A stretch of DNA of 64,000 nt from Mycobacteroides saopaulense (GTDB lineage: Bacteria; Actinomycetota; Actinomycetes; Mycobacteriales; Mycobacteriaceae). Shown piece by piece: positions 1 through 64,000 of the stretch. The DNA is taken from the NCBI RefSeq assembly GCF_001456355.1, contig NZ_CP010271.1, positions 2,418,001 to 2,482,000 of the forward strand, written 5' to 3'. The notes below the pieces were generated by a model that did not search any database, was not told where the DNA came from, and saw only the letters and a list, made by a program, of their open reading frames with translations. A program made the position numbers and the translations under genes. The first letter of the stretch is position 1; every line of letters starts with the position of its first letter.

Positions 1-495
1 GCGGTGGTTGACGCCGCCGCCGGCGCGAACTGCGTATTTCTGCAGGAGTCGCAGCCCCGGAAGGGTTTTGCGAGTGTCTCGGATCTGCGCCTTGGTGCCG
101 TCCACCGCGTCCACCCAGGCCGCGGTGGTGGTGGCGATACCCGAGAGATGACATACCAGATTGAGCATGGTGCGCTCGGCGGTCAGCAGATCGCGGGTGG
201 GCGCGGACACGGTGAGCAGCGGCGCACCGGTACCAACTCGAGTGCCGTCTGCCAGACGATTCTCGACTCGATAGTTCCCCGGGCCCACGACCTCGTCCAG
301 CACGATGAGGGCGATATCGACCCCGGCGACCACTCCACCGGCACGGGTCACCATCGAGGCGGTGCATTCGGCGTCGGCCGGCACGGTCGCCTGGCTCGTG
401 ACATCCGGGCCGTACCGCAGATCCTCGGCAAGAGCGCGCTGCACCACCGAACGTGCCTCGGCGAGTTCAGATTCCGTCAGAGTTTCGGTCAACAT
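1..495 (-). CDS. nadC: Nicotinate-nucleotide pyrophosphorylase (carboxylating), N-terminal part, cut by window edge
   Basis: NadC converts quinolinate and PRPP to nicotinate mononucleotide, the last step of de novo NAD precursor synthesis in the cytosol. The 165 visible codons start [14 protein letters not shown] and reach the substrate-binding segment RDTRKTLPGLR followed by KYAVRAGGGVNHR, which is typical of the family; the catalytic barrel continues outside the window. The ATG overlaps the TGA of nadB by 7 bp, so translation is probably coupled and nadA-nadB-nadC form one operon. The family is about 285 residues, so roughly 60% is present. Only the left edge makes this partial; no frameshift is seen. 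Confidence 0.96.
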   Translation of the reverse strand, partial: MLTETLTESELAEARSVVQRALAEDLRYGPDVTSQATVPADAECTASMVTRAGGVVAGVDIALIVLDEVVGPGNYRVENRLADGTRVGTGAPLLTVSAPTRDLLTAERTMLNLVCHLSGIATTTAAWVDAVDGTKAQIRDTRKTLPGLRLLQKYAVRAGGGVNHR

Positions 496-2048
496 GGCAC
501 TCCCGACGGTAGCGCAACCTCGCATCCACCGGCGGCGCGGCGCACCGGAAGACTCACGGCAAACTGCGGATCGGTCACCGGCCAGTCCGCGCGGGCATGA
601 CACCCGCGAGACTCCGTGCGTGCCGAGGCTGCGGCAACAACCGCGGCAGCGGTAAGGGTGAGCGCGGCGTCTTCCACCTCCTGTGGCGTGGAGGCTGGTG
701 CCACACGGCCCGAACACAGCTCGGCATCGAGCATTCCGAGTCCCTCGGCGTCGCGGAGCACCGACGCCCATTGGGTCATTGCCGTCTGCAACCGCCGCCG
801 ACTCAGACGCGGTTGCGCGCGATCGCGGTCCTCGATGACGGTAGACCGGCCGGCCACCGCTGCGGCGGACTCCCCCGCACGCCTGCCCACCACGAGACCT
901 TCCAACAAACTGTTGGAAGCCAACCGATTCGCTCCGTGCATGCCGGTACGTGCGACCTCTCCGGCCGCGAACAGTCCGGCCACCGCGGTCTGCCCGGAGG
1001 TATCGGTGACAACGCCACCACAGCTGTAATGGGCGCCCGGCACCACCGGAATGAGCTGGACCGCGGGATCGATTCCGGCCGTCGCACACGCGGCAGTGAT
1101 GGTCGGGAATCGACCCGCGAAGTTCTCGATGCCGCGTGCGTCCAGGTACACGCAGTCGTCCCCGGTATCGCGCAGCCTGCGGGCGATGGCGCCGGCCACG
1201 ACATCGCGCGGTGCCAGGTCACCGAGCGGATGCACGCCACCGGTCACCGAATCTCCCCGAGCATCGACGAGGATGGCCCCCTCGCCGCGGACCGCCTCGC
1301 TGATGAGCGGCCGGCATCCGGTGGCTTGCGGGGTGTGCAGCATCGTCGGGTGGAACTGGATGAACTCGATATCGGCCACGGGTACACCGGCACGCAATCC
1401 CAGCGCGATCCCGTCTCCGGTGGACCCCTCGGGATTGGTGGTGGCCGAATACAGATGCCCCAGGCCGCCGGTGGCCAGCACCACGGCACCCGTTCTGATC
1501 ACCCCCAGGCCATCGCAGTTCCCGACGAGAACACCGCCGACTCCATCGGTTCCGGTCAGGATGTCGTAGACCACGTGGCTGCGCCGGATGTCCAACATCG
1601 CCGCAGCATGATCGAGGGCGCGCTGCACTTCCGCGCCGGTCGCATCACCGCCTGCATGGATGATGCGGCAGGTGCTGTGCCCACCCTCACGCGTCAATGC
1701 CCACTGCCCGGAGCGTGTTTCATCGAATCGTGCGCCGTCTGCCACCAGATCGCGTACCGCGCGATAACCGTCGGACACGATTGAGCGCACCGCTTCGGCG
1801 TCGCACAGACCGGCCCCCGCCGCCAGCGTGTCCCGGACGTGCGCCTCCACGGAATCCTCCGTATCCGGCAACACCACCGCGATACCGCCCTGCGCGAAGT
1901 GCGTGGCAGTCGCACCTATCTTGCTGAGCACCACGACCCTTCGGCCACGTCTGTGTGCAGCTAGCGCGGCCGCCAGACCGGCGACACCCGCGCCGACGAC
2001 GACCACATCTGCATCAGTGCTCCAGGTGGTCCCCGCCGGCAACGTCAT
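489..2048 (-). CDS. nadB: L-aspartate oxidase
   Basis: NadB oxidises L-aspartate to iminoaspartate, which NadA condenses with dihydroxyacetone phosphate to quinolinate. The 519-residue product has the FAD dinucleotide fold near the N terminus ([20 protein letters not shown]), the family segment [24 protein letters not shown] in the middle and [14 protein letters not shown] near residue 350. I chose the ATG at 2048 (MTLPAGTTW) because it overlaps the nadA TGA as ATGA; the reading frame stays open about 50 codons upstream, but that extension is low-complexity and overlaps nadA. It sits between nadA and nadC in one operon. Confidence 0.96.
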
Positions 2049-3073
2049 TCTCCGCCGCCGGGTTGTCCGATCTCGATCATCCGCTGAACACTGCGCCGCG
2101 CCAACCGGGCTGTCTCGGGGTCCACGTGCACCTCGTCGCGACCTTCGACCAGACACCGCAGCATGGCCGCGGGCGTGATCATCTTCATGTACGTGCACGA
2201 AGCCCGGTCGTTGACCGCCAGGAAGTTCACGTCGGGGGCCGCCTTGCGCAGCTGGTGCAACATGCCGACTTCGGTGGCCACCAGCACTTCACGTGCACGG
2301 GTTTCGCGCGCCGCGTCGAGCATGCCGCCGGTCGAGAGGATCTTCACCCGATCATCGGGCACGGCCCCCTCGCCCGCGAGATACAGCGCCGATGTCGCGC
2401 AGCCGCATTCGGGGTGCACAAACAGCTCGGCATCCGGGTGCGAACGCGCCTGACCGGCAAGTTCGTCACCGTTGATGCCTGCGTGCACATGGCACTCGCC
2501 CGCCCAGATCTGCAGATTTTGCCGACCGGTGACGCGCTTGACGTGTGCGCCGAGGAACTGGTCCGGGCAGAACAGCACCTCCCGGTCCGGGTCGATCGAC
2601 GCGACCACGTCGACGGCGTTCGAGGACGTGCAGCAGATATCGGTGAGCGCCTTCACGGCCGCCGTGGTGTTGACGTAGGACACCACGAAGGCGTCGGGAA
2701 ACTCGGCCTTCCAGTCCCGCAGCTCGTCGGCGGTGATGGAATCGGCAAGTGAGCATCCGGCGCGCTGATCCGGGATCAAGACCGTCTTGTCCGGGCTCAG
2801 GATCTTCGCCGTCTCCGCCATGAAGTGCACGCCACAGAACACGATGGTGTCCTCGGGGGCCTCGGCCGCGATTCGCGAGAGCGCCAACGAATCGCCGACG
2901 TGGTCGGCTACGTCCTGAATCGCAGGCAGTTGGTAGTTGTGCGCGAGCAAGGTGGCGCCGCGCTGATCGGCAAGCCGGCGGACCGTCTCGGCCCAGCGGG
3001 CATCGCCCTCGACCCCGGTGTATCCACCGGGACCGTCGATCACACCGTCAAGTACTACGTCAGCTGCGGTCAT
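2045..3073 (-). CDS. nadA: Quinolinate synthase
   Basis: NadA is the iron-sulfur quinolinate synthase that condenses iminoaspartate with dihydroxyacetone phosphate. The 342-residue protein (close to the mycobacterial size) has the repeated-domain signatures [39 protein letters not shown] and VHPECGCA; the cysteines in these are the expected cluster ligands by family knowledge. The ATG at 3073 follows a GAGGAGGC ribosome site. It opens the nadABC operon. The palindrome at 3133-3155, 60 bp upstream, is the likely NrtR operator, so transcription should respond to NAD status through the divergent regulator. Confidence 0.96.
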
Positions 3074-3132
3074 GGCCGCCTCCTCGCGCCTCGGGTCTCG
3101 GTCGAGCGCCGGGCCGGGCTTGGACGACCGAG

Positions 3133-3155
3133 GTTTTCGACTTATGATCGAAAAC
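3133..3155. promoter_or_regulatory. NrtR operator in the nadA/nrtR divergent promoter
   Basis: A perfect inverted repeat GTTTTCGA-n7-TCGAAAAC lies between nadA and the divergent NUDIX regulator. NrtR proteins bind 20-23 bp palindromes in front of NAD genes, and the position fits repression of both directions. A -10 hexamer TATGAT at 3143-3148 on the plus strand lies inside the spacer. Confidence 0.8.
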
Positions 3156-3851
3156 GTGGTCCATACTAGCACCGAACACGAAGTGTTAGCCGTGGTGTTC
3201 CAAGTGCGTCACTTTGGCGACAATCAAACGCCCGAGCTTGCCGTGCTGCTGTGGCAGCGCGCGCTGGAGCCACACCAGGGCGCCTGGGCCCTTCCCGGCG
3301 GCCGGGTGCGCACCGACGAGGACCTCCCCTCGTCCATCCGGCGCCAACTCGCCGAGAAGGTGGACGTGCGTGAGCTGGCCCACCTCGAACAGCTCGCGGT
3401 GTTTTCCGAACCGAACCGGGTACCCAGTCCGCGCACCATCGCCTCGACGTTCCTCGGGCTCGTCCCCTTCCCCGCCACACCCGAGCTCCCTGCGGATACC
3501 CAGTGGCACCGCGTGAGCAGCCTGCCGACGATGGCTTTCGATCATCACGTGATGGTCGCGCACGCACGCACCCGACTGGTGGCCAAGATGTCCTACACCA
3601 ACATCGGATTCGCCTTGGCGCCACAACAATTCACGCTCTCCACGCTGCGGGACATCTACTGCGCGACACTCGGATATCCGGTCGATGCCACCAACCTGCA
3701 ACGGGTGCTGGTGCGGCGCGGCGTACTGACACCGACCGGGACCACCGCACGATCGGGCCGCAGCGGCGGCCGCCCGGCAGCGCTCTACCGATTCACCGAT
3801 GACCGGTACCGCGTCACCGATGAATTTGCCGCACTGCGACCTCCCGGCTGA
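3156..3851 (+). CDS. nrtR: NrtR-type NUDIX transcriptional regulator of NAD synthesis
   Basis: The product (231 residues from this start) has an N-terminal NUDIX-like fold ([23 protein letters not shown]) with a degenerate NUDIX box, then a C-terminal winged-helix domain ([34 protein letters not shown]). That architecture defines NrtR, which senses ADP-ribose or NAD-related ligands and represses nadABC; the M. smegmatis homologue has been shown to do so. The start is uncertain: an ATG at 3144 is in frame but lies inside the operator and the -10 hexamer, whereas GTG 3156 sits 7 nt after TATGAT and would give a leaderless transcript. Corresponds to Rv1593c by position. Confidence 0.9.
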
Positions 3852-3915
3852 CCCGACTAGCCTCTTAGAGTCTTCTTAGGGTAAGAATGCCAGGGACCTT
3901 GAAGGGAGCGCACAC

Positions 3916-5238
3916 ATGGCACCCCACGACCTGGCGATTTCCGGTGACGTCAAGTGGATCGGCGAAGCACCTCATCAGGAGCTCGTGCGCGGCGCGCGGC
4001 CCTTGCTGCCCACCGAGGATCCGTTCTATCTCCCACCCCTGGGCTTCGAACACGCCGCCCCCGGCACGGTGCTGCGCACCCGCGATGTCGAAATGGCGTT
4101 CCTCGGCCTGATCCCCCAGCGTTTCGCCGCCACTCAGCTGCTGTACCGCAGCAATGACCTCAATCGGCAGGCCGACGCTGCGGTAACGACCGTTCTCATG
4201 CCCGAGCACACAGACCCGGCCACACCGACACCGATCGTGTCGTACCAATGCGCAATCGACGCCGTCACCGACCGCTGCTTTCCCTCGTACGCACTGCGAC
4301 GGGGTGCACATGCACTAGGCTCGTTCGCCCAGCTGGAACTGCTCCTGATCGCCGCGTTGCTCGCCCAGGGCTGGGCGGTTTCCCTTCCCGATCACGAAGG
4401 TGTCGACGGCATCTGGGGTGCCCCCGAGGAACCCGGATATCGCACCCTCGACGGACTTCGGGCCGCACTGAACTGCGACAGGCTGGGGCTTTCCCGGCGG
4501 GCACCGATCGGACTCTGGGGCTACTCCGGCGGAGGCCTTGCCACCGCATGGGCCGCCGAGGTCAGCGCCGACTACGCCCCAGAGCTCGAGATCGCCGGGG
4601 CGGTACTCGGCTCTCCCGTCGGCGATCTGGGCCACACCTTCCGCCGCCTGAACGGCGGGCTGTTCGCCGCGCTGCCCGGTCTTGTCGTCGCGGCGCTTTC
4701 ACATGTGTACCCGGGCCTTGAACGCGTGATCGAAGAGCACGCGACGCCCAAGGGCAAGGAATTCCTCGGACAGCTCGAAGAGATGCCGACCTTCCGTGCG
4801 ATCGCGTCCATGGCCTTCAAGGACATGGACGACCTGGTGGATCAGCCGCTCGACCAGCTCCTCGAGACACCCGAGGTACAGCACGTCTTCGACAGCACCA
4901 AACTCGGTAAGACGGTGCCGACACCGCCCGTTCTCATCATTCAGGCCGTGCACGACGAGATCATCTCGACCTCGTGCATCGACGAGCTTGCCGACACCTA
5001 CCGCGGCGGCGGCGCCAGCGTGGCCTATCACCGCGATCTGCTCAACGAGCACATGCTGCTGCATCCGATGTCCGCACCCATGTCGATGGAGTGGCTCGGC
5101 GCACGGTTTAACGGCGAAGCGCTGCCGGCCGGACCGCGTCACACCAGCTGGCCGCTGGCATTCAGGCCGTCGACCTACCTCGGCCTGCTCAAGCTCGGCT
5201 GGATCAGCACCAAGGTGCTCGGCGGACGTTCCCTCTAG
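3916..5238 (+). CDS. Secretory-lipase-family alpha/beta hydrolase (Rv1592c-like)
   Basis: A 440-residue alpha/beta hydrolase of the LIP family. The nucleophile elbow is GYSGGG with Ser at about residue 204; the acid and base candidates are Asp in VHDEIIS and His in [10 protein letters not shown]. No clear signal peptide is visible, as in its M. tuberculosis counterpart Rv1592c, a lipase-like protein next to nrtR. GGGAG precedes the ATG by about 8 nt. It follows nrtR on the same strand with a 64-bp gap that contains its own TA-rich promoter-like stretch. Likely an acyl-ester hydrolase; the substrate cannot be told from sequence. Confidence 0.88.
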
Positions 5239-5244
5239 CGCAGC

Positions 5245-5784
5245 TCAGCTGTTCAGTGCGGCGATTGCCGCTTCCACCGCGGTCTTCTTGACCTGTCGAT
5301 GTGCGCGGTCGGCATACTCGATGGTGCAATCCGACAGTCCGCCCAGTGCGACTGTGGCCCGGATCATCTGAGCTGCCGACGGCTTACTGCCCGCGAGCAG
5401 TCCGATCAACTGGCGCCGCCAGTCGATCATCCACTCGCCCAACTCGAGCTGCCCCATGGTCGCCAGATCACGCACGATGATGCCCAACACAACCCGGTGG
5501 GCCCAGAGCACATCGAAGTAGTCCTCCAGCAGTTGACGCGTGTCGGCCGAACCGCCGGCGGCGGCCAGAAACTCCTCAAGGTCATCCACCATCGGCCGGA
5601 CGATGCTCCGGACTAGGTCATCGCGTGATGAGAAGTGATAGTAGAGAGCGGGTTTGGTGATCTGCAGCCGTGCCGCGATGTCTTGCAGGCTGGTGTTGCG
5701 CAGTCCGTTCTCCGCGAAGAGGTCGCGGGCGACCGCCTGGATACGCTCCCTCGTGCTCGTTGCCGGGAGTGCTTCAGAGACCAT
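5245..5784 (-). CDS. TetR-family repressor of the divergent FAD monooxygenase
   Basis: A 179-residue TetR regulator: the N-terminal helix-turn-helix domain (TRERIQAVARDLFAENG, TSLQDIAARLQITKPALYYHF) is followed by a ligand-binding domain with no recognisable ligand signature. ATG 5784 (MVSEALPA) is chosen; an in-frame ATG at 5835 would lie within the operator. It is divergent from the monooxygenase at 5864, and the 79-bp gap holds two matching palindromes, so it should repress itself and the enzyme and be released by an aromatic or tetracycline-like inducer. It converges on the lipase with a 6-bp gap. Confidence 0.92.
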   Translation of the reverse strand: MVSEALPATSTRERIQAVARDLFAENGLRNTSLQDIAARLQITKPALYYHFSSRDDLVRSIVRPMVDDLEEFLAAAGGSADTRQLLEDYFDVLWAHRVVLGIIVRDLATMGQLELGEWMIDWRRQLIGLLAGSKPSAAQMIRATVALGGLSDCTIEYADRAHRQVKKTAVEAAIAALNS

Positions 5785-5804
5785 CGCTCGATCGTAACCG
5801 CTGA

Positions 5805-5852
5805 CTTTCCGATCGGTAAGCAGTATGCTCGACATACTTACCGATCGTTAAG
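5805..5852. promoter_or_regulatory. Double TetR operator
   Basis: Two near-identical palindromes, CTTTCCGATCGGTAAG (5805-5820) and CTTACCGATCGTTAAG (5837-5852), lie 32 bp apart centre to centre, about three helical turns. Together they also form a larger inverted repeat (GATCGGTAAG at 5811 with CTTACCGATC at 5837). They fill the gap between the TetR gene and the monooxygenase; the second abuts the monooxygenase ribosome site AAGGGGA. Confidence 0.85.
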
Positions 5853-5863
5853 TAAGGGGACGT

Positions 5864-7087
5864 ATGCGAGTACTCGTGTCGGGGGCAAGCGTCGCGGGCC
5901 CTACCGTGGCCTTTTGGCTGGCGCGCTACGGGTTTGAGGTCACCGTCGTCGAGCGTGCCCCCGGTCCGCGCAAATCGGGCGGGCATGCCGTAGACCTCTT
6001 CAAACCCGCGATGGACATCGTCGAAAAGATGGGCATTCTGGACCCGATCGAGGCGCACCGGGCCGGCACCGAAGTTCTGTCGATACACCGAGACGGCAAG
6101 CCGGACCTGATCGATCTTCCCGAGGTGCTGATCTTTTCGGCGGTATCACAACGCCACGTCGAGATCATGCGCGATGACCTCAGCGAGATCCTTTACGGCG
6201 CGGGCTCATCGAACGCGGAGTACATCTTCGGCGATTCCATCGCCTCCCTCACCGAAGACGATGCCGGTGTACATGTCACATTCGACAGCGGGCCCGAGCG
6301 CACATTCGACCTCGTGGTCGGCGCCGACGGGCTGCACTCGAACGTCCGCACCCTGGCGTTCGGACCGGAATCTGCCCATTCGCATTGGCTCGGAGAGTAT
6401 CTCGCGGTCGCCTCGATACCGAACTATCTCGATCTCAGCGATAGGGCACTGATGTACCCGCAGGTCGATCGGATGGCGGGGATATACAGCGCCGCGCAGC
6501 TCCCGGATGCGCGGGCGTTTTTCCTCTTTCGCACCCCTGAGCCCTTGGAGTACCACCATCGCGATGTGCAGCGACAAAAGACACTGCTGCGCGAGGCGTA
6601 CGCGGACGTCGGCTGGGAGGTACCGCGAATGCTCGCGGAGGTGGACACCACCGATACCTTCTACATGGACTCCATCACCCAACTGCGCATGACCACCTGG
6701 TCCAAGGGCCGAATCACACTGGTCGGCGACGCCGGGTACTGCCCGGGCCCCGCGGTGGGTGGCAGCACCAGTCTGGCAGTAGTCGGCGCGTACGTACTCG
6801 CCGGGGAAATCGCGGCTGCCGCAGGTGATCACATACGCGCTTATCCCGCGTACGAAGCGGCTCTTGGTGACTACGTTGGCCGCAGCCGTCAGCTCGCGCT
6901 CACCGCGTCATCCACCCTGGTTCCCACAAGCTCCCTCGGTCTGTGGATTCTGGTTCACGGCGCACGAATCCTCGGTCATTTGCCACCACCGCTGGCCCGC
7001 GCCGCATCCCGGTGTGTCGCAGCACGCCGGGTGAATATCCACGACCTGTTCACTCCCCGCGATTACCAGGACCTGATCCGCTCCTAG
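5864..7087 (+). CDS. FAD-dependent monooxygenase, TetX-like
   Basis: A 407-residue class A flavin monooxygenase (PF01494). It has the FAD-binding GASVAGPTVAFWLARYGF near residue 4, the internal VVGADGLHSNVR, and the GDAGYCPGPAVGGSTS motif that contacts the FAD pyrophosphate. The family hydroxylates aromatics and includes TetX enzymes that inactivate tetracyclines. M. abscessus has a described tetracycline-degrading MabTetX with its TetR repressor in the same direction; here the pair is divergent, so this is more likely a paralogue, and the substrate is unknown. The start has AAGGGGA 5 nt upstream. Control by the divergent TetR is strongly implied. Confidence 0.88.
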   Translation: MRVLVSGASVAGPTVAFWLARYGFEVTVVERAPGPRKSGGHAVDLFKPAMDIVEKMGILDPIEAHRAGTEVLSIHRDGKPDLIDLPEVLIFSAVSQRHVEIMRDDLSEILYGAGSSNAEYIFGDSIASLTEDDAGVHVTFDSGPERTFDLVVGADGLHSNVRTLAFGPESAHSHWLGEYLAVASIPNYLDLSDRALMYPQVDRMAGIYSAAQLPDARAFFLFRTPEPLEYHHRDVQRQKTLLREAYADVGWEVPRMLAEVDTTDTFYMDSITQLRMTTWSKGRITLVGDAGYCPGPAVGGSTSLAVVGAYVLAGEIAAAAGDHIRAYPAYEAALGDYVGRSRQLALTASSTLVPTSSLGLWILVHGARILGHLPPPLARAASRCVAARRVNIHDLFTPRDYQDLIRS

Positions 7088-7247
7088 CACATTAGCCATG
7101 GTTCGGATCAACAAGAGCCAGAACGTCATTGGCTGCCACGGCTGTCGGGTTGCTGAACGACACCGCCTGACAAGGGATGCCACGCACCCGCCCGCACACC
7201 ACGTACGCTGACGTCCGGGTCGCCACAAATGAACACATAGGAGTGAG

Positions 7248-8840
7248 ATGGACCGGACCGCCAATCCCTTGTTCAAGGCGGGTATGGCCGCTATCACCGC
7301 GACCGCCCTGGTCATCGCGCCTGCCGTGTCTCCACCCACGCGGCAGGCGATCTCGCTGCCCGATATCCGATCCACCGCCGTGCGTCTGAGCTCCTTTGCC
7401 TTCACGCCATCGACCGCGCAGGCACCGCCGAGTCCCCTGCCCGCGCTCACACTTCCGCTGTTGTCGGCCGCGCCCGGCGTAGCAGCCGCGCCCGCCACCG
7501 TGCCTCGGATGACACCCACCGCCTTGCCCGCCCCTTCGGTACAACAGCGCAGCGCAGCGGCTCAACCCCTTGCCCCCGCGGCGTCTTCCTCCGGCGCGGC
7601 CGCCGCAGCGGCCACCGGGCCGACCGTCGCCAACGCCATCACCAACGGCATCGACCAGGCGTACCAATTCATCCAGTATTGGGTCGATTATGGCGTGGAC
7701 CTCGCGCAGTGGGGCGCCGGGTTCATCCCCGTGATCGGGGGACTCGTGAGTGCGCAGATCGGCATCGTCTACGACAACCTGGTGCGGCCCATCGCCAACA
7801 GCTTTGTCTACAACCTCGTCGACCCGATCATCAACGACCCCAGCTTCTCCAACATCGTCAACTCGTTCGGGCGGTTCGGCAGCGACATCGTCAACTCGGT
7901 CATCAATTTCGCGTGGGCGGAGGCCCGCTACTTCCTGCCGCCACTGCCACCGCTGCCCGGTTTGGCCCTCCAGGCGACAACAGATGCCGCCGGCGCGGTG
8001 CCCACCTCTGTTCACGATGCCCTGGCGCCGTTCACCAAGGCATTCCAGGACGCACAGGCACATTTCACCGCTGCACTAGGCCTGACGAAGACCGACCAGA
8101 AACTAGCTACCGCCGAAAAGTCCGGCGCAGCAGTGGAAACCAACCCAGACGTCGCCAAGGAAACCGCGAAGGAAGACGGCAGGGCAGCGCAGACAGATGC
8201 CGCCGTCAGCACCAAGGAGGCCGCGACAGCGCAGGGCGCCAAGGAGTCAGCCGAGGACAAAACGCCCGCCGGCGATAAGACAACACCCGGCGTGGACAAG
8301 GTAAAGAACACGAGCGACAAGTCGGCAGCGGATGGCAAGGACAAGATCGGCGAAGGCACCAAGGAATCTCCCAAAGACCCCGCCAAGGACGCCACACCGC
8401 CGGCCGCGGTAGCCGACACACCGAGCCCTTCCGGCAAAGCAGCCGGCGGCACCAAACCCGCCCAGGACGCTTCCGGGGCGGTGAGCGTGGACAAACCGGA
8501 CAAGATCGTGAAGTCGAAGGTTTCTACCACCGCCAGCACAACCGAACATGGCGCGGTCAGCGCTCAGGGGACCGTCCGCGGCCCCATCTCGCAGACGACG
8601 ACCGGAGGGAAGTCCGACGCGGCCTCGGAATCCAGGAAAACGGATACCAAGAAAACGGATACCAAGCCGTCCAACACCAAGCCGTCGGAGTCCGCGTCAT
8701 CCGACCCCAAGACTTCCGGCGTGAAGTCACCGAGCAGCACCTCGACACACGACTCGGCAAGCAAGTCGTCCGGCTCAACCGGTAGCTCGTCCACATCCGG
8801 CGGTGGGGCTTCCAAGTCCGGTGGTGGCGGTCACGACTAG
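7248..8840 (+). CDS. Secreted PE_PGRS-like protein with low-complexity tail
   Basis: A 530-residue protein of unknown function. An N-terminal hydrophobic segment (MAAITATALVIAPAVSPP) suggests export. An Ala/Pro-rich linker leads to a conserved block at about residues 130-245 (YQFIQYWVDYGVDLAQWGAG, IGGLVSAQIGIVYDNLVRPI, and a closing LPPLPPLPG) that recurs after PE-type N termini in many mycobacterial surface proteins. From about residue 270 the protein is Lys/Asp/Thr/Ser-rich with repeats such as KKTDTK and ends in a Ser/Gly run, so it is probably disordered. AGGAG precedes the ATG. The TAG overlaps the LysR gene TAG as CTAG. No PE domain is seen. Confidence 0.75.
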   Translation: MDRTANPLFKAGMAAITATALVIAPAVSPPTRQAISLPDIRSTAVRLSSFAFTPSTAQAPPSPLPALTLPLLSAAPGVAAAPATVPRMTPTALPAPSVQQRSAAAQPLAPAASSSGAAAAAATGPTVANAITNGIDQAYQFIQYWVDYGVDLAQWGAGFIPVIGGLVSAQIGIVYDNLVRPIANSFVYNLVDPIINDPSFSNIVNSFGRFGSDIVNSVINFAWAEARYFLPPLPPLPGLALQATTDAAGAVPTSVHDALAPFTKAFQDAQAHFTAALGLTKTDQKLATAEKSGAAVETNPDVAKETAKEDGRAAQTDAAVSTKEAATAQGAKESAEDKTPAGDKTTPGVDKVKNTSDKSAADGKDKIGEGTKESPKDPAKDATPPAAVADTPSPSGKAAGGTKPAQDASGAVSVDKPDKIVKSKVSTTASTTEHGAVSAQGTVRGPISQTTTGGKSDAASESRKTDTKKTDTKPSNTKPSESASSDPKTSGVKSPSSTSTHDSASKSSGSTGSSSTSGGGASKSGGGGHD

Positions 8841-9757
8841 GCGCCGCGCGACACTACCCGGTTGACAACCGCCTGCGAGAAGTTCTGGAGCAGAAAGTCG
8901 TTGAGGCGCCGAGTGGGTGCCGAACGAGCGGTGCTCCCCCACGCCAGTGCGATGGAACGGCGATAGTCGCCACCGACGATCGTTATTTCGCGTATACCCG
9001 GCACCGCGCGATCGTCGTGCGGCAAGAGTGCGATGCCGAGACCTCGACTGATGAGCTCCCGGATGGTGCCGAATTCGGTGACCTCGATGGCGATGTCCGG
9101 GATGTATCCCGCGTCGCGGCACCATGTTTCGGTGAGCTGCCGAAGGTTGTAGCTGGGCGGGTTCGCGATGAAGGTCTCCCCCGCCAACTCGTCGAGCCGC
9201 AATTCGGCCGCGTCGGCGAATCGGTGTTCCGCGGGCACCGCGATACGGATGTTCTGAGTGCCGATCATGCAGTGCGGCAAACGTTCTGGAGGAGGAATCA
9301 CCACGGCGAGGTCGAGGTGCCCGGTCAGCAGCTCCGCGCCGAGTTCGATCCCGTGTGCCTGCTTGAGGAGCACACGGATGCCGGGATGCCGGTGGCGGAA
9401 AGCGGCGAGGAGATCTGGGACGTGACCCGATCCCATCGTGAGGGGAAATCCGAAACGCACAGTCCCGTGCTCGGGATCCACATCGCCGGTGAGCTCGGCA
9501 AGGGTGTGGTCGAGTTCGGCCAGGGGCTCACGCGCTCGGGCAGCGAGGCGATGCGCCTCCGGGGTGAGGCGCACCGTTCGGCCGTCGTGAATCAGCAGCG
9601 GGACACCCAGCGTCGCCTGTAGCGCGTGAATCCGCCGACTCATCGACGACTGCGGCATCTCCAGCGCCAGCGCGGCCTGAGTCATATGGCCGTCGTGTGC
9701 GGCGAGCTCCACCAAGGCGCGCAGCTGCGGTGCCAGCTGCGATGTCCATTGATCCAT
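8837..9757 (-). CDS. LysR-family regulator divergent from mqo
   Basis: A 306-residue LysR regulator. The winged helix is at residues 8-66 (ALVELAAHDGHMTQAALALE, SSMSRRIHALQATLGVPLL) and the effector domain follows (GTVRFGFPLTMGSGHVPDLL). ATG 9757 (MDQWTSQL) is chosen because upstream sequence is intergenic. It is transcribed away from the malate:quinone oxidoreductase gene, with an LTTR-type palindrome in the 66-bp gap, so it probably regulates that enzyme and itself. The co-inducer is not evident. Confidence 0.9.
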   Translation of the reverse strand: MDQWTSQLAPQLRALVELAAHDGHMTQAALALEMPQSSMSRRIHALQATLGVPLLIHDGRTVRLTPEAHRLAARAREPLAELDHTLAELTGDVDPEHGTVRFGFPLTMGSGHVPDLLAAFRHRHPGIRVLLKQAHGIELGAELLTGHLDLAVVIPPPERLPHCMIGTQNIRIAVPAEHRFADAAELRLDELAGETFIANPPSYNLRQLTETWCRDAGYIPDIAIEVTEFGTIRELISRGLGIALLPHDDRAVPGIREITIVGGDYRRSIALAWGSTARSAPTRRLNDFLLQNFSQAVVNRVVSRGA

Positions 9758-9779
9758 TATCGGATCGTACTCTGCAAAA

Positions 9780-9801
9780 CATTCATTGGACGGAATGAAT
9801 G
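9780..9801. promoter_or_regulatory. LysR-type operator between lysR and mqo
   Basis: CATTCATT-GGACGG-AATGAATG is a perfect 8-bp inverted repeat with a 6-bp spacer in the divergent gap. Its size and A/T-flanked symmetry suit a LysR recognition site. Confidence 0.65.
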
Positions 9802-9823
9802 CCCCGGGTGGATGGTGAACGAC

Positions 9824-11320
9824 ATGACCACGATCCCGAACACATCCGGTGGACCGCATGACGATGCCGACGTGGTACTGATCGGCGGCGGCATCATGTC
9901 AGCGACATTGGGCTCCATGCTGTCGGTGCTGGAACCCGAGTGGCGAATTGTGCTGTTGGAGAGAGCCGAAGGGCTGGCGACCGAGAGCAGCGGACCCTGG
10001 AACAACGCAGGCACCGGGCACACCGGATTCTGCGAACTCAATTACATGCCAGATCCCGCGGACGGCGCCAAACCGGCCGCGATCGCTCGACAGTTCCACC
10101 TCAGCCGGCAGTGGTGGGCCTACCTTGCCGATGCCGGGCTGATCGAACCCGAGACATTCATTCACTCCGCGGCCCATATGAACGTGGTATTCGGTCGGCG
10201 GGATGTGGACTATCTGCGGCGACGTTACGAAACGCTTTGCACGGAGCCCATGTTCGCCGGAATGCAGTACACCGATGATCACGCCACCATCGAGCGCTGG
10301 GCGCCGCTGGTGATGCACGGGCGCGCTCCCGACGAACCCATTGCCGCCACCCTGCATCCCGACGGGACCGATATCGATTTCGGCGCACTCACCGCGGCGC
10401 TGACACGCATCCTGACCGATCGCGGTGGTCGGATCCTATTGGGCCACGAGGTCCGCACACTCAGCCAGGAGCATGACGGTTCATGGACCCTCACCGGGCG
10501 AAAGCCTCAAGGCGGCTTCACGATGCGAGCCCGCATGGTGTTCGTCGGAGCCGGCGGACTCGCTCTGCGCTTGTTACAGCGCGCACACGTTCGTGAGGTG
10601 CACGGGTACGCGGTGCTGCCCGTCGGAGCCGCATTCCTGCGGTGTGCGAATCCCGACGTGGCCCGCCAACATGCGAACAAGGTGTACGGCCAGGCCCCCG
10701 TCGGGTCCCCGCCAATGTCGGTGCCGCACCTGGACCGACGCTTGGTGCACGGACGGCCATATCTCATGTTCGGGCCGTACGCGACGTTCAGCACCAAACT
10801 GCTCAAACACGGTCGCTGGGTTGACTTCTTCGGCACCGTGCGCTGGCACAACGTGCACGTGATCGCGGCCGCCCTCATTCAGAATCTGACATTGGTCACA
10901 TACTTGATCACACAGGCCCTCGCGGGCTCACGACGGCAATTCAGGCAATTGCGGCGGTACTACCCCACCGCCAAACCCGCTGATTGGGAACTTGTGCCGG
11001 CAGGACAACGGGCACAACTCATCACGCCGGACCGCCAGCGTGTGGGCGTGCTCCAGCAAGGCACCGAACTCGTCGTCAGCGCCGATCGGACCATCGCGGG
11101 ACTGCTCGGCGCATCCCCTGGCGCGTCCACTGCAGTCCCGATCATGCTCGACGCGCTCCAGCGCTGCTTTCCCGACCGATGGTGTTCAACCTGGCACAGG
11201 ACGATCGAGGAGGCGATTCCCGGTGCCGCAGAACTGGACTGGGATGACACGGCCGTCGCTGACTCGACGCGGGCGACGGCCCACTCACTGCGACTCGGCC
11301 GGACTAGGCAGTCGAGTTAG
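9824..11320 (+). CDS. mqo: Malate:quinone oxidoreductase
   Basis: Mqo is a membrane-associated FAD enzyme that oxidises malate to oxaloacetate and passes electrons to menaquinone. The 498-residue product carries VVLIGGGIMSATLGSML, NNAGTGHTGFCELNY, VGSPPMSVPHLDRR, FGPYATFS and LLGASPGASTAV, the family signatures in order. It is rather divergent: the usual GGFPVGG.F segment reads HGYAVLPVGAAFL. I chose ATG 9824 (MTTIPNTSG) over the in-frame ATG at 9812 because GGGTGGA lies upstream of it; the much longer open frame runs back into lysR. Its 3' end overlaps the DUF2567 gene by 17 bp. Confidence 0.88.
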   Translation: MTTIPNTSGGPHDDADVVLIGGGIMSATLGSMLSVLEPEWRIVLLERAEGLATESSGPWNNAGTGHTGFCELNYMPDPADGAKPAAIARQFHLSRQWWAYLADAGLIEPETFIHSAAHMNVVFGRRDVDYLRRRYETLCTEPMFAGMQYTDDHATIERWAPLVMHGRAPDEPIAATLHPDGTDIDFGALTAALTRILTDRGGRILLGHEVRTLSQEHDGSWTLTGRKPQGGFTMRARMVFVGAGGLALRLLQRAHVREVHGYAVLPVGAAFLRCANPDVARQHANKVYGQAPVGSPPMSVPHLDRRLVHGRPYLMFGPYATFSTKLLKHGRWVDFFGTVRWHNVHVIAAALIQNLTLVTYLITQALAGSRRQFRQLRRYYPTAKPADWELVPAGQRAQLITPDRQRVGVLQQGTELVVSADRTIAGLLGASPGASTAVPIMLDALQRCFPDRWCSTWHRTIEEAIPGAAELDWDDTAVADSTRATAHSLRLGRTRQSS

Positions 11321-12071
11321 CGTCTTCGGTCGGTGGCACCGTCACGGGTATCCGGTAGACAGGTACCGGCGCGGGCGGCCACGCTTCGAGATCATCACGG
11401 GCACAAGCGACTACGCAGAACGTGTAGGCGAGCGCCGCCAAGCACGGAGCCAGCACGAGCGAGATGGCGATCTGCGCATTTGTGTGCCCGTAGAACACCG
11501 CCGGGGCCTGCACGACATACTTGATCCGGTGCCCCTCGGCGAGCTGCGCGCCAGCGATATCCAGTGCGCCATAACGCAACCTGACCAGCGCGGCACCGAC
11601 ACCGGCAGCGACCGCCGAGCATGCCAGGGCACCCAGCGTGACTGCGCCCACCATGATCGGGCCGCGATGCGCCCTCCACTGCCAAGCGGCCACGGACGCG
11701 ATCACCGCGACCACCGTGGCCATTCCGGTGAGCAGCGTGGTGGCGATAAAGAAGTTGTCAGCCTGATTGCCCAAGTGCACGAACACTCGGCCGTTGTCCC
11801 GGGTGTCGGCGATGGCTCCGTGCACTCCCGGCGCGATCAGGCTCCAGAGCGCTCCCACCAGCACACCGGAGATCGTGAGCGCGACGACAACGATGCCTGC
11901 CGCGGCGAGGCGCGAAAGCCGCGGAGCGGCAGACTGATCCATGACATTGACCGGAACCTGCGGCTCTTCGCTCGCGCTCATCGGAACCTGCGGCTCTTCG
12001 CTCGCGCTCATCGGAACCTGCGGCTCTTCGCTCGCGCTCATCGGAACCTGCGGCTCTTCGCTCGCGCTCAT
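11304..12071 (-). CDS. DUF2567 membrane protein with N-terminal 4 x 10 aa repeat (Rv1591-like)
   Basis: A 255-residue membrane protein matching the mycobacterial DUF2567 family next to bioB-bsaP. It begins with four perfect copies of [10 protein letters not shown], then a soluble stretch, a first membrane segment ([20 protein letters not shown]), and three more hydrophobic segments. The first copy is chosen as the start because its ATG overlaps the bsaP TGA as ATGA. Every repeat offers its own in-frame ATG, so copy-number change alters only an acidic N-terminal tail. Function is unknown; linkage to biotin synthesis is by position only. Confidence 0.8.
11952..12071 (-). repeat. Perfect 4 x 30 bp in-frame tandem repeat
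   Basis: Four identical 30-bp units (11952-11981, 11982-12011, 12012-12041, 12042-12071) each encode [10 protein letters not shown]. They are head-to-tail with no spacers and preserve frame. Perfect identity implies recent expansion or slippage, so this is a natural VNTR candidate. Confidence 0.97.
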
Positions 12072-12319
12072 CGCTGCTCGAGCTGCTTGGAGTCCACCTC
12101 GCCGTGTCGCGAGCACTTCGCGTGCCATCCGTCCGGCCGCACCTGCACGATCATTCGCCGTCCGCATGCTGCACAGAAGCGGGGAGGCTCAAGGCCTAAC
12201 TGGGCGGCCGTCGGAAGCGCCGATCCGGCAGCACCACCATCGATCTCGATCCCGGTGTACACGTTGTACTTACCGGCAGCCACCGGTTCGGTACCCATGA
12301 GGTACAGACTATTGGTCAC
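12068..12319 (-). CDS. bsaP: Biotin synthase auxiliary protein (Rv1590-like)
   Basis: An 83-residue protein with [31 protein letters not shown] and [12 protein letters not shown]. It matches the small protein that follows bioB in mycobacteria, shown for Rv1590 to be an auxiliary factor needed for biotin synthase to turn dethiobiotin into biotin. Three cysteines (CAAC and KCSRH) could bind metal or an iron-sulfur centre. The GTG start overlaps the bioB TGA (GTGA), and its own TGA overlaps the next ATG, so bioB-bsaP-DUF2567 are translationally chained. An internal ATG eight codons in is less likely. Confidence 0.85.
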
Positions 12320-13344
12320 AGGCTGCTGTTCAGAGCCTTGATCGGCATCTGCAGATCGTCGAGCAGTTCAAGATCTGCCTCGGCCGGACGGCCCAGCGTC
12401 GTCAGGTAATTGCCGACGATGACCGCGTTGATGCCACCCAGAATGCCCTGCTTGGCACCCAGATCGCCCAGAGTGATCTCACGCCCGCCGGCGAACCGCA
12501 GCATCGTGCGTGGGAGCGCGAGACGGAACGCCGCCACCGCACGCAACGCGTCCGCGGCCGGCAGCACCTCGAGATCACCGAAAGGCGTTCCGGGGCGCGG
12601 GTTCAGGAAGTTCAGCGGCACCTCGTCCGGTTCCAGCTCAGCTAGATTCGCGGCGAATTCCGCACGCTGCTCCAGGGTCTCGCCCATGCCGAGGATGCCG
12701 CCGCAGCAGACCTCCATGCCCGCTTCGCGGACCATCTTGAGGGTGTCCCAGCGCTCTTCCCAGCTGTGCGTGGTGACCACATTCGGGAAGTGCGACTTGG
12801 CGGTCTCGAGGTTGTGGTTGTACCGATGCACACCCATCGCCGACAAACGGTCGACCTGCTCCTGGGTCAGCATGCCCAATGAGCAGGCGATCTGAATGTC
12901 GACTTCGTTACGGATCGCTTCGATACCGGCGGCAACCTGAGCGAGCAGCCGCTCATCGGGACCACGCACGGCCGCGACGATGCAGAACTCGGTCGCGCCG
13001 GACTTCGCGGTCTGCTTGGCGGCCTCGACCAGGCTCGGAATGTCGAGCCACGCGCTGCGCACCGGAGATGCGAACAGGCCGGACTGCGAACAGAAATGGC
13101 AGTCCTCGGGGCAACCGCCGGTCTTCAGGCTGATGATGCCCTCGACCTCGACCTCGGGGCCGCACCAGCGCATCCGCACCTCGTGGGCGAGCGCGAGCAG
13201 CTCCTCCAGACGATCGTCGGGAAGCTGGAGCACCCGCAGCACCTGATCCTGCGTCAGGCCCACACCCTGTTCCAGCACCTGCTCACGGGCGACGGCCAAT
13301 ACGTCGGCGTCCGTCGCGGCTGTCAGCTCGGCTGTCTCAGTCAC
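12316..13344 (-). CDS. bioB: Biotin synthase
   Basis: BioB inserts sulfur into dethiobiotin by radical SAM chemistry. The 342-residue protein has the radical-SAM CxxxCxxC triad in [13 protein letters not shown], the biotin synthase segments [12 protein letters not shown] and [15 protein letters not shown] (second cluster cysteines), and [13 protein letters not shown]. The GTG at 13344 follows GAGGAGCG. Upstream, a 17-bp BioQ box (13382-13398) sits in the gap with divergent bioQ, so biotin should repress it. It heads bioB-bsaP-DUF2567. Confidence 0.97.
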
Positions 13345-13381
13345 GCAGCGCTCCTCACTAGGTACAAACCTGATACTCAAT

Positions 13382-13398
13382 CCTGAACGGTGTTCAGG
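13382..13398. promoter_or_regulatory. BioQ operator, bioB/bioQ
   Basis: CCTGAACGGTGTTCAGG is a perfect palindrome around the TGAAC-n3-GTTCA core known for mycobacterial BioQ. It lies in the divergent bioB/bioQ gap and directly abuts a TAGAGT -10 hexamer (13400-13405). An identical copy precedes bioF. Confidence 0.92.
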
Positions 13399-13405
13399 TT
13401 AGAGT

Positions 13406-14080
13406 ATGGCCATCACTGAGCCAAACAAGGGGCGCACGGCCCCGCCGATGAGCCGCTTACGCGAAGAGCGTCGAGCGCTGAACCGACACGACCTGGTGCG
13501 CCGGGCCACCGCGCTTCTCGACGACTACGGGATCGCGGATCTGACCATGCGCCGGCTGGCTCGTGAGCTGGACATCGCACCGAGCGCGCTGTACTGGCAT
13601 TTCGCCAACAAGCAACAGCTGCTCGGCGCGGTCGCCGATCACGTGTTGGCTCCATTGGCCGAGACCGACCGTCGTGACATGCCCTGGCAGCAGCGCATCG
13701 ACTATGTGTGCTCGGCGCTGCGCGATGCCCTGCTCTCCCACAAAGACGGTGCGGAGCTGGTGTCGGCCAGCTTCGCCTCGGGCCAGACCTCGCACATGAT
13801 CACGGTCCTCGATCGCCTGGCCGAGGCCGCGGTCGCCGCGGGACTCAGTGCGGTTCCCGCCGCGCTGGCCGGGCGCAGCATCGTCTACTACGTGCTCGGC
13901 TACGTTGCCGACGAACAGTCCCGGCTGCAATGGGATTCCGCCGGCGCACTCGAACAGGGTCAGTCGCTTCTCGCGGACGGCGCGGGGTTGGCCGACCCGA
14001 CCGCGCAGTTCGGTTTCGGCGTGCGGCTGCTCGTCGACGGCATCGGTCAGCTCGCCCGCCAATCCAGCCCGGTCAGCTAG
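13406..14080 (+). CDS. bioQ: TetR-family biotin operon repressor BioQ
   Basis: A 224-residue TetR regulator with an N-terminal helix-turn-helix ([37 protein letters not shown]) and a TetR_C-type effector domain. Location between bioD and bioB and the flanking TGAAC-n3-GTTCA operators identify it as BioQ, repressor of biotin synthesis in mycobacteria and corynebacteria. The ATG at 13406 directly follows the -10 TAGAGT, so transcription would start inside the first codons; ATG 13448 (MSRLREERR) is a serious alternative start. It converges on bioD with an 8-bp overlap. Confidence 0.9.
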
Positions 14081-14756
14081 CGGCCACCAGTTCGGTAACC
14101 CACTGCGGGTCGAACAGCGCCACGCTCATCTCCGCGAAGGCTGCGGGCATCAGGCGTGCGGCGCCTTCGGGAATCACTGCGCGCACCGGTATCTGGAACT
14201 GATTCGCCAGATCCTCGCGGTTGAGCCGTTGCGCAAGGTCGGGCTCGGCAGGGAAGCTGCCGACCACCAGCCCGGCACAGGGCACCGACTGCGCGGCGAG
14301 GGCTTCCAGCGTCAGTGCCGTGTGATTGAGGGTGCCCAGGTCGGCTGTCGTCACCACCAACACGGGCGCATCCAGCACGATCGCCAGATCACGCAGGGTC
14401 TTGCCCCCCGCGGCCAGCTCCACCAGGAGACCGCCTGCACCCTCGACAAGGGTCAGCGCCCCCGGCCGATCCAGCGCGAAGATCGATGTCGCCATCTGCA
14501 CATGATCGAGCAACGCCAGACCTGCCCGCGAGGCCGAAGCCACCGGAGCCAGCGGTTCGGGGTACCGGGCCAGAGTCTCGACCCGCGTCACCCCGGATAG
14601 CCGCGCGACCTCGTCGGCGTCCCGGTCCTCCCCTGTCTGCACCGGTTTACACACCGTCACATCGATGCCCTGGCTCACGGCCGCGGCGGCCAGCGCCGCC
14701 GTCGCCACCGTCTTGCCGACTCCGGTCGATGTCCCGGTCACCAGCAGGATGGTCAC
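14073..14756 (-). CDS. bioD: Dethiobiotin synthetase
   Basis: BioD closes the ureido ring of dethiobiotin from 7,8-diaminopelargonate, CO2 and ATP. The 227-residue protein has the P-loop [27 protein letters not shown] and [11 protein letters not shown]. The GTG start overlaps the bioF TGA as GTGA, giving coupling in bioF-bioD. It ends convergently with bioQ, overlapping 8 bp. Confidence 0.95.
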
Positions 14757-15898
14757 CGGCGGGCCAGTGCCAGAACGGCGCCGAGCACCTCATGCACGCG
14801 ATCCATATCGGCCTCGGTGAGTGAGGCACGCGCGGTCAAGCGCAGCAGCGACTGTCCTTCGGGGACCGACGGCGGGCGGAAGCAGCCCACCCTGACACCT
14901 TGTTCCAGGCATGCCTTCGCGGCATCGAACGCAACCATCGGGTCGCCGAGCACCACCGGCACCACTGCCGATTCGGGCTTCTCGGCCACGCCGCACCACT
15001 GCCCCAGCGTTGCCGCGTGGTCGAGGACTGCACGCACTCGCCGCGGCTCGGCAGCCATCAGACGGAGCGCAGCCAGTGCCGATCCGACCGCGGCCGGAGC
15101 CAGCCCGGTATCGAAGATGAAGGGACGCGCGGCGTCGATCAGGTGCGCACGCACCGCCTCAGATCCCAACACGGCCCCACCCTGGCTGCCCAGAGCCTTG
15201 GAAAGCGTGACGGTCACCACCAGATCGTCGAGACCGGCGAGCCCGACTTCGGAGACCAGACCCCGGCCACCCGATCCACGCACCCCCAGCCCATGCGCCT
15301 CGTCGACCAGCAACACGGCGCGATGACCGCGGCAGACCCGATGCAGCTCGAGCAGCGGAGCGAGTGCACCGTCAGCGCTGAACACCGCGTCGGTGAGCAC
15401 CAGGGCCCGTTCCTCGGGGCGTTGCGCCAACGCCGCGGCCACTGCTTGCGTGTCGCGGTACGGCGTCACCACGACCCGTGCACGCGACAAGCGGCAGGCG
15501 TCGATCAGCGAGGCATGCGTGCGGGCGTCGGACACGATGAGTGTTCCGGGACCGGAAAGCGCCACGACGGCACCGAGATTGGCGGTGTAGCCCGAAGAGA
15601 AGACCAGCGCCGACTGTGTACCCATGAAGTCTGCGAGCTCGCGCTCCAGCTCTTCATGCAGCTCGGTGTTGCCGGTGACCAGGCGCGAACCGGTGGATCC
15701 AGCACCCCATATCCGCAGGGCCTCGACACCGGCCTCGATGACCTGCGGGTGCCGTGCCAGACCCAGATAGTCGTTGGAGGCGAGGTCGATCTCAGGCTCG
15801 GCTGCGCTGCGGGTACGGAGCCGTCGACGCAATCCGGCAGCCTCACGTTGACGCTCGACCTCACCTAACCAGGCAAGCGGTGATGATGCCTCGGCCAC
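14753..15898 (-). CDS. bioF: 8-amino-7-oxononanoate synthase
   Basis: BioF is the PLP enzyme that joins pimeloyl thioester and alanine to form 8-amino-7-oxononanoate. The 381-residue protein has [39 protein letters not shown] and the PLP lysine in [16 protein letters not shown] 15898 follows AGGAGG. A BioQ box lies 13 bp upstream of the start, in the 30-bp gap after bioA, so bioF-bioD have their own biotin-controlled promoter despite being tightly packed behind bioA. Confidence 0.95.
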
Positions 15899-15911
15899 CG
15901 ACGCCTCCTCT

Positions 15912-15928
15912 CCTGAACGGTGTTCAGG
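15912..15928. promoter_or_regulatory. BioQ operator in the bioA-bioF gap
   Basis: An exact copy of the 17-bp palindrome CCTGAACGGTGTTCAGG found before bioB/bioQ. It begins at the base after the bioA stop codon and ends 13 bp before the bioF GTG. No box was seen before bioA itself. Confidence 0.92.
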
Positions 15929-17293
15929 CTAGCGCACCGAGGAGTCAGCTCCTACGGCTGTCGCCGCCCGCACCATCGCCAGGGCGATCCGGCGGATCTC
16001 GTCGTCGTCGCAGATGTACGGCGGCATCGTGTAGATCAACGTCCGGAAAGGCCGCAACCACACGCCCTCGTCGAGCGCGGCGTCGGTGGCGATCCGCATG
16101 CCTTGCGCACCTAGCGGGTGCCGCATGTCGATGACACCGATCGCCCCGCACACCCGCACGTCCGCGACCCCGCTCAGATCTGCGGCGGGCGCCAGCCCCT
16201 GACGCAATCCCGCCGAGATCTGCTCGATCCGCGACTTCCAGTCTCCCGACATCAGCAGTTCGATCGACGCGACCGCCACCGAGCACGCCAGCGGATTGGC
16301 CATGAAGGTCGGCCCATGCATGAGTGCGCCGGCCGGGCCCTCACTGATGGTGCGCGCGATCTTGGCTGTGGCCAGGGTCGCGGCCAGCGTGAGATAACCG
16401 CCGGTGATCGCCTTACCGACGCACATGATGTCGGGACTTACCCCGGCGTGGTCGGCGGCGAACAATTCGCCCGTGCGCCCGAAACCTGTCGCGATCTCGT
16501 CGAAGATCAACAGCACGCCATGCCTGTCGCAGATGGCACGCAGTTCGGACAGGTAACGCGGATCGTGGAACCTCATCCCTCCGGCACCCTGAACCACCGG
16601 CTCGACGATGACGGCCGCCAGCTCGGCGGCGTGTTCGGTCAGCTCGGCTTCGAAACGGCGCATGTATTCGTCGTCGTAAGCGCTGGGAACCTGCTCTGCG
16701 AATATCTGTTCCACCAGCACGTCGGTCCACAATGAGTGCATGCCACCCTCGGGGTCGCACACGCTCATCGGCGTGAAGGTGTCGCCGTGGTAGCCCCCAC
16801 GCCAGGTCATGAGGCGGTGCTTGGCGGGCAGCCCCAGGCTGCGCCAGTACTGCAGCGCCATCTTGATCGCCACTTCCACCGATACGGACCCGGAATCGCA
16901 GAAGAACACCGTCTCCAGTCCGGCCGGTGTCAGTTCCACCAACAGCTCGGCCAGCCGAGCGGCAGGTTCATGGGTGAGTCCGCCGAACATCACGTGGCTC
17001 ATCGAGGCGATCTGTTCGGTGGCCGCACGGTCCAGCACGGGGTGGCCGTGGCCATGAATGCAGGACCACCATGAGCTCATGGCGTCCAGCACCTCGACCT
17101 CGTGGCCGTCACGCACCACGGTGATGTTCGGGCCGCGCGCGCCGGTCACCACCAACGGCCGCTGAGTTGTGTCGCCATCGCCGATCCTGCTGTACGGATG
17201 CCATACATGCGCAGCATCGATCGCCCCGACCTCATCCGGCGTCAATCTCGGCACAGTCGTCGAGCCTGTCACAGCCTCCGCATGTGTAGCCAT
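15929..17293 (-). CDS. bioA: Adenosylmethionine--8-amino-7-oxononanoate aminotransferase
   Basis: BioA transfers the amino group of SAM to 8-amino-7-oxononanoate, giving 7,8-diaminopelargonate. The 454-residue class III aminotransferase shows [58 protein letters not shown] and the PLP lysine in [16 protein letters not shown] 17293 (MATHAEAV) has GTGAGGCG upstream; the open frame extends about 109 codons further but overlaps the divergent acyltransferase. No BioQ box is visible in its 74-bp upstream gap. Confidence 0.96.
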
Positions 17294-17367
17294 TCGCCTC
17301 ACGCGCACACGCCGTTGGCGCGCAACTGCCAAGACTCTCGGCAACCATGGGTACATTGGGGGCGAAA

Positions 17368-19548
17368 ATGTTCTTCGTCTCAGCAACCAAACCAATGACC
17401 GAGCCCGAGGTGTCACCCGCGGCGACGGTCGACGCCACCCCAAAACCGAAGAGCGACAAGGCATTTTACCGCCACGACCTCGACGGCCTGCGTGGAATCG
17501 CGATCTTTCTGGTCGCCGTGTTTCACGTGTGGTTCGGCCGGGTGTCGGGCGGAGTTGACGTTTTCTTAACTCTTTCGGGCTTCTTCTACGGCAGCAAGCT
17601 GCTGCGCACAGCAACCACACAGGGAGCTTCGCTCAACCCGGTGCCGGTGCTGAAACGACTGGTCCGGCGTCTGCTGCCCGCGCTCATCCTGGTGCTAGCG
17701 GCCTGTGCCGTACTGACCGTGTTGGTGCAGCCGGAAACCCGCTGGGAGACGTTTGCCGAGCAAAGCCTGGCCAGCCTGGGCTACTACCAGAACTGGGAGC
17801 TCGCCAACACGGCGGCGGACTACCTGGCGGCCAGCGAGTCGGTCAGCCCGCTGCAGCACCTGTGGTCGATGTCGGTTCAGGGCCAGTTCTACGTGGGCTT
17901 CCTGGCGCTGGTGTACCTCCTGGCCGTGCTGCTGCGTAAACCGCTGGGCCGCCACATCCGCCCCGTGCTCATCGTGGTCATCGCCGGCCTGAGCATCGCA
18001 TCCTTCGTCTACGCCATCTTCGCCCATCTGGACTTCCAGTCGGTCGCGTACTACAACACCTTCGCGCGGGCGTGGGAGCTGCTCCTCGGGGTACTGGTCG
18101 GCGCATTCGTGGCCGGCACCCATTGGCCGACGTGGCTTCGCCAGGTGCTCAGCATCGTGGCGCTCGCGGCGATCCTGTCCTGTGGTGCCCTCATCAACGG
18201 CGTCCGCGAATTCCCGGGACCGCTGGCCCTGGTGCCGGTTGTGGCCACCCTGGTGCTGATCTTGTCTGCCGCGAACCTGTCGACCGACATGTCACCACCG
18301 GCGGCCAATCGGTTCCTGGCCGCGCGACCGCTGATCGAGCTGGGCTCGCTGGCCTACGCGCTCTACCTGTGGCATTGGCCGCTGCTGGTCTACTGGCTGG
18401 TCTACAGCGGTCAACCCAAGGTCTCACTGTGGGAAGGTGCCGCCATCCTCGGCATCTCCCTGGCGTTGGCCTACCTGACCAACAAGTACGTGGAGACCCC
18501 CTTGCGCTACCCCCGGGTGGTCTCGAAGTCTTCGACGTTATGGACACGGTTGCGCCGCCCGACGCTGGCCCTGGGCACCACGATCGTGTTGATGGCCGTC
18601 GCGCTCACCGCCACCTCCTTCACCTGGCTTGAACACGTCACCGTGCAGCGCTCCAACGGCAAAGAGCTGTCCGGTCTGCGCCCGCGCGATTACCCGGGCG
18701 CCGGGGCCCTCTTGTACGGCGACCGGGTTCCCGATCTACCGATGCGGCCCACCACGCTGGAGGCCTCCGACGATCTGCCGATCACCACCGAGCAGGACTG
18801 CATCAGCGACTTCCGCAATCGCGCGGTGATCACGTGTACGTACGGCAATCCCCATGCCACCCGGACCATCGCGCTGGCCGGCGGTTCGCACGCGGAGCAC
18901 TGGATCACCGCGCTCGACATCTTGGGACGTCAGCACAATTTCAAGATCACCACCTACCTCAAGATGGGCTGCCCGCTCAGCACCGAGGAGGTCCCTCGCA
19001 TCGCCGGATCCAACGATCCATACCCCGATTGCAAGAAATGGGTCGACGAGGTGATGTCGAGACTGATCCAGGAACACCCCGACTACGTGTTCACCACCAC
19101 CACCCGGCCACGCTCGGCCTTTGGCGACGGCGATGTGATGCCCGATAGCTACCTGGGGATCTGGTCGGCATTCGATCAGGCCGGGATCCCCGTGCTGGGC
19201 ATGCGCGACACCCCGTGGCTCATCGACAGGGACGGCACCACCTACGCCGCGGCGGACTGCATCTCCGCGGGCGGAAACTCCGATTCGTGCGCGATGGATC
19301 GCAATCGTGCACTCGACGACGTGAACCCCACCCTCGCCATTGCGAACAAGTTCCCACTGTTGAAGATTCTCGATATGACCAAGGCGATCTGCCGCCCCGA
19401 CAAATGTCGGGTGGTGGAAGGAAACGTGTTGGTGTATCACGATTCTCACCACATCTCCGCGACTTACATGCGCACCATGGCCAAGGAGCTCGGACGGCAG
19501 ATCGCGGTAGCGACCGGGTGGTGGCGGCCGGCTCAATCCGGCCAGTGA
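17368..19548 (+). CDS. OafA/YrhL-type membrane acyltransferase with SGNH domain (Rv1565c-like)
   Basis: A 726-residue two-domain protein. The N-terminal half is an acyltransferase-3 membrane domain opening [20 protein letters not shown] with about ten hydrophobic segments; the C-terminal half is a periplasmic SGNH-like domain ([14 protein letters not shown] for block I and [12 protein letters not shown] for the catalytic Asp/His region). Such proteins O-acetylate or O-acylate cell-wall glycans. Three in-frame starts exist (17347, 17368, 17395); 17368 has GGGGG 5 nt upstream. It is divergent from bioA and corresponds to Rv1565c in the conserved order. Confidence 0.87.
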
Positions 19549-19574
19549 AGCGCGCGATCAGCGTCTGTGACCGA

Positions 19575-19580
19575 TAGGGT
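19575..19580 (+). promoter_or_regulatory. -10 hexamer for leaderless treX transcript
   Basis: TAGGGT ends 6 nt before the treX ATG, so initiation about 7 nt downstream would put the 5' end at the start codon. No strong ribosome site is present. Confidence 0.5.
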
Positions 19581-19586
19581 TCACGT

Positions 19587-21728
19587 ATGACCCTGCCACC
19601 GCTTCAGGTATGGCCGGGCAACCCATACCCACTAGGCGCCACCTACGACGGCGCGGGCACCAACTTCTCGTTGTTCTCCGAGGTGGCCACCTCGGTCGAG
19701 CTGTGCCTGATCGCCAAGGACGGTGCCGAAACCCGAGTGCCCCTCGAGGAGGTCGACGGGTACGTCTGGCACTGCTATCTGCCCACCATCTCCCCCGGCC
19801 AGCGTTACGGATTCCGGGTGCACGGCCCGTGGGATCCGGAGAACGGGCATCGATGTGATCCGAACAAGCTGCTGCTCGATCCGTACGGCAAGGCCTTCCA
19901 CGGTGAGTTCGATTACGGCCCCGACACGGCGCCGCCGCTGCTGTCCTACCAGACCGACCCGGTAGACACCGAGGTGCTGGTGGCACGAGATTCCCTGGGC
20001 CACACCATGAGCACCGTCGTCATCAATCCCTACTTCGACTGGGGTTCCGATCGTCGGCCCCGCACCCCGTACCACGAGACCGTGATCTACGAGGCGCACG
20101 TCAAGGGCATGACGCAGACGCATCCCGGGGTCCCCGAAGAGCTCAGGGGAACATATGCCGGTCTGGCGCACCCGGCGGTGATCGACCACCTGAACTCCCT
20201 GGGTGTCACCGCGATCGAGTTGATGCCTGTGCACCAGTTCTTCCACGACAGCAGACTGATCGCCCTGGGCCTGCGGAATTACTGGGGGTACAACACCTTC
20301 GGATACCTGGCTCCGCACGCAGGATATGCGTCGTCCCCGCACGCCGGTGGTGCCGTCGCCGAGTTCAAGGCCATGGTGCGCGCATTTCACGAAGCGGGTA
20401 TCGAGGTCATCCTCGATGTCGTCTACAACCACACCGCCGAGGGGGACCACATCGGTCCGACCCTGAGTTTCCGGGGCATCGACAATCGCGCCTACTACAA
20501 ACTCAACGACGACAACCTGGCCCGATACACCGACTACACCGGCACCGGCAACAGCCTCAATGCCCGCCACCCCCACACGCTGCAGCTGATCATGGATTCG
20601 CTGCGCTACTGGGTGACCGAGATGCACGTCGACGGGTTCCGCTTCGACCTTGCCTCGACCCTGGCCCGCGAGCTGCACGACGTCGACCGGCTATCGGCTT
20701 TCTTCGATCTGGTTCAGCAAGATCCGGTCGTCAGCCAGGTCAAACTGATCGCGGAGCCGTGGGATATCGGCGAGGGCGGATATCAAGTGGGCAACTTCCC
20801 CGGGCTGTGGACCGAATGGAACGGTAAGTTCCGCGACACCGTTCGCGACTATTGGCGCGGACAGCCGGCCACTCTCGGAGAATTCGCCTCCCGACTGACC
20901 GGCTCCTCCGACCTTTATGAGGCCACCGGGCGCCGGCCCAGCGCGAGCATCAACTTCGTCACCGCGCACGACGGCTTCACCCTGCGGGACCTCGTCTCTT
21001 ACAACGAGAAACACAACGAGGCCAACGGTGAGAACAACCAGGATGGCGAAACCTACAACCGTTCGTGGAACTGCGGAGTCGAAGGCCCCACTGACGACGC
21101 CGCGATTCTCGCGCTACGGGCCCGACAGATGCGCAACATCATGGCGACTCTGGTGCTGAGCCAGGGTACCCCGATGCTGTCCCACGGCGACGAGATCGGC
21201 CGCACCCAACAGGGCAACAACAACGTCTACTGCCAGGATTCGCCCCTGTCCTGGATGGATTGGGAACTCACCTCCACGAATGCCGACCTGCTGGATTTCG
21301 CCAGGACCGTGATCGCACTGCGCAAGCAGCACCCGGTGTTCCGGCGCCGCCGGTTCTTCGCCGGGCGCCCGATCCGTGAGGGCGAAGAAGTACGCGATAT
21401 CGCCTGGCTGACCCCCGCCGGCGAGGAGATGACCACCGCCGATTGGGACAGCGGATTCGGCAAGAGCCTGGCGGTCTTCCTCAACGGCGACGCGATCCCA
21501 GAGCCCAACGCACGCGGTGAGCGTGTTTCGGGCGACTCATTCCTGTTGTGTTTCAACGCCTTCGACGAACCGCTGGATTTCGTGACACCCGACGGCGACT
21601 ACGCCTCGCAGTGGACCGCGGTGCTCGACACTGCCGAACCCGACGGCCAATGCTCTGCCGTGGTGAGTGCCGGCAAGACCGTGCGCGTGCAGGACCGCGC
21701 TCTCGTGGTGCTGCGTAAGAGCGGCTAG
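19587..21728 (+). CDS. treX: Glycogen debranching enzyme (isoamylase-type, GlgX/TreX)
   Basis: A 713-residue GH13 isoamylase-type enzyme that removes alpha-1,6 branches from glycogen or maltodextrin. It has an N-terminal CBM48-like part (NPYPLGATYDGAGTNFSLFS), DVVYNHTAEGDH, the nucleophile region DGFRFDLASTL, the acid/base IAEPWDIGEGGY and FVTAHDGFTLRDL. In M. tuberculosis the homologue Rv1564c is followed by treY and treZ, the trehalose route from glycogen; here the next gene, 5 bp away and convergent, is ilvA, so that partner pair is missing from the locus. Confidence 0.93.
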   Translation: MTLPPLQVWPGNPYPLGATYDGAGTNFSLFSEVATSVELCLIAKDGAETRVPLEEVDGYVWHCYLPTISPGQRYGFRVHGPWDPENGHRCDPNKLLLDPYGKAFHGEFDYGPDTAPPLLSYQTDPVDTEVLVARDSLGHTMSTVVINPYFDWGSDRRPRTPYHETVIYEAHVKGMTQTHPGVPEELRGTYAGLAHPAVIDHLNSLGVTAIELMPVHQFFHDSRLIALGLRNYWGYNTFGYLAPHAGYASSPHAGGAVAEFKAMVRAFHEAGIEVILDVVYNHTAEGDHIGPTLSFRGIDNRAYYKLNDDNLARYTDYTGTGNSLNARHPHTLQLIMDSLRYWVTEMHVDGFRFDLASTLARELHDVDRLSAFFDLVQQDPVVSQVKLIAEPWDIGEGGYQVGNFPGLWTEWNGKFRDTVRDYWRGQPATLGEFASRLTGSSDLYEATGRRPSASINFVTAHDGFTLRDLVSYNEKHNEANGENNQDGETYNRSWNCGVEGPTDDAAILALRARQMRNIMATLVLSQGTPMLSHGDEIGRTQQGNNNVYCQDSPLSWMDWELTSTNADLLDFARTVIALRKQHPVFRRRRFFAGRPIREGEEVRDIAWLTPAGEEMTTADWDSGFGKSLAVFLNGDAIPEPNARGERVSGDSFLLCFNAFDEPLDFVTPDGDYASQWTAVLDTAEPDGQCSAVVSAGKTVRVQDRALVVLRKSG

Positions 21729-21733
21729 CCGAG

Positions 21734-22993
21734 CTACGTCAGGTAGCGGAACGCTGCCGAATCGGGCTCCAGCCGTTCGATATCCAGGCCGGAGACCTGC
21801 ATACGATCCAGCAGACCCGACAGGTCGTCGGCATTGCTGAGTTCGATGCCTACCAGCGCCGCACCCATCTCACGGTTGTTCCGCTTGACGTACTCGAACA
21901 GCGTGATGTCGTCGTTGGGACCCAGCACCTCCCCCAGGAACCGACGCAACGCGCCCGGCTCCTGCGGGAAATCCACCAGGAAGTAATGCTTGAGTCCCAG
22001 GTGCACCAAGGACCGCTCCAGGATCTCGCCGTAGCGCGAAACATCGTTGTTGCCACCGGAAATGAGACAGACAACGGTTTCGCCCGGCGCCAGCTCCAGG
22101 TCGGCCAGCGCGGCCACCGACAGCGCGCCCGCGGGTTCGGCGATGATGCCCTCGTTCTGGTAGAGCTCCAGCATGGTGGTGCAGACGGCACCCTCCGAGA
22201 CCGCTGTCATGCGGATGGAGTCACCGGCTGCCGCCAACACCTCGTGCGTCAACGCGCCCGCCACCCGGACGGCAGCACCGTCCACGAACGGATCGACGTG
22301 CTCCAGCGGAACCGGCTTTCCGGCGGCCAGGGCCGCGGCCATGCAGGCGGCCCCGGCCGGTTCGACGCCGACGATCCGCACCGAGGGTGCGCGTTCCTGC
22401 AGGTAGGCGGTGATTCCGGCGGCACAGCCGCCACCGCCGACGGGCACCACCACCACGTCGGGCACGGCGTCCAGCTGCTCCAGGATCTCGGCCGCGATGG
22501 TGCCTTGTCCCGCGATGGTCCGCGGGTCGTCAAATGCCGGAACCAATGTCGCTCCGGTACGTTCGGCGTCGGCCCTGGCCGCCGCCGCGGCTTCGTCGTA
22601 GCCGTGCCCAACCGCGATCAACTCGACGAATCCGTTGCCGTGGTACGTGATTCGCTGACGCTTCTGCTTCGGCGTCTTGCTGGGAATGTAGACCCGGCCG
22701 TGCACGCCCATTGAGTTGCAGGCCAGCGCGAATCCCTGGGCGTGGTTGCCGGCGCTGGAGCACACCACGCCGGCAGCCTTCTCCTCATCACTGAGCTGCA
22801 TCAAGAGGTTGAAGGCGCCACGCAGTTTGTACGAACGGACCGATTGCAAGTCTTCGCGCTTGAGGTACACGTTGGCACCGGTCAGTGCGGACAACCGGTC
22901 GGCATGCTGGACGGGAGTCGGGTGCACCACCTCGTCGATGCGCTTGGCCGCCGCATCGATATCGGCGGCGGTCACCACCGGGCCGGCGCTCAA
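21734..22993 (-). CDS. ilvA: Threonine ammonia-lyase (threonine dehydratase)
   Basis: IlvA deaminates threonine to 2-oxobutanoate, the committed step of isoleucine synthesis. The 419-residue protein has the PLP lysine in [24 protein letters not shown], the phosphate loop [11 protein letters not shown] and one C-terminal ACT-like regulatory module ([16 protein letters not shown]). The TTG start at 22993 is chosen because it overlaps the TGA of the upstream gene as TTGA; a GTG seven codons later is possible. Isoleucine feedback through the ACT module is expected from the family. Confidence 0.94.
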
Positions 22994-23427
22994 GAGACGG
23001 GCGTCAGCACGAAAACCGGGATCTGACGGTCGGTCTTGGTCTGGTATTCCGCGTAGGGCGGGTAGGCCTCGACGGCACGGTCCCACCACGTGGCCTTCTC
23101 GTCGCCGAGCACCTCGCGTGCCTGGTAGTCCTTGGTGGTGCTGCCGTCCTGCAGTTCGACGATCGGGTTCTCTTTCACGTTGTAGTACCAGACGGGATTC
23201 TTGGGCGCCCCGCCGAGCGAGGCGACGATGGCGTACTCACCGTTGTGCTCGACCCGCATCAGGGCGATCTTGCGCAGCTTCCCGGACTTGGCGCCGAGCG
23301 TGGTCAACAGGATCACCGGCATATCCGCGATGGTGGTGCCATCGGTGGTCCCGCTCTCGATAATCCTGGCCACCTGCTTCTGCGACCAATCGAGTCCACT
23401 GGGTTCGTATTCACCGGTTAATGGCAT
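22990..23427 (-). CDS. Deazaflavin (F420)-dependent nitroreductase-family protein (Rv1558-like)
   Basis: A 145-residue split-barrel protein of the DDN/FDOR family, which in mycobacteria uses F420H2 to reduce quinones and other substrates. Recognisable parts are [20 protein letters not shown] (family TxGxxSGxxR-type signature), [20 protein letters not shown] and AREVLGDEK. It is translationally coupled to ilvA (TTGA overlap), as in M. tuberculosis where Rv1558 precedes ilvA. The true substrate is unknown. Confidence 0.88.
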
Positions 23428-23542
23428 GGCGACAACTGTATCGCTCCCCCCATCGGGGATTCATCCCGATAACGGTGTCGAATGGCTTTGTTTCATCACC
23501 CGCGATGCTCGTGTTCGGTTGACCGAACTTCATCGTTAGGCC

Positions 23543-23548
23543 TATCCT
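23543..23548 (+). promoter_or_regulatory. -10 hexamer for leaderless transcript
   Basis: TATCCT ends 6 nt before ATG 23555; no ribosome site precedes that ATG. Confidence 0.5.
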
Positions 23549-23554
23549 GTACCC

Positions 23555-23761
23555 ATGACGACGTTTGAACGCGCTGCACACGAGGTGCGGTCGGTGGACG
23601 TCACCGGAGCCGCATGGCCCGCCTACAAGCTGCTGGCACTCGGAGCGGGTGCGGTGGTCTTCGTCATCACGCTTCTGCTCATCGCGACGATGTCGACCGC
23701 GGTGCTCTCATCCGCCGCCGTCGCCAGCTTTGTCTGGCTGACCGGCTCGCTCATTCACTGA
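23555..23761 (+). CDS. Small single-pass membrane protein, unknown function
   Basis: A 68-residue protein with a short polar N terminus (MTTFERAAHEVRSVDVTG) and a long hydrophobic region (LLALGAGAVVFVITLLLI, then STAVLSSAAVASFVWLTG) that may form two membrane helices. I do not recognise a family. A TATCCT -10 placed 6 nt before the ATG supports expression as a leaderless message. It precedes two further membrane-protein genes on the same strand. Confidence 0.65.
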   Translation: MTTFERAAHEVRSVDVTGAAWPAYKLLALGAGAVVFVITLLLIATMSTAVLSSAAVASFVWLTGSLIH

Positions 23762-23794
23762 GCAGAACCCCACCCCGGGGTGTAATACATCCCC

Positions 23795-24553
23795 ATGTCT
23801 TCGCCACGCGATTCCACTGCCGGGCATTCCGCCGGGCAACGCATGGAGCGACTTGCCCATGAGGTCACCGATGATGTGCTGGCTGCCGAGAAGCATCTGC
23901 CGTCGTGGCTGCGTCCGGGAGCGCCGGAAAGCCGGATACCCGTCCTCATCGCACTGATCGCCGCGATCGGTCTCCAGTTGGCCATCCCGGCACAGTTCAA
24001 TTTGACCCCACGCTGGCCGCTGCCCGCTCTCGAGTCCGTACTCCTGCTGATCCTGGTGATTCTCAACCCGATAAAGTTCACGCGCTCAACGACTCTCGGG
24101 CGCTGGGCGACGTATGTACTGATCGCCGCCATCACCGCCGATAACACGATCTCCGCGGTTCTCCTCGATTACAAGATCGTCTCCGGGCAGATGGGCGACA
24201 ACCCACGCGTGCTGCTCGGCAGCGGGCTGGCCATATTCATCACCAACGTGATCGTGTTCGGTATGTGGTACTGGGAGTTCGATCGCGGCGGGCCCTTCGC
24301 CCGCCACACCCCGGAACGACCGCATCCGGACTTCATGTTTCCGCAAATGGCCAATCCCGAACTCGCACCGCCGGATTGGCGCCCGAAGTTCCCTGACTAC
24401 TTGTACGTGAGCTTCACCAACGTTGTCGCCTTCTCCCCCACGGACACCATGCCGCTGTCCCGGTGGGCGAAGATGCTGATGACGTTGCAATCGATGGTGG
24501 CACTCTCGACCGTTGCACTGGTGCTCGCCCGTGCCGTGAACATCCTGAGCTAG
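23795..24553 (+). CDS. Conserved integral membrane protein
   Basis: A 252-residue protein with about five to six hydrophobic segments (IPVLIALIAAIGLQLAIPA, ATYVLIAAITADNTISAVLL, IFITNVIVFGMWYWEFD). A conserved loop DYLYVSFTNVVAFSPTDTMP before the last two helices recalls pore-like or DUF1345-like membrane proteins, but I cannot assign a function. It begins 33 bp after the small membrane gene and is followed 2 bp later by another membrane gene, suggesting a three-gene unit. Confidence 0.75.
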   Translation: MSSPRDSTAGHSAGQRMERLAHEVTDDVLAAEKHLPSWLRPGAPESRIPVLIALIAAIGLQLAIPAQFNLTPRWPLPALESVLLLILVILNPIKFTRSTTLGRWATYVLIAAITADNTISAVLLDYKIVSGQMGDNPRVLLGSGLAIFITNVIVFGMWYWEFDRGGPFARHTPERPHPDFMFPQMANPELAPPDWRPKFPDYLYVSFTNVVAFSPTDTMPLSRWAKMLMTLQSMVALSTVALVLARAVNILS

Positions 24554-24555
24554 CC

Positions 24556-25374
24556 GTGATCGCACCGAACTCCATCCCGACATCGGACGACCCCGGGACC
24601 CTCAATCGGATTCTGCACCTGGCCACGATGCTCGCGGTCAATGCCATCCCCGTCACCGGGTGGTTCGTCGGAGGATGGTCGGCCGGCACCACGCTCGCCG
24701 TCTACTGGTTCGAGACGGTGGTGGCGTCCCTGTTCATCGCCCTTCGCGCGATCCTGCACCGGAGGTGGAGCCCGCGCCGCGGACACTTCAGATACGAGGC
24801 CCCCGGACCGGACCGCAGCTACTCGCGCACCTCGTTCGTCAAGGGGTTCCTGTTCACCACCCTTGTCTTTTCGGGTGCACATGGATTCTTCCTCGCGGTG
24901 ATCGTGTTCCTGCTCACTCACAACGGCAAGGCCGTACTGATCGGTATCGACTGGCACAGTGTCGGATTCGGATGCCTTCAGGTGCTCATCGCCCTCGCCG
25001 TCGACCTCCTGATAGACCTTCCCTCGCTACGCCGGTGGTCCTTCTGGCAGTTGGAGATGATGGCAAGTCGCGGCTTTCTGCGAGTGGCCGTCGTGCACCT
25101 GACCCTGATCTTCGGGATGTTCGCAGTCGCGGTCACCGATGCGCCGTCCGCACTGTTCGGAGTGTTCGTCGCCCTCAAGACCATGTATTCGCTGAGCACC
25201 ACCTTCCCGCAATGGGAGCCTGCCACGCCGCCGCGCTGGTTGAGCAGCGCCATGAACCGCATCCCGAGCGCACGTCTGGGGCTCACCTTCGAGGAGCAGT
25301 GGGCCAAGGACCGACGTGACGAGACGGCACGGCGCAGGAAGAACGAAGAGCCATGGGCCGACTCGAAGCGCTGA
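24556..25374 (+). CDS. DUF6498-like integral membrane protein
   Basis: A 272-residue membrane protein with about six hydrophobic segments; the opening VNAIPVTGWFVGGWSAGTTL followed by YWFETVVASLFIALRAILHR resembles the DUF6498 family. The C terminus is charged (EEQWAKDRRDETARRRKNEE). The GTG at 24556 lies 2 bp after the preceding stop, consistent with coupling. Function unknown. It converges on the next gene with an 8-bp gap. Confidence 0.72.
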   Translation: MIAPNSIPTSDDPGTLNRILHLATMLAVNAIPVTGWFVGGWSAGTTLAVYWFETVVASLFIALRAILHRRWSPRRGHFRYEAPGPDRSYSRTSFVKGFLFTTLVFSGAHGFFLAVIVFLLTHNGKAVLIGIDWHSVGFGCLQVLIALAVDLLIDLPSLRRWSFWQLEMMASRGFLRVAVVHLTLIFGMFAVAVTDAPSALFGVFVALKTMYSLSTTFPQWEPATPPRWLSSAMNRIPSARLGLTFEEQWAKDRRDETARRRKNEEPWADSKR

Positions 25375-25382
25375 CCAGCTGA

Positions 25383-25601
25383 TCAGATGGGATCACTGCT
25401 GGAGTAGGTGTCGGTGGACTCCGGCCGGGCGCCGTAGCGCTGAGCGTACGCCTCGTGCTTGCGCGCATGCTTCTCGCGGTTGCCGATATCGGCCAGTTCC
25501 GGATCCAGATCGTGCTGGGCCAACCGGTAGCGCCGCCAGATCTTGTTGAGTGCGTGGGTCATCAGGATCGCCCAGACGTAAATCGGCAGGGTGATCGCCA
25601 C
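25383..25601 (-). pseudogene. C-terminal part of a small membrane protein, 5' end probably deleted
   Basis: Seventy-two codons from a GTG read ITLPIYVWAILMTHALNKIW then a charged tail ending TYSSSDPI. In the same frame upstream of the GTG the sequence still looks coding (PPHFILAPFWLLPGGTLLHV) but meets a TAG at about 25660 with no start codon in between. That is the point where the ArsR-like remnant begins on the other strand. I infer a truncated two-helix membrane protein; if the GTG is used, it could still be a short intact protein. Confidence 0.5.
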
Positions 25602-25644
25602 GTGCAGCAGTGTTCCGCCGGGCAGCAGCCAGAACGGAGCCAGG

Positions 25645-25776
25645 ATGAAATGCGGCGGGATCTACACGTTGACCTCGCCGCAGGTGGCCGAGCTGTTGGC
25701 CACCGCGCGCAAGATCCTGACCGGCGTGGTGGCCGACCAAGCCGAATGGCTCGATGGCGCCGATGCGGCGAGCTAG
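25645..25776 (+). pseudogene. 3' remnant of an ArsR-type regulator
   Basis: A 43-codon tail (IYTLTSPQVAELLATARKIL then GVVADQAEWLDG) resembles the wing and last dimerisation helix of ArsR/SmtB repressors, without the helix-turn-helix that should precede it. The homologous part begins near 25657, at the truncation point of the opposing membrane gene. Its TAG overlaps the dnaE1 TAG as CTAG, the arrangement seen for real convergent genes in this window. Confidence 0.4.
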
Positions 25777-28700
25777 CCGCCCAGGCAACCCGGCCCGAGC
25801 AGCGCCTTGAGGTCGCCCATCAACGCCGACGAGGGCGTCACCCGAAGCGACTGATCGAGTTCCAGGGTGGTGACACGTTCTCCGCTGATCAACCGCAGGT
25901 GTACCTGGTTGGTGCCCGGATGCCGCGCCAACACCTGCTTGAGCGCCGTCACCTTGTCGATGGTGCATTGCCGGGTCGGCATGGTCACCGCGACCGGACG
26001 ATCATCGGCTGCCTGCGAGAAGTCAGGTACCACAAGGTCATTGGCGATCAGGGAGATCCGGTCATCCCGGATGGCAACCTTGGCGTTCACGAGCACCACC
26101 GCGTCGTCGGCGATCTCGGCACCGTATACCGAGTAGGCCTGCGGGAAGAAGAGCACCTCGATACCACCGGTGAGATCCTCGAGCTGCGCCGAGGCCCACG
26201 GCATCCCGTTCTTGTTGACGCGACGGTTGACCGAGGCCAGGATGCCTCCCACACGCACCTGGGTGTCGTTGGGGATATCGCCTTCCAGAATCGTGGGGAT
26301 CTGGGTGTCGGTCTGACGGCTCAGCAGGTGCGCCACCCCGTTGAGCGGATGCCCGGATACGTACAGGCCCAGCATTTCCCGCTCCAGGGCCAGCTTGTGT
26401 TTTTCTTCCCACTCGTCGTCGGGCACCTTAATCGCAAACACAGACGAAGACTCCGCACTGTCGTCCCCACCGCCGCCGAACAGATCGAACTGTCCCATGG
26501 CTTCGGCCTTTTTGGTGCCCAGCACCGAGTCCACGGCGTCGGATTGCACGAGGAAAAGACCTTTGCGTGGATGGCCCAGCGAGTCGAAGGCGCCCGCCTT
26601 CACCAGCGATTCCGTGACCTTCTTGTTGCAGGCCGCGATGTCGATCTTGTGCAGGTAATCCGAGAAGTCGGTGAACGCACCCTTTTCCTCGCGGGTGGCG
26701 ATGAGCGACTGCACCACGTTGGCACCGACATTTCGGACACCGCCGAGCCCGTAGCGGATGTCCTCTCCCACCGAGGCGAAGTTGTGCACGGACTCGTTCA
26801 CGTCCGGCGGCAGCACCGTGATGCCCAGGCGGCGGCAGTCGGCGAGATAGACGGCGGCCTTGTCCTTGTCATCACCCACCGACGTCAGCAGTCCGGCCAT
26901 GTATTCGGCCGGATAGTTGGCCTTGAGGTAGGCCGTCCAGAAGGACACCAGCCCGTAGCCGGCGGCGTGCGATTTGTTGAAGGCATAGCCGGCGAACGGA
27001 AGAATGGTGTCCCACAACGCCTTCACGGCCTTCTCGGAGAAGCCGTTGTTGGTCATGCCCTCGTAGAAGCCCTTGTATTCGGCCTCCAGCACTTCGAGCT
27101 TCTTCTTACCCATGGCCTTGCGGAGCGCGTCGGCCTTACCCATCGAGTACGAGGCGACCTTCTGGGCGATGAACATGATCTGCTCTTGGTAGACGATCAA
27201 GCCGTACGTCTCGGAGAGGATCTCCTTGAGCGGCTCTTCCAGCTCGGGATGAATGGGCTTGATCGGCTGACGGCCGTTCTTACGGTCGGCGTAGTCGTTG
27301 TGGGCGTTCATGCCCATCGGGCCGGGGCGGTATAGCGCCAGAACCGCGACGATGTCGTTGAACCCGGTGGGTTGCATGCGCCGCAGCAGGTCCCGCATCG
27401 GCCCGCCATCGAGCTGGAACACCCCGAGAGTGTCACCGCGGGAAAGCAATTCGTAGGTGGCCGGATCATCGAGCGGCAGGTGATCGAGGTCCAGATCGAT
27501 CCCGCGGTTGGCCTTGATGTTGTCCAGGGCGTCACCGATGACGGTGAGGTTGCGCAGGCCCAGGAAGTCCATCTTCAACAGGCCGATGGCCTCACAGGAC
27601 GGGTAGTCCCAACCGGTGATGATGGCGCCGTCCTGTGGGCGCTTCCACAGCGGGATGGCCTCGGTCAGTGGCTCCGAACTCATGATGACCGCGCAGGCGT
27701 GCACGCCCGCGTTGCGGATCAGACCTTCCAGACCGCGTGCCGTCTGGAAAATGGTGCGCACGTCCGGATCGGTGTCGATCAGCGTGCGGACCTCGGCGGC
27801 CTCCTTGTACCGCTCATGCTCGGGATCGGTGATGCCCCACACCGGGATGTCCTTGGCCATGATCGGCGGCGGCAGCGCCTTGGTGATGCGGTCTGCGATC
27901 GCGAAACCGGGCTGCCCGTAGTGGATTCGCGCCGAATCCTTCAGTGCGGCCTTGGTCTTGATGGTGCCGAAGGTGATGACCTGCGCCACCCGGTCGCTCC
28001 CCCACTTCTCGGTGGCGTAGCGAACCATCTCGCCGCGGCGGCGATCGTCGAAGTCGATGTCGATATCCGGTGCCGACGGCCGTTCCGGGTTGAGGAATCG
28101 CTCGAACAGCAGACCGTGCGGAATCGGGTCGATGTTCGTGATGCCCAGCGCGTAGGCGACGAGCGAGCCCGCCGCAGACCCACGGCCGGGGCCGACGCGG
28201 ATGCCGACCTCTTTGGCATGGGAAACGAGGTCGCCGACGACCAGAAAGTATGCGGGGAATCCCTTTTGCTTGATGACGTCGAGCTCGTAGTGAGCACGGG
28301 TGAAGTACTCGTCGGGCACTCCGCCGGGAACACCCTCGAACCGGCGCTCCAGGCCCCGATCGACTTCCTTGCGCAGCCACGAGTCCTGGTCCTCGCCCTC
28401 GGGAACCGGGAAGACCGGCATCCGGTCCTTGAAGTTCCAGACATCCTCGTAGAGCTGCACGCGCTCGGCGATCAGCAGCGTGTTGTCGCAGGCACCGGGG
28501 ACCGCGTCATCCCACAGGTCCCGCATCTCCGATGCCGGCTTGAGGTAGTAACCGTCACCATCGAACTTGAAGCGGGTGGGGTCCGACATGGTCTTGCCGG
28601 TTTGCACACACAGCAACGCCTCGTGGTTGTGCGCGTGGTCCTTGGTGACGTAGTGGCAGTCGTTGGTGGCCAGCGGTGGAATGCCGAGCTTCTTGCCCAC

Positions 28701-29330
28701 CTCCAACAGGCCCTCGCGCACCCGGCGTTCGATGGACAGCCCATGGTCCATCAGCTCCAGGAAGAAGTTGTCCTTACCGAAGATCTCCTGCCACTTGGCC
28801 GCGGCAGCAAGTGCCTCGTTCTCTTGCCCGAGCCGAAGCCTGGTCTGCACCTCACCGGAAGGACATCCCGTGGTGGCGATGACGCCGCTGGCATGTTCGG
28901 CGATGAGCTCGGCATCCATCCGGGCCCACTTGCCGAGCTGACCCTCGAAGGACGCCAGCGACGACAGCTTGAACAGGTTGCGCAGGCCCGTCGCGTTCTC
29001 GGCCACCATCGTCATGTGGGTGTACGAACCCGAGCCCGACACGTCGTCGGACTTCTGGCCCGGATCGCCCCAGAACACACGTTTGGTGTCGAATCGCGAC
29101 GCCGGGGCGATGTACGCCTCGATGCCGATGATCGGTTTGACCCCGGTGGCGGTGGCGACGTTGTAGAACTCGCTGGCGCCGTACATGTTCCCGTGATCGG
29201 TCATGCCGACCGCGGTCATGCCCAGGCGCTCGACCTCGGCAAGCATCGGCTTGATCTTCGCCGCACCGTCGAGCATCGAGTACTCGGTGTGGTTGTGCAG
29301 GTGCACGAACGAAGAATTCGAGGAGCTCAC
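25773..29330 (-). CDS. dnaE1: DNA polymerase III alpha subunit (replicative)
   Basis: DnaE1 is the replicative polymerase. The 1185-residue protein has an N-terminal PHP proofreading domain ([26 protein letters not shown]), the catalytic aspartates in [22 protein letters not shown], the tandem HhH region and a C-terminal OB fold ([18 protein letters not shown]). In mycobacteria the PHP domain supplies the 3'-5' exonuclease. GTG 29330 is used. It lies 153 bp after the lipoprotein gene on the same strand; a separate promoter in that gap is likely. Confidence 0.98.
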
Positions 29331-29483
29331 ACGTGCCTTTCGTACTGACCCAGGTCGGCCGTCAATCGTTAGAGGGGTCAGTTTATTGCGAGGCTCTGAC
29401 AGACTCGGGCGTGTCGGGGGTGTGTCGTCGGGCTCATCCAGCTACCTGATTCACAGCGGTCACAAACGCCCCGCCAGCAACGG

Positions 29484-30044
29484 TTAGCCCGTGGCCCAGC
29501 CCGGCGGGCAGCTGACATCGATCGCATAGGTCATGGTCTTGACGACGCCGGCGTTCCAGCCGGATCCCTCTCCCTCGACGAGAAAGTCGTCGCCACTGCG
29601 GGTCGCCTTGATCAGCTCGCCGACGTTGTCCTCCTCGTTCAGCAAGATGATGAGTTCGCGCGTCTGAATATCGAACATCTGCACTCCCAGCGACTCCTGG
29701 TCGAGCGTCACCATCGCGTGTCCCCCAGACACTTTCTTGGGGCCGACATTGATCAGAAAGCGAGTCAGGCCTTTGTCCACGAAGCAATAGACCGGTCCGG
29801 GCATGCTCACGACGGTGCCCTCGACCGTCACCCTGGCCTTGCCCGACGATATGAAGGCGGGGTGCCCGCCCTCCGCCTTCGGTTCCGGCACCGCACTCTC
29901 CACCGGTATAGCACTGGCCATCGCGGCCGCGATGCTGGCGTCCATGGCCTTGAGCTCTGCCGCACCGGGCCGCGCCACGGGTGACGCACAGCCGGACAGC
30001 GCGGTGGCAACGACGGCCACCCCGATGATCATCTGTCGCAACAT
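29484..30044 (-). CDS. LpqH-like (19 kDa antigen family) lipoprotein
   Basis: A 186-residue lipoprotein: signal peptide MIIGVAVVATALSGCAS with lipobox LSGC, then a linker and a beta-rich domain resembling the mycobacterial 19 kDa lipoprotein fold (ARVTVEGTVVSMPGPVYCFV, closing AIDVSCPPGW with the second cysteine of the expected disulfide). LpqH-family proteins are surface-exposed and glycosylated; this one is divergent. Its ATG follows the rarD TGA immediately, with GGAGGG as ribosome site, so it belongs to the lspA-rluD-rarD unit. Signal peptidase LspA, needed to mature it, is encoded in the same operon. Confidence 0.8.
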   Translation of the reverse strand: MLRQMIIGVAVVATALSGCASPVARPGAAELKAMDASIAAAMASAIPVESAVPEPKAEGGHPAFISSGKARVTVEGTVVSMPGPVYCFVDKGLTRFLINVGPKKVSGGHAMVTLDQESLGVQMFDIQTRELIILLNEEDNVGELIKATRSGDDFLVEGEGSGWNAGVVKTMTYAIDVSCPPGWATG

Positions 30045-31013
30045 TCAGTCCCTCCCGCTCCCCAGAGCCGTATCGCTCTGCCGAACCGTAACCCGCGGGC
30101 TCGCCGGGCGTCGCGAGATCAGTGAGCCGCGCACCATGTCGACCGTGAAGATCGCCAATGCCGCCCAAATCAGGACAAAGCCCGCCCAACGCTCCGGCGG
30201 CATCGCCTCATGCTTGACCAACACGCCCCAGAGCATCTGCAATGTGGGCGTCAGATACTGCAACAGTCCGAGAGTCACCAGCGGAATGCGTTGCGCTGCA
30301 ATACCGAACAGCAGCAACGGAAGTGCCGTCACCACACCGCTGAGCACCATCAGGGCGGTGTGACCATGTGTGTAACCCAGGAAATGCTGCTGCCCGGCCA
30401 GACCGAGGAACACCAGGTAGGCAATCGCGAACGGCGCCGCGACAACGCCCTCGGCGGTCAGGCTCACCCGAGGGTCGACGGTCACCGTCTTCTTGATGGC
30501 CCCATAGCCCGCGAACGAGACGGCCAGGATCAATGTGATCACCGGCAGCTGCCCGTAGTTGACCGTGAGCACCGCAACGGCGGTGAACGCCAACACCAGG
30601 GCCAGCATTTGCCACCGGCTGAGCGGCTCGCGGAAGATCAGCACACCCAGCAGCACCGTGACCAACGGGTTGATAAAGTACCCGAGCGCGGCGTCCAGCA
30701 CGTGCCCGGAGTTGACGGCGTAGATGTAGACACCCCAGTTGAGGGCGATGAGAACCGATGCACCGACCAGCAGACCCCAGTTCCGCGGTCCCATGGCGAC
30801 CAGGTCGCGCAGCCGTCGCGACACCGCCACGACGATGACCATCAGCAGCAGCGTCCAGATCATGCGGTGCGCCAGAATCTCGACCGCGCTCGCCGGCTCC
30901 AGCAGCGGAAAGAACGCCGGGAACAGACCCCACATCAGATAGGCGCCAGCTCCGAACAAATACCCGGACTTCAGGCGGCGATTCTGTTCAGAGGTCGTCT
31001 GGACCGCGCTCAT
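30045..31013 (-). CDS. rarD: RarD/EamA-family permease
   Basis: A 322-residue ten-helix drug/metabolite transporter of the RarD type ([75 protein letters not shown]). Substrate unknown. The ATG overlaps the rluD TGA (ATGA), and its TGA abuts the lipoprotein ATG, placing it in a tightly coupled operon from lspA onward. Confidence 0.9.
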
Positions 31014-31927
31014 CGCAGGACATCGAGTGCATGCGCCAGATCGTCGGGGTACTCGCTGGTTATCTCCATCCAGCGGCCGTCGCCGGGGTGGGCGAAGGCC
31101 AGCGACTTGGCATGCAGCCATTGGCGTTCCAGCCCGAGCTTGGCGGCCAGCGTCGGATCGGCACCGTAGGTCAGGTCGCCACAGCACGGATGCTTGATGG
31201 CCGAGAAATGTACCCGGATCTGATGCGTACGCCCGGTCTCCAGGTGGATCTCGAGCAGGCTGGCCGCCACGAACGCCTCGAGCGTGTCGTAATGGGTGAT
31301 GGAGTGACGGCCGTCCTCGACGACTGCGAACTTCCAGTCGTGTCCGCGATGCCGGCCGATGGGCGCGTCGATGGTGCCGCTGGAGGGATCTGGATGTCCT
31401 TGCACCAGAGCGTGATAGCGCTTCTCCACGCGGCGGTATTTGAAGGCGCGTTTGAGCTCTGTATAGGCCTTCTCCGACAGCGCAACCACCATCACGCCGG
31501 AGGTTCCGACATCCAACCGGTGCACGATTCCCTTACGTTCCGGCACTCCGGAGGTCGTCATCCGAAACCCCGCCGCGGCGAGCCCGCCGAGCACGGTAGG
31601 ACCGGTCCAGCCCACAGAGGCGTGAGCGGCGACACCCGCCGGCTTGTCGACAGCGACCAGGTCGTCATCGGCATAGAGGATTTTCATACCCTCGATGGCC
31701 TCGACGCGGTTCTCGGGTGGGGCTTTGGGCTCGGGAAGCGTGACCTCCAGCCAGGTTCCCGCGGTGAGTTTCTCGGACTTGGCGACGGCGACCCCGTCCA
31801 GGAGCACCGCGCCCTCCTCGGCCAGCGCTGCCGCCGCAGTGCGGGACAGTCCGAGTAGCCGTGCCAGCCCGGCATCGACTCGCATACCGGACAGACCGTC
31901 GGGTACGGGCAGGGAACGCGATGTCAT
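31010..31927 (-). CDS. rluD: RluA-family 23S rRNA pseudouridine synthase
   Basis: A 305-residue pseudouridine synthase with an N-terminal S4-like RNA-binding domain ([20 protein letters not shown]) and the catalytic Asp in [13 protein letters not shown]; the later motif [10 protein letters not shown] is also present. It is expected to modify large-subunit rRNA. It overlaps lspA (ATGA) as in M. tuberculosis (Rv1540 after lspA). Confidence 0.94.
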
Positions 31928-32553
31928 GACGGCTTGGTCTGGGATGCCTGCGCGTCGGCGCCCTCGGTGTCGGACTCGGGACCGGAGTTCGCCGATGCCT
32001 CCGGAGCCTCGTCGCCGGGGACTGCTCGCGTGGTACGGCCCTCGCGGTCGTAGTCGTATCCGAACAAGGACAGCGCCACCAGCAGAATCGCTCCACCCAC
32101 CACCGACGGGTCGGCGACATTGAAGACCGGCCACCACCCCACCGACAGGAAGTCGACCACGTGGCCGCGCAGTGGACCGGGTCCGCGGAAGAACCTGTCG
32201 ACCAGATTGCCCAGAGCGCCGCCGAGAATCATGCCCAAGCCGATTGCCCACCACGTCGAGACCAACCGACGACCGATCAGCAGGATTCCCACCACCACCG
32301 ATATCGCGATCAGGGTCAGGACCCAGGTGTAGCCGGTGGCGAACGAGAACGCCGCGCCCGAGTTGCGCACCAGCGTCCAGGTCACGGTGTCGCCGATGAT
32401 GGGCACAGGTTTACCCGGTTGGAGCAGTTTGACGGCGAGGACCTTGGTGACCACATCGACCGCGAGCACCACCGCCGCCACGATAAGTAGCAGTTTTATC
32501 CGCCGCTGGGGCTGTGGGGCGGTTTCGGGCTCGTCACTCACGTCCCCCATCAT
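31924..32553 (-). CDS. lspA: Lipoprotein signal peptidase
   Basis: LspA cleaves the signal peptide of diacylglyceryl-modified prolipoproteins in the membrane. The 209-residue protein has four helices, the motif [11 protein letters not shown], and the two catalytic aspartates in [10 protein letters not shown] and [12 protein letters not shown] disordered acidic tail follows helix four. ATG 32553 is taken; GTG 32541 is possible. It heads lspA-rluD-rarD-lipoprotein and is divergent from ansA. Confidence 0.95.
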
Positions 32554-32591
32554 CCCTTACTCGGCGCGGTGCATTACGCGGCCTGTCTGCG

Positions 32592-33569
32592 ATGATCGCC
32601 GCTGTGGCCGATGTTCTTCCCCCTAGAGACTCATCACCGACCGTTGTGCTGCTGACGACCGGCGGAACCATCGCGACCGAGGTGGACAGCGACGGTATCG
32701 CCCGGCACAGCAGCTCAGGCGGCGATCTGCTGGCGGCGTCCGGCTCTGATGATGTGGTCGTGGACGACCTGATGGCCGTCGACAGCGCGGAGATGACGCC
32801 CCAGCGCTGGCAACAGATCGCGGCCGCGGTCCGCGGACATGTCGCACGCGGTGCCACCGGAATCGTCATCGCGCACGGCACGGACACCCTTGAAGAGACC
32901 GCGCTGTGGCTGGCACTGACGTGTTCGGTGCCTGTCCCCGTGGTGCTCACCGGAGCGCAACGCAGCGGTGACCATCCGGAGTCCGACGGGCCAGGCAATC
33001 TGCGTGATGCGTTCACGGTGGCCGCGACCGGCGCGGCGCTGGGCGTGGTGGTCTGCTTTGCCGGTCAGGTGTATCCGGCGACGGGCATCCGCAAGGTCGA
33101 TTTGGCCGCACCGGCCGGATTCGCCGGCGTTGCACCCATCGGGCAGGTGCGCGATGGAATGTTTCTGCGCCATGCCGACACACCGCCGGTCTTTCTGGGC
33201 ACCGTGACGCGCGCCGCGCTGCCCCGTGTCGACGTCGTGAGCCTCTATCCGGGTGCCGATGCGGTGGCCCTCGATGCCTACGTGCGGGCCGGTGCCCAGG
33301 GCCTGGTACTGGAAGCTCTGGGCGCAGGCAACGCCAATGACGTTGTCATCGAGGCGGTTTCGCGCCACATCGCCAATGGCATCCCCGTGCTGGTGACCAC
33401 CCGCGTACCGGCAGGGACGCTGGCCCCCGGGTATGCCCCGGGGCAGAAGCTGGTGGACGCGGGCGCGGTAACGGTGTCGCGTCTTCGTTCCGGGCAGGCC
33501 CGGGTGCTGTGCATGGCGGCGCTGGCCACCGGGTCAGATCTCGTCTCCGTCGTCGAGCGGCTCGGCTGA
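32592..33569 (+). CDS. ansA: L-asparaginase
   Basis: A 325-residue type II-like asparaginase that hydrolyses asparagine to aspartate and ammonia. Both signature motifs are present: [11 protein letters not shown] with the nucleophile threonine and [17 protein letters not shown] with the Thr-Asp pair. No signal peptide is seen. In M. tuberculosis the homologue AnsA (Rv1538c) serves nitrogen supply and acid resistance. ATG 32592 starts just after the lspA promoter side; the 3' end overlaps dinB by 36 bp on the opposite strand. Confidence 0.92.
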
Positions 33570-34904
33570 CTCCTCCGGCCAGTCCAGGCTCGCCACCGGA
33601 TCGGCGCGGGCGATACCCGGATCGTCGACCGCGAAGGTGCGCGCGATGCCCGCACCACTGCTGCGTGTCTCGAATCTCACGGTCATGACGCCATGTCCGG
33701 TGCCCTGGATCCAGCCGTGACCGAACTCGGGGTGTTCGACGTCATCGCCGACGCCCCAGCTCGCGGCGCGCGGGGCCTCCTGTTGCGCGGCAGCCGGCGT
33801 CTCGTCGGTTTCCGCGACAGACTCGCCCTGATCCAAGTCGGGGAAAAGTGAGGTCTGCTGCACATCGGAGAAGCCCGAGAATCCCACGCCGACAAGACGA
33901 ATGGGGCCGATTTCGACGGGGTCCAGCAGCAGCCGCCGCGCCGCAGACATCAGCACCGCGCGTTCGGTGGTGGCGTAGGGCAGGGTCGCCGATCTGGTCA
34001 GGATGCTCATATCCGAGCGGCGCAGTTTCACGGTGACGGTGCGCACCCCGCGCCCATGTTTGACGAGTCTCCGATGCGCGTGCGCGCCGATCGGCTCGAT
34101 GGCTTCGCGGAGCTGCTCCAGGGTTGTCAGGTCGTCGGGAAAGGTCGACTCGGCACTGATCTGTTTGGTTTCCGCACGTTCGGCCACCGGGCGTTCATCG
34201 ATCCCACGCGCAAGTTGGTGCAGTGCGGGACCGATCGTGCCGCCGAGCACCGAAGCCACCTCGCTGGTCTGCAGTGCCGCGAACTGACCGATGGTGTCGA
34301 TTCCCAACCGGTGCAGTCGTTCTTCGGCTACGGGCCCGATCCCCCACAACTTGCGCACCGGGAGGTCGTCGAGCAGTGACCGTTCCTCCTCGGGCGCGAT
34401 GATCCGCACGCCATCGGGCTTGGCCAGCCCCGAGGCGATCTTGGCGATCTGCTTACCGGACCCCGCCCCGACGGATGCGGTCAGGCCGGTTTCGGCGAGC
34501 ACCCGCGTGCGCAGCTCGGCGATGTACTCGGTCACCGATTCGGTTGTGGCTCCGGCTAGTTCAGCAGGTTCGCCGAAGGCCTCGTCGAAGGACAGCTGTT
34601 CGAGCACGGGGATCATGGACCGCACGGTCGCGAATACCCGCCGACTGGCGACGCCGTACACCGCGCCACGCGGCGGCAGGACGACCGCACTGATGCCTAC
34701 GAGACGCCGCGCCTGGTGCATGGGCATGGCCGAGCGCGCACCGAAGATCCGGGCCTCGTAACTCGCGCCGGCCACCACGCCCCGACCTCCGGTACCGCCG
34801 ACCAGGACCGGACGATCACGCAGGGTCGGCCGGGTCAGCTGCTCGACCGAAGCGAAGAAGGCATCCATGTCGAGGTGCAGAACCCATCGACCGGCAGCAC
34901 ACAC
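33534..34904 (-). CDS. dinB: Y-family DNA polymerase IV (DinB1/DinX type)
   Basis: A 456-residue translesion polymerase. The palm residues are in [15 protein letters not shown] and [31 protein letters not shown] and the little-finger domain follow. After residue 370 an extra C-terminal domain ([20 protein letters not shown]) is typical of mycobacterial DinB1, with a possible clamp-binding motif QTSLFPDL before it. GTG 34904 is chosen over ATG 34955 because homology starts at [10 protein letters not shown]. No SOS (LexA) box was recognised upstream. Confidence 0.94.
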
Positions 34905-34996
34905 GCGCTCATCGTATGGCGCAGCTCTGACACCCTCGTGGCCGAACCTCGACAAGGAATGGCCGAATCGCGCTACTCGGACAGCAGCCGCGTCCC

Positions 34997-35002
34997 TAGC
35001 CT
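34997..35002 (+). promoter_or_regulatory. -10 hexamer for leaderless methyltransferase transcript
   Basis: TAGCCT ends 6 nt before ATG 35009, with no ribosome site in between. Confidence 0.5.
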
Positions 35003-35008
35003 GATGTC

Positions 35009-35578
35009 ATGGCAATGAATCTGGTGCACCGTTGGTGCTGTAGCTCGGAGATGTGGGCACGCAAGACCGAGTCGCAGCTCCTCCCGTGGGCCCTGGAAGG
35101 GGTCGAGCTCGGTGCGGACACCCTGGAGATCGGTCCCGGCTACGGCGCGAATCTGCGTGTGCTAAGCAAGCGCACGCCGCAGCTCACCGCAGTGGAGATC
35201 GATGAGACCATGGCCGCGCGACTGCAGCGGCTCTACGGCGATCAGGCGACGGTCATCCAGGGTGATGGCACCGAGCTGGGTTTCGATACCGACCGCTTCA
35301 GCTCCGTGGTGTGCTTCACCATGCTGCATCACGTGCCGACACCCGTGCTGCAGGATCGACTGTTCGCACAGGCGCATCGGGTGCTGGCTCCCGGCGGTGT
35401 CTTCGCCGGCAGCGACGGCGTGCACTCCACCTTTTTCCGGCTGCTGCACATCGGTGACACCTACAACCCGGTACCGACCACCTCGCTGCCGGATCGCCTG
35501 CGCGCGGCGGGGTTCACCGATATCGAGCATCAGCTCGACGGTGGCAACCAGCGCTGGCGGGCCGTGAAGGCGGCCTAA
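35009..35578 (+). CDS. SAM-dependent class I methyltransferase
   Basis: A 189-residue Rossmann methyltransferase: the SAM loop is [15 protein letters not shown] (residues about 38-52), the acidic end of strand two is [11 protein letters not shown], and [11 protein letters not shown] is motif IV. The short size and lack of extra domains suggest a small-molecule or lipid substrate; which one is not evident. It ends convergently with ileS, overlapping 4 bp (CTAA). Confidence 0.85.
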
Positions 35579-38500
35579 CCGGCCGCCTTCACCAGGGACA
35601 CCCGGACCCCGTCGCCGAGATCGGTGGCGGGGTCCGGCACATTCTGGCCTCCCTCTCCGATCTGCAGTGTGGTGGCCAAGATTTCACCAGCGATCAGGTC
35701 CCGGTGGCGTTCGGCCCAGGCGCGACGATCGGCAGGCACCCCCAGGACGACCTCGATACGATCGGAGACCTCAAGACCCGAAGACTTGCGCAGATCCTGC
35801 AGTTCGCGAATCAGGTCGCGCGCCCAACCCTCGGCCTCCAACTCCTCGGTGACGGTGTCATCCAGGATGACCAATCCCCCGCCTTCGGGAAGCGCCGCCG
35901 TGGAATCCGGCTCCGCGGCCACCAGTTTCGAATCGAACTCACCCTCCTGCAGGGTGATTCCCGCGGCGACGACGGTGCCGTCGGCCTGCTGCGCCCAGTC
36001 ACCGGCCTTGACCGCGCGGATGACGGTCTGCACATCCTTGCCCAGACGGGGACCGGCGGCCCGCGCGTTGACCGTCAGCTCGAACTTGCCGTACACGGCG
36101 ATATCATCGGTCAGCTCAACGGATTTCACGTTGAGCTCGTCGGCGATGAGCGCTGTGTAGGGCTCCAGTCGCTTGGGGTCGGGCACCGCCACGGTCAACT
36201 TGAGCAGCGGCAACCGTACCCGCAGCTTCTTGGCCTTGCGCAAGGAAGAACCGGTCGAGGCGACTTTTCGTACCTCGTCCATCGCGGCGACCAGCGCCGG
36301 ATCCGCGGGCAACACGGATTCGGAGACCCAGTCCGTCAGGTGCACCGACCGCTCTCCGGTCAGTCCGCGCCAGATGACCTCGGTGGTCAACGGAAGCAGC
36401 GGAGCGGCCAGCCTGCATGTCGTCTCCAACACGGTGTGCAGAGTGTCGATGGCGTCCGCATCCTCCTCCCAGAAACGCGAACGGGACCGTCGCACATACC
36501 AATTGGTCAGTGCGTCGGTGAACTGACGCAGCTGCTCGCACGCCACGGAGACGTCGCAGTCATCCATGGACTTGGTGAGGTCGTCGCGCAGCTGCGCCAA
36601 CTTGGCCAGGATGTATTTGTCCAGCACCTGCGTCGAGTCGGTGCGCCAGGTGCCGGGTTTGGGCGCGTACAGCTGCAGGAAGCTCCAGGCATTCCACAAC
36701 GGCAGGATGACCTGCCGCACGCCCTCACGGATCCCCTGCTCGGTGACGATCAGATTGCCGCCGCGCAGGATCGGCGATGCCATGAGGAACCACCGCATCG
36801 CGTCGGAGCCGTCGCGGTCGAACACCTCGTTGACGTCCGGGTAGTTGCGCAACGACTTGCTCATCTTCTGGCCGTCGTTGCCCAGCACGATGCCATGTGA
36901 CACACAGGTTCTGAACGCGGGCCGGTCGAACAGCGCGGTCGCCAGCACGTGCATGACGTAGAACCAGCCGCGGGTTTGGCCGATGTACTCGACGATGAAG
37001 TCGGCCGGGAAATGATTCTCGAACCACTCGGCGTTTTCGAACGGGTAGTGCACCTGCGCGTAAGGCATTGAGCCCGAGTCGAACCAGACATCGAAAATGT
37101 CTGGGATGCGGCGCATGGTGGACTTGCCGGTGGGGTCGTCGGGATTCGGGCGGGTCAGCTCGTCGATGTAGGGCCGGTGCAGGTTGGTCGGCCGCACGCC
37201 GAAGTCCCGCTCCAGCTCATCCAAACTTCCGTAGACGTCGATGCGCGGGTATGCGGGATCGTCGGACTTCCACACTGGAATTGGGCTGCCCCAGTAGCGG
37301 TTCCGCGAAACAGACCAGTCGCGTGCACCTTCCAGCCACTTACCGAACTGGCCGTGCTTGACGTGCTCTGGATACCAGGTGATCTGCTCGTTGAGTTCGA
37401 CCATTCGATCCCGGAATTCCGTCACCTTGATGAACCAGGAAGACACCGCCCGGTAGATCAACGGGTTACGGCAGCGCCAGCAGTGCGGGTAGGAGTGGTC
37501 ATAGGTCTCGTGGCGCAACAAGACCGCGCCGTTGGCTGCGGCCGAGCCGGTGCCATTCTTGAGATCCTTGATGATCTGCGCGTTGGCGTCGAATACCTGC
37601 TGCCCCTCGTAGTCGGGCACGGTGACATCGAAGCGCCCCCTCGAGTCCACAGGGGTGACTGGCGTGATCCCGGCCTTGTCGGTGACGTTCTTGTCCTCCT
37701 CACCGTATGCGGGTGCCATATGCACGATGCCGGTGCCGTCGTCGGTGGTGACGTAATCCCCGGAGAGCACGGTGAACGCGTTCGGCGAGGCACCCTGCTG
37801 GAAGTACGGGAACGGAGGGACGTACCGCATACCCAGCAACTCGGCACCCGTATAGGTGTCCAGCACCGTCGGCTCTTCACCCAGCTCACGGGCGTACGCC
37901 CCAACCCGCGCCTGCGCCAACAGATAACGGTCCGCCGTCCCATCGCGGCCTTCGGCCGCCACCAACACATAGGTGACCTCCGGGTTCACCGCGACCGCCA
38001 GGTTCGAGGGCAGGGTCCACGGAGTGGTGGTCCAGATCAGCAGGCGTGCACCGTCGAGTGTCGCCCACCGCGTGTTCTCGTTGCCGGCGATCCGGTAACC
38101 GACGGTGACCGCGGGATCCTGACGACTCTGGTACACGTCGTCGTCCATGCGCAGCTCGTGGTTGGACAGCGGTGTCTCGTCACGCCAGCAGTACGGCAGC
38201 ACGCGGTATCCCTCGTACGCCAAGCCCTTGTCCCACAACTGTTTGAACGCCCAGATCACCGACTCCATGAAGGTCAGGTCGAGCGTCTTGTAATCGTTGT
38301 CGAAGTCCACCCAGCGCGCTTGCCGAGTCACGTACTCGCGCCATTCCTTGGTGTAGCGCAGCACCGATTCGCGGCACGCATCGTTGAACTCGGCGATGCC
38401 CATCGAATCGATCTGAGACTTGTCGGTGATGCCCAGCTGGCGTTCGACTTCCAGCTCTGCCGGCAATCCGTGAGTGTCCCAACCGAACCGGCGGTCCACC

Positions 38501-38826
38501 TGGTATCCGCGCATGGTCTGATAGCGCGGGACGATGTCCTTGACGTAGCCGGTGAGCAGATGCCCGTAGTGCGGCAGTCCATTGGCGAACGGTGGCCCGT
38601 CGTAGAAGACGTATTCCGGGGCGCCGTCACGATGTGCAATGCTCGCGCGGAACGTGTCGTCTTCGTCCCAGTAGCCCAGCACCTGCTTTTCCAGCGCAGG
38701 GAGATTCGGCGATCCGCTGCGCTGATCGGCGCCAAGATCAGTCCGCGGGTACGCGTCCGCGGATGAGCCGCTTGCGCGAAGACTCTCGGATGCGGATGAG
38801 CCGCTTGCGCGAAGACCATCAGGCAT
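35575..38826 (-). CDS. ileS: Isoleucyl-tRNA synthetase
   Basis: IleS charges tRNA-Ile. The 1083-residue protein has HIGH-type [18 protein letters not shown] in [13 protein letters not shown], a CP1 editing insertion, and [13 protein letters not shown]. It has the eukaryote-like (type 2) form known in mycobacteria and associated with natural mupirocin resistance. The N terminus is unusual: residues about 5-25 contain two copies of an [12 protein letters not shown] unit encoded by a 33-bp-period repeat, not part of the catalytic fold. ATG 38826 follows a T-box leader. It ends in a 4-bp overlap with the methyltransferase. Confidence 0.97.
38759..38816 (-). repeat. 33-bp-period direct repeat at the ileS 5' end
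   Basis: A 25-bp sequence occurs identically at 38759-38783 and 38792-38816 and encodes the repeated LRASGSSA stretch of IleS. A closely similar sequence (19 of 21 bases) lies at 13448-13468 at the start of bioQ, in a different reading frame and sense relative to coding. Confidence 0.9.
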
Positions 38827-38849
38827 AGTCGGTAGATCTCCCTGTGCTC

Positions 38850-39036
38850 GCCGGCACGGGGACGATGGGACGCCGTCGGCGTACCTCCGCGGTACCACCC
38901 CGCTTGCCCCGACCTGTGCGGGGCCTCTCACAGCGGCTGTGACGGGCCTACCCGTCCGGTTCTACCGGGTTATCCGTGCTGCGCGCACGGAACCTTTCTT
39001 CCGGAGACTCCCCGGTGATGGCCGGATCGATGTCTG
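38850..39036 (-). promoter_or_regulatory. T-box riboswitch controlling ileS
   Basis: The ileS leader contains a canonical T-box sequence GGGGTGGTACCGCGG (minus strand, 38887-38901). The UGGU bulge would pair with the ACCA end of uncharged tRNA-Ile (discriminator A), so N = U is right for isoleucine. Upstream are several hairpins (CCGTGC/GCACGG, CCGG/CCGG, ACGGG/CCCGT, GCCCCG/CGGGGC) and candidate AUC specifiers near 39017-39031. No U-tract terminator is seen before the ATG, so control is probably at translation, as reported for actinobacterial ileS T-boxes. Confidence 0.92.
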
Positions 39037-39047
39037 TGGCCGTAATT

Positions 39048-40304
39048 CTATTCGGGTGTGTTGATATGGCCAAACCGGTTTCGAATGATCATCGCAGCCG
39101 CCAGGACCAGCGCGATCGCCAACAACGCCCCGACGAAATGGACCGTCAGCGCCCATCCGCCGGACTGGTACGCCAATCCTCCCGCGGCACCTGCCACCGA
39201 ACTTCCCAGGTAGTAGCTGAACAAGTACAGGGCAGAGGCTTCGGCCCGGTCGCGCTGCGCGACCGCGCCTACCCAGCCGCTCGCGACGGTATGTGCGGCG
39301 AAGAAGCCCGCGGTGAACACACCCACCCCGATGATCACCGTGACGAGCGAGTCCGGGACGGTCAGTGCAAGCCCCAGCGCGGTGACGGTGACCGCTCCGA
39401 TCAGGACCAGCCCCCTACCGCGCCGATCCGCCAGCCGACCGGCGACCGCCGACGACACCGTTCCGGCCAGATACAGCAGGAACAGCAGCCCGGCGATTGC
39501 CGTCGGAAGCCCGAAGGGCGGAGCCACCAGGCGATAGCCCAAATAGTTGTAGACCGTGACGAACCCGCCCATCAACAGAAAGCCCAGCCCGAACATGATG
39601 AGCAGCACCGAGTTTCTCAGGTGCATGCCGAGAATCCGCAGTGTGGTGCCGACCCTGACCCTCTTGGGCACGAAGAACTGAGACCTCGGAAGAAGCATCG
39701 CGAACAACACCGTGCACACCAAAGTCATTGCGCCACTGCCGAGTAACGCGATCCGCCAATCGCTCACATCAAGCACCGAAGAAGCCACCAGTCGCCCGGC
39801 AAGTCCACCGACCGTCGTTCCGGCGATGTATCTGCCCATCGCCGAACCGAGAGACCCCGGATGCACCTCCTCGGCAAGGAATGCCATGGCCACTGCCGGA
39901 ATCCCGGCCAATGCGACACCTTCTGCCGCACGGCCCATCAACAACACCGCGAACGTAGGACTGGCCGGAAGCAGCAGCCCGATGACCGTCGTAGCGATTG
40001 CCGACACCAGCATCACCGGGGTGCGCCCGAACCGTTCCGACAGAGCACTGGCAGGGATGATCGACAGTGCCAGCATTCCGGTAGTCACCGAAACCGTGAG
40101 GGCGGCAGCCGCCGGACTGACTCCCAGATCCGCGGACAGTGCGGGAAGCACCGCCTGTGTTCCGTACAGGGCCGCGAACGTCGCAAGCCCGGCGGCGAAC
40201 AGCGCACCGGTCAGCCGCCGATATCCGGCGGTTCCTGTGGTGTGGGGCACGGGACTCGCACCACAGCTCGCCGAAACTCTCTGGGTACTCGGGGCGACGG
40301 CCAT
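39048..40304 (-). CDS. MFS transporter (YnfM/AraJ-like)
   Basis: A 418-residue twelve-helix major facilitator (LTGALFAAGLATFAALYGTQ, ALSERFGRTPVMLVSA as the loop 2-3 motif, GRLADRRGRGLVLIG as its second-half copy). The subfamily exports sugars, amino acids or drugs; the substrate is not evident. ATG 40304 (MAVAPSTQ) is chosen, though the frame is open to an ATG at 40379 in the divergent gap. It is divergent from a LysR gene, the usual set-up for this subfamily. Confidence 0.88.
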   Translation of the reverse strand: MAVAPSTQRVSASCGASPVPHTTGTAGYRRLTGALFAAGLATFAALYGTQAVLPALSADLGVSPAAAALTVSVTTGMLALSIIPASALSERFGRTPVMLVSAIATTVIGLLLPASPTFAVLLMGRAAEGVALAGIPAVAMAFLAEEVHPGSLGSAMGRYIAGTTVGGLAGRLVASSVLDVSDWRIALLGSGAMTLVCTVLFAMLLPRSQFFVPKRVRVGTTLRILGMHLRNSVLLIMFGLGFLLMGGFVTVYNYLGYRLVAPPFGLPTAIAGLLFLLYLAGTVSSAVAGRLADRRGRGLVLIGAVTVTALGLALTVPDSLVTVIIGVGVFTAGFFAAHTVASGWVGAVAQRDRAEASALYLFSYYLGSSVAGAAGGLAYQSGGWALTVHFVGALLAIALVLAAAMIIRNRFGHINTPE

Positions 40305-40333
40305 GGCTGTAGATGCTGCCTGGGTCAATGCAT

Positions 40334-40351
40334 ATTGCGGAAATGAGCAAT
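40334..40351. promoter_or_regulatory. LysR-type operator between MFS gene and lysR
   Basis: ATTGC-n8-GCAAT is an inverted repeat with the T-n11-A form of LysR sites, in the 91-bp gap between the divergent genes. A perfect TATAAT at 40361-40366 lies just downstream on the plus strand as likely -10 of the LysR gene. Confidence 0.55.
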
Positions 40352-40395
40352 TTGACACTTTATAATTCGATTCAGGCATAAATGGAGGTGAAGAG

Positions 40396-41268
40396 ATGGC
40401 CGACGGCGACTACGAGTGGTACATCACACTCGCCGAACTCCACAACGTCACCGCCGCCGCCGATCAGCTCCAGCTCGCGCAGCCGACGCTCACCCGAATG
40501 CTCGCCCGCTTGGAGCGCCGGCTGGGCGTGCAGCTGTTCGATCGGCACGGCAAGCGGCTCACCCTGAATCCGTTCGGGCGGATCTTCTACCAGCACGCCC
40601 GCCGCGCCCAGATGGAGCTCGATTCCGCCCGCCGGGCCATCGACGACCTGGCCAATCCCGCTGAGGGGGAAATCCGGCTCGGGTTTCTGCACACCTTCGG
40701 CCCGGCGTTGGTCGCCGGTCTCATCGCGGGATTCGCCGCGACGTCGCCCCATGTGCGATTCGTGCTGGAGCAGGGTGCTGCGGGCAGCCTCGATGATCTG
40801 GTCGCCAACGGCGATCTGGACGTGGCAATCGTCTCTCCGCGTCCACGTCGCGCAAATCTCGGGTGGCGCAACCTCTTCCGGCAGCGCCTCGGTGTCGCAG
40901 TCCCCACCGACCATCGACTGGCACAGGCCGAAGACGTGTCGATGTCCGCTCTGGCCGACGAGCCCTTCATCGGGATGCACCAGGGATTCGGTATGCGGCG
41001 CCTGCTCGAAGAACTGTGCGCGGCTGCGCAATTCCAGCCGCGCATCGTGCTGGAATCGAGCGATCTGACCACGGTGGCGGGCCTGGTGGCAGCCGGCCTG
41101 GGCATCGCGGTACTCCCCGTGGACGCCACCACCTACCCGCCCGATCTCAGAATGCTGCGCCTCATCGACGCCGACGCGCACCGGGACGTCGGCATCATCT
41201 GGAGTTCCGCGCAGCCGCTTTCGCGCCCGGTCCGAGATTTCATATCCCACGCCGTCGCGTCGACGTAG
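40396..41268 (+). CDS. LysR-family regulator of the divergent MFS transporter
   Basis: A 290-residue LysR protein with an N-terminal winged helix (FITLAELHNVTAAADQL-type helix, LAQPTLTRMLARLERRLGVQ) and an effector-binding domain (GEIRLGFLHTFGPALVAGL). GGAGGTG precedes the ATG by 6-7 nt. Divergent from the MFS gene with a symmetric site between them, it most likely controls that transporter. A nucleotidyltransferase-like gene follows after 14 bp on the same strand. Confidence 0.9.
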   Translation: MADGDYEWYITLAELHNVTAAADQLQLAQPTLTRMLARLERRLGVQLFDRHGKRLTLNPFGRIFYQHARRAQMELDSARRAIDDLANPAEGEIRLGFLHTFGPALVAGLIAGFAATSPHVRFVLEQGAAGSLDDLVANGDLDVAIVSPRPRRANLGWRNLFRQRLGVAVPTDHRLAQAEDVSMSALADEPFIGMHQGFGMRRLLEELCAAAQFQPRIVLESSDLTTVAGLVAAGLGIAVLPVDATTYPPDLRMLRLIDADAHRDVGIIWSSAQPLSRPVRDFISHAVAST

Positions 41269-41282
41269 GGAAGAATCACCCC

Positions 41283-42335
41283 ATGTCCGCTGACGTGCCG
41301 CCCGAGAACGGGATCGCCCACGCCATCGCACAGATCGATGCCGCTACGGACGAATCTGCATTCTGCGCGGCGGTGGGCGCGGCACGCATGGTGATAGCCC
41401 TGGAGATACGGGCGCGTACACCTGAGGCGACTCTGGCCGCCGCCTGGTCAGTGGCATTGCAGCGCAGCATTGACACGGCGGCACGACTCGTCGCCGACGG
41501 GACGAACCCGGGCTGGACCTGGTTTGTCTCGGGAAGCGTGGCCCGCGGTGAGGCGGCTCCCGGCTCCGACATCGAGACCCTGCTCGCCGTCGACGACGAG
41601 GTCGATGCCGCCGGGAAGACCCACCTCATGGAGCTCGCGGCGCGCGTGCACGCGATGCTCGAACGCAGTGGCATCGGCAGTGACGCCAACGGAGTTCTCG
41701 CGAGCCGCGGCCGCTTCTGCCGCCGGGCCGCCAATTGGTTCGAGGGCATCGAACGGTGGTGCGCCAACCCGCCGGAGGATCGCGGAGTGGTGATGGTGGG
41801 CCTGATGGCAGATTCCCAAGGGATCGGCACCGGATCGTCGTTGCCTGACAACGCTCTTCGTAGCGAGAATGCAGACTGTGCACACCACCACTACCCCATC
41901 AGGCTGGCGATGCTTCAGGATGCGGTGGCTGTGCGCGCCGGATTTCCCTCGCGGTTGAAGATATTCGCGACGCAATCGGACACCGTCGATCTCAAGATCG
42001 CGGCGATCGATCCCGTGGTCAAGATCGCTCGCTGGGCTGCCTTGTCGGCGGGTTCAGACGCTCTCGCGACAACGGATCGACTGGATGTGGCGTCCGCGGC
42101 CCGGATTCTGGACCCGGATGATGCCTCGACGCTGCGAGATTGCTTCGGATGGCTGCTGCGGTTCCGGTGGCGCTCCCGGGCCGGCGCCTGGCAGGACGGG
42201 CAGCACATGTCCGACACCATCTCGCTCTCCGCCCTGGCACCGCAAGAGCGTGCGGTGCTGCGCACCATCGCCCGGGAGATCGCCGGCATCCGGCGCAAGC
42301 TGATCTACCTGTCCTCGACCTCCTCATTTAGATAA
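41283..42335 (+). CDS. DUF294-type putative nucleotidyltransferase
   Basis: A 350-residue protein with a polymerase-beta-like nucleotidyltransferase core: FVSGSVARGEAAPGSDIETL has the GS motif and two spaced acidic residues. A helical substrate-binding-like C-terminal half follows (LKIAAIDPVVKIARWAAL), as in DUF294/PII-uridylyltransferase-like proteins. There are no CBS or cyclic-nucleotide domains, unlike many relatives. Partner and substrate are unknown. It lies 14 bp after lysR and overlaps the exonuclease gene by 12 bp at the 3' ends. Confidence 0.78.
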   Translation: MSADVPPENGIAHAIAQIDAATDESAFCAAVGAARMVIALEIRARTPEATLAAAWSVALQRSIDTAARLVADGTNPGWTWFVSGSVARGEAAPGSDIETLLAVDDEVDAAGKTHLMELAARVHAMLERSGIGSDANGVLASRGRFCRRAANWFEGIERWCANPPEDRGVVMVGLMADSQGIGTGSSLPDNALRSENADCAHHHYPIRLAMLQDAVAVRAGFPSRLKIFATQSDTVDLKIAAIDPVVKIARWAALSAGSDALATTDRLDVASAARILDPDDASTLRDCFGWLLRFRWRSRAGAWQDGQHMSDTISLSALAPQERAVLRTIAREIAGIRRKLIYLSSTSSFR

Positions 42336-42908
42336 TCGGTCATACCAGCGCATGGCCCAGCGAGCATCTCCGAGGGCCGTGTGCCGTTGGCCCGCGCTCG
42401 GTGTGTTGACACCGAATTGCAGCGACAGGTTGGAGTAGTCCGCATCCGGTGTCAGCCCGCGTTCGCGGATCCGCTCCGCGGTGCGGCTGACGACGTCGAC
42501 CAGGTCTGGGTTCCAGGTGGGGCTGACCCCGTGCGCCAGGAACATCGTCGTCAGGCATTCGGTGTCGAACTGAGGAATCACGCCGACAATGGTCGCGCCG
42601 GACGTCCACTCCTCAACCAGCGAAACGGCCTCGGCGGCACGAAAAACGCGGGGAAACTGCAGCGGTCGCAACCGAACCTGCGGATGGCGCTTGTGGAATC
42701 CACTGATATCAAGGCCCGCAGGATCGGCCGCCTCGAGATCGAGGTCTTGGACGTCGACGCACAAGTGCAGTTGCCGTTGCCCCTCCTCGGTTCGGCGGAT
42801 GATCGCGATCTCCCACGGCTGGCGCTCGCGGTGCAGCCCGGTGGTCTCGGTATCGAGAAACACCAACGGGCGCCAAGACGTGCCGGATTCGCCTGCCTCG
42901 CCAGTCAT
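42324..42908 (-). CDS. DEDDh-family 3'-5' exonuclease (DnaQ-like)
   Basis: A 194-residue RNase T/DnaQ-fold protein. The catalytic set is visible: Asp-Glu in VFLDTETTGLH, Asp in IPQFDTECL, and His-n4-Asp in RHTALGDARWAMRW. Length equals a stand-alone exonuclease domain. It may proofread, trim RNA or degrade oligonucleotides; context does not decide. ATG 42908 (MTGEAGESG) is taken; GTG 42929 is an alternative with a GGCGGA site. Confidence 0.85.
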   Translation of the reverse strand: MTGEAGESGTSWRPLVFLDTETTGLHRERQPWEIAIIRRTEEGQRQLHLCVDVQDLDLEAADPAGLDISGFHKRHPQVRLRPLQFPRVFRAAEAVSLVEEWTSGATIVGVIPQFDTECLTTMFLAHGVSPTWNPDLVDVVSRTAERIRERGLTPDADYSNLSLQFGVNTPSAGQRHTALGDARWAMRWYDRLSK

Positions 42909-42944
42909 ATCGGTGGCAGTCTCCCACACGACATCCGCCGATAG

Positions 42945-43154
42945 GGCGCACCTGGAGACAAATCCGAGTCAGCTCATGGCGGCTACCCAGTTGCCGTGGA
43001 GAATGCGGGACCGATACTCGCGTCCCTCACCTCTGATCTCTTTGTTGCCCTGAGTGATTCACAGGAGAAGGTCTACAGATCCGCAGCCCTCACTCTGCCC
43101 CGCATCGCCACCGAGATCAACGCGTTGCCGCTGCCGACACACGGGGATCCCTAG
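42945..43154 (+). pseudogene. 3' remnant of an unidentified gene, perhaps MarR-like
   Basis: Between the exonuclease and meaB an open frame without a start codon reads HGGYPVAVENAGPILASLTS then DLFVALSDSQEKVYRSAAL and ends LPLPTHGDP. The pattern is like the last helices of a MarR-type regulator, but the match is weak. A TAG precedes it at 42942. Its stop overlaps the meaB stop as CTAG, which supports a formerly intact gene convergent with meaB whose 5' end has been lost. Confidence 0.35.
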
Positions 43155-44121
43155 GAACCCAGCGACAGAATGCGCTCGGCAGCAAGGGCGGGTGTGAGGG
43201 TGCCCTCGCGTACCTGCTGCTCGACTTCTGCACGCACCGCCTTGACATCGGGTGCGTTGAGCACCCGATCCAGCACCGCATCGCGCACCATCGCCCACAT
43301 CCACTCCACCTGCTGGCGGCGACGTCTGGCATCGAACTCCCCCGCCTCGGTCAGCACCTTGCGGTGTTGCAGCACGGTGTCCCACATCTCGGACACACCG
43401 TTGTTCTCCAGTGCGCTCATGGTGAGAACCGGTGGACGCCACAGGGTGTCATGCGGATAGATCAGACGTAACGCACCCGACAACTCCCGAGCGGCCTTCT
43501 TGGCCTCGATTGCGTGCTCACCGTCAGCCTTGTTCACCACGACCAGATCGGCAAGCTCCAGCACGCCCTTCTTGATGCCCTGCAGCTGATCTCCGGTGCG
43601 CGCCAACGTGAGGAAGACAAAGGTGTCCACCATGTTGGCGACGGTGACCTCGGACTGGCCGACGCCGACGGTCTCGATCAGGATGACGTCGAACCCGGCG
43701 GCTTCCAGCAGCACCACCGTTTCCCGGGTCGCCTTGGCCACCCCGCCGAGCGTCCCCGAAGTCGGCGAGGGCCGAATGTATGCATCGGGATGTACCGAGA
43801 GCCGACCCATTCGGGTCTTGTCGCCCAGGATCGAACCGCCGGTGCGCGTGGACGACGGATCGACCGCCAGCACTGCTACGCGGTGTCCCTGTTCGATGAG
43901 GTACATCCCGAGAGCCTCGATGGTGGTCGACTTGCCCACCCCGGGCACGCCGGTGATCCCGACCCGCAGCGCATTTCCACCGTCAGGAGACAGCTCCAGC
44001 AGCAGCTGCTGGGCCTGCGCACGATGGTCTTGGCGAGTCGACTCCACCAAGGTGATGGCTCGGGCCAACCCCGAACGGTCTCCCGACCGGATCAGTGCAG
44101 CCAGATCGTCAGGTGCCGACA

Positions 44122-44122
<1 letters not shown>
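43151..44122 (-). CDS. meaB: Methylmalonyl-CoA mutase-associated GTPase MeaB
   Basis: MeaB is the G-protein chaperone that guards and reloads B12 in methylmalonyl-CoA mutase. The 323-residue protein has the P-loop GITGVPGVGKSTT, VLAVDPSSTRTGGSILGDKT, the switch-like ETVGVGQSEV and the guanine-specifying VNKADG. It overlaps mutB by one base (TGATG), so mutA-mutB-meaB form one operon. In M. tuberculosis a mazEF pair sits between them; it is absent here. Confidence 0.95.
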
Positions 44123-46401
<2,279 letters not shown>

Positions 46402-46402
46402 G

Positions 46403-48226
46403 TCACGCCCCCAACTTGGTCAGCATGGCCGAAAGCGCTTCGACAGCATTGATTTTCATGGTCAGATAACCGTCGGGGCGTGACGACTCCGCGACCTCAG
46501 CGACTGCCTTCTCTGGCCCCGCGAGGTAGATGTCGGTGATGCCCGCGGCCCGGGCCGCATCGACAACCGCGGCCGCCTCGGCACCGTATCGGCCATCGGT
46601 TCCACAGATGACGGCGAGGCGTGCCCCCGCATCGGTCACCGCACCGGCCACCGTCTCTGCGTCAAGCACACCGGGATTGACGGTCTCGATACCGCCGGAG
46701 GCCAGCAGATTCGACGCGAATGTGGTGCGCACGTTGTGCTCGGCCAACGGACCCAATGGGATCAGCAGCGCCGTCGGACGCGCACCCGAGGCAGCCAGAA
46801 ATGCGTCCGAGCGGTCCCGAAGAGCCTCGAAGTCCGCCGCATACCTGTACGCCCCGGCGGGGTGCGGCGGCAATGGCGCCTCCCCCAGGTTCGGAAACTC
46901 GTTCACCCCCGTCACCGAGGTACGCCGATGCGCGATGTCGTCAGCGCGCTTGGCGCGCGTCGCCGCCACACGGTCACGAATGAGATCGGCCGCCGCCTCG
47001 AATCCGCCCGCGCGCTCGATCTCGGCGAACAACGACCATGCCTGCTGCGCAAGGGTTTCCGTCAGGTCCTCGATGAACCAGGATCCGCCACCCGGGTCGA
47101 GCACCCGACCGACATGAGATTCCTCGAGGAGCAGCAGTTGCGTGTTTCGGGCGATACGCGCCGAGAACGCCGGGGATACCGAATCCAATCCGCCCGCGAT
47201 GGCGTCATCGAACTGCCGCACCCGTACGCTGTCCGCGCCGCCGACCCCGGCACCAAAGGCGGCCAGTGTGGTGCGCAGCATGTTCACCCACGGATCACGT
47301 TGGGCCATCATCGGTTCGGAAGTCACCGCGTGCATCAGGGCGCCACCGTCGTTGGGGGCGCCCGCCACCTCCGCCACCCGGGCCCAGAGCACCCGCGCCG
47401 CGCGGAACTTGGCGATCGACAGGAACTGGTCATCGGTAGCGGCGAAGCGGAAGCTGATCTGCCGCAACGCCTCTGCGATACTCAAACCGCCGTTCTGCAG
47501 CAGTCGGAGATAGGCGACTCCCGCAGCGACTGCAACCGCGAGTTCTTGACTGTCGCTGGCGCCCAGTTCGTGAGCGATCGTGCCGTCGACGGTGATCGCG
47601 TGAATCTGCTCGATCCGTGCGCTTGCGCGCTCGGCCAACGCCACCGCGTCATCCACCGACACGCCCGGGCGCTCGGCGAACGCGCTGCCGAGCGGATCGG
47701 CGCCCAGGTCCACGACGACGCCCTCGGCGCTGCCCTCATGGGCGTCCAAGACTGCGAATATCGCCTCGGCCACCGCGGTGAGCTCGGCAGCCGCCTCCAC
47801 CTGAATGGGCGCCAGGTCCAGGTAAACACCCTGCAGGGCACGGCCGACCGCCTCGGGACGAAGATCCGTCAGCACGATGGCGCTGGCTCCCTGTCCCAGC
47901 GCGTCGAGGATGGCCTCGTTCAGCAGCGCCGGATCGCCCGCGCCGTCGAAGCGCTCGGCGACCTTCCATCCACTGTTCACGTCCCGCTGCGGATCACCAC
48001 CGCGCACAAACGGCCATTGGCCGGGCAGCGACGGCTCGGGTAGCTCGTCCAGCGCCGTGTACAAGGGCCGGATCGCAACCCCGTCATACGTGGGCGAGTC
48101 GAGCAGGCGTTCGGGATCCGCAGGCAGATCTTCGACCGCCTTGCGGGTGGTCTTCGCCAACACCCCGGCGACATCCTTCTGCCATCTGGCGAAGTCATGC
48201 CGAATTTCGGGCACCTCAACAGTCAC
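46403..48226 (-). CDS. mutA: Methylmalonyl-CoA mutase, small subunit
   Basis: MutA is the non-catalytic partner of MutB. The 607-residue protein keeps the barrel ([40 protein letters not shown]) but its C-terminal flavodoxin-like domain lacks the DxHxxG cobalamin motif. GTG 48226 is chosen: GGGAG lies 9 nt upstream and homology starts at [17 protein letters not shown]. It heads mutA-mutB-meaB; no cobalamin riboswitch was recognised in the 182-bp gap before it. Confidence 0.95.
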
Positions 48227-48394
48227 AAAACTGCTCCCTGCTGCTCGTCGTCGAGCGACACATATGGCACTCCATGCCGAAATGCCTATCACACTTACTC
48301 ATCAGGCTAAATGACACCGTCTGCTACCGCCCAGTACGGGGGCCGGGAGGTGGCGGACGCCGTGTCCCGATACGCACCATTCACGCACGCTCCG

Positions 48395-48400
48395 TACCCT
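48395..48400 (+). promoter_or_regulatory. -10 hexamer for leaderless VTT-protein transcript
   Basis: TACCCT ends 8 nt before ATG 48409; no ribosome site is visible. Confidence 0.4.
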
Positions 48401-48408
48401 TATTCAGC

Positions 48409-49140
48409 ATGGGGTTCCGGCAGATCTGGGGTACGGGGGTCGCGGCATTGCGCCGACTCCCGCGGCGTCAGCTGCTGTGGACCGGTGTCGCCGTGCTCAT
48501 CGTGCTCGCGGCCGCGCGATTCGTACCGGTGCCCACGGCCATCCAGATGCGCGATTGGGCGCGTGAGCTCGGCCCATGGTTCCCGCTGGCCTTCCTGGCC
48601 GCCCACACGATCGTGACGGTGCTGCCCTTCCCACGCACCGCCTTCACCCTGGCAGCCGGGCTGCTGTTCGGCACCCAGCTCGGCGTGCTGCTCGCGGTCG
48701 TCGCAAGTACGGCGAGTGCCGTCTTGGCGCTATGGACGGTACGCGCACTGGGATGGAAGCTGGCTGCGCTGCATCATCGGCCCGCGGTCAAGAAGGTCGA
48801 TGACCAATTGCGCCTACGTGGATGGATCGCGGTGATGTCGATGCGGCTCATCCCGGCGGTGCCGTTCTCGGTCCTCAACTACGCCGCGGGAGCCTCTGCC
48901 GTGCGGGTCATGCCGTATACGTTGGCCACCTTTGTGGGCCTGCTGCCGGGCACCCTCGCAGTCGTGGTCCTCGGTGACGCGCTCACCGGACACATCAGCC
49001 CGACGCTGTTCGCGGTTTCTTTGGTCACCTCGGTGGTCGGCGTGCTGGGCATCCTCTACGAGATCCGGCGCTACAAGCGCATCCACACCGAGATCGCCGA
49101 TGCCGAACCCTCGGACGAACCAGAGCGAGTGGGCGGCTAG
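48409..49140 (+). CDS. TVP38/TMEM64 (VTT/DedA-like) membrane protein (Rv1491c-like)
   Basis: A 243-residue membrane protein of the SNARE-associated/VTT family, relatives of which scramble or transport lipids. It has the conserved segments FLAAHTIVTVLPFPRTAFTL and ALWTVRALGWKLA, then MRLIPAVPFSVLNYAAGAS with the family RxxPxxPFxxxN-type signature. About five helices. It is divergent from mutA as Rv1491c is from mutA in M. tuberculosis. Its TAG overlaps that of the DoxX-like gene as CTAG. Confidence 0.86.
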   Translation: MGFRQIWGTGVAALRRLPRRQLLWTGVAVLIVLAAARFVPVPTAIQMRDWARELGPWFPLAFLAAHTIVTVLPFPRTAFTLAAGLLFGTQLGVLLAVVASTASAVLALWTVRALGWKLAALHHRPAVKKVDDQLRLRGWIAVMSMRLIPAVPFSVLNYAAGASAVRVMPYTLATFVGLLPGTLAVVVLGDALTGHISPTLFAVSLVTSVVGVLGILYEIRRYKRIHTEIADAEPSDEPERVGG

Positions 49141-49514
49141 GCCCGCCCGGCCCCCGATTGCTCGAACCCCTTGCCGGCCAGCGTCGCGAACAAGGCCAGC
49201 AGGCTCGCTGCGGGCACCGCATTGACCATCTTGTCGTGTGCACGGAGGTGAGCACCGACCGCCAGCGTGAAGTAGACGGTCAGCATGAACGCCGTCAATC
49301 GTCCCAGCGCGGGCCACCGGATGCCGCCGGCCAGGCCGACCGCCGATGCGGACTTGACCACCGGGAGAACCCACCAGATCCGTTGCGGCAAACCCACTTT
49401 CTCCAGGGACGCCTTGACGGGCCCAATCGGGCCGATACACACCGCGGCATCTGCTGCTTGCATCGCCGCCAACGTGGCCAATACCTTCGGATTCGCCAAA
49501 AGCCGCCCGGTCAT
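49137..49514 (-). CDS. DoxX-like membrane protein, copy B
   Basis: A 125-residue four-helix protein of the DoxX_2 type (VLATLAAMQAADAAVCIGP, ALGRLTAFMLTVYFTLAVGA, AVPAASLLALFATLAGKG). It is a paralogue of the gene just upstream: both share the helix-1 pattern LATFQAxDAAxCxxPI, the WxxxPxKxASAVGLxGGxR loop and the YFxLAVGAHLR helix. The ATG overlaps the TGA of copy A (ATGA). Function unknown; it may be the last gene of the M-box transcript. Confidence 0.8.
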   Translation of the reverse strand: MTGRLLANPKVLATLAAMQAADAAVCIGPIGPVKASLEKVGLPQRIWWVLPVVKSASAVGLAGGIRWPALGRLTAFMLTVYFTLAVGAHLRAHDKMVNAVPAASLLALFATLAGKGFEQSGAGRA

Positions 49515-49879
49515 GATGGTTTGGCCGTCAATCCCCTGGCTGCCAGGACACCGTAGGTGGCCAGCAGCGTCGATGCCGACACCGCATTCAGGCCGATATC
49601 ACGCACCCGCAGGTGGGCGCCGACGGCCAGGCTGAAGTAGAGCGTGAGCATGACCAGGGTCAGCTTGGCCAACGCGGGGAAACGCACACCACCCAACAGC
49701 CCCACCGCGGCCGCGGCTTTGATCGGCGCGAAGATCCATCGGCTCTGTCGCGGGAAGTGCACATCGTCAAGACATTTGGCCACATAGGGAATCGGCTGGA
49801 CACAGAGGGCCGCGTCGACAGCCTGGAATGTTCCCAATAATGCGAGAACTCTGGGAGATACGAAAGCGTCATTGCTCAT
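49511..49879 (-). CDS. DoxX-like membrane protein, copy A
   Basis: A 122-residue four-helix DoxX_2-type protein (ALLGTFQAVDAALCVQPIPY, AAAAVGLLGGVRFPALAKL, LTLYFSLAVGAHLRVRDIGL). GGAG lies 6 nt before the ATG. It begins 54 bp after the second microprotein gene on the same strand and is coupled to copy B. By position it could be co-transcribed with the microproteins under the M-box. Confidence 0.82.
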   Translation of the reverse strand: MSNDAFVSPRVLALLGTFQAVDAALCVQPIPYVAKCLDDVHFPRQSRWIFAPIKAAAAVGLLGGVRFPALAKLTLVMLTLYFSLAVGAHLRVRDIGLNAVSASTLLATYGVLAARGLTAKPS

Positions 49880-49933
49880 GGCTCCAGTGAACCACTACGA
49901 CACCAGGCAATCGATCGATCCGACCGATTCCCG

Positions 49934-50065
49934 CTAGTGCGATGCGTGTGCGCCCAGAGATGCGGAAATGACCGCCAGCGGCGACTGGGCCAGCTGCATG
50001 TTGGCCCGCTCCTGCGGGGTCAGCTGGTGGCGCTCCCAGAAACGTCGTAACGCGCGAATACTCAT
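49934..50065 (-). CDS. Microprotein 1 of a tandem pair, 43 aa
   Basis: The frame encodes 43 residues: MSIRALRRFWERHQL, then TPQERANMQLAQSPLAV and ISASLGAHASH. It is paralogous to the 45-residue protein encoded 84 bp upstream (the cores LTPQERANMQL and SPLAV.SASLGAH are shared), which is strong evidence that both are translated. The basic, amphipathic N terminus and absence of a membrane helix suggest a soluble or membrane-surface peptide. I recognise no family; the M. tuberculosis small gene Rv1535, also behind an M-box, is the first comparison to make. Confidence 0.75.
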   Translation of the reverse strand: MSIRALRRFWERHQLTPQERANMQLAQSPLAVISASLGAHASH

Positions 50066-50075
50066 GTATCCATTG

Positions 50076-50113
50076 GACGCGGTCGCGCCGGTGGAATCCA
50101 GCGCGACCGCGTC
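50076..50113 (-). terminator. 13-bp perfect hairpin between the two microprotein genes
   Basis: GACGCGGTCGCGC (50076-50088) and its exact complement (50101-50113) flank a 12-nt loop, in the 84-bp gap. There is no U-tract on the minus-strand transcript, so it may be a weak terminator, an RNA-processing barrier or a folding lock that lowers the level of microprotein 1 relative to microprotein 2. Confidence 0.6.
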
Positions 50114-50149
50114 TTCTAGACACTTTCATTACGGCGTCGCCGCCATCCC

Positions 50150-50287
50150 TTAGCGCGGTGGATGTGCGCCCAGTGATGCCGACACCACCGCCAGTGGCGA
50201 GTAGCTCAGCTGCATGTTGGCCCGCTCCTGCGGGGTCAACCGCCGCCGATCCCAGTAACGCCGTACTGCTCCAATGGTCAAGGTCAT
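50150..50287 (-). CDS. Microprotein 2 of a tandem pair, 45 aa, first full gene after the M-box
   Basis: Forty-five residues: MTLTIGAVRRYWDRRRL, then TPQERANMQLSYSPLAV and VSASLGAHPPR. A strong AAGGAG lies 8 nt before the ATG. It shares about two thirds of its residues with microprotein 1 downstream. It is the first well-supported gene after the riboswitch and so the most likely regulated product. Function unknown; the duplicated, conserved C-terminal half argues for a specific binding partner. Confidence 0.8.
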   Translation of the reverse strand: MTLTIGAVRRYWDRRRLTPQERANMQLSYSPLAVVSASLGAHPPR

Positions 50288-50338
50288 GATCGGACTCCTT
50301 TCATAGGGAGCTGCCGACCCAGCGCACGTCAGATGCGG

Positions 50339-50419
50339 CTATCGCGTGGAGGATTCACCGATGCGGGCAGGCCGAGTGGGCAGCTTCGATTGTCTGTACG
50401 GACTATCGCCGGGTTTCAC
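50339..50419 (-). CDS. Possible 26-codon upstream ORF in the M-box leader
   Basis: A GTG at 50419 lies downstream of AAGGAGGTGAGG, the best ribosome site in the window, and opens MKPGDSPYRQSKLPTRPARI, ending after 26 residues at TAG 50339. It sits between the riboswitch hairpin and microprotein 2. The spacing from AGGAGG to GTG (12 nt) is long, though GAGG at 7-8 nt fits. It may be a regulatory leader peptide rather than a functional protein. Confidence 0.35.
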   Translation of the reverse strand: MKPGDSPYRQSKLPTRPARIGESSTR

Positions 50420-50484
50420 GGGTATGCCTCACCTCCTTGCCTTCGGGACGCACGCGGGCGTCAAATCGCCGGTGCAGCAACAGG

Positions 50485-50533
50485 GAGAGAGAATGCCCGA
50501 AACCGTAATGCCGGCCGGGCGTGCACCTCTCTC
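50485..50533 (-). terminator. Expression-platform hairpin of the M-box
   Basis: GAGAGAG and CTCTCTC arms (50527-50533 and 50485-50491) enclose an inner CGCCCG/CGGGC stem. The 5' arm in the RNA is the 3' end of the aptamer, so the hairpin and the closed aptamer are mutually exclusive. No U-run follows, which would suit Rho-dependent or structural control. Confidence 0.6.
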
Positions 50534-50690
50534 GTCAGGGCTTCGGCACTGCGCGACGTGTCCGTATCACGGAAGCCACTTTGGGTCATCCCTTAGTCCG
50601 GGAAGACCTGTCCTAACCTTGGGCGTCTCTCGACGTCGTCAGATCAGTGGCCTGTGTTCACGCAGGAGCCTCACCTAGCAAGGTGCTGAA
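50526..50690 (-). promoter_or_regulatory. M-box (ykoK-type) magnesium riboswitch
   Basis: On the minus strand the conserved M-box blocks occur in order: TAGGTGAGGCTCCT (50664-50677), the GTCGAGAGACGCC segment, and CAGTGCCGAAGCCCTGAC toward the 3' end (down to 50526). Spacing of about 140 nt matches the family. M-boxes sense Mg2+; high Mg2+ normally turns expression off. In M. tuberculosis M-boxes precede Rv1535 and PE20. Here it precedes two microproteins and, further on, two DoxX-like genes. This stretch (50288-50700) has no other large gene. Confidence 0.93.
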
Positions 50691-50699
50691 CCGAAATCC

Positions 50700-50705
50700 A
50701 CTATA
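50700..50705 (-). promoter_or_regulatory. -10 hexamer of the M-box transcript
   Basis: TATAGT on the minus strand ends about 10-25 nt before the first M-box block and overlaps the TAG stop of the SPFH gene, so the riboswitch RNA would start near 50693. A clear -35 element is not seen. Confidence 0.6.
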
Positions 50706-51855
50706 CCCCGGGAAGTCCGTGACGGCTCGTCGGATCGATCGCCGGGTCCACCGAGCCGATTTCCTTGGCCGCCGATTGCGCCTCGGCAAGCGCCGCAGCG
50801 ACTTCCGGAGTGGTCTTGGTCTCGAACCAACCGGCGACCTCGTCGGAGTCGTCCTCGGGACGCTCTGATGTTTCATCGACCGGGGAGGGTTCGTAGCGGA
50901 ACACACCGTCGGAGCCCGGCGCGCCCAGCAGCTTGGTGAAGCCCTGCAGCGCCGAGCCGAAGTCGCTGGGGATCAGCCACACCTTGTTGGCCTCACCCTG
51001 CGCCATCTTCGGCAGCGTCTGTAAGTACTGGTATGCCAACAACTCTGGTGTGGGCTTGCCGGACTTCACTGCCGCGAAGACCTTTTCGATGGCCTTGGCT
51101 TGGCCCTGAGCCTGCAGATATTGAGCGGCACGCTCACCCTCGGCCCGCAGGATGCGCGACTGCCGATCGGCCTCTGCCGAGAGAATCGCCGCCTGCTTGG
51201 CACCCTCGGCCGCTAAGATCTGCGACTGCTTGGCACCCTCGGCCTGCTTGATGGAGGCCTCGCGCACACCCTCCGCGTTCAAGATCATGGCGCGCTTCTC
51301 GCGGTCGGCCTTCATCTGCTTTTCCATCGATTCCTGCACCGAAGGCGGGGGGTCGATGGAGCGCAGTTCGACCCGGGCCACCCGCAGTCCCCAGCGTCCC
51401 GTCGCCTCGTCGAGCACCCCGCGCAATTGGCCGTTGATCTGATCGCGCGAGGTCAGCGTCTGCTCCAGGGTCATGCCGCCGACCACGTTGCGCAGCGTGG
51501 TGGTGGTCAGCTGCTCGACACCCACGATGTAGTTGCTGATCTCGTAGACTGCGGCCTGTGGATTGGTGACCTGGAAGTAGACGACGGTATCGATATTCAC
51601 CGTCAGGTTGTCCTCGGTGATGACCGGCTGGGGCGGGAACGACACCACCCGTTCACGCAGATCAACCTTGGCCCGGATGCGGTCGACAAACGGCACCAGA
51701 ATGGTCAACTGGCCGCTGACGGTCTTCGAATACCGCCCCAGACGCTCGATCACCGCGGCCTCCGCCTGCGGGACCAGAGCCACGGACTTCAGCACGATGG
51801 TGACGCCCAGGATGATCAAGACGATCAGCACAAAGGCTCCGGCAGCTACTCCCAT
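50701..51855 (-). CDS. SPFH/stomatin-like membrane protein (Rv1488-like)
   Basis: A 384-residue stomatin/prohibitin-type protein: one N-terminal membrane helix (FVLIVLIILGVTIVLKSVAL), an SPFH domain (AEAAVIERLGRYSKTVSGQL, VITEDNLTVNIDTVVYFQV) and a long Ala/Glu-rich coiled coil with EGAKQSQILAAEGAKQAAIL-type repeats. Such proteins form ring assemblies that organise membrane proteases. It is paired with the NfeD-like gene upstream (30-bp gap), the usual partner. Its stop codon carries the -10 element of the M-box transcript. Confidence 0.92.
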   Translation of the reverse strand: MGVAAGAFVLIVLIILGVTIVLKSVALVPQAEAAVIERLGRYSKTVSGQLTILVPFVDRIRAKVDLRERVVSFPPQPVITEDNLTVNIDTVVYFQVTNPQAAVYEISNYIVGVEQLTTTTLRNVVGGMTLEQTLTSRDQINGQLRGVLDEATGRWGLRVARVELRSIDPPPSVQESMEKQMKADREKRAMILNAEGVREASIKQAEGAKQSQILAAEGAKQAAILSAEADRQSRILRAEGERAAQYLQAQGQAKAIEKVFAAVKSGKPTPELLAYQYLQTLPKMAQGEANKVWLIPSDFGSALQGFTKLLGAPGSDGVFRYEPSPVDETSERPEDDSDEVAGWFETKTTPEVAAALAEAQSAAKEIGSVDPAIDPTSRHGLPGV

Positions 51856-51885
51856 TCCCCTACTCCTGTCACTGAGGTTCTTGCG

Positions 51886-52311
51886 CTAGATCTTCTCGAC
51901 AACCGCCGTGGCACCGTCGATTTGAACAACCGTCACCGTCTCACCCTGCTCGAATCGTCCCGATTTCTCCAGGCTGCGGGCCGACCACATCTCGCCTCCC
52001 AGGCGAATCAGCCCGTGCAGGTCGTCGACGGGTTCAATCACGATGGCGCTCTTACCCTCCAGCGCCTTGGCGTTGGTGTGCAGGATCGGGCCCGCAGTCA
52101 GACGTTTCCGCAGAGCCGGCCGCACACCGACCAGCAGCACCACCGCACTGATCACGAACACCAGCCCCTCGCCCCACAGCGGCATATCGAACGCCCAGCC
52201 GGCACCGGCCGTGACCAGGGCCGAGGCGCCGAGCATCAACAGGAACATGTCCCCTGTCATCAGCTCGGCGGCCGCGAGCAGGATGCCTGCGACGAGCCAC
52301 ACAATCGGCAT
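51886..52311 (-). CDS. NfeD-like membrane protein (Rv1487-like)
   Basis: A 141-residue NfeD short form: three hydrophobic helices (VWLVAGILLAAAELMTGDMF, LVFVISAVVLLVGVRPALRK) and a C-terminal OB-fold domain (GLIRLGGEMWSARS, GETVTVVQIDGATAVVEKI). NfeD partners with SPFH proteins, and here it directly precedes one in an operon. No ClpP-like protease domain is present. Confidence 0.92.
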   Translation of the reverse strand: MPIVWLVAGILLAAAELMTGDMFLLMLGASALVTAGAGWAFDMPLWGEGLVFVISAVVLLVGVRPALRKRLTAGPILHTNAKALEGKSAIVIEPVDDLHGLIRLGGEMWSARSLEKSGRFEQGETVTVVQIDGATAVVEKI

Positions 52312-52361
52312 GGGTCCACATTAGCCCGCGTGGGCAACTGGTGGGGGCGGATGCGGCGCCT

Positions 52362-52367
52362 TAGACT
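52362..52367 (+). promoter_or_regulatory. -10 hexamer near the start of the Rv1486c-like gene
   Basis: TAGACT ends 9 nt before ATG 52377, predicting a leader of 0-3 nt. Confidence 0.4.
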
Positions 52368-52376
52368 GCGAGCATT

Positions 52377-53204
52377 ATGGCGAATCCGAGTGTGTCCCTG
52401 GCAGTGTGGGCAAGCGCGTGGCTGGCAGGCCGCGCGGCGCCCGATGATGTCATCGATGCCCTCATCGCCTGGGCACCAAGACATTTGGTCACGGCCTACG
52501 ATGCGGTGGCGGCAGGCCACACGGGACTCTCGTGGCCGGATATGGATGACAACGGCCCGATCGGCCTCCTGCAGACGATCCGGACCGGGACCGGTCAACC
52601 GCACGGCTCGCCCGACATCCATGTGATCTTGCCCGCGCCGGGTGACCCCCGCGGCCTGCCCGCAGGCACCCAGTTCCAGCGCGACGCGATGGAAGCCAGT
52701 GAGGCGATTGTGCTCAGTGATCACCGAAATGATTCCACCGCAATAGGATTGGTACCTGCCGTAGAATACGACGAGGACCGTGACGAGACGATCGGCCTGT
52801 CCTGGACCGTGTACTCGCTGCCCGCGCAGATCCCCCCGCAAGCCGGACCGGACCTTGGGGAAGCCGAGTTTCAACTACGCCAGGCGATCCGTTCGGCCAC
52901 CTCGACGCTCAACCGGCTGGACCGGGCTGTGGGCGCAACGGACGCCGACCCCCGCGAACTTGTCGACGAGGTCCTATCCACGCTACGCGGGCACCGGCTG
53001 CCGGACCACGCGCCACACCGGGCGATCCGAGTACTCGACTCGGCCAATCAGGTCGAGGCAATCGCCACGGCGGCGGCCGAAATCATGGAGCTACCGGGTG
53101 CCCTAGACGACGGTGCCGTGGCGAATGCCCTACGGCCGCTCGTTCTGGTGGTGCGCGAGGCGCGCATGGCCGCGGCGGCAGCCATCATCGACGCCTCGCG
53201 TTAG
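52377..53204 (+). CDS. Conserved hypothetical protein (Rv1486c-like)
   Basis: A 275-residue soluble protein without signal peptide or membrane helix. Recognisable only as the mycobacterial family found between nfeD and hemH (Rv1486c). The N-terminal half contains [20 protein letters not shown] and a Gly/Pro-rich sheet region; the C-terminal half is helical ([39 protein letters not shown]). Function unknown. It converges on hemH with a 4-bp overlap (TTAG). Confidence 0.82.
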
Positions 53205-54223
53205 GACTCCAGCCGCACGCAGCAGTGGGCTGAACACAGGGCGCCGTTCACACTGAATCCGTATCCGGCGACCGGATCGATCCCACTGGCCCGCAGCGGG
53301 GCCCGTCCCTCGGCGGCCTCCGTGATCAGGTCCACCGCGAGCCGCGCGAATCGCGCATCGGCGCCCGGTGTCCCCGCGCGGACAAACTCGATGCCGTGCT
53401 CGTCCGCATACTCTCGGGCCTCGTTGTCCAAGTCCCACACCACCTCCAGGTGGTCCGACACGAATCCGATGGGTGCCACCACCACCGACCGCTTTCCTCG
53501 ATCTTTCAGCGCGCCAAGGTGATCGACAATGTCCGGCTCCAGCCACGGCACCTGAGGCGGGCCCGAGCGGGACTGCCACACCAGGTCGTAATCCTGGTGA
53601 TCGGTTGCGGCGGCCACCAATTGCGCGAGGTAACGCACCTGCCGGCTGTAAAGCTCGGGGCCGTGCCGTCGGTCCGCCGCCAGTGGGATGGAGTGTGCGG
53701 TGAACACCAGCCGCGGGGCCCCCTGCGCGCGTGAGACCGCAGCTTTCACCGCCTCGGCGTACAGCCGCACCAGTATCGGGTGGTCGAAGTACTGCCGGAG
53801 CTTCACCAGCTCGGGCGCCCCGTCCCCCACCGTAGCGCGGGCCCGGGCAATGTCTTCGACGTACTGCGTACAGCCCGAGTAGCCGCCCCACGCAGAGGTG
53901 GTGAAGACGGCCGCCCGCTTAATCCCCTTGTCGCGCATATCGGCAACGGTGTCCTCCACCATGGGATGCCAATTGCGATTACCGAAGAACACCGGCAGCG
54001 GACGTCCGGCCTGCTGGAGCTGCAACGAGATCTGATCGATCAGCGCCCGATTGATGCCATTGATCGGAGAGACGCCACCGAAATGGAAATAGTGCTCGGC
54101 GACCTCGTCGAGCCGTTCGGACGGAATCCCACGGCCACGCGTCACGTTCTCCAGAAACGGCCGCACCTCCTGCGGCCCCTCGGGACCCCCGAAGGACAGC
54201 AGAAGCACCGCGTCAAAATCCAC
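53201..54223 (-). CDS. hemH: Ferrochelatase (coproporphyrin-type, CpfC/HemH)
   Basis: Inserts Fe2+ into coproporphyrin III in the actinobacterial haem pathway. The 340-residue protein has [20 protein letters not shown], the metal-site histidine in [26 protein letters not shown] and C-terminal cysteines ([10 protein letters not shown]) that, with one near SGCTQYV, match the [2Fe-2S] ligands of mycobacterial ferrochelatases. It lies 9 bp after inhA in fabG1-inhA-hemH, as in M. tuberculosis. GTG start. Confidence 0.95.
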
Positions 54224-54232
54224 GTGAGTCCA

Positions 54233-55042
54233 CTAGAGCAGTTGGGTGTGCGCGCCGCCGTCGGCGAAGATGATGTCGCCGGTGGTGGCGGGCAGCCAGT
54301 CGGACAGCAGGGCACACACCGTCTTGGCGACCGGCGTCGGATCCTTCATGTCCCAGCCGATCGGGGCGCGCTGATCCCAGCCGTCCTCCAGCACACTCAT
54401 CTGCTGGCCGGCCTCTTCGCCGAGTGCCCCGCCGACAATGGCGCTCATTGCGAGTGTCCGGATAGGCCCGGCCGCAACGAGATTCGACCGAACACCGACC
54501 GCGCCGGCTTCGCGTGCGACGAACCGGTTGACCGACTCCAGGGCGCTCTTGGCCACGGTCATCCAGTTGTAGAACGGCATCGCCCGCGTGGGGTCGAAGT
54601 CCATACCCACGATGCTGCCGCCGCGGTTCATGACGGGAAGTACCGCCTTGGCCAGCGACGCGTAGGAGAACGCCGAGATGTGGAAGCCCTTGGAGACATC
54701 CTCGAACGGCGCCTCGAAGAACGGGTTCAGCCCCATGCCGGTCTGCGGCATGAAGCCGATCGAGTGCACCACGCCGTCGAGCTTGTTGCCCTCGCCGATC
54801 ACCTCGGTGATGCGGCCGGCCAGGCTCCCGATGTGCTCCTCGTTCTGCACATCGAGTTCCAGTAGCGGCGCCGGCTTCGGGAGGCGCTGGGTGATGCGCT
54901 CGATGAGACGCAACCGGTCGAACCCGGTGAGCACCAACTCGGCGCCCTGCTCCTGCGCGACCTTCGCGATGTGGAATGCGATGGACGAATCGGTGATGAT
55001 GCCCGTCACCAGGATGCGCTTGCCCTCAAGTAGTCCTGCCAC
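54233..55042 (-). CDS. inhA: Enoyl-ACP reductase InhA
   Basis: NADH-dependent enoyl-ACP reductase of FAS-II, required for mycolic acids and the target of activated isoniazid. The 269 residues equal the M. tuberculosis length. Visible: [20 protein letters not shown], Ser94 in [10 protein letters not shown] and Ile21 (both the drug-susceptible residues of M. tuberculosis), catalytic Tyr/Lys in [15 protein letters not shown] 55042 follows AAGGAG. It is the second gene of fabG1-inhA-hemH. Confidence 0.98.
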
Positions 55043-55103
55043 GATTCTCCTTAGGTAATTGCCTGCGCTCCTGCGCACGCTGGGGGACGTCCGACAAAGT
55101 TTG

Positions 55104-55871
<768 letters not shown>

Positions 55872-55937
55872 TTAAACTTATGCCTAAACGACTGGCCCAT
55901 GGACCGGCGTGAGAGACCCCACCAAGCGGGTAGCGCG

Positions 55938-56948
55938 TCAGTTGGGCAGGCGGCGGTTGATGACCAGCCCGACGAAGGCCGCGGCCAAGACCAGAAGCGC
56001 GCCCAGACGCAGCCACCCGACACTGGCGTCGCCGCGGATCGTCTCGTACCCGATCTGCTGCTGCAGATTGGCGTAGACCTCCTTGAGCTGGCTCAACGTC
56101 GACGCCGTGTACGTCTCGCCACCCGAGAGCTTGGCCACCTTCTCCATCATGTCCGGGGCGTAGGGAACGTTCTGGCGTTGACCGTTGATCTCGACGTACC
56201 CGTCCTTGGTGCCGAACGCGATGGTCGAAATCGGCACCTGCTGGTCCTTGGCGGTACGCGCCGCGGTGTAGGCGCCTTTCGGGTTGTCGGGGTTGGACGG
56301 CACCGTTTCCTTACCGTCAGACATCAGCACGATGCGCGCCGGTGGCGGCTTGTCACCGCCGCCGATGACCGCGCCCACCGTGGCGATCGCCTGCAGCGCG
56401 GTGAAGATGCCCTCACCGGTGGCGGTGCGGTCGGCAAGCTGCAGGTTATCCAGGGCATTGACGGTGGCATCGCGGTTGGTGGTCGGCGACACCAGCACGG
56501 TGGCGGTGCCCGCGTAGGCGATCAGCCCCAGGTTGATGCCCGGGGTGAGGTTGCGCGCGAACTCCTTACCGGCTTCCTTCGCCGCACCCAGACGGTTCGG
56601 GGCGACGTCGGTCGATTCCATGGACCGAGAGACGTCGATGACGAGCATCACGACAGCGCGGTTACGGGGAATCCGGACGTCATGTGTGGGGCCGGCGAGC
56701 GCGATCGTCAGCACCATGAGACCGACCACCAGCAATGCCGTCGCAAGGTGTCGCCAAGTACGCGGCCGGGTAGGGGCCACCGAGTCCAGCAGCTCGGTGT
56801 TCGCGAAGCGCAGCACGCGCTTCTGACGCATGTACTGCGCCACCACGTAGAGCGCGACCAGCCCGGCCACCAACAGCAGCACCAGGAAGAACCACGGGTG
56901 AGCAAAGCCCGTCAGAGTCATCGGCCCGAAGAACGGCAGATCACTCAT
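55938..56948 (-). CDS. VWA-domain membrane protein (BatA-like, Rv1481-like)
   Basis: A 336-residue protein: N-terminal helices ([20 protein letters not shown]), then a von Willebrand A domain with MIDAS motif [10 protein letters not shown], the supporting Thr and Asp in [11 protein letters not shown] and VLMSDGKE, and a C-terminal helix. It belongs to the MoxR-DUF58-VWA set thought to assemble or activate envelope complexes. The ATG overlaps the DUF58 TGA (ATGA). Confidence 0.93.
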
Positions 56949-57907
56949 CGAACCCCGGCTCCTGTCCCCGCCACCGCACCGCGGCGCTGTTGAGAGACGA
57001 ATCTCACGATGTCATTGATCCAGTCACGGTCGGTCCGCAGGCTCAAAAGCGGTGCACCGCAACGGCGTAATGTGCGTGCCACCTCTTCATGATGCCTTGC
57101 TGCCGCCTGGGCGAAATCCCGGCGCAGGTTCTCGTCGATCCGGTACTCCTTGGTGATCCCGGTCTCGGCGTCCTGCAGCAGCACCTCACCGACATCCGGG
57201 AGCTCCACATCGCGCGGGTCGAGCACCTCGATGCCCAACACCTCGTGCCGGCCGCCGACGGCCCGCAGCGGCCGCATCCAGTTGATGGGGCCCAGGAAGT
57301 CGCTGATGATCACGGCCATCCCCCGACGGCGTTCCGGGCGGCGCAACGCGTCGATGGCCACCGACAAGTCACCACGTACCCCTTGGGGTGCCTTGGGCAT
57401 GGTGGCGATGCTGCGCAAGATGTCCTGTTCGTGGGCGCGTCCGGAGCGCGCGGGCAGCCGCACAATCTTGTCTCCGTTGGCGATGATCGCGCCCAGCCGG
57501 TTTCCGCCACCGCTGTTGAGGAAGATGATCGCGGCAGCCGCCGCCACCGCGAGGTCACGCTTCTCGCAATTGGTGGTCCCGAAGTCCAGACTCGCCGACA
57601 TGTCGACCACCAGCCACGTCTCCAGCTCGCGGTCGGCGATCATCTGGCGAACGTGCGGGCTGGTGGTCCGCGCCGTCACCGACCAGTCCATGCGCCGGAC
57701 GTCGTCACCGGGCTGGTACAGCCGTGACTCCCCCGGCTCGGATCCCGGGCCGGGGATCAGGCCGAGGTGGTTGCCGTGCAACACCCCGTCCAGCTTGCGC
57801 CGGATCTTCAGTTCCAGGGTCCGCAGCGCCGCCGACAGCTGCGGATCACGGATTTCGCCACGACGCAGGGACGGGATATCTACCGGCCGGGCTGCGGGGG
57901 TGCTCAC
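56945..57907 (-). CDS. DUF58-domain protein (Rv1480-like)
   Basis: A 320-residue DUF58 protein with the signature [20 protein letters not shown] near residue 60 and a VWA-like C-terminal part ([14 protein letters not shown] with a degenerate MIDAS). It acts with the neighbouring MoxR ATPase and VWA protein. It overlaps both neighbours by 4 bp, so the three are made together. GTG start at 57907. Confidence 0.93.
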
Positions 57908-59040
57908 CTGGGCGCGGCGTTATGGGTGGCCGGGACCGGGCCGTTTGTTCCGACCATCGCCGGCTGCACCGAATGTCCTTGTTGCGGAACGGCATTCACC
58001 TGCGGCAGGCCCACCGTCTGCAGAATCCTGTTGATCGCGGTGTCGGCGGAGACCTCGTCGGCCAGAGCGTCGTAGCTCATCACCAGACGGTGGCGCAGCA
58101 CATCCGGGATCACCTCGATGACGTCCTGCGGGATCACGTAGTCCCGTCCCCGCACCAGCGCCAGGGCACGGGACGAGGCGATGATGCCCAGCGACGCACG
58201 GGGGCTGGCACCGTAGGAGATCCAGTTGGCGACATCGCCGAGGCCGAATTGCGCGGGGTTGCGGGTGGCCGAGATGACCCGGACCACGTAGTCGACCAGC
58301 GCGTGGTGCACGAAGTTGTTGGCCGCCAAGTCCTGCAGGCGCAGCAGTGCGTCGGAGGAGAGAATCTGCTTGGGCTCCGGCGGCGTGACACCCATCCGGT
58401 AGATGATCTCGCGCTCTTCTTCGACGGTCGGGTAATCGACATTGATCTTGAACAGGAACCGGTCGCGCTGCGCCTCCGGGAGCGGGTACACGCCCTCGTT
58501 CTCGATGGGGTTCTGCGTCGCCATCACCAGGAACGGCTTGGGCATCGGGTAGGTCTTGCCACCGATCGAGACGTGCCGTTCGGCCATGACCTCCAGCAGC
58601 GCCGACTGCACCTTGGCGGGCGCACGGTTGATCTCGTCGGCCAGCAGGAAGTTCGCAACCACCGGGCCGAGCTCGGTGTCGAACTCTTCCTTGCCCTGCC
58701 GGTAGATGCGGGTACCGATGATGTCGGTGGGCACCAGGTCAGGAGTGAACTGGACTCGGGAGAACGAACCGCCCACCACCTTGGCGAAGGTCTCGACCGC
58801 GAGCGTCTTGGCGACGCCGGGCACACCTTCGAGCAACACGTGACCCTTGGCGAGCAGACCGACGAGGATGCGCTCCACGAGCCGGTCCTGGCCCACGATG
58901 ACGCGCTTGACCTCGAAGATGGCGCGCTCAAGGTTCTGCACCTCGGCGGCCAGGGCCGGTGATGTCGCGGCGTGCGACGCGGGGCCGGCGCTTCCGCCGG
59001 GGTACCCGGCACCTCCCCCTGGTGACCCTGGTGATGACAT
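57904..59040 (-). CDS. moxR1: MoxR-family AAA+ ATPase (MoxR1, Rv1479-like)
   Basis: A 378-residue AAA+ chaperone. Walker A is LLEGVPGVAKT, Walker B is FLLADEINRAPAKVQSALLE, sensor-1 region MATQNPIENEG, and EAQRDRFLFKI carries the arginine finger region. The first about 30 residues are Gly/Pro-rich. ATG 59040 (MSSPGSPGGG) has GAGGGAAG upstream; the frame extends back but loses homology. It heads moxR-DUF58-VWA, 173 bp after ripB, a gap in which only a GC-rich stretch is seen. Confidence 0.94.
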   Translation of the reverse strand: MSSPGSPGGGAGYPGGSAGPASHAATSPALAAEVQNLERAIFEVKRVIVGQDRLVERILVGLLAKGHVLLEGVPGVAKTLAVETFAKVVGGSFSRVQFTPDLVPTDIIGTRIYRQGKEEFDTELGPVVANFLLADEINRAPAKVQSALLEVMAERHVSIGGKTYPMPKPFLVMATQNPIENEGVYPLPEAQRDRFLFKINVDYPTVEEEREIIYRMGVTPPEPKQILSSDALLRLQDLAANNFVHHALVDYVVRVISATRNPAQFGLGDVANWISYGASPRASLGIIASSRALALVRGRDYVIPQDVIEVIPDVLRHRLVMSYDALADEVSADTAINRILQTVGLPQVNAVPQQGHSVQPAMVGTNGPVPATHNAAPR

Positions 59041-59213
59041 CAACTTCCCTCCGGCTCTGCCTGACGATTTCATGCCTTGTTGGTGGCGCGAACCACACGA
59101 GCGGCACCCAAGTCTGGGCGGCGCCTCCGGTCCACTATTCCAGCATCCCGGGATTTGGTCCACGTACCCGTTCGCTGGCGCGCCCTTCTAGCTCATCCGA
59201 AGGATCAGAAGAG

Positions 59214-59981
59214 CTACCACGCGATGATACGAACCGCGTAAGGAGTCATGCCGCCCGTGCGCACCGGAGACACCGTGACCTTCTCCGCGCTGCCGCTGGC
59301 TTCCAGCATCTGACCGTTGCCGAGGTAGATCACCACGTGCTGCGACCCACCGGGGCCGTAGAAGAGAAGGTCACCACGCTTTGCCTGCGAGACCGGAACC
59401 TTCTGGCCCGCGTTGTACTGATCGCCGGAGTACTTCGGCAGCTTCACGCCCGCGGCCGCATACGAGAACATGGTGAACCCGGAACAGTCGTAGCCGACCT
59501 TGCCCGCGTCGTAGTCGACACCACCGCTGGGGCCACGCACGGTTCCGCCGCCCCAGGAGTACGGCACACCCAGCTGGCTGCCGCCACGCTGAATCACCCG
59601 TTCGACCGCCGCGCGGCCGTAGACCAGCGGACGGCCGGCGCCCGCCGACGCACTGTTTCCGCCGATTCCCAACGCACCCAGCGCCGTCTGACCGACGCCC
59701 ATGACGCCGTTCATGATCTTTGTCGGATCGGCACCCTGACTCGGTCCCGTGAAGGGCAGCGTGTTGTCCCAGTCCCCGCCCGACGGGTTGAGGCCCAGAG
59801 CGTTCAAGAAGGCCGTGCCGACATTGGGACCGAGCGGGTTTTCATCGGCCGTAGCCCGCGGTACGCCCATGAACAGCACCAGTGCGATAGCGATCCCCAC
59901 CGCAAGAGCTGCCCGTAACACGAAGAGCCCCTGGATTTTTAGCAACTTGGTCGTTTTCGCTGTGCTCACAGGTTCTACCAC
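59214..59981 (-). CDS. ripB: NlpC/P60 peptidoglycan endopeptidase RipB
   Basis: A 255-residue secreted D-glutamyl-mesoDAP endopeptidase. A signal helix (LRAALAVGIAIALVLFMGV) precedes a short linker and the C-terminal NlpC/P60 domain with catalytic Cys in VGYDCSGFTMFSY and His in SQHVVIYLGNG. It lacks the coiled coil of RipA. The GTG at 59981 overlaps the ripA stop by 7 bp; GTG 59969 is an equally possible start. Paired with ripA, it helps cell separation. Confidence 0.93.
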   Translation of the reverse strand: MVEPVSTAKTTKLLKIQGLFVLRAALAVGIAIALVLFMGVPRATADENPLGPNVGTAFLNALGLNPSGGDWDNTLPFTGPSQGADPTKIMNGVMGVGQTALGALGIGGNSASAGAGRPLVYGRAAVERVIQRGGSQLGVPYSWGGGTVRGPSGGVDYDAGKVGYDCSGFTMFSYAAAGVKLPKYSGDQYNAGQKVPVSQAKRGDLLFYGPGGSQHVVIYLGNGQMLEASGSAEKVTVSPVRTGGMTPYAVRIIAW

Positions 59982-61468
59982 TCAATCATCCGGGTTACAT
60001 AGGGCGTCATGCCGCTGGTGCGCACCGGCGACACCTTGACCACATCGCCGGTGTTCGGCGCTTCGAGCATCTGGCCGTTGCCGAGGTACAGCGCCACGTG
60101 CTGACTTGCGTTGGGGCCGTAGAAGATCATGTCGCCACGCTTCATCTGTGCACTGGGCACCTTGCGCCCGGAGTTGTACTGATATCCGGTGTAGTGCCGA
60201 AGCCTGATGCCGACCGCGGCGAAGCCGTACATCATCAACCCGGAGCAGTCGTAGCCGACAGTTCCTGCGCCGGAATCGATTCCACGGGTCGGACCGTTGT
60301 ATGAGCCACCACCCCAGGAGTACGGCGTGCCCATGGCACTACCGGCGCGGGCGATGACGCGCTCCACGTTCTCGCGGCCGTAGACCTTGGGGAGGTACTC
60401 ACCACCCTCGCCGGAAGCTGCCGCCGCCGGGGCGGCCTTCGGGCAGAAGATGCCGATCACACCGCACACCGCGGACTGGCCGACGTTGGCTGCGGTGTTG
60501 CCGATGCCCAACACCATGTTGATGGTCTGCGTGGGATCGGTGGGCACGTTGGCGCTGGCGATCATCGGGAGAGTGGTGTCCCATTCGCCACCGCCGGCGG
60601 CAGCAGGAGCCGGCCCCTCGGTCCATTCGTTCCCGTTTCCGGCGATGGCGGCGCTCGGATTGATCACCCGCGCGCTTGCGGCCGACGCCGAGAACTCCGG
60701 CCCACGGGCGGCAGCCAACTGCGCCTCGGCGCTCTTCTTCTTTGCCGCCAGCTCCGCGGCGACTCCGCGCTGGGATTCCAGCTTCTTCTGCACGTCGTGC
60801 ATCGCAGCCACCAGATCGTCCTGCTGTTTCTGCGCATCAGCAGTCGCCTGGTCGGCCTTCTCCTGAATGGCCCGCGCCTGTGATTGCTTGTTCACCTGCT
60901 CGGTCCGTGCCCGGCGCAGGTTGTCCATGACGGTCTGCGAGCTCGACTCCACGCTCTTGGTCACCGAAGCAAGGCGCACCACATCGTCGGGATTGGTCGC
61001 CGTCAGGTATGAGCCGGACGGACCCGCCATATAGGTGGCCACGGCCATCCGGTCGAACTTGCCCTGCGCTTCGGCGATCGCGCCGTTGGCGGCGTCAACA
61101 GCGCGCTGACCTTCTTCGACCGCCCGACCGGCCGCGGCAGCGTTATCGCGTGCGTCCTGCAGGTCGACCAGACCCTTGTTGATGGATTCCTGCTGAGTCT
61201 GCACGTCCGCGGTGAGCTGCTCGATCTGCTGGTTGGTGTCGGCCAGCTGAGTGATCAGCGATGCCATGTCATTGGGTTCGGCGGAGGTGACGGCCATGGT
61301 CGGGGACGTGATCATCAACCCAGCCACGAGCGGGGGCACCACCAGGGCTGCCACCGCGGTCCGTTTGCCACGCACCGCGAAACGGTCCGCGAAATTCTGC
61401 GGGACTGTCCGTTTCATTCGGTCTGCCGTCTCCTCGATCTTCGGCGTTCGGCGAGCCTTCTCGGTCAT
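59975..61468 (-). CDS. ripA: NlpC/P60 peptidoglycan endopeptidase RipA
   Basis: A 497-residue septal hydrolase. A signal segment (TAVAALVVPPLVAGLMITS) is followed by a long coiled coil (about residues 65-260), the linker GGGEWDTTLPMIASANVP, and an NlpC/P60 domain with Cys in VGYDCSGLMMYGF and His in SQHVALYLGNG. It cleaves peptide stems during daughter-cell separation; RpfB and the MtrAB system are known partners in M. tuberculosis. ATG 61468 follows GGGAAGGG; ATG 61417 is an alternative. It is preceded by a 265-bp AT-rich region. Confidence 0.94.
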   Translation of the reverse strand: MTEKARRTPKIEETADRMKRTVPQNFADRFAVRGKRTAVAALVVPPLVAGLMITSPTMAVTSAEPNDMASLITQLADTNQQIEQLTADVQTQQESINKGLVDLQDARDNAAAAGRAVEEGQRAVDAANGAIAEAQGKFDRMAVATYMAGPSGSYLTATNPDDVVRLASVTKSVESSSQTVMDNLRRARTEQVNKQSQARAIQEKADQATADAQKQQDDLVAAMHDVQKKLESQRGVAAELAAKKKSAEAQLAAARGPEFSASAASARVINPSAAIAGNGNEWTEGPAPAAAGGGEWDTTLPMIASANVPTDPTQTINMVLGIGNTAANVGQSAVCGVIGIFCPKAAPAAAASGEGGEYLPKVYGRENVERVIARAGSAMGTPYSWGGGSYNGPTRGIDSGAGTVGYDCSGLMMYGFAAVGIRLRHYTGYQYNSGRKVPSAQMKRGDMIFYGPNASQHVALYLGNGQMLEAPNTGDVVKVSPVRTSGMTPYVTRMIEW

Positions 61469-61575
61469 AGCGGCCCTTCCCCGACACGCTCCCAGTTGTC
61501 ACATAAGACGCACTAACCACTTTGGCGCCACTTGCACCGTACGTCACTTTTGCAACTAATGAAACTTTAGTCACA

Positions 61576-61593
61576 AATTACATATGTGTAATT
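61576..61593. promoter_or_regulatory. Inverted repeat in the AT-rich ripA upstream region
   Basis: AATTACA-TATG-TGTAATT is a perfect 7-bp inverted repeat in the 61469-61733 gap, which is much richer in A+T than its surroundings and also has several GTGAC/GTCAC words (for example near 61497, 61550 and 61571) of the kind bound by MtrA or Crp-type regulators. No gene is seen in the gap. Confidence 0.45.
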
Positions 61594-61733
61594 AATTGGC
61601 CACTGACGGACAATTGCGGAGACGCCTTCTGACGGTTAATTGACGTGAATTGAATACCGGCAGTTCATCCGGGTTACATACTGCGCGCGGCTATTTCGCG
61701 ATGGAACGGCCTGCGCGAATGGTGTGCAAATCG

Positions 61734-62291
61734 TTACTTAACCGAGTCATTCGCGAAGCGGCCGCGAACGAGCGTAATTCCGGCACAGATCGCCGCGACT
61801 AGCACGACAAGCGCAATGGTCAGCTCGGTCCACGAGAAGTGCTCGCGCCCCAGCTCGTCGACAAAGTTGTTGGCCGAGAGCACGGGGTTGCCGGTCTTGG
61901 CGACGTCCTGCCCCGCCTCCAGCGTTACCCGGTCGAACGTGGCGCTGTACGTTCCCGCGAAGGACGGACTGATGACGAGGATCGTCGAGTCCGGATGGTC
62001 CTTACCGATCTCGGTGGCGATATCGCGCAACGGGGTGTCGATCCCGGGGTTGTTCGGTAGCGCGATCACCTTCAGGTCGATGTTCTTGGCATGCGCCTTC
62101 GCGACGACATCCTTGAGCCCGGGGACGTCGACCGACGGGGCGGCAACTCCGTCCTCGTTGACATCCGCGCGCGTCATCTCCAGGCATTTGGCCGACCAGC
62201 CCATGGGGTCGGTTCCCGCGGTCTGGACTGACACCCCCACCGCCTGGCACAGCTCGGCGGGAATGAAGGTCGGCAGGTGCTGCGGCGTCAC
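61734..62291 (-). CDS. Rv1476-like single-pass membrane protein (DUF6676)
   Basis: A 185-residue protein with a TPM-like N-terminal domain (KDVVAKAHAKNIDLKVIALP, NNPGIDTPLRDIATEIG, SNNFVDEL-type end) and one C-terminal helix (LTIALVVLVAAICAGITLVR). The homologue Rv1476 lies at the same place, between ripA and acn. Function unknown. The GTG start lies 6 nt after a TAGATT -10, so the mRNA is probably leaderless. Confidence 0.85.
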   Translation of the reverse strand: MTPQHLPTFIPAELCQAVGVSVQTAGTDPMGWSAKCLEMTRADVNEDGVAAPSVDVPGLKDVVAKAHAKNIDLKVIALPNNPGIDTPLRDIATEIGKDHPDSTILVISPSFAGTYSATFDRVTLEAGQDVAKTGNPVLSANNFVDELGREHFSWTELTIALVVLVAAICAGITLVRGRFANDSVK

Positions 62292-62297
62292 GCGACC

Positions 62298-62303
62298 AAT
62301 CTA
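62298..62303 (-). promoter_or_regulatory. -10 hexamer for leaderless Rv1476-like transcript
   Basis: TAGATT on the minus strand ends 6 nt before GTG 62291, with no ribosome site. Confidence 0.5.
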
Positions 62304-62429
62304 ACCTGCGCCGCGCACGGTGTTGCGCACCCTGACACGCCGTATTTGGCGTGCATAACGCGGCCCTCACCGGAGGTGGTGGATGCCACGACGGGAATGC
62401 GGAGTGAAATTTAGGCATCCCCCTTATTA

Positions 62430-62445
62430 CGGGACAAGCGTACTG
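62430..62445. promoter_or_regulatory. AcnR-like operator before acn
   Basis: CGGGACAAGCGTACTG matches the corynebacterial AcnR site CAGNACnnncGTACTG at all but one fixed base. It directly abuts a TAGACT -10 hexamer (62447-62452), a repressing position. In mycobacteria a TetR gene (Rv1474c type) follows acn; it would lie outside this window. Confidence 0.5.
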
Positions 62446-62542
62446 TTAGACTGGCGGCGGAAGGCAGCCATCTGCGGTGGCGCCTCCGGAACCCCGCCTG
62501 GCACAGCCCGCCGGCGGGTGGCCTTCGAGCTTTGGAGCTGAT

Positions 62543-64000
62543 GTGACTAGCAGTCCTAACAAGACGGAATCAGTGAATTCCTTCGGCGCGCGCGGCACTT
62601 TGCAGGTCGGCGATGAGTCGTACGAGATTTTCCGCCTCAACGCTGTGCCCGGTACCGAGAAACTGCCCTACAGCCTAAAGGTGTTGGCGGAGAACCTACT
62701 ACGCACCGAAGACGGTGCCAACATCACCAAGGACCACGTCTTGGCGCTGGCCAACTGGGACCCCTCGGCCGAGCCCAGCGTGGAAATCCAGTTCACCCCG
62801 GCCCGCGTGGTCATGCAGGACTTCACCGGCGTTCCCTGCGTGGTCGACTTGGCCACCATGCGGGAAGCCGTCGCGGCCCTCGGTGGCGATCCCGACAAGG
62901 TGAACCCGCTGTCCCCCGCCGAGATGGTGATCGACCACTCGGTGATCCTGGACGTCTTCGGTACGGCCGACGCCTTCGAACGCAACGTGGAACTCGAGTA
63001 CGAGCGCAACGCCGAGCGCTACCAGTTCTTGCGTTGGGGCCAGGGCGCTTTCGATGACTTCAAGGTCGTGCCCCCCGGCACCGGCATCGTGCACCAGGTC
63101 AACATCGAGTACCTGGCGCGCACGGTGATGGTCCGCAATGGCCAGGCCTACCCCGACACCTGTGTGGGCACCGACTCGCACACCACCATGGTCAACGGCC
63201 TCGGCGTTCTCGGCTGGGGCGTCGGCGGTATCGAGGCCGAGGCCGCGATGCTGGGCCAGCCGGTCTCGATGCTCATCCCCCGCGTCGTCGGCTTCAAGCT
63301 CACCGGCGAGATCCAGCCCGGCGTGACCGCCACCGACGTGGTGCTCACCGTCACCGACATGCTGCGCAAGCACGGCGTGGTGGGCAAGTTCGTCGAGTTC
63401 TACGGCAAGGGTGTGGCCGAGGTGCCGCTGGCCAACCGCGCCACCCTGGGCAACATGAGCCCCGAATTCGGCTCTACCGCAGCGATTTTCCCGATCGATG
63501 AAGAGACGATCAACTACCTGCGCCTGACCGGCCGCGACGACCAGCAGTTGGCGCTCGTGGAGGCCTACGCCCGCGAGCAGGGCATGTGGCACGACGCAGA
63601 TCACGAGCCCGCGTTCTCGGAGTACCTGGAACTCGACCTGTCCACCGTCGTGCCCTCCATCTCCGGCCCCAAGCGTCCCCAGGACCGCATCGAGCTCTCT
63701 GATGCGAAGAATGCATTCCGCAAGGACATTCACAACTACGTCGAGGAGAACCACCCGGCGCCGCACACCAATCTCGATGAGGCCGTTGAGGAGTCGTTCC
63801 CGGCAAGCGATTCGGCTGTGCTGTCCTTCGCCGAAGAGGACGCCGTGATTCCGTCCGCCGCCAACGGTGGCGAGGGCCGTCCGTCCAAGCCCGTCAAGGT
63901 GAAGTCGGCCGAGCGCGGCAACTTCGTGCTGGACCATGGTGCGGTCGTCGTCGCGGGCATCACCTCCTGCACCAACACCTCCAACCCCTCGGTCATGCTG
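62543..64000 (+). CDS. acn: Aconitate hydratase, N-terminal part, cut by window edge
   Basis: Aconitase isomerises citrate to isocitrate. The 486 visible codons from GTG 62543 (GGAG 7 nt upstream) show the AcnA/IRP-type N-terminal domains: [34 protein letters not shown], the substrate loop [29 protein letters not shown], and the first 4Fe-4S ligand in [12 protein letters not shown] at the very end. About half of the roughly 940-residue protein is present and the frame runs off the window. The 251-bp gap before it holds the AcnR-like site and a 12-bp CCCGCCGGCGGG palindrome (62507-62518). Confidence 0.97.

Follow-up and report, generated by a model that had tools for sequence, protein, structure and literature searches.

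The cluster described here lies on the minus strand of a 64,000-nucleotide stretch of Mycobacteroides saopaulense DNA (contig NZ_CP010271.1, positions 2,418,001 to 2,482,000), hereafter the window. Its features are as follows.

50700..50705, minus: TATAGT, a -10-like element overlapping the SPFH stop (sequence; counterparts in S154 and LB1)
50520..50689, minus: M-box Mg2+ riboswitch aptamer (RF00380, 150.5 bits)
50521..50536, minus: SD1 or anti-anti-SD strand, common to the 3' side of P1 (predicted pairing)
50481..50494, minus: pyrimidine-rich anti-SD (in all 11 Mycobacteroides leaders)
50427..50438, minus: SD2, AAGGAGGUGAGG (invariant in 11 of 11 leaders)
50339..50419, minus: uORF2/Rv1805A-type peptide MKPGDSPYRQSKLPTRPARIGESSTR, GTG start, 26 codons (xDSP-type core, Pro7)
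50150..50287, minus: microprotein 1, 45 aa, with Shine-Dalgarno AAAGGAG at 50301-50295 (ORF, homologues, dN/dS)
50134..50149, minus: putative deletion junction, the site of the MgtE-like and NRAMP-related genes of relatives (locus comparison)
50076..50113, minus: hairpin with 13 pairs in the window sequence; 10 nt separate it from microprotein 2 (pairing over 10 sequences)
49934..50065, minus: microprotein 2, 43 aa, without a Shine-Dalgarno (ORF, homologues, dN/dS)
49511..49879, minus: DoxX_2 protein A, 122 aa (PF13564, 36.4 bits)
49137..49514, minus: DoxX_2 protein B, 125 aa, overlapping A by ATGA (PF13564, 41.8 bits; homologues)

These elements had for the most part been recognized in an initial annotation, and the comparison with reference models bears them out. 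The Rfam covariance model for the M-box matches at 50689-50520 (model positions 1-169, E 2.7e-34) far above its gathering cut-off of 44 bits, and is the sole match above gathering score within the window. TATAGT does span the SPFH stop codon (TAG, 50703-50701); the equivalent site reads TATAGT in S154 and TATGAT in LB1, two relatives, and eight further relatives, which carry a fuller operon, have TTGACA-17-CATCAT in its place. The claimed 26-codon ORF, the two paralogous microproteins (67% identical) and the two ATGA-coupled DoxX-like paralogues (48% identical, both above the Pfam cut-off of 26.3 bits) are likewise present.

A sigma-70 consensus scan of 49100-50800 returned no promoter (mean of 0.5 in shuffles), and a terminator consensus scan of the same interval returned no terminator and did no better than shuffles. 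The promoter and terminator that, according to the initial annotation, could isolate the DoxX genes from the riboswitch are hence not seen by consensus; yet a hairpin precedes microprotein 2, and the 3' genes may or may not share the leader's transcript. In this hairpin 93.1% of cells are paired over ten sequences (S154, which lacks that spacer, is left out of the count), and two pairs are changed on both sides, a number reached by 23 of 500 shuffles. We infer Mg induction of the cluster.

The leader agrees in its predicted pairing with the model published for M. tuberculosis, as set out in the main text of D'Halluin et al. (2026, PMC12810186). Pairing of SD1 with the anti-SD is predicted in 11 of 11 leaders at -9.5 to -17.1 kcal/mol (predicted energies, taken without a shuffled control), and by predicted energies the anti-SD can pair with either SD1 or SD2 in all eleven. 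With P1 closed, predicted masking of GGAGG is clear in four of eight leaders, slight in two, nil in one and reversed in one; the mean accessibility over the 12 nt of SD2 is lower in all eight, by 0.01 or 0.02 in two of these. The uneven masking of GGAGG counts against the switch proposed here. In this switch, the closed P1 helix would sequester SD1 at high Mg2+; the anti-SD, being unoccupied, would pair with SD2, so that the uORF would not be translated and transcription would end prematurely through Rho, a mechanism demonstrated for the M. tuberculosis pe20 M-box. At low Mg2+ SD1 would pair with the anti-SD, SD2 would be freed, the peptide made, and the transcript would continue into the microprotein and DoxX genes.

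The 26-codon ORF resembles uORF2/Rv1805A, the M-box peptide reported in PMC12810186, by its Shine-Dalgarno, its position and Pro7 (MKPGDSP). Among 125 M-box leaders, from which only exact repeats were removed so that close relatives count more than once, 123 have a Shine-Dalgarno followed by a short ORF and 102 an xDSP/GDSP-type core, by a pattern that was composed after some uORF peptides had already been inspected; shuffled peptides match it in 534 of 6150 cases. In the leaders with the core the uORF starts 74-123 nt past the aptamer, and its dN/dS among the short forms of the locus is 0.43-0.59, which counts against the reading favoured below.

Microproteins 1 and 2 belong to a family of 43-90 aa with the core LTPQERANLYVSRMPIAVVTASLGGHP. 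For 25 members a Pfam search gave no family, and NCBIfam gave a single match, for one member only, with E 0.065. TAL-effector repeats appeared as PDB relatives of the microprotein profile (best E 4.2e-5) and were set aside as chance, no single stretch passing alone. The initial annotation had called for a comparison with Rv1535; kinship with Rv1535-type proteins was rejected by profile comparison (hhalign probability 0.1%), the published counterpart being uORF2/Rv1805A, matched by the 26-codon ORF.

Among 396 genomes of Mycobacterium, 182 have both microprotein and M-box, 8 the microprotein alone, 17 the M-box alone and 189 neither, so that 182 of the genus's 199 genomes with an M-box also have the microprotein. 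For this co-occurrence Fisher's test gives P 1.8e-80, a value that ignores shared ancestry, counts genomes rather than neighbours, and refers to genomes that are draws from a larger group; M-box runs over 40 genomes used stricter Infernal filters and may have overlooked some M-boxes. Of the eight microprotein-only genomes, five rest on weak matches (E 9e-4 to 8e-3), whereas G066, G314 and G394 do not. The link is looser in the wider family (161 genomes: both 24, microprotein only 6, M-box only 22, neither 109; outside the genus 17, 6 and 22 for the first three classes), and in five genomes outside the genus microprotein and M-box are not neighbours. An M-box lies upstream on the same strand at 62 of 64 named microprotein loci, those at L102-L165 having been located by blastn with 31 query aptamers rather than by the covariance model. 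Between the window and LB1, dN/dS is 0.067 for microprotein 1 and 0.035 for microprotein 2, values that rest on 43-45 codons.

The same flanking genes enclose the arrangement in ten other Mycobacteroides loci, which is therefore not due to chance. Eight of the ten hold two extra genes inside, in the order M-box, uORF, microprotein 1, MgtE-like cytoplasmic protein, NRAMP-related Mg transporter, microprotein 2 and one or two DoxX genes. The Mg transporter pair of these operons, a segment of about 3.2 kb in L082 by its coordinates, is absent from the window and from the short forms LB1 and S154. In the window's own genome the MgtE-like protein has no match at 1e-60, a threshold at which 94 of 392 genomes match.

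Outside the clade, M-box, microprotein, MgtE-like gene and transporter occur in this order at four loci (L178, L046, L176 and, in another genus, L207), with a weak microprotein match at L178 (E 6e-5) and a 1.2-kb gap ahead of the MgtE-like gene at L046 and L176. This outgroup order makes loss the likelier direction. An ancestral short form, with later insertion of the transporter pair between the microproteins of the other Mycobacteroides, would suit the flanking-gene trees, in which the short-form genomes are not united: the unrooted SPFH tree joins the window with S154 (98) and places LB1 with full-operon species (99), and the unrooted VTT+mutA tree joins LB1 with CBMA271 (95), so that loss needs recombination or repeated events. 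We nevertheless regard insertion as unlikely, given that the order already exists in the outgroup loci, that the single microprotein of S154 looks fused from copy 1 and copy 2, and that the spacer ahead of microprotein 2 in the window corresponds to the one that follows the transporter in relatives.

The locus is thus probably an M-box riboswitch operon that has lost its MgtE-like/NRAMP-related transporter pair; by sequence it retains the M-box, the uORF2-type peptide, two copies of the M-box-linked microprotein and two DoxX_2 genes. The missing pair and the broken DoxX B of S154, which has an early stop, might also suggest a decaying operon of no current function, an idea to which we give very little credence in view of an M-box of 150.5 bits and the low dN/dS of the microproteins.

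In each DoxX protein a simple hydropathy scan detects a single membrane-like segment, so that it is the Pfam family that underlies the label 'membrane protein', and a PDB search with the DoxX profile gave no relative. DoxX B has a dN/dS of 0.16-0.32 in pairs among the window, LB1 and S154 (DoxX A left out; S154 over 43 codons), a sign of purifying selection and hence that DoxX B does something. The initial annotation had seen a Mg2+-starvation unit in which the microproteins act with or on small membrane proteins. Of this, the sequence supports an M-box heading the cluster and microproteins that are real and selected, but a self-standing system of M-box-induced microproteins that bind or regulate two DoxX-like proteins appears very unlikely. 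The genes share a strand, 54 nt separate microprotein 2 from DoxX A in the window, and a microprotein adjoins DoxX in 11 Mycobacteroides loci including the window, S154 with one chimeric copy. The co-occurrence sought in other mycobacteria is, however, confined to two of 57 named loci outside Mycobacteroides, where a weak DoxX match (34-38% identity) lies 6-7 kb away in a flank of up to 8 kb; three of the eight full-operon relatives have a single DoxX, and one short form carries the early stop. Linkage to DoxX seems unstable and restricted to Mycobacteroides. The microprotein family is the stronger finding of this analysis.

MgtS and MgtR are accessories of other Mg transporters, and the microprotein could similarly be a dedicated accessory of the NRAMP-related transporter, acting in the window in trans on the transporter at the genome's second M-box. 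Of 62 M-box-linked named loci, 41 have such a transporter downstream, and the second M-box of the window's own genome heads one with no microprotein beside it. The lost transporter type carries the NRMT signature DxxG-TxxA/T, as do 42 of the 43 named loci that have an NRAMP-like motif; the gene at the second M-box has it as DAGG and TTVA, its best PDB match (E 8.6e-55, against 3.8e-16 for the runner-up) being 7qia, which we take to be EleNRMT, and it is thus a putative Mg2+ transporter. The M-box NRAMP genes therefore carry a Mg-transporter signature, yet the published class is labelled Mn2+-type. A dedicated accessory seems doubtful all the same: 21 of the 62 loci have no such transporter in the flank, G297 has M-box and microprotein with a sole Nramp that scores like the MntH-type gene of all ten genomes, and the dN/dS of the core is alike in transporter-less loci (0.24; 10 of 21 used, two of them with NRAMP fragments, L203 yielding no core) and in the others (0.26; 10 of 41 used).

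Purifying selection acts on the microprotein even in loci that lack the transporter, and because it persists there its partner is not solely the adjacent transporter. We infer a soluble effector of Mg starvation tied to no single transporter; the proteins would be basic and cytosolic. Tentatively, it may be a Mg-starvation effector of Mycobacterium, broadly defined, and of some related groups, near-constant in M-box genomes there; its core target in the cytoplasm would be the ribosome, the nucleotide/Mg pool or a conserved Mg channel and not its frequent neighbours, the transporters being exchangeable cargo. M-boxes are read as Mg-transporter switches, and those standing before other genes in mycobacteria have been hard to explain; here a small protein with no family entry accompanies the M-box in most M-box genomes of the genus and outlives the transporter.

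Among known systems, Rv1535 is also a small M-box-linked protein, with no profile similarity to the window's microproteins. With the M. tuberculosis pe20 and rv1535 M-boxes, as described in the main text of PMC12810186, the window shares the aptamer, the SD1/anti-SD/SD2 layout and a short conserved peptide with Pro7 as first regulated ORF; the PE/PPE, MgtC and Rv1535 genes are replaced here by microproteins and DoxX, the relevant parts of that paper name no such microprotein, and a term search of its main text finds no occurrence of DoxX. In M. abscessus an M-box leader with a VcgB-like, ribosome-protected uORF precedes mgtE (MAB_2717c; PMC4974804); M-box and uORF are common to both loci, the window lacking the mgtE-type and NRAMP-related genes, and the MgtE-like gene of the relatives is probably the MAB_2717c counterpart. 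The NrmT/NRMT systems, for which the relevant parts of PMC4072509 and PMC8806188 describe no microprotein, join a transporter to an MgtE cytoplasmic-domain gene, the same kind of pair that is missing from the window and present in relatives.

The cluster in the window is a real M-box operon, a variant without its transporter and with a uORF of a published type. The initial annotation had claimed an M-box on the minus strand, which was borne out at full length, one of two in this genome. Its description of the layout was also correct. TATAGT, overlapping the SPFH stop codon, is -10-like, and the M-box is followed in order by a 26-codon ORF (GTG start), two paralogous microproteins (67% identical to each other) and two paralogous DoxX-like proteins, both DoxX_2 (48% identical), whose genes overlap by ATGA.

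50689-50520, minus strand: full-length M-box, 150.5 bits
50339-50419, minus strand: 26-codon ORF
50150-50287, minus strand: microprotein 1, 45 aa
49934-50065, minus strand: microprotein 2, 43 aa
G000:C1:4506640-4506809, own genome (locus L032): second M-box, then uORF MQSGDSPYPSP..., then, without an intervening microprotein, an NRMT-type (NRAMP-related Mg) transporter (578 aa)

Eight Mycobacteroides genomes (G219, G168, G146, G242, G091, G087, G189 and D16Q14) carry a MgtE_N+CBS protein and an Nramp protein (434 and 572 aa in locus L082) between microproteins 1 and 2, flanked by SPFH on one side and VTT/mutA on the other. Both genes are absent from this locus in the window, LB1 (G309) and S154 (G297). 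The window spacer 5' of microprotein 2 (CGTAATGAAA, then a hairpin) matches the relatives' post-transporter spacer, and S154 has a single microprotein whose start resembles copy 1 and whose end resembles copy 2. In full-operon loci L082-L088 the stretch between microprotein 1 and the MgtE-like gene contains an extended inverted repeat of the type CCAATACGCTTCG...CGGAGCGTATTGG. At 1e-60 a MgtE-like homologue was found in 94 of 392 genomes and none in the own genome, which has two Nramps: one scores like a gene common to all 10 genomes compared, the other is the second-M-box NRMT.

Outside Mycobacteroides, four loci have the order M-box, microprotein, MgtE-like gene, transporter: L178, whose microprotein matches weakly (E 6e-5); L046 and L176, both of which show a 1.2-kb gap ahead of the MgtE-like gene; and L207, from another genus. 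Unrooted trees of the flanking genes do not group the three short forms, and with three flanking genes combined the window joins S154 (97) while LB1 is placed elsewhere (63), which counts against a single simple loss. Since the window and LB1 have a breakpoint in common, and all three short forms share promoter region and uORF type, spread of a short haplotype by recombination is suggested.

The window hairpin (50076-50113), conserved in relatives, ends 10 nt 5' of the ATG of microprotein 2, for which no SD was found in 10 copies. Over 10 sequences pairing holds in 93.1% of cells, a level reached by 3 of 500 shuffles, and two pairs have both sides changed (reached by 23 of 500). It might end, process or aid translation start of the 3' part. 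In S154 (L102), DoxX B has an early stop after 43 codons.

With a cut-off of E 0.01, profile A2 of the microprotein gave matches in 190 of the 396 genomes, and an M-box was present in 199.

Co-occurrence of microprotein and M-box (genomes with both; microprotein only; M-box only; neither)
396 Mycobacterium genomes: 182; 8; 17; 189
161 genomes of the family: 24; 6; 22; 109
Family genomes outside own genus: 17; 6; 22; 105

Outside the own genus, G407, G424, G477, G490 and G534 have the microprotein away from the M-box. A scan of genome contigs yielded 64 named microprotein loci. In 62 of them a same-strand M-box lies upstream; it is missing at L111 and at L125, a contig edge. At one locus in genus g30 (L200-L203 vs L209, L210) the microprotein stays; two species kept the M-box there, and four, with none above the Rfam cut-off, all have one elsewhere. 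An NRMT-type transporter lies downstream in 41 of the 62 M-box-linked loci and is missing in 21, among which L127 and L155 hold C-terminal fragments and L163 a 24%-identical relative. Core dN/dS is much the same without (0.24) and with (0.26) the transporter (10 loci each). DoxX is not a constant microprotein partner.

The profile search returned 684 proteins with E values up to 0.01; among the 120 listed, those with names are mostly hypothetical proteins from Mycobacterium, with one from Rhodococcus. The 25 members tested had no Pfam match and a single NCBIfam match (0.065). Their net charge ranges from +3 to +10, and none contains a 19-residue segment of strong hydrophobicity (maxima 0.56-1.25). 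No description of this microprotein was found in the article listings and passages searched; the M-box-linked microproteins are a family without a name. In L092 and L093 a second microprotein gene directly precedes the M-box and so is not controlled by it. Two divergent M-boxes ~230-250 nt apart occur in L109 and L110 (Rhodococcus oryzae, R. maanshanensis; 7041-8138), one facing a P-type ATPase and the other the microprotein.

In the leader, an anti-SD kept in 11/11 Mycobacteroides sequences can pair with SD1 or SD2 (predicted -9.5 to -17.1 and -8.4 to -13.6 kcal/mol, respectively). Eight of these leaders were folded with helix P1 closed or open. The window SD2 GGAGG is predicted unpaired at 4% with P1 forced vs 41% with its 5' strand open; masking on closure shifts clearly in the window, S154, M. 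franklinii and D16Q13, slightly in G091 and G219, not at all in CBMA271 and in reverse in LB1. These predictions agree with the published Mtb M-box model.

There, the pe20 M-box governs uORF2 (now Rv1805A), with a conserved proline at position 7, through a translational platform and Rho (D'Halluin et al. 2026, PMC12810186). The window peptide MKPGDSPYRQ agrees with it in position, SD and Pro7. The M. abscessus mgtE M-box is described with a ribosome-protected, VcgB-related uORF (PMC4974804). An SD and short ORF occur in 123 of 125 distinct M-box downstream regions, and an xDSP-type core in 102 (shuffled peptides: 534/6150).

Both the lost transporter type and the own second-M-box gene have DAGG and TTVA, the NRMT signature being DxxG-TxxA/T (PMC8806188); the latter gene best matches PDB 7qia (8.6e-55; next best 3.8e-16). 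M-box NRAMP genes have been published as a 'Mn2+-type' class, with a manganese/iron transporter annotation in M. avium (PMC3774663). This label may mislead: among L104-L161, an NRAMP-like motif is present in 43 named loci, and 42 of these carry the Mg-transporter signature. The pair missing from the window is of the same kind as NrmT with a gene for the MgtE cytoplasmic domain, a known pair often under M-box control (PMC4072509).
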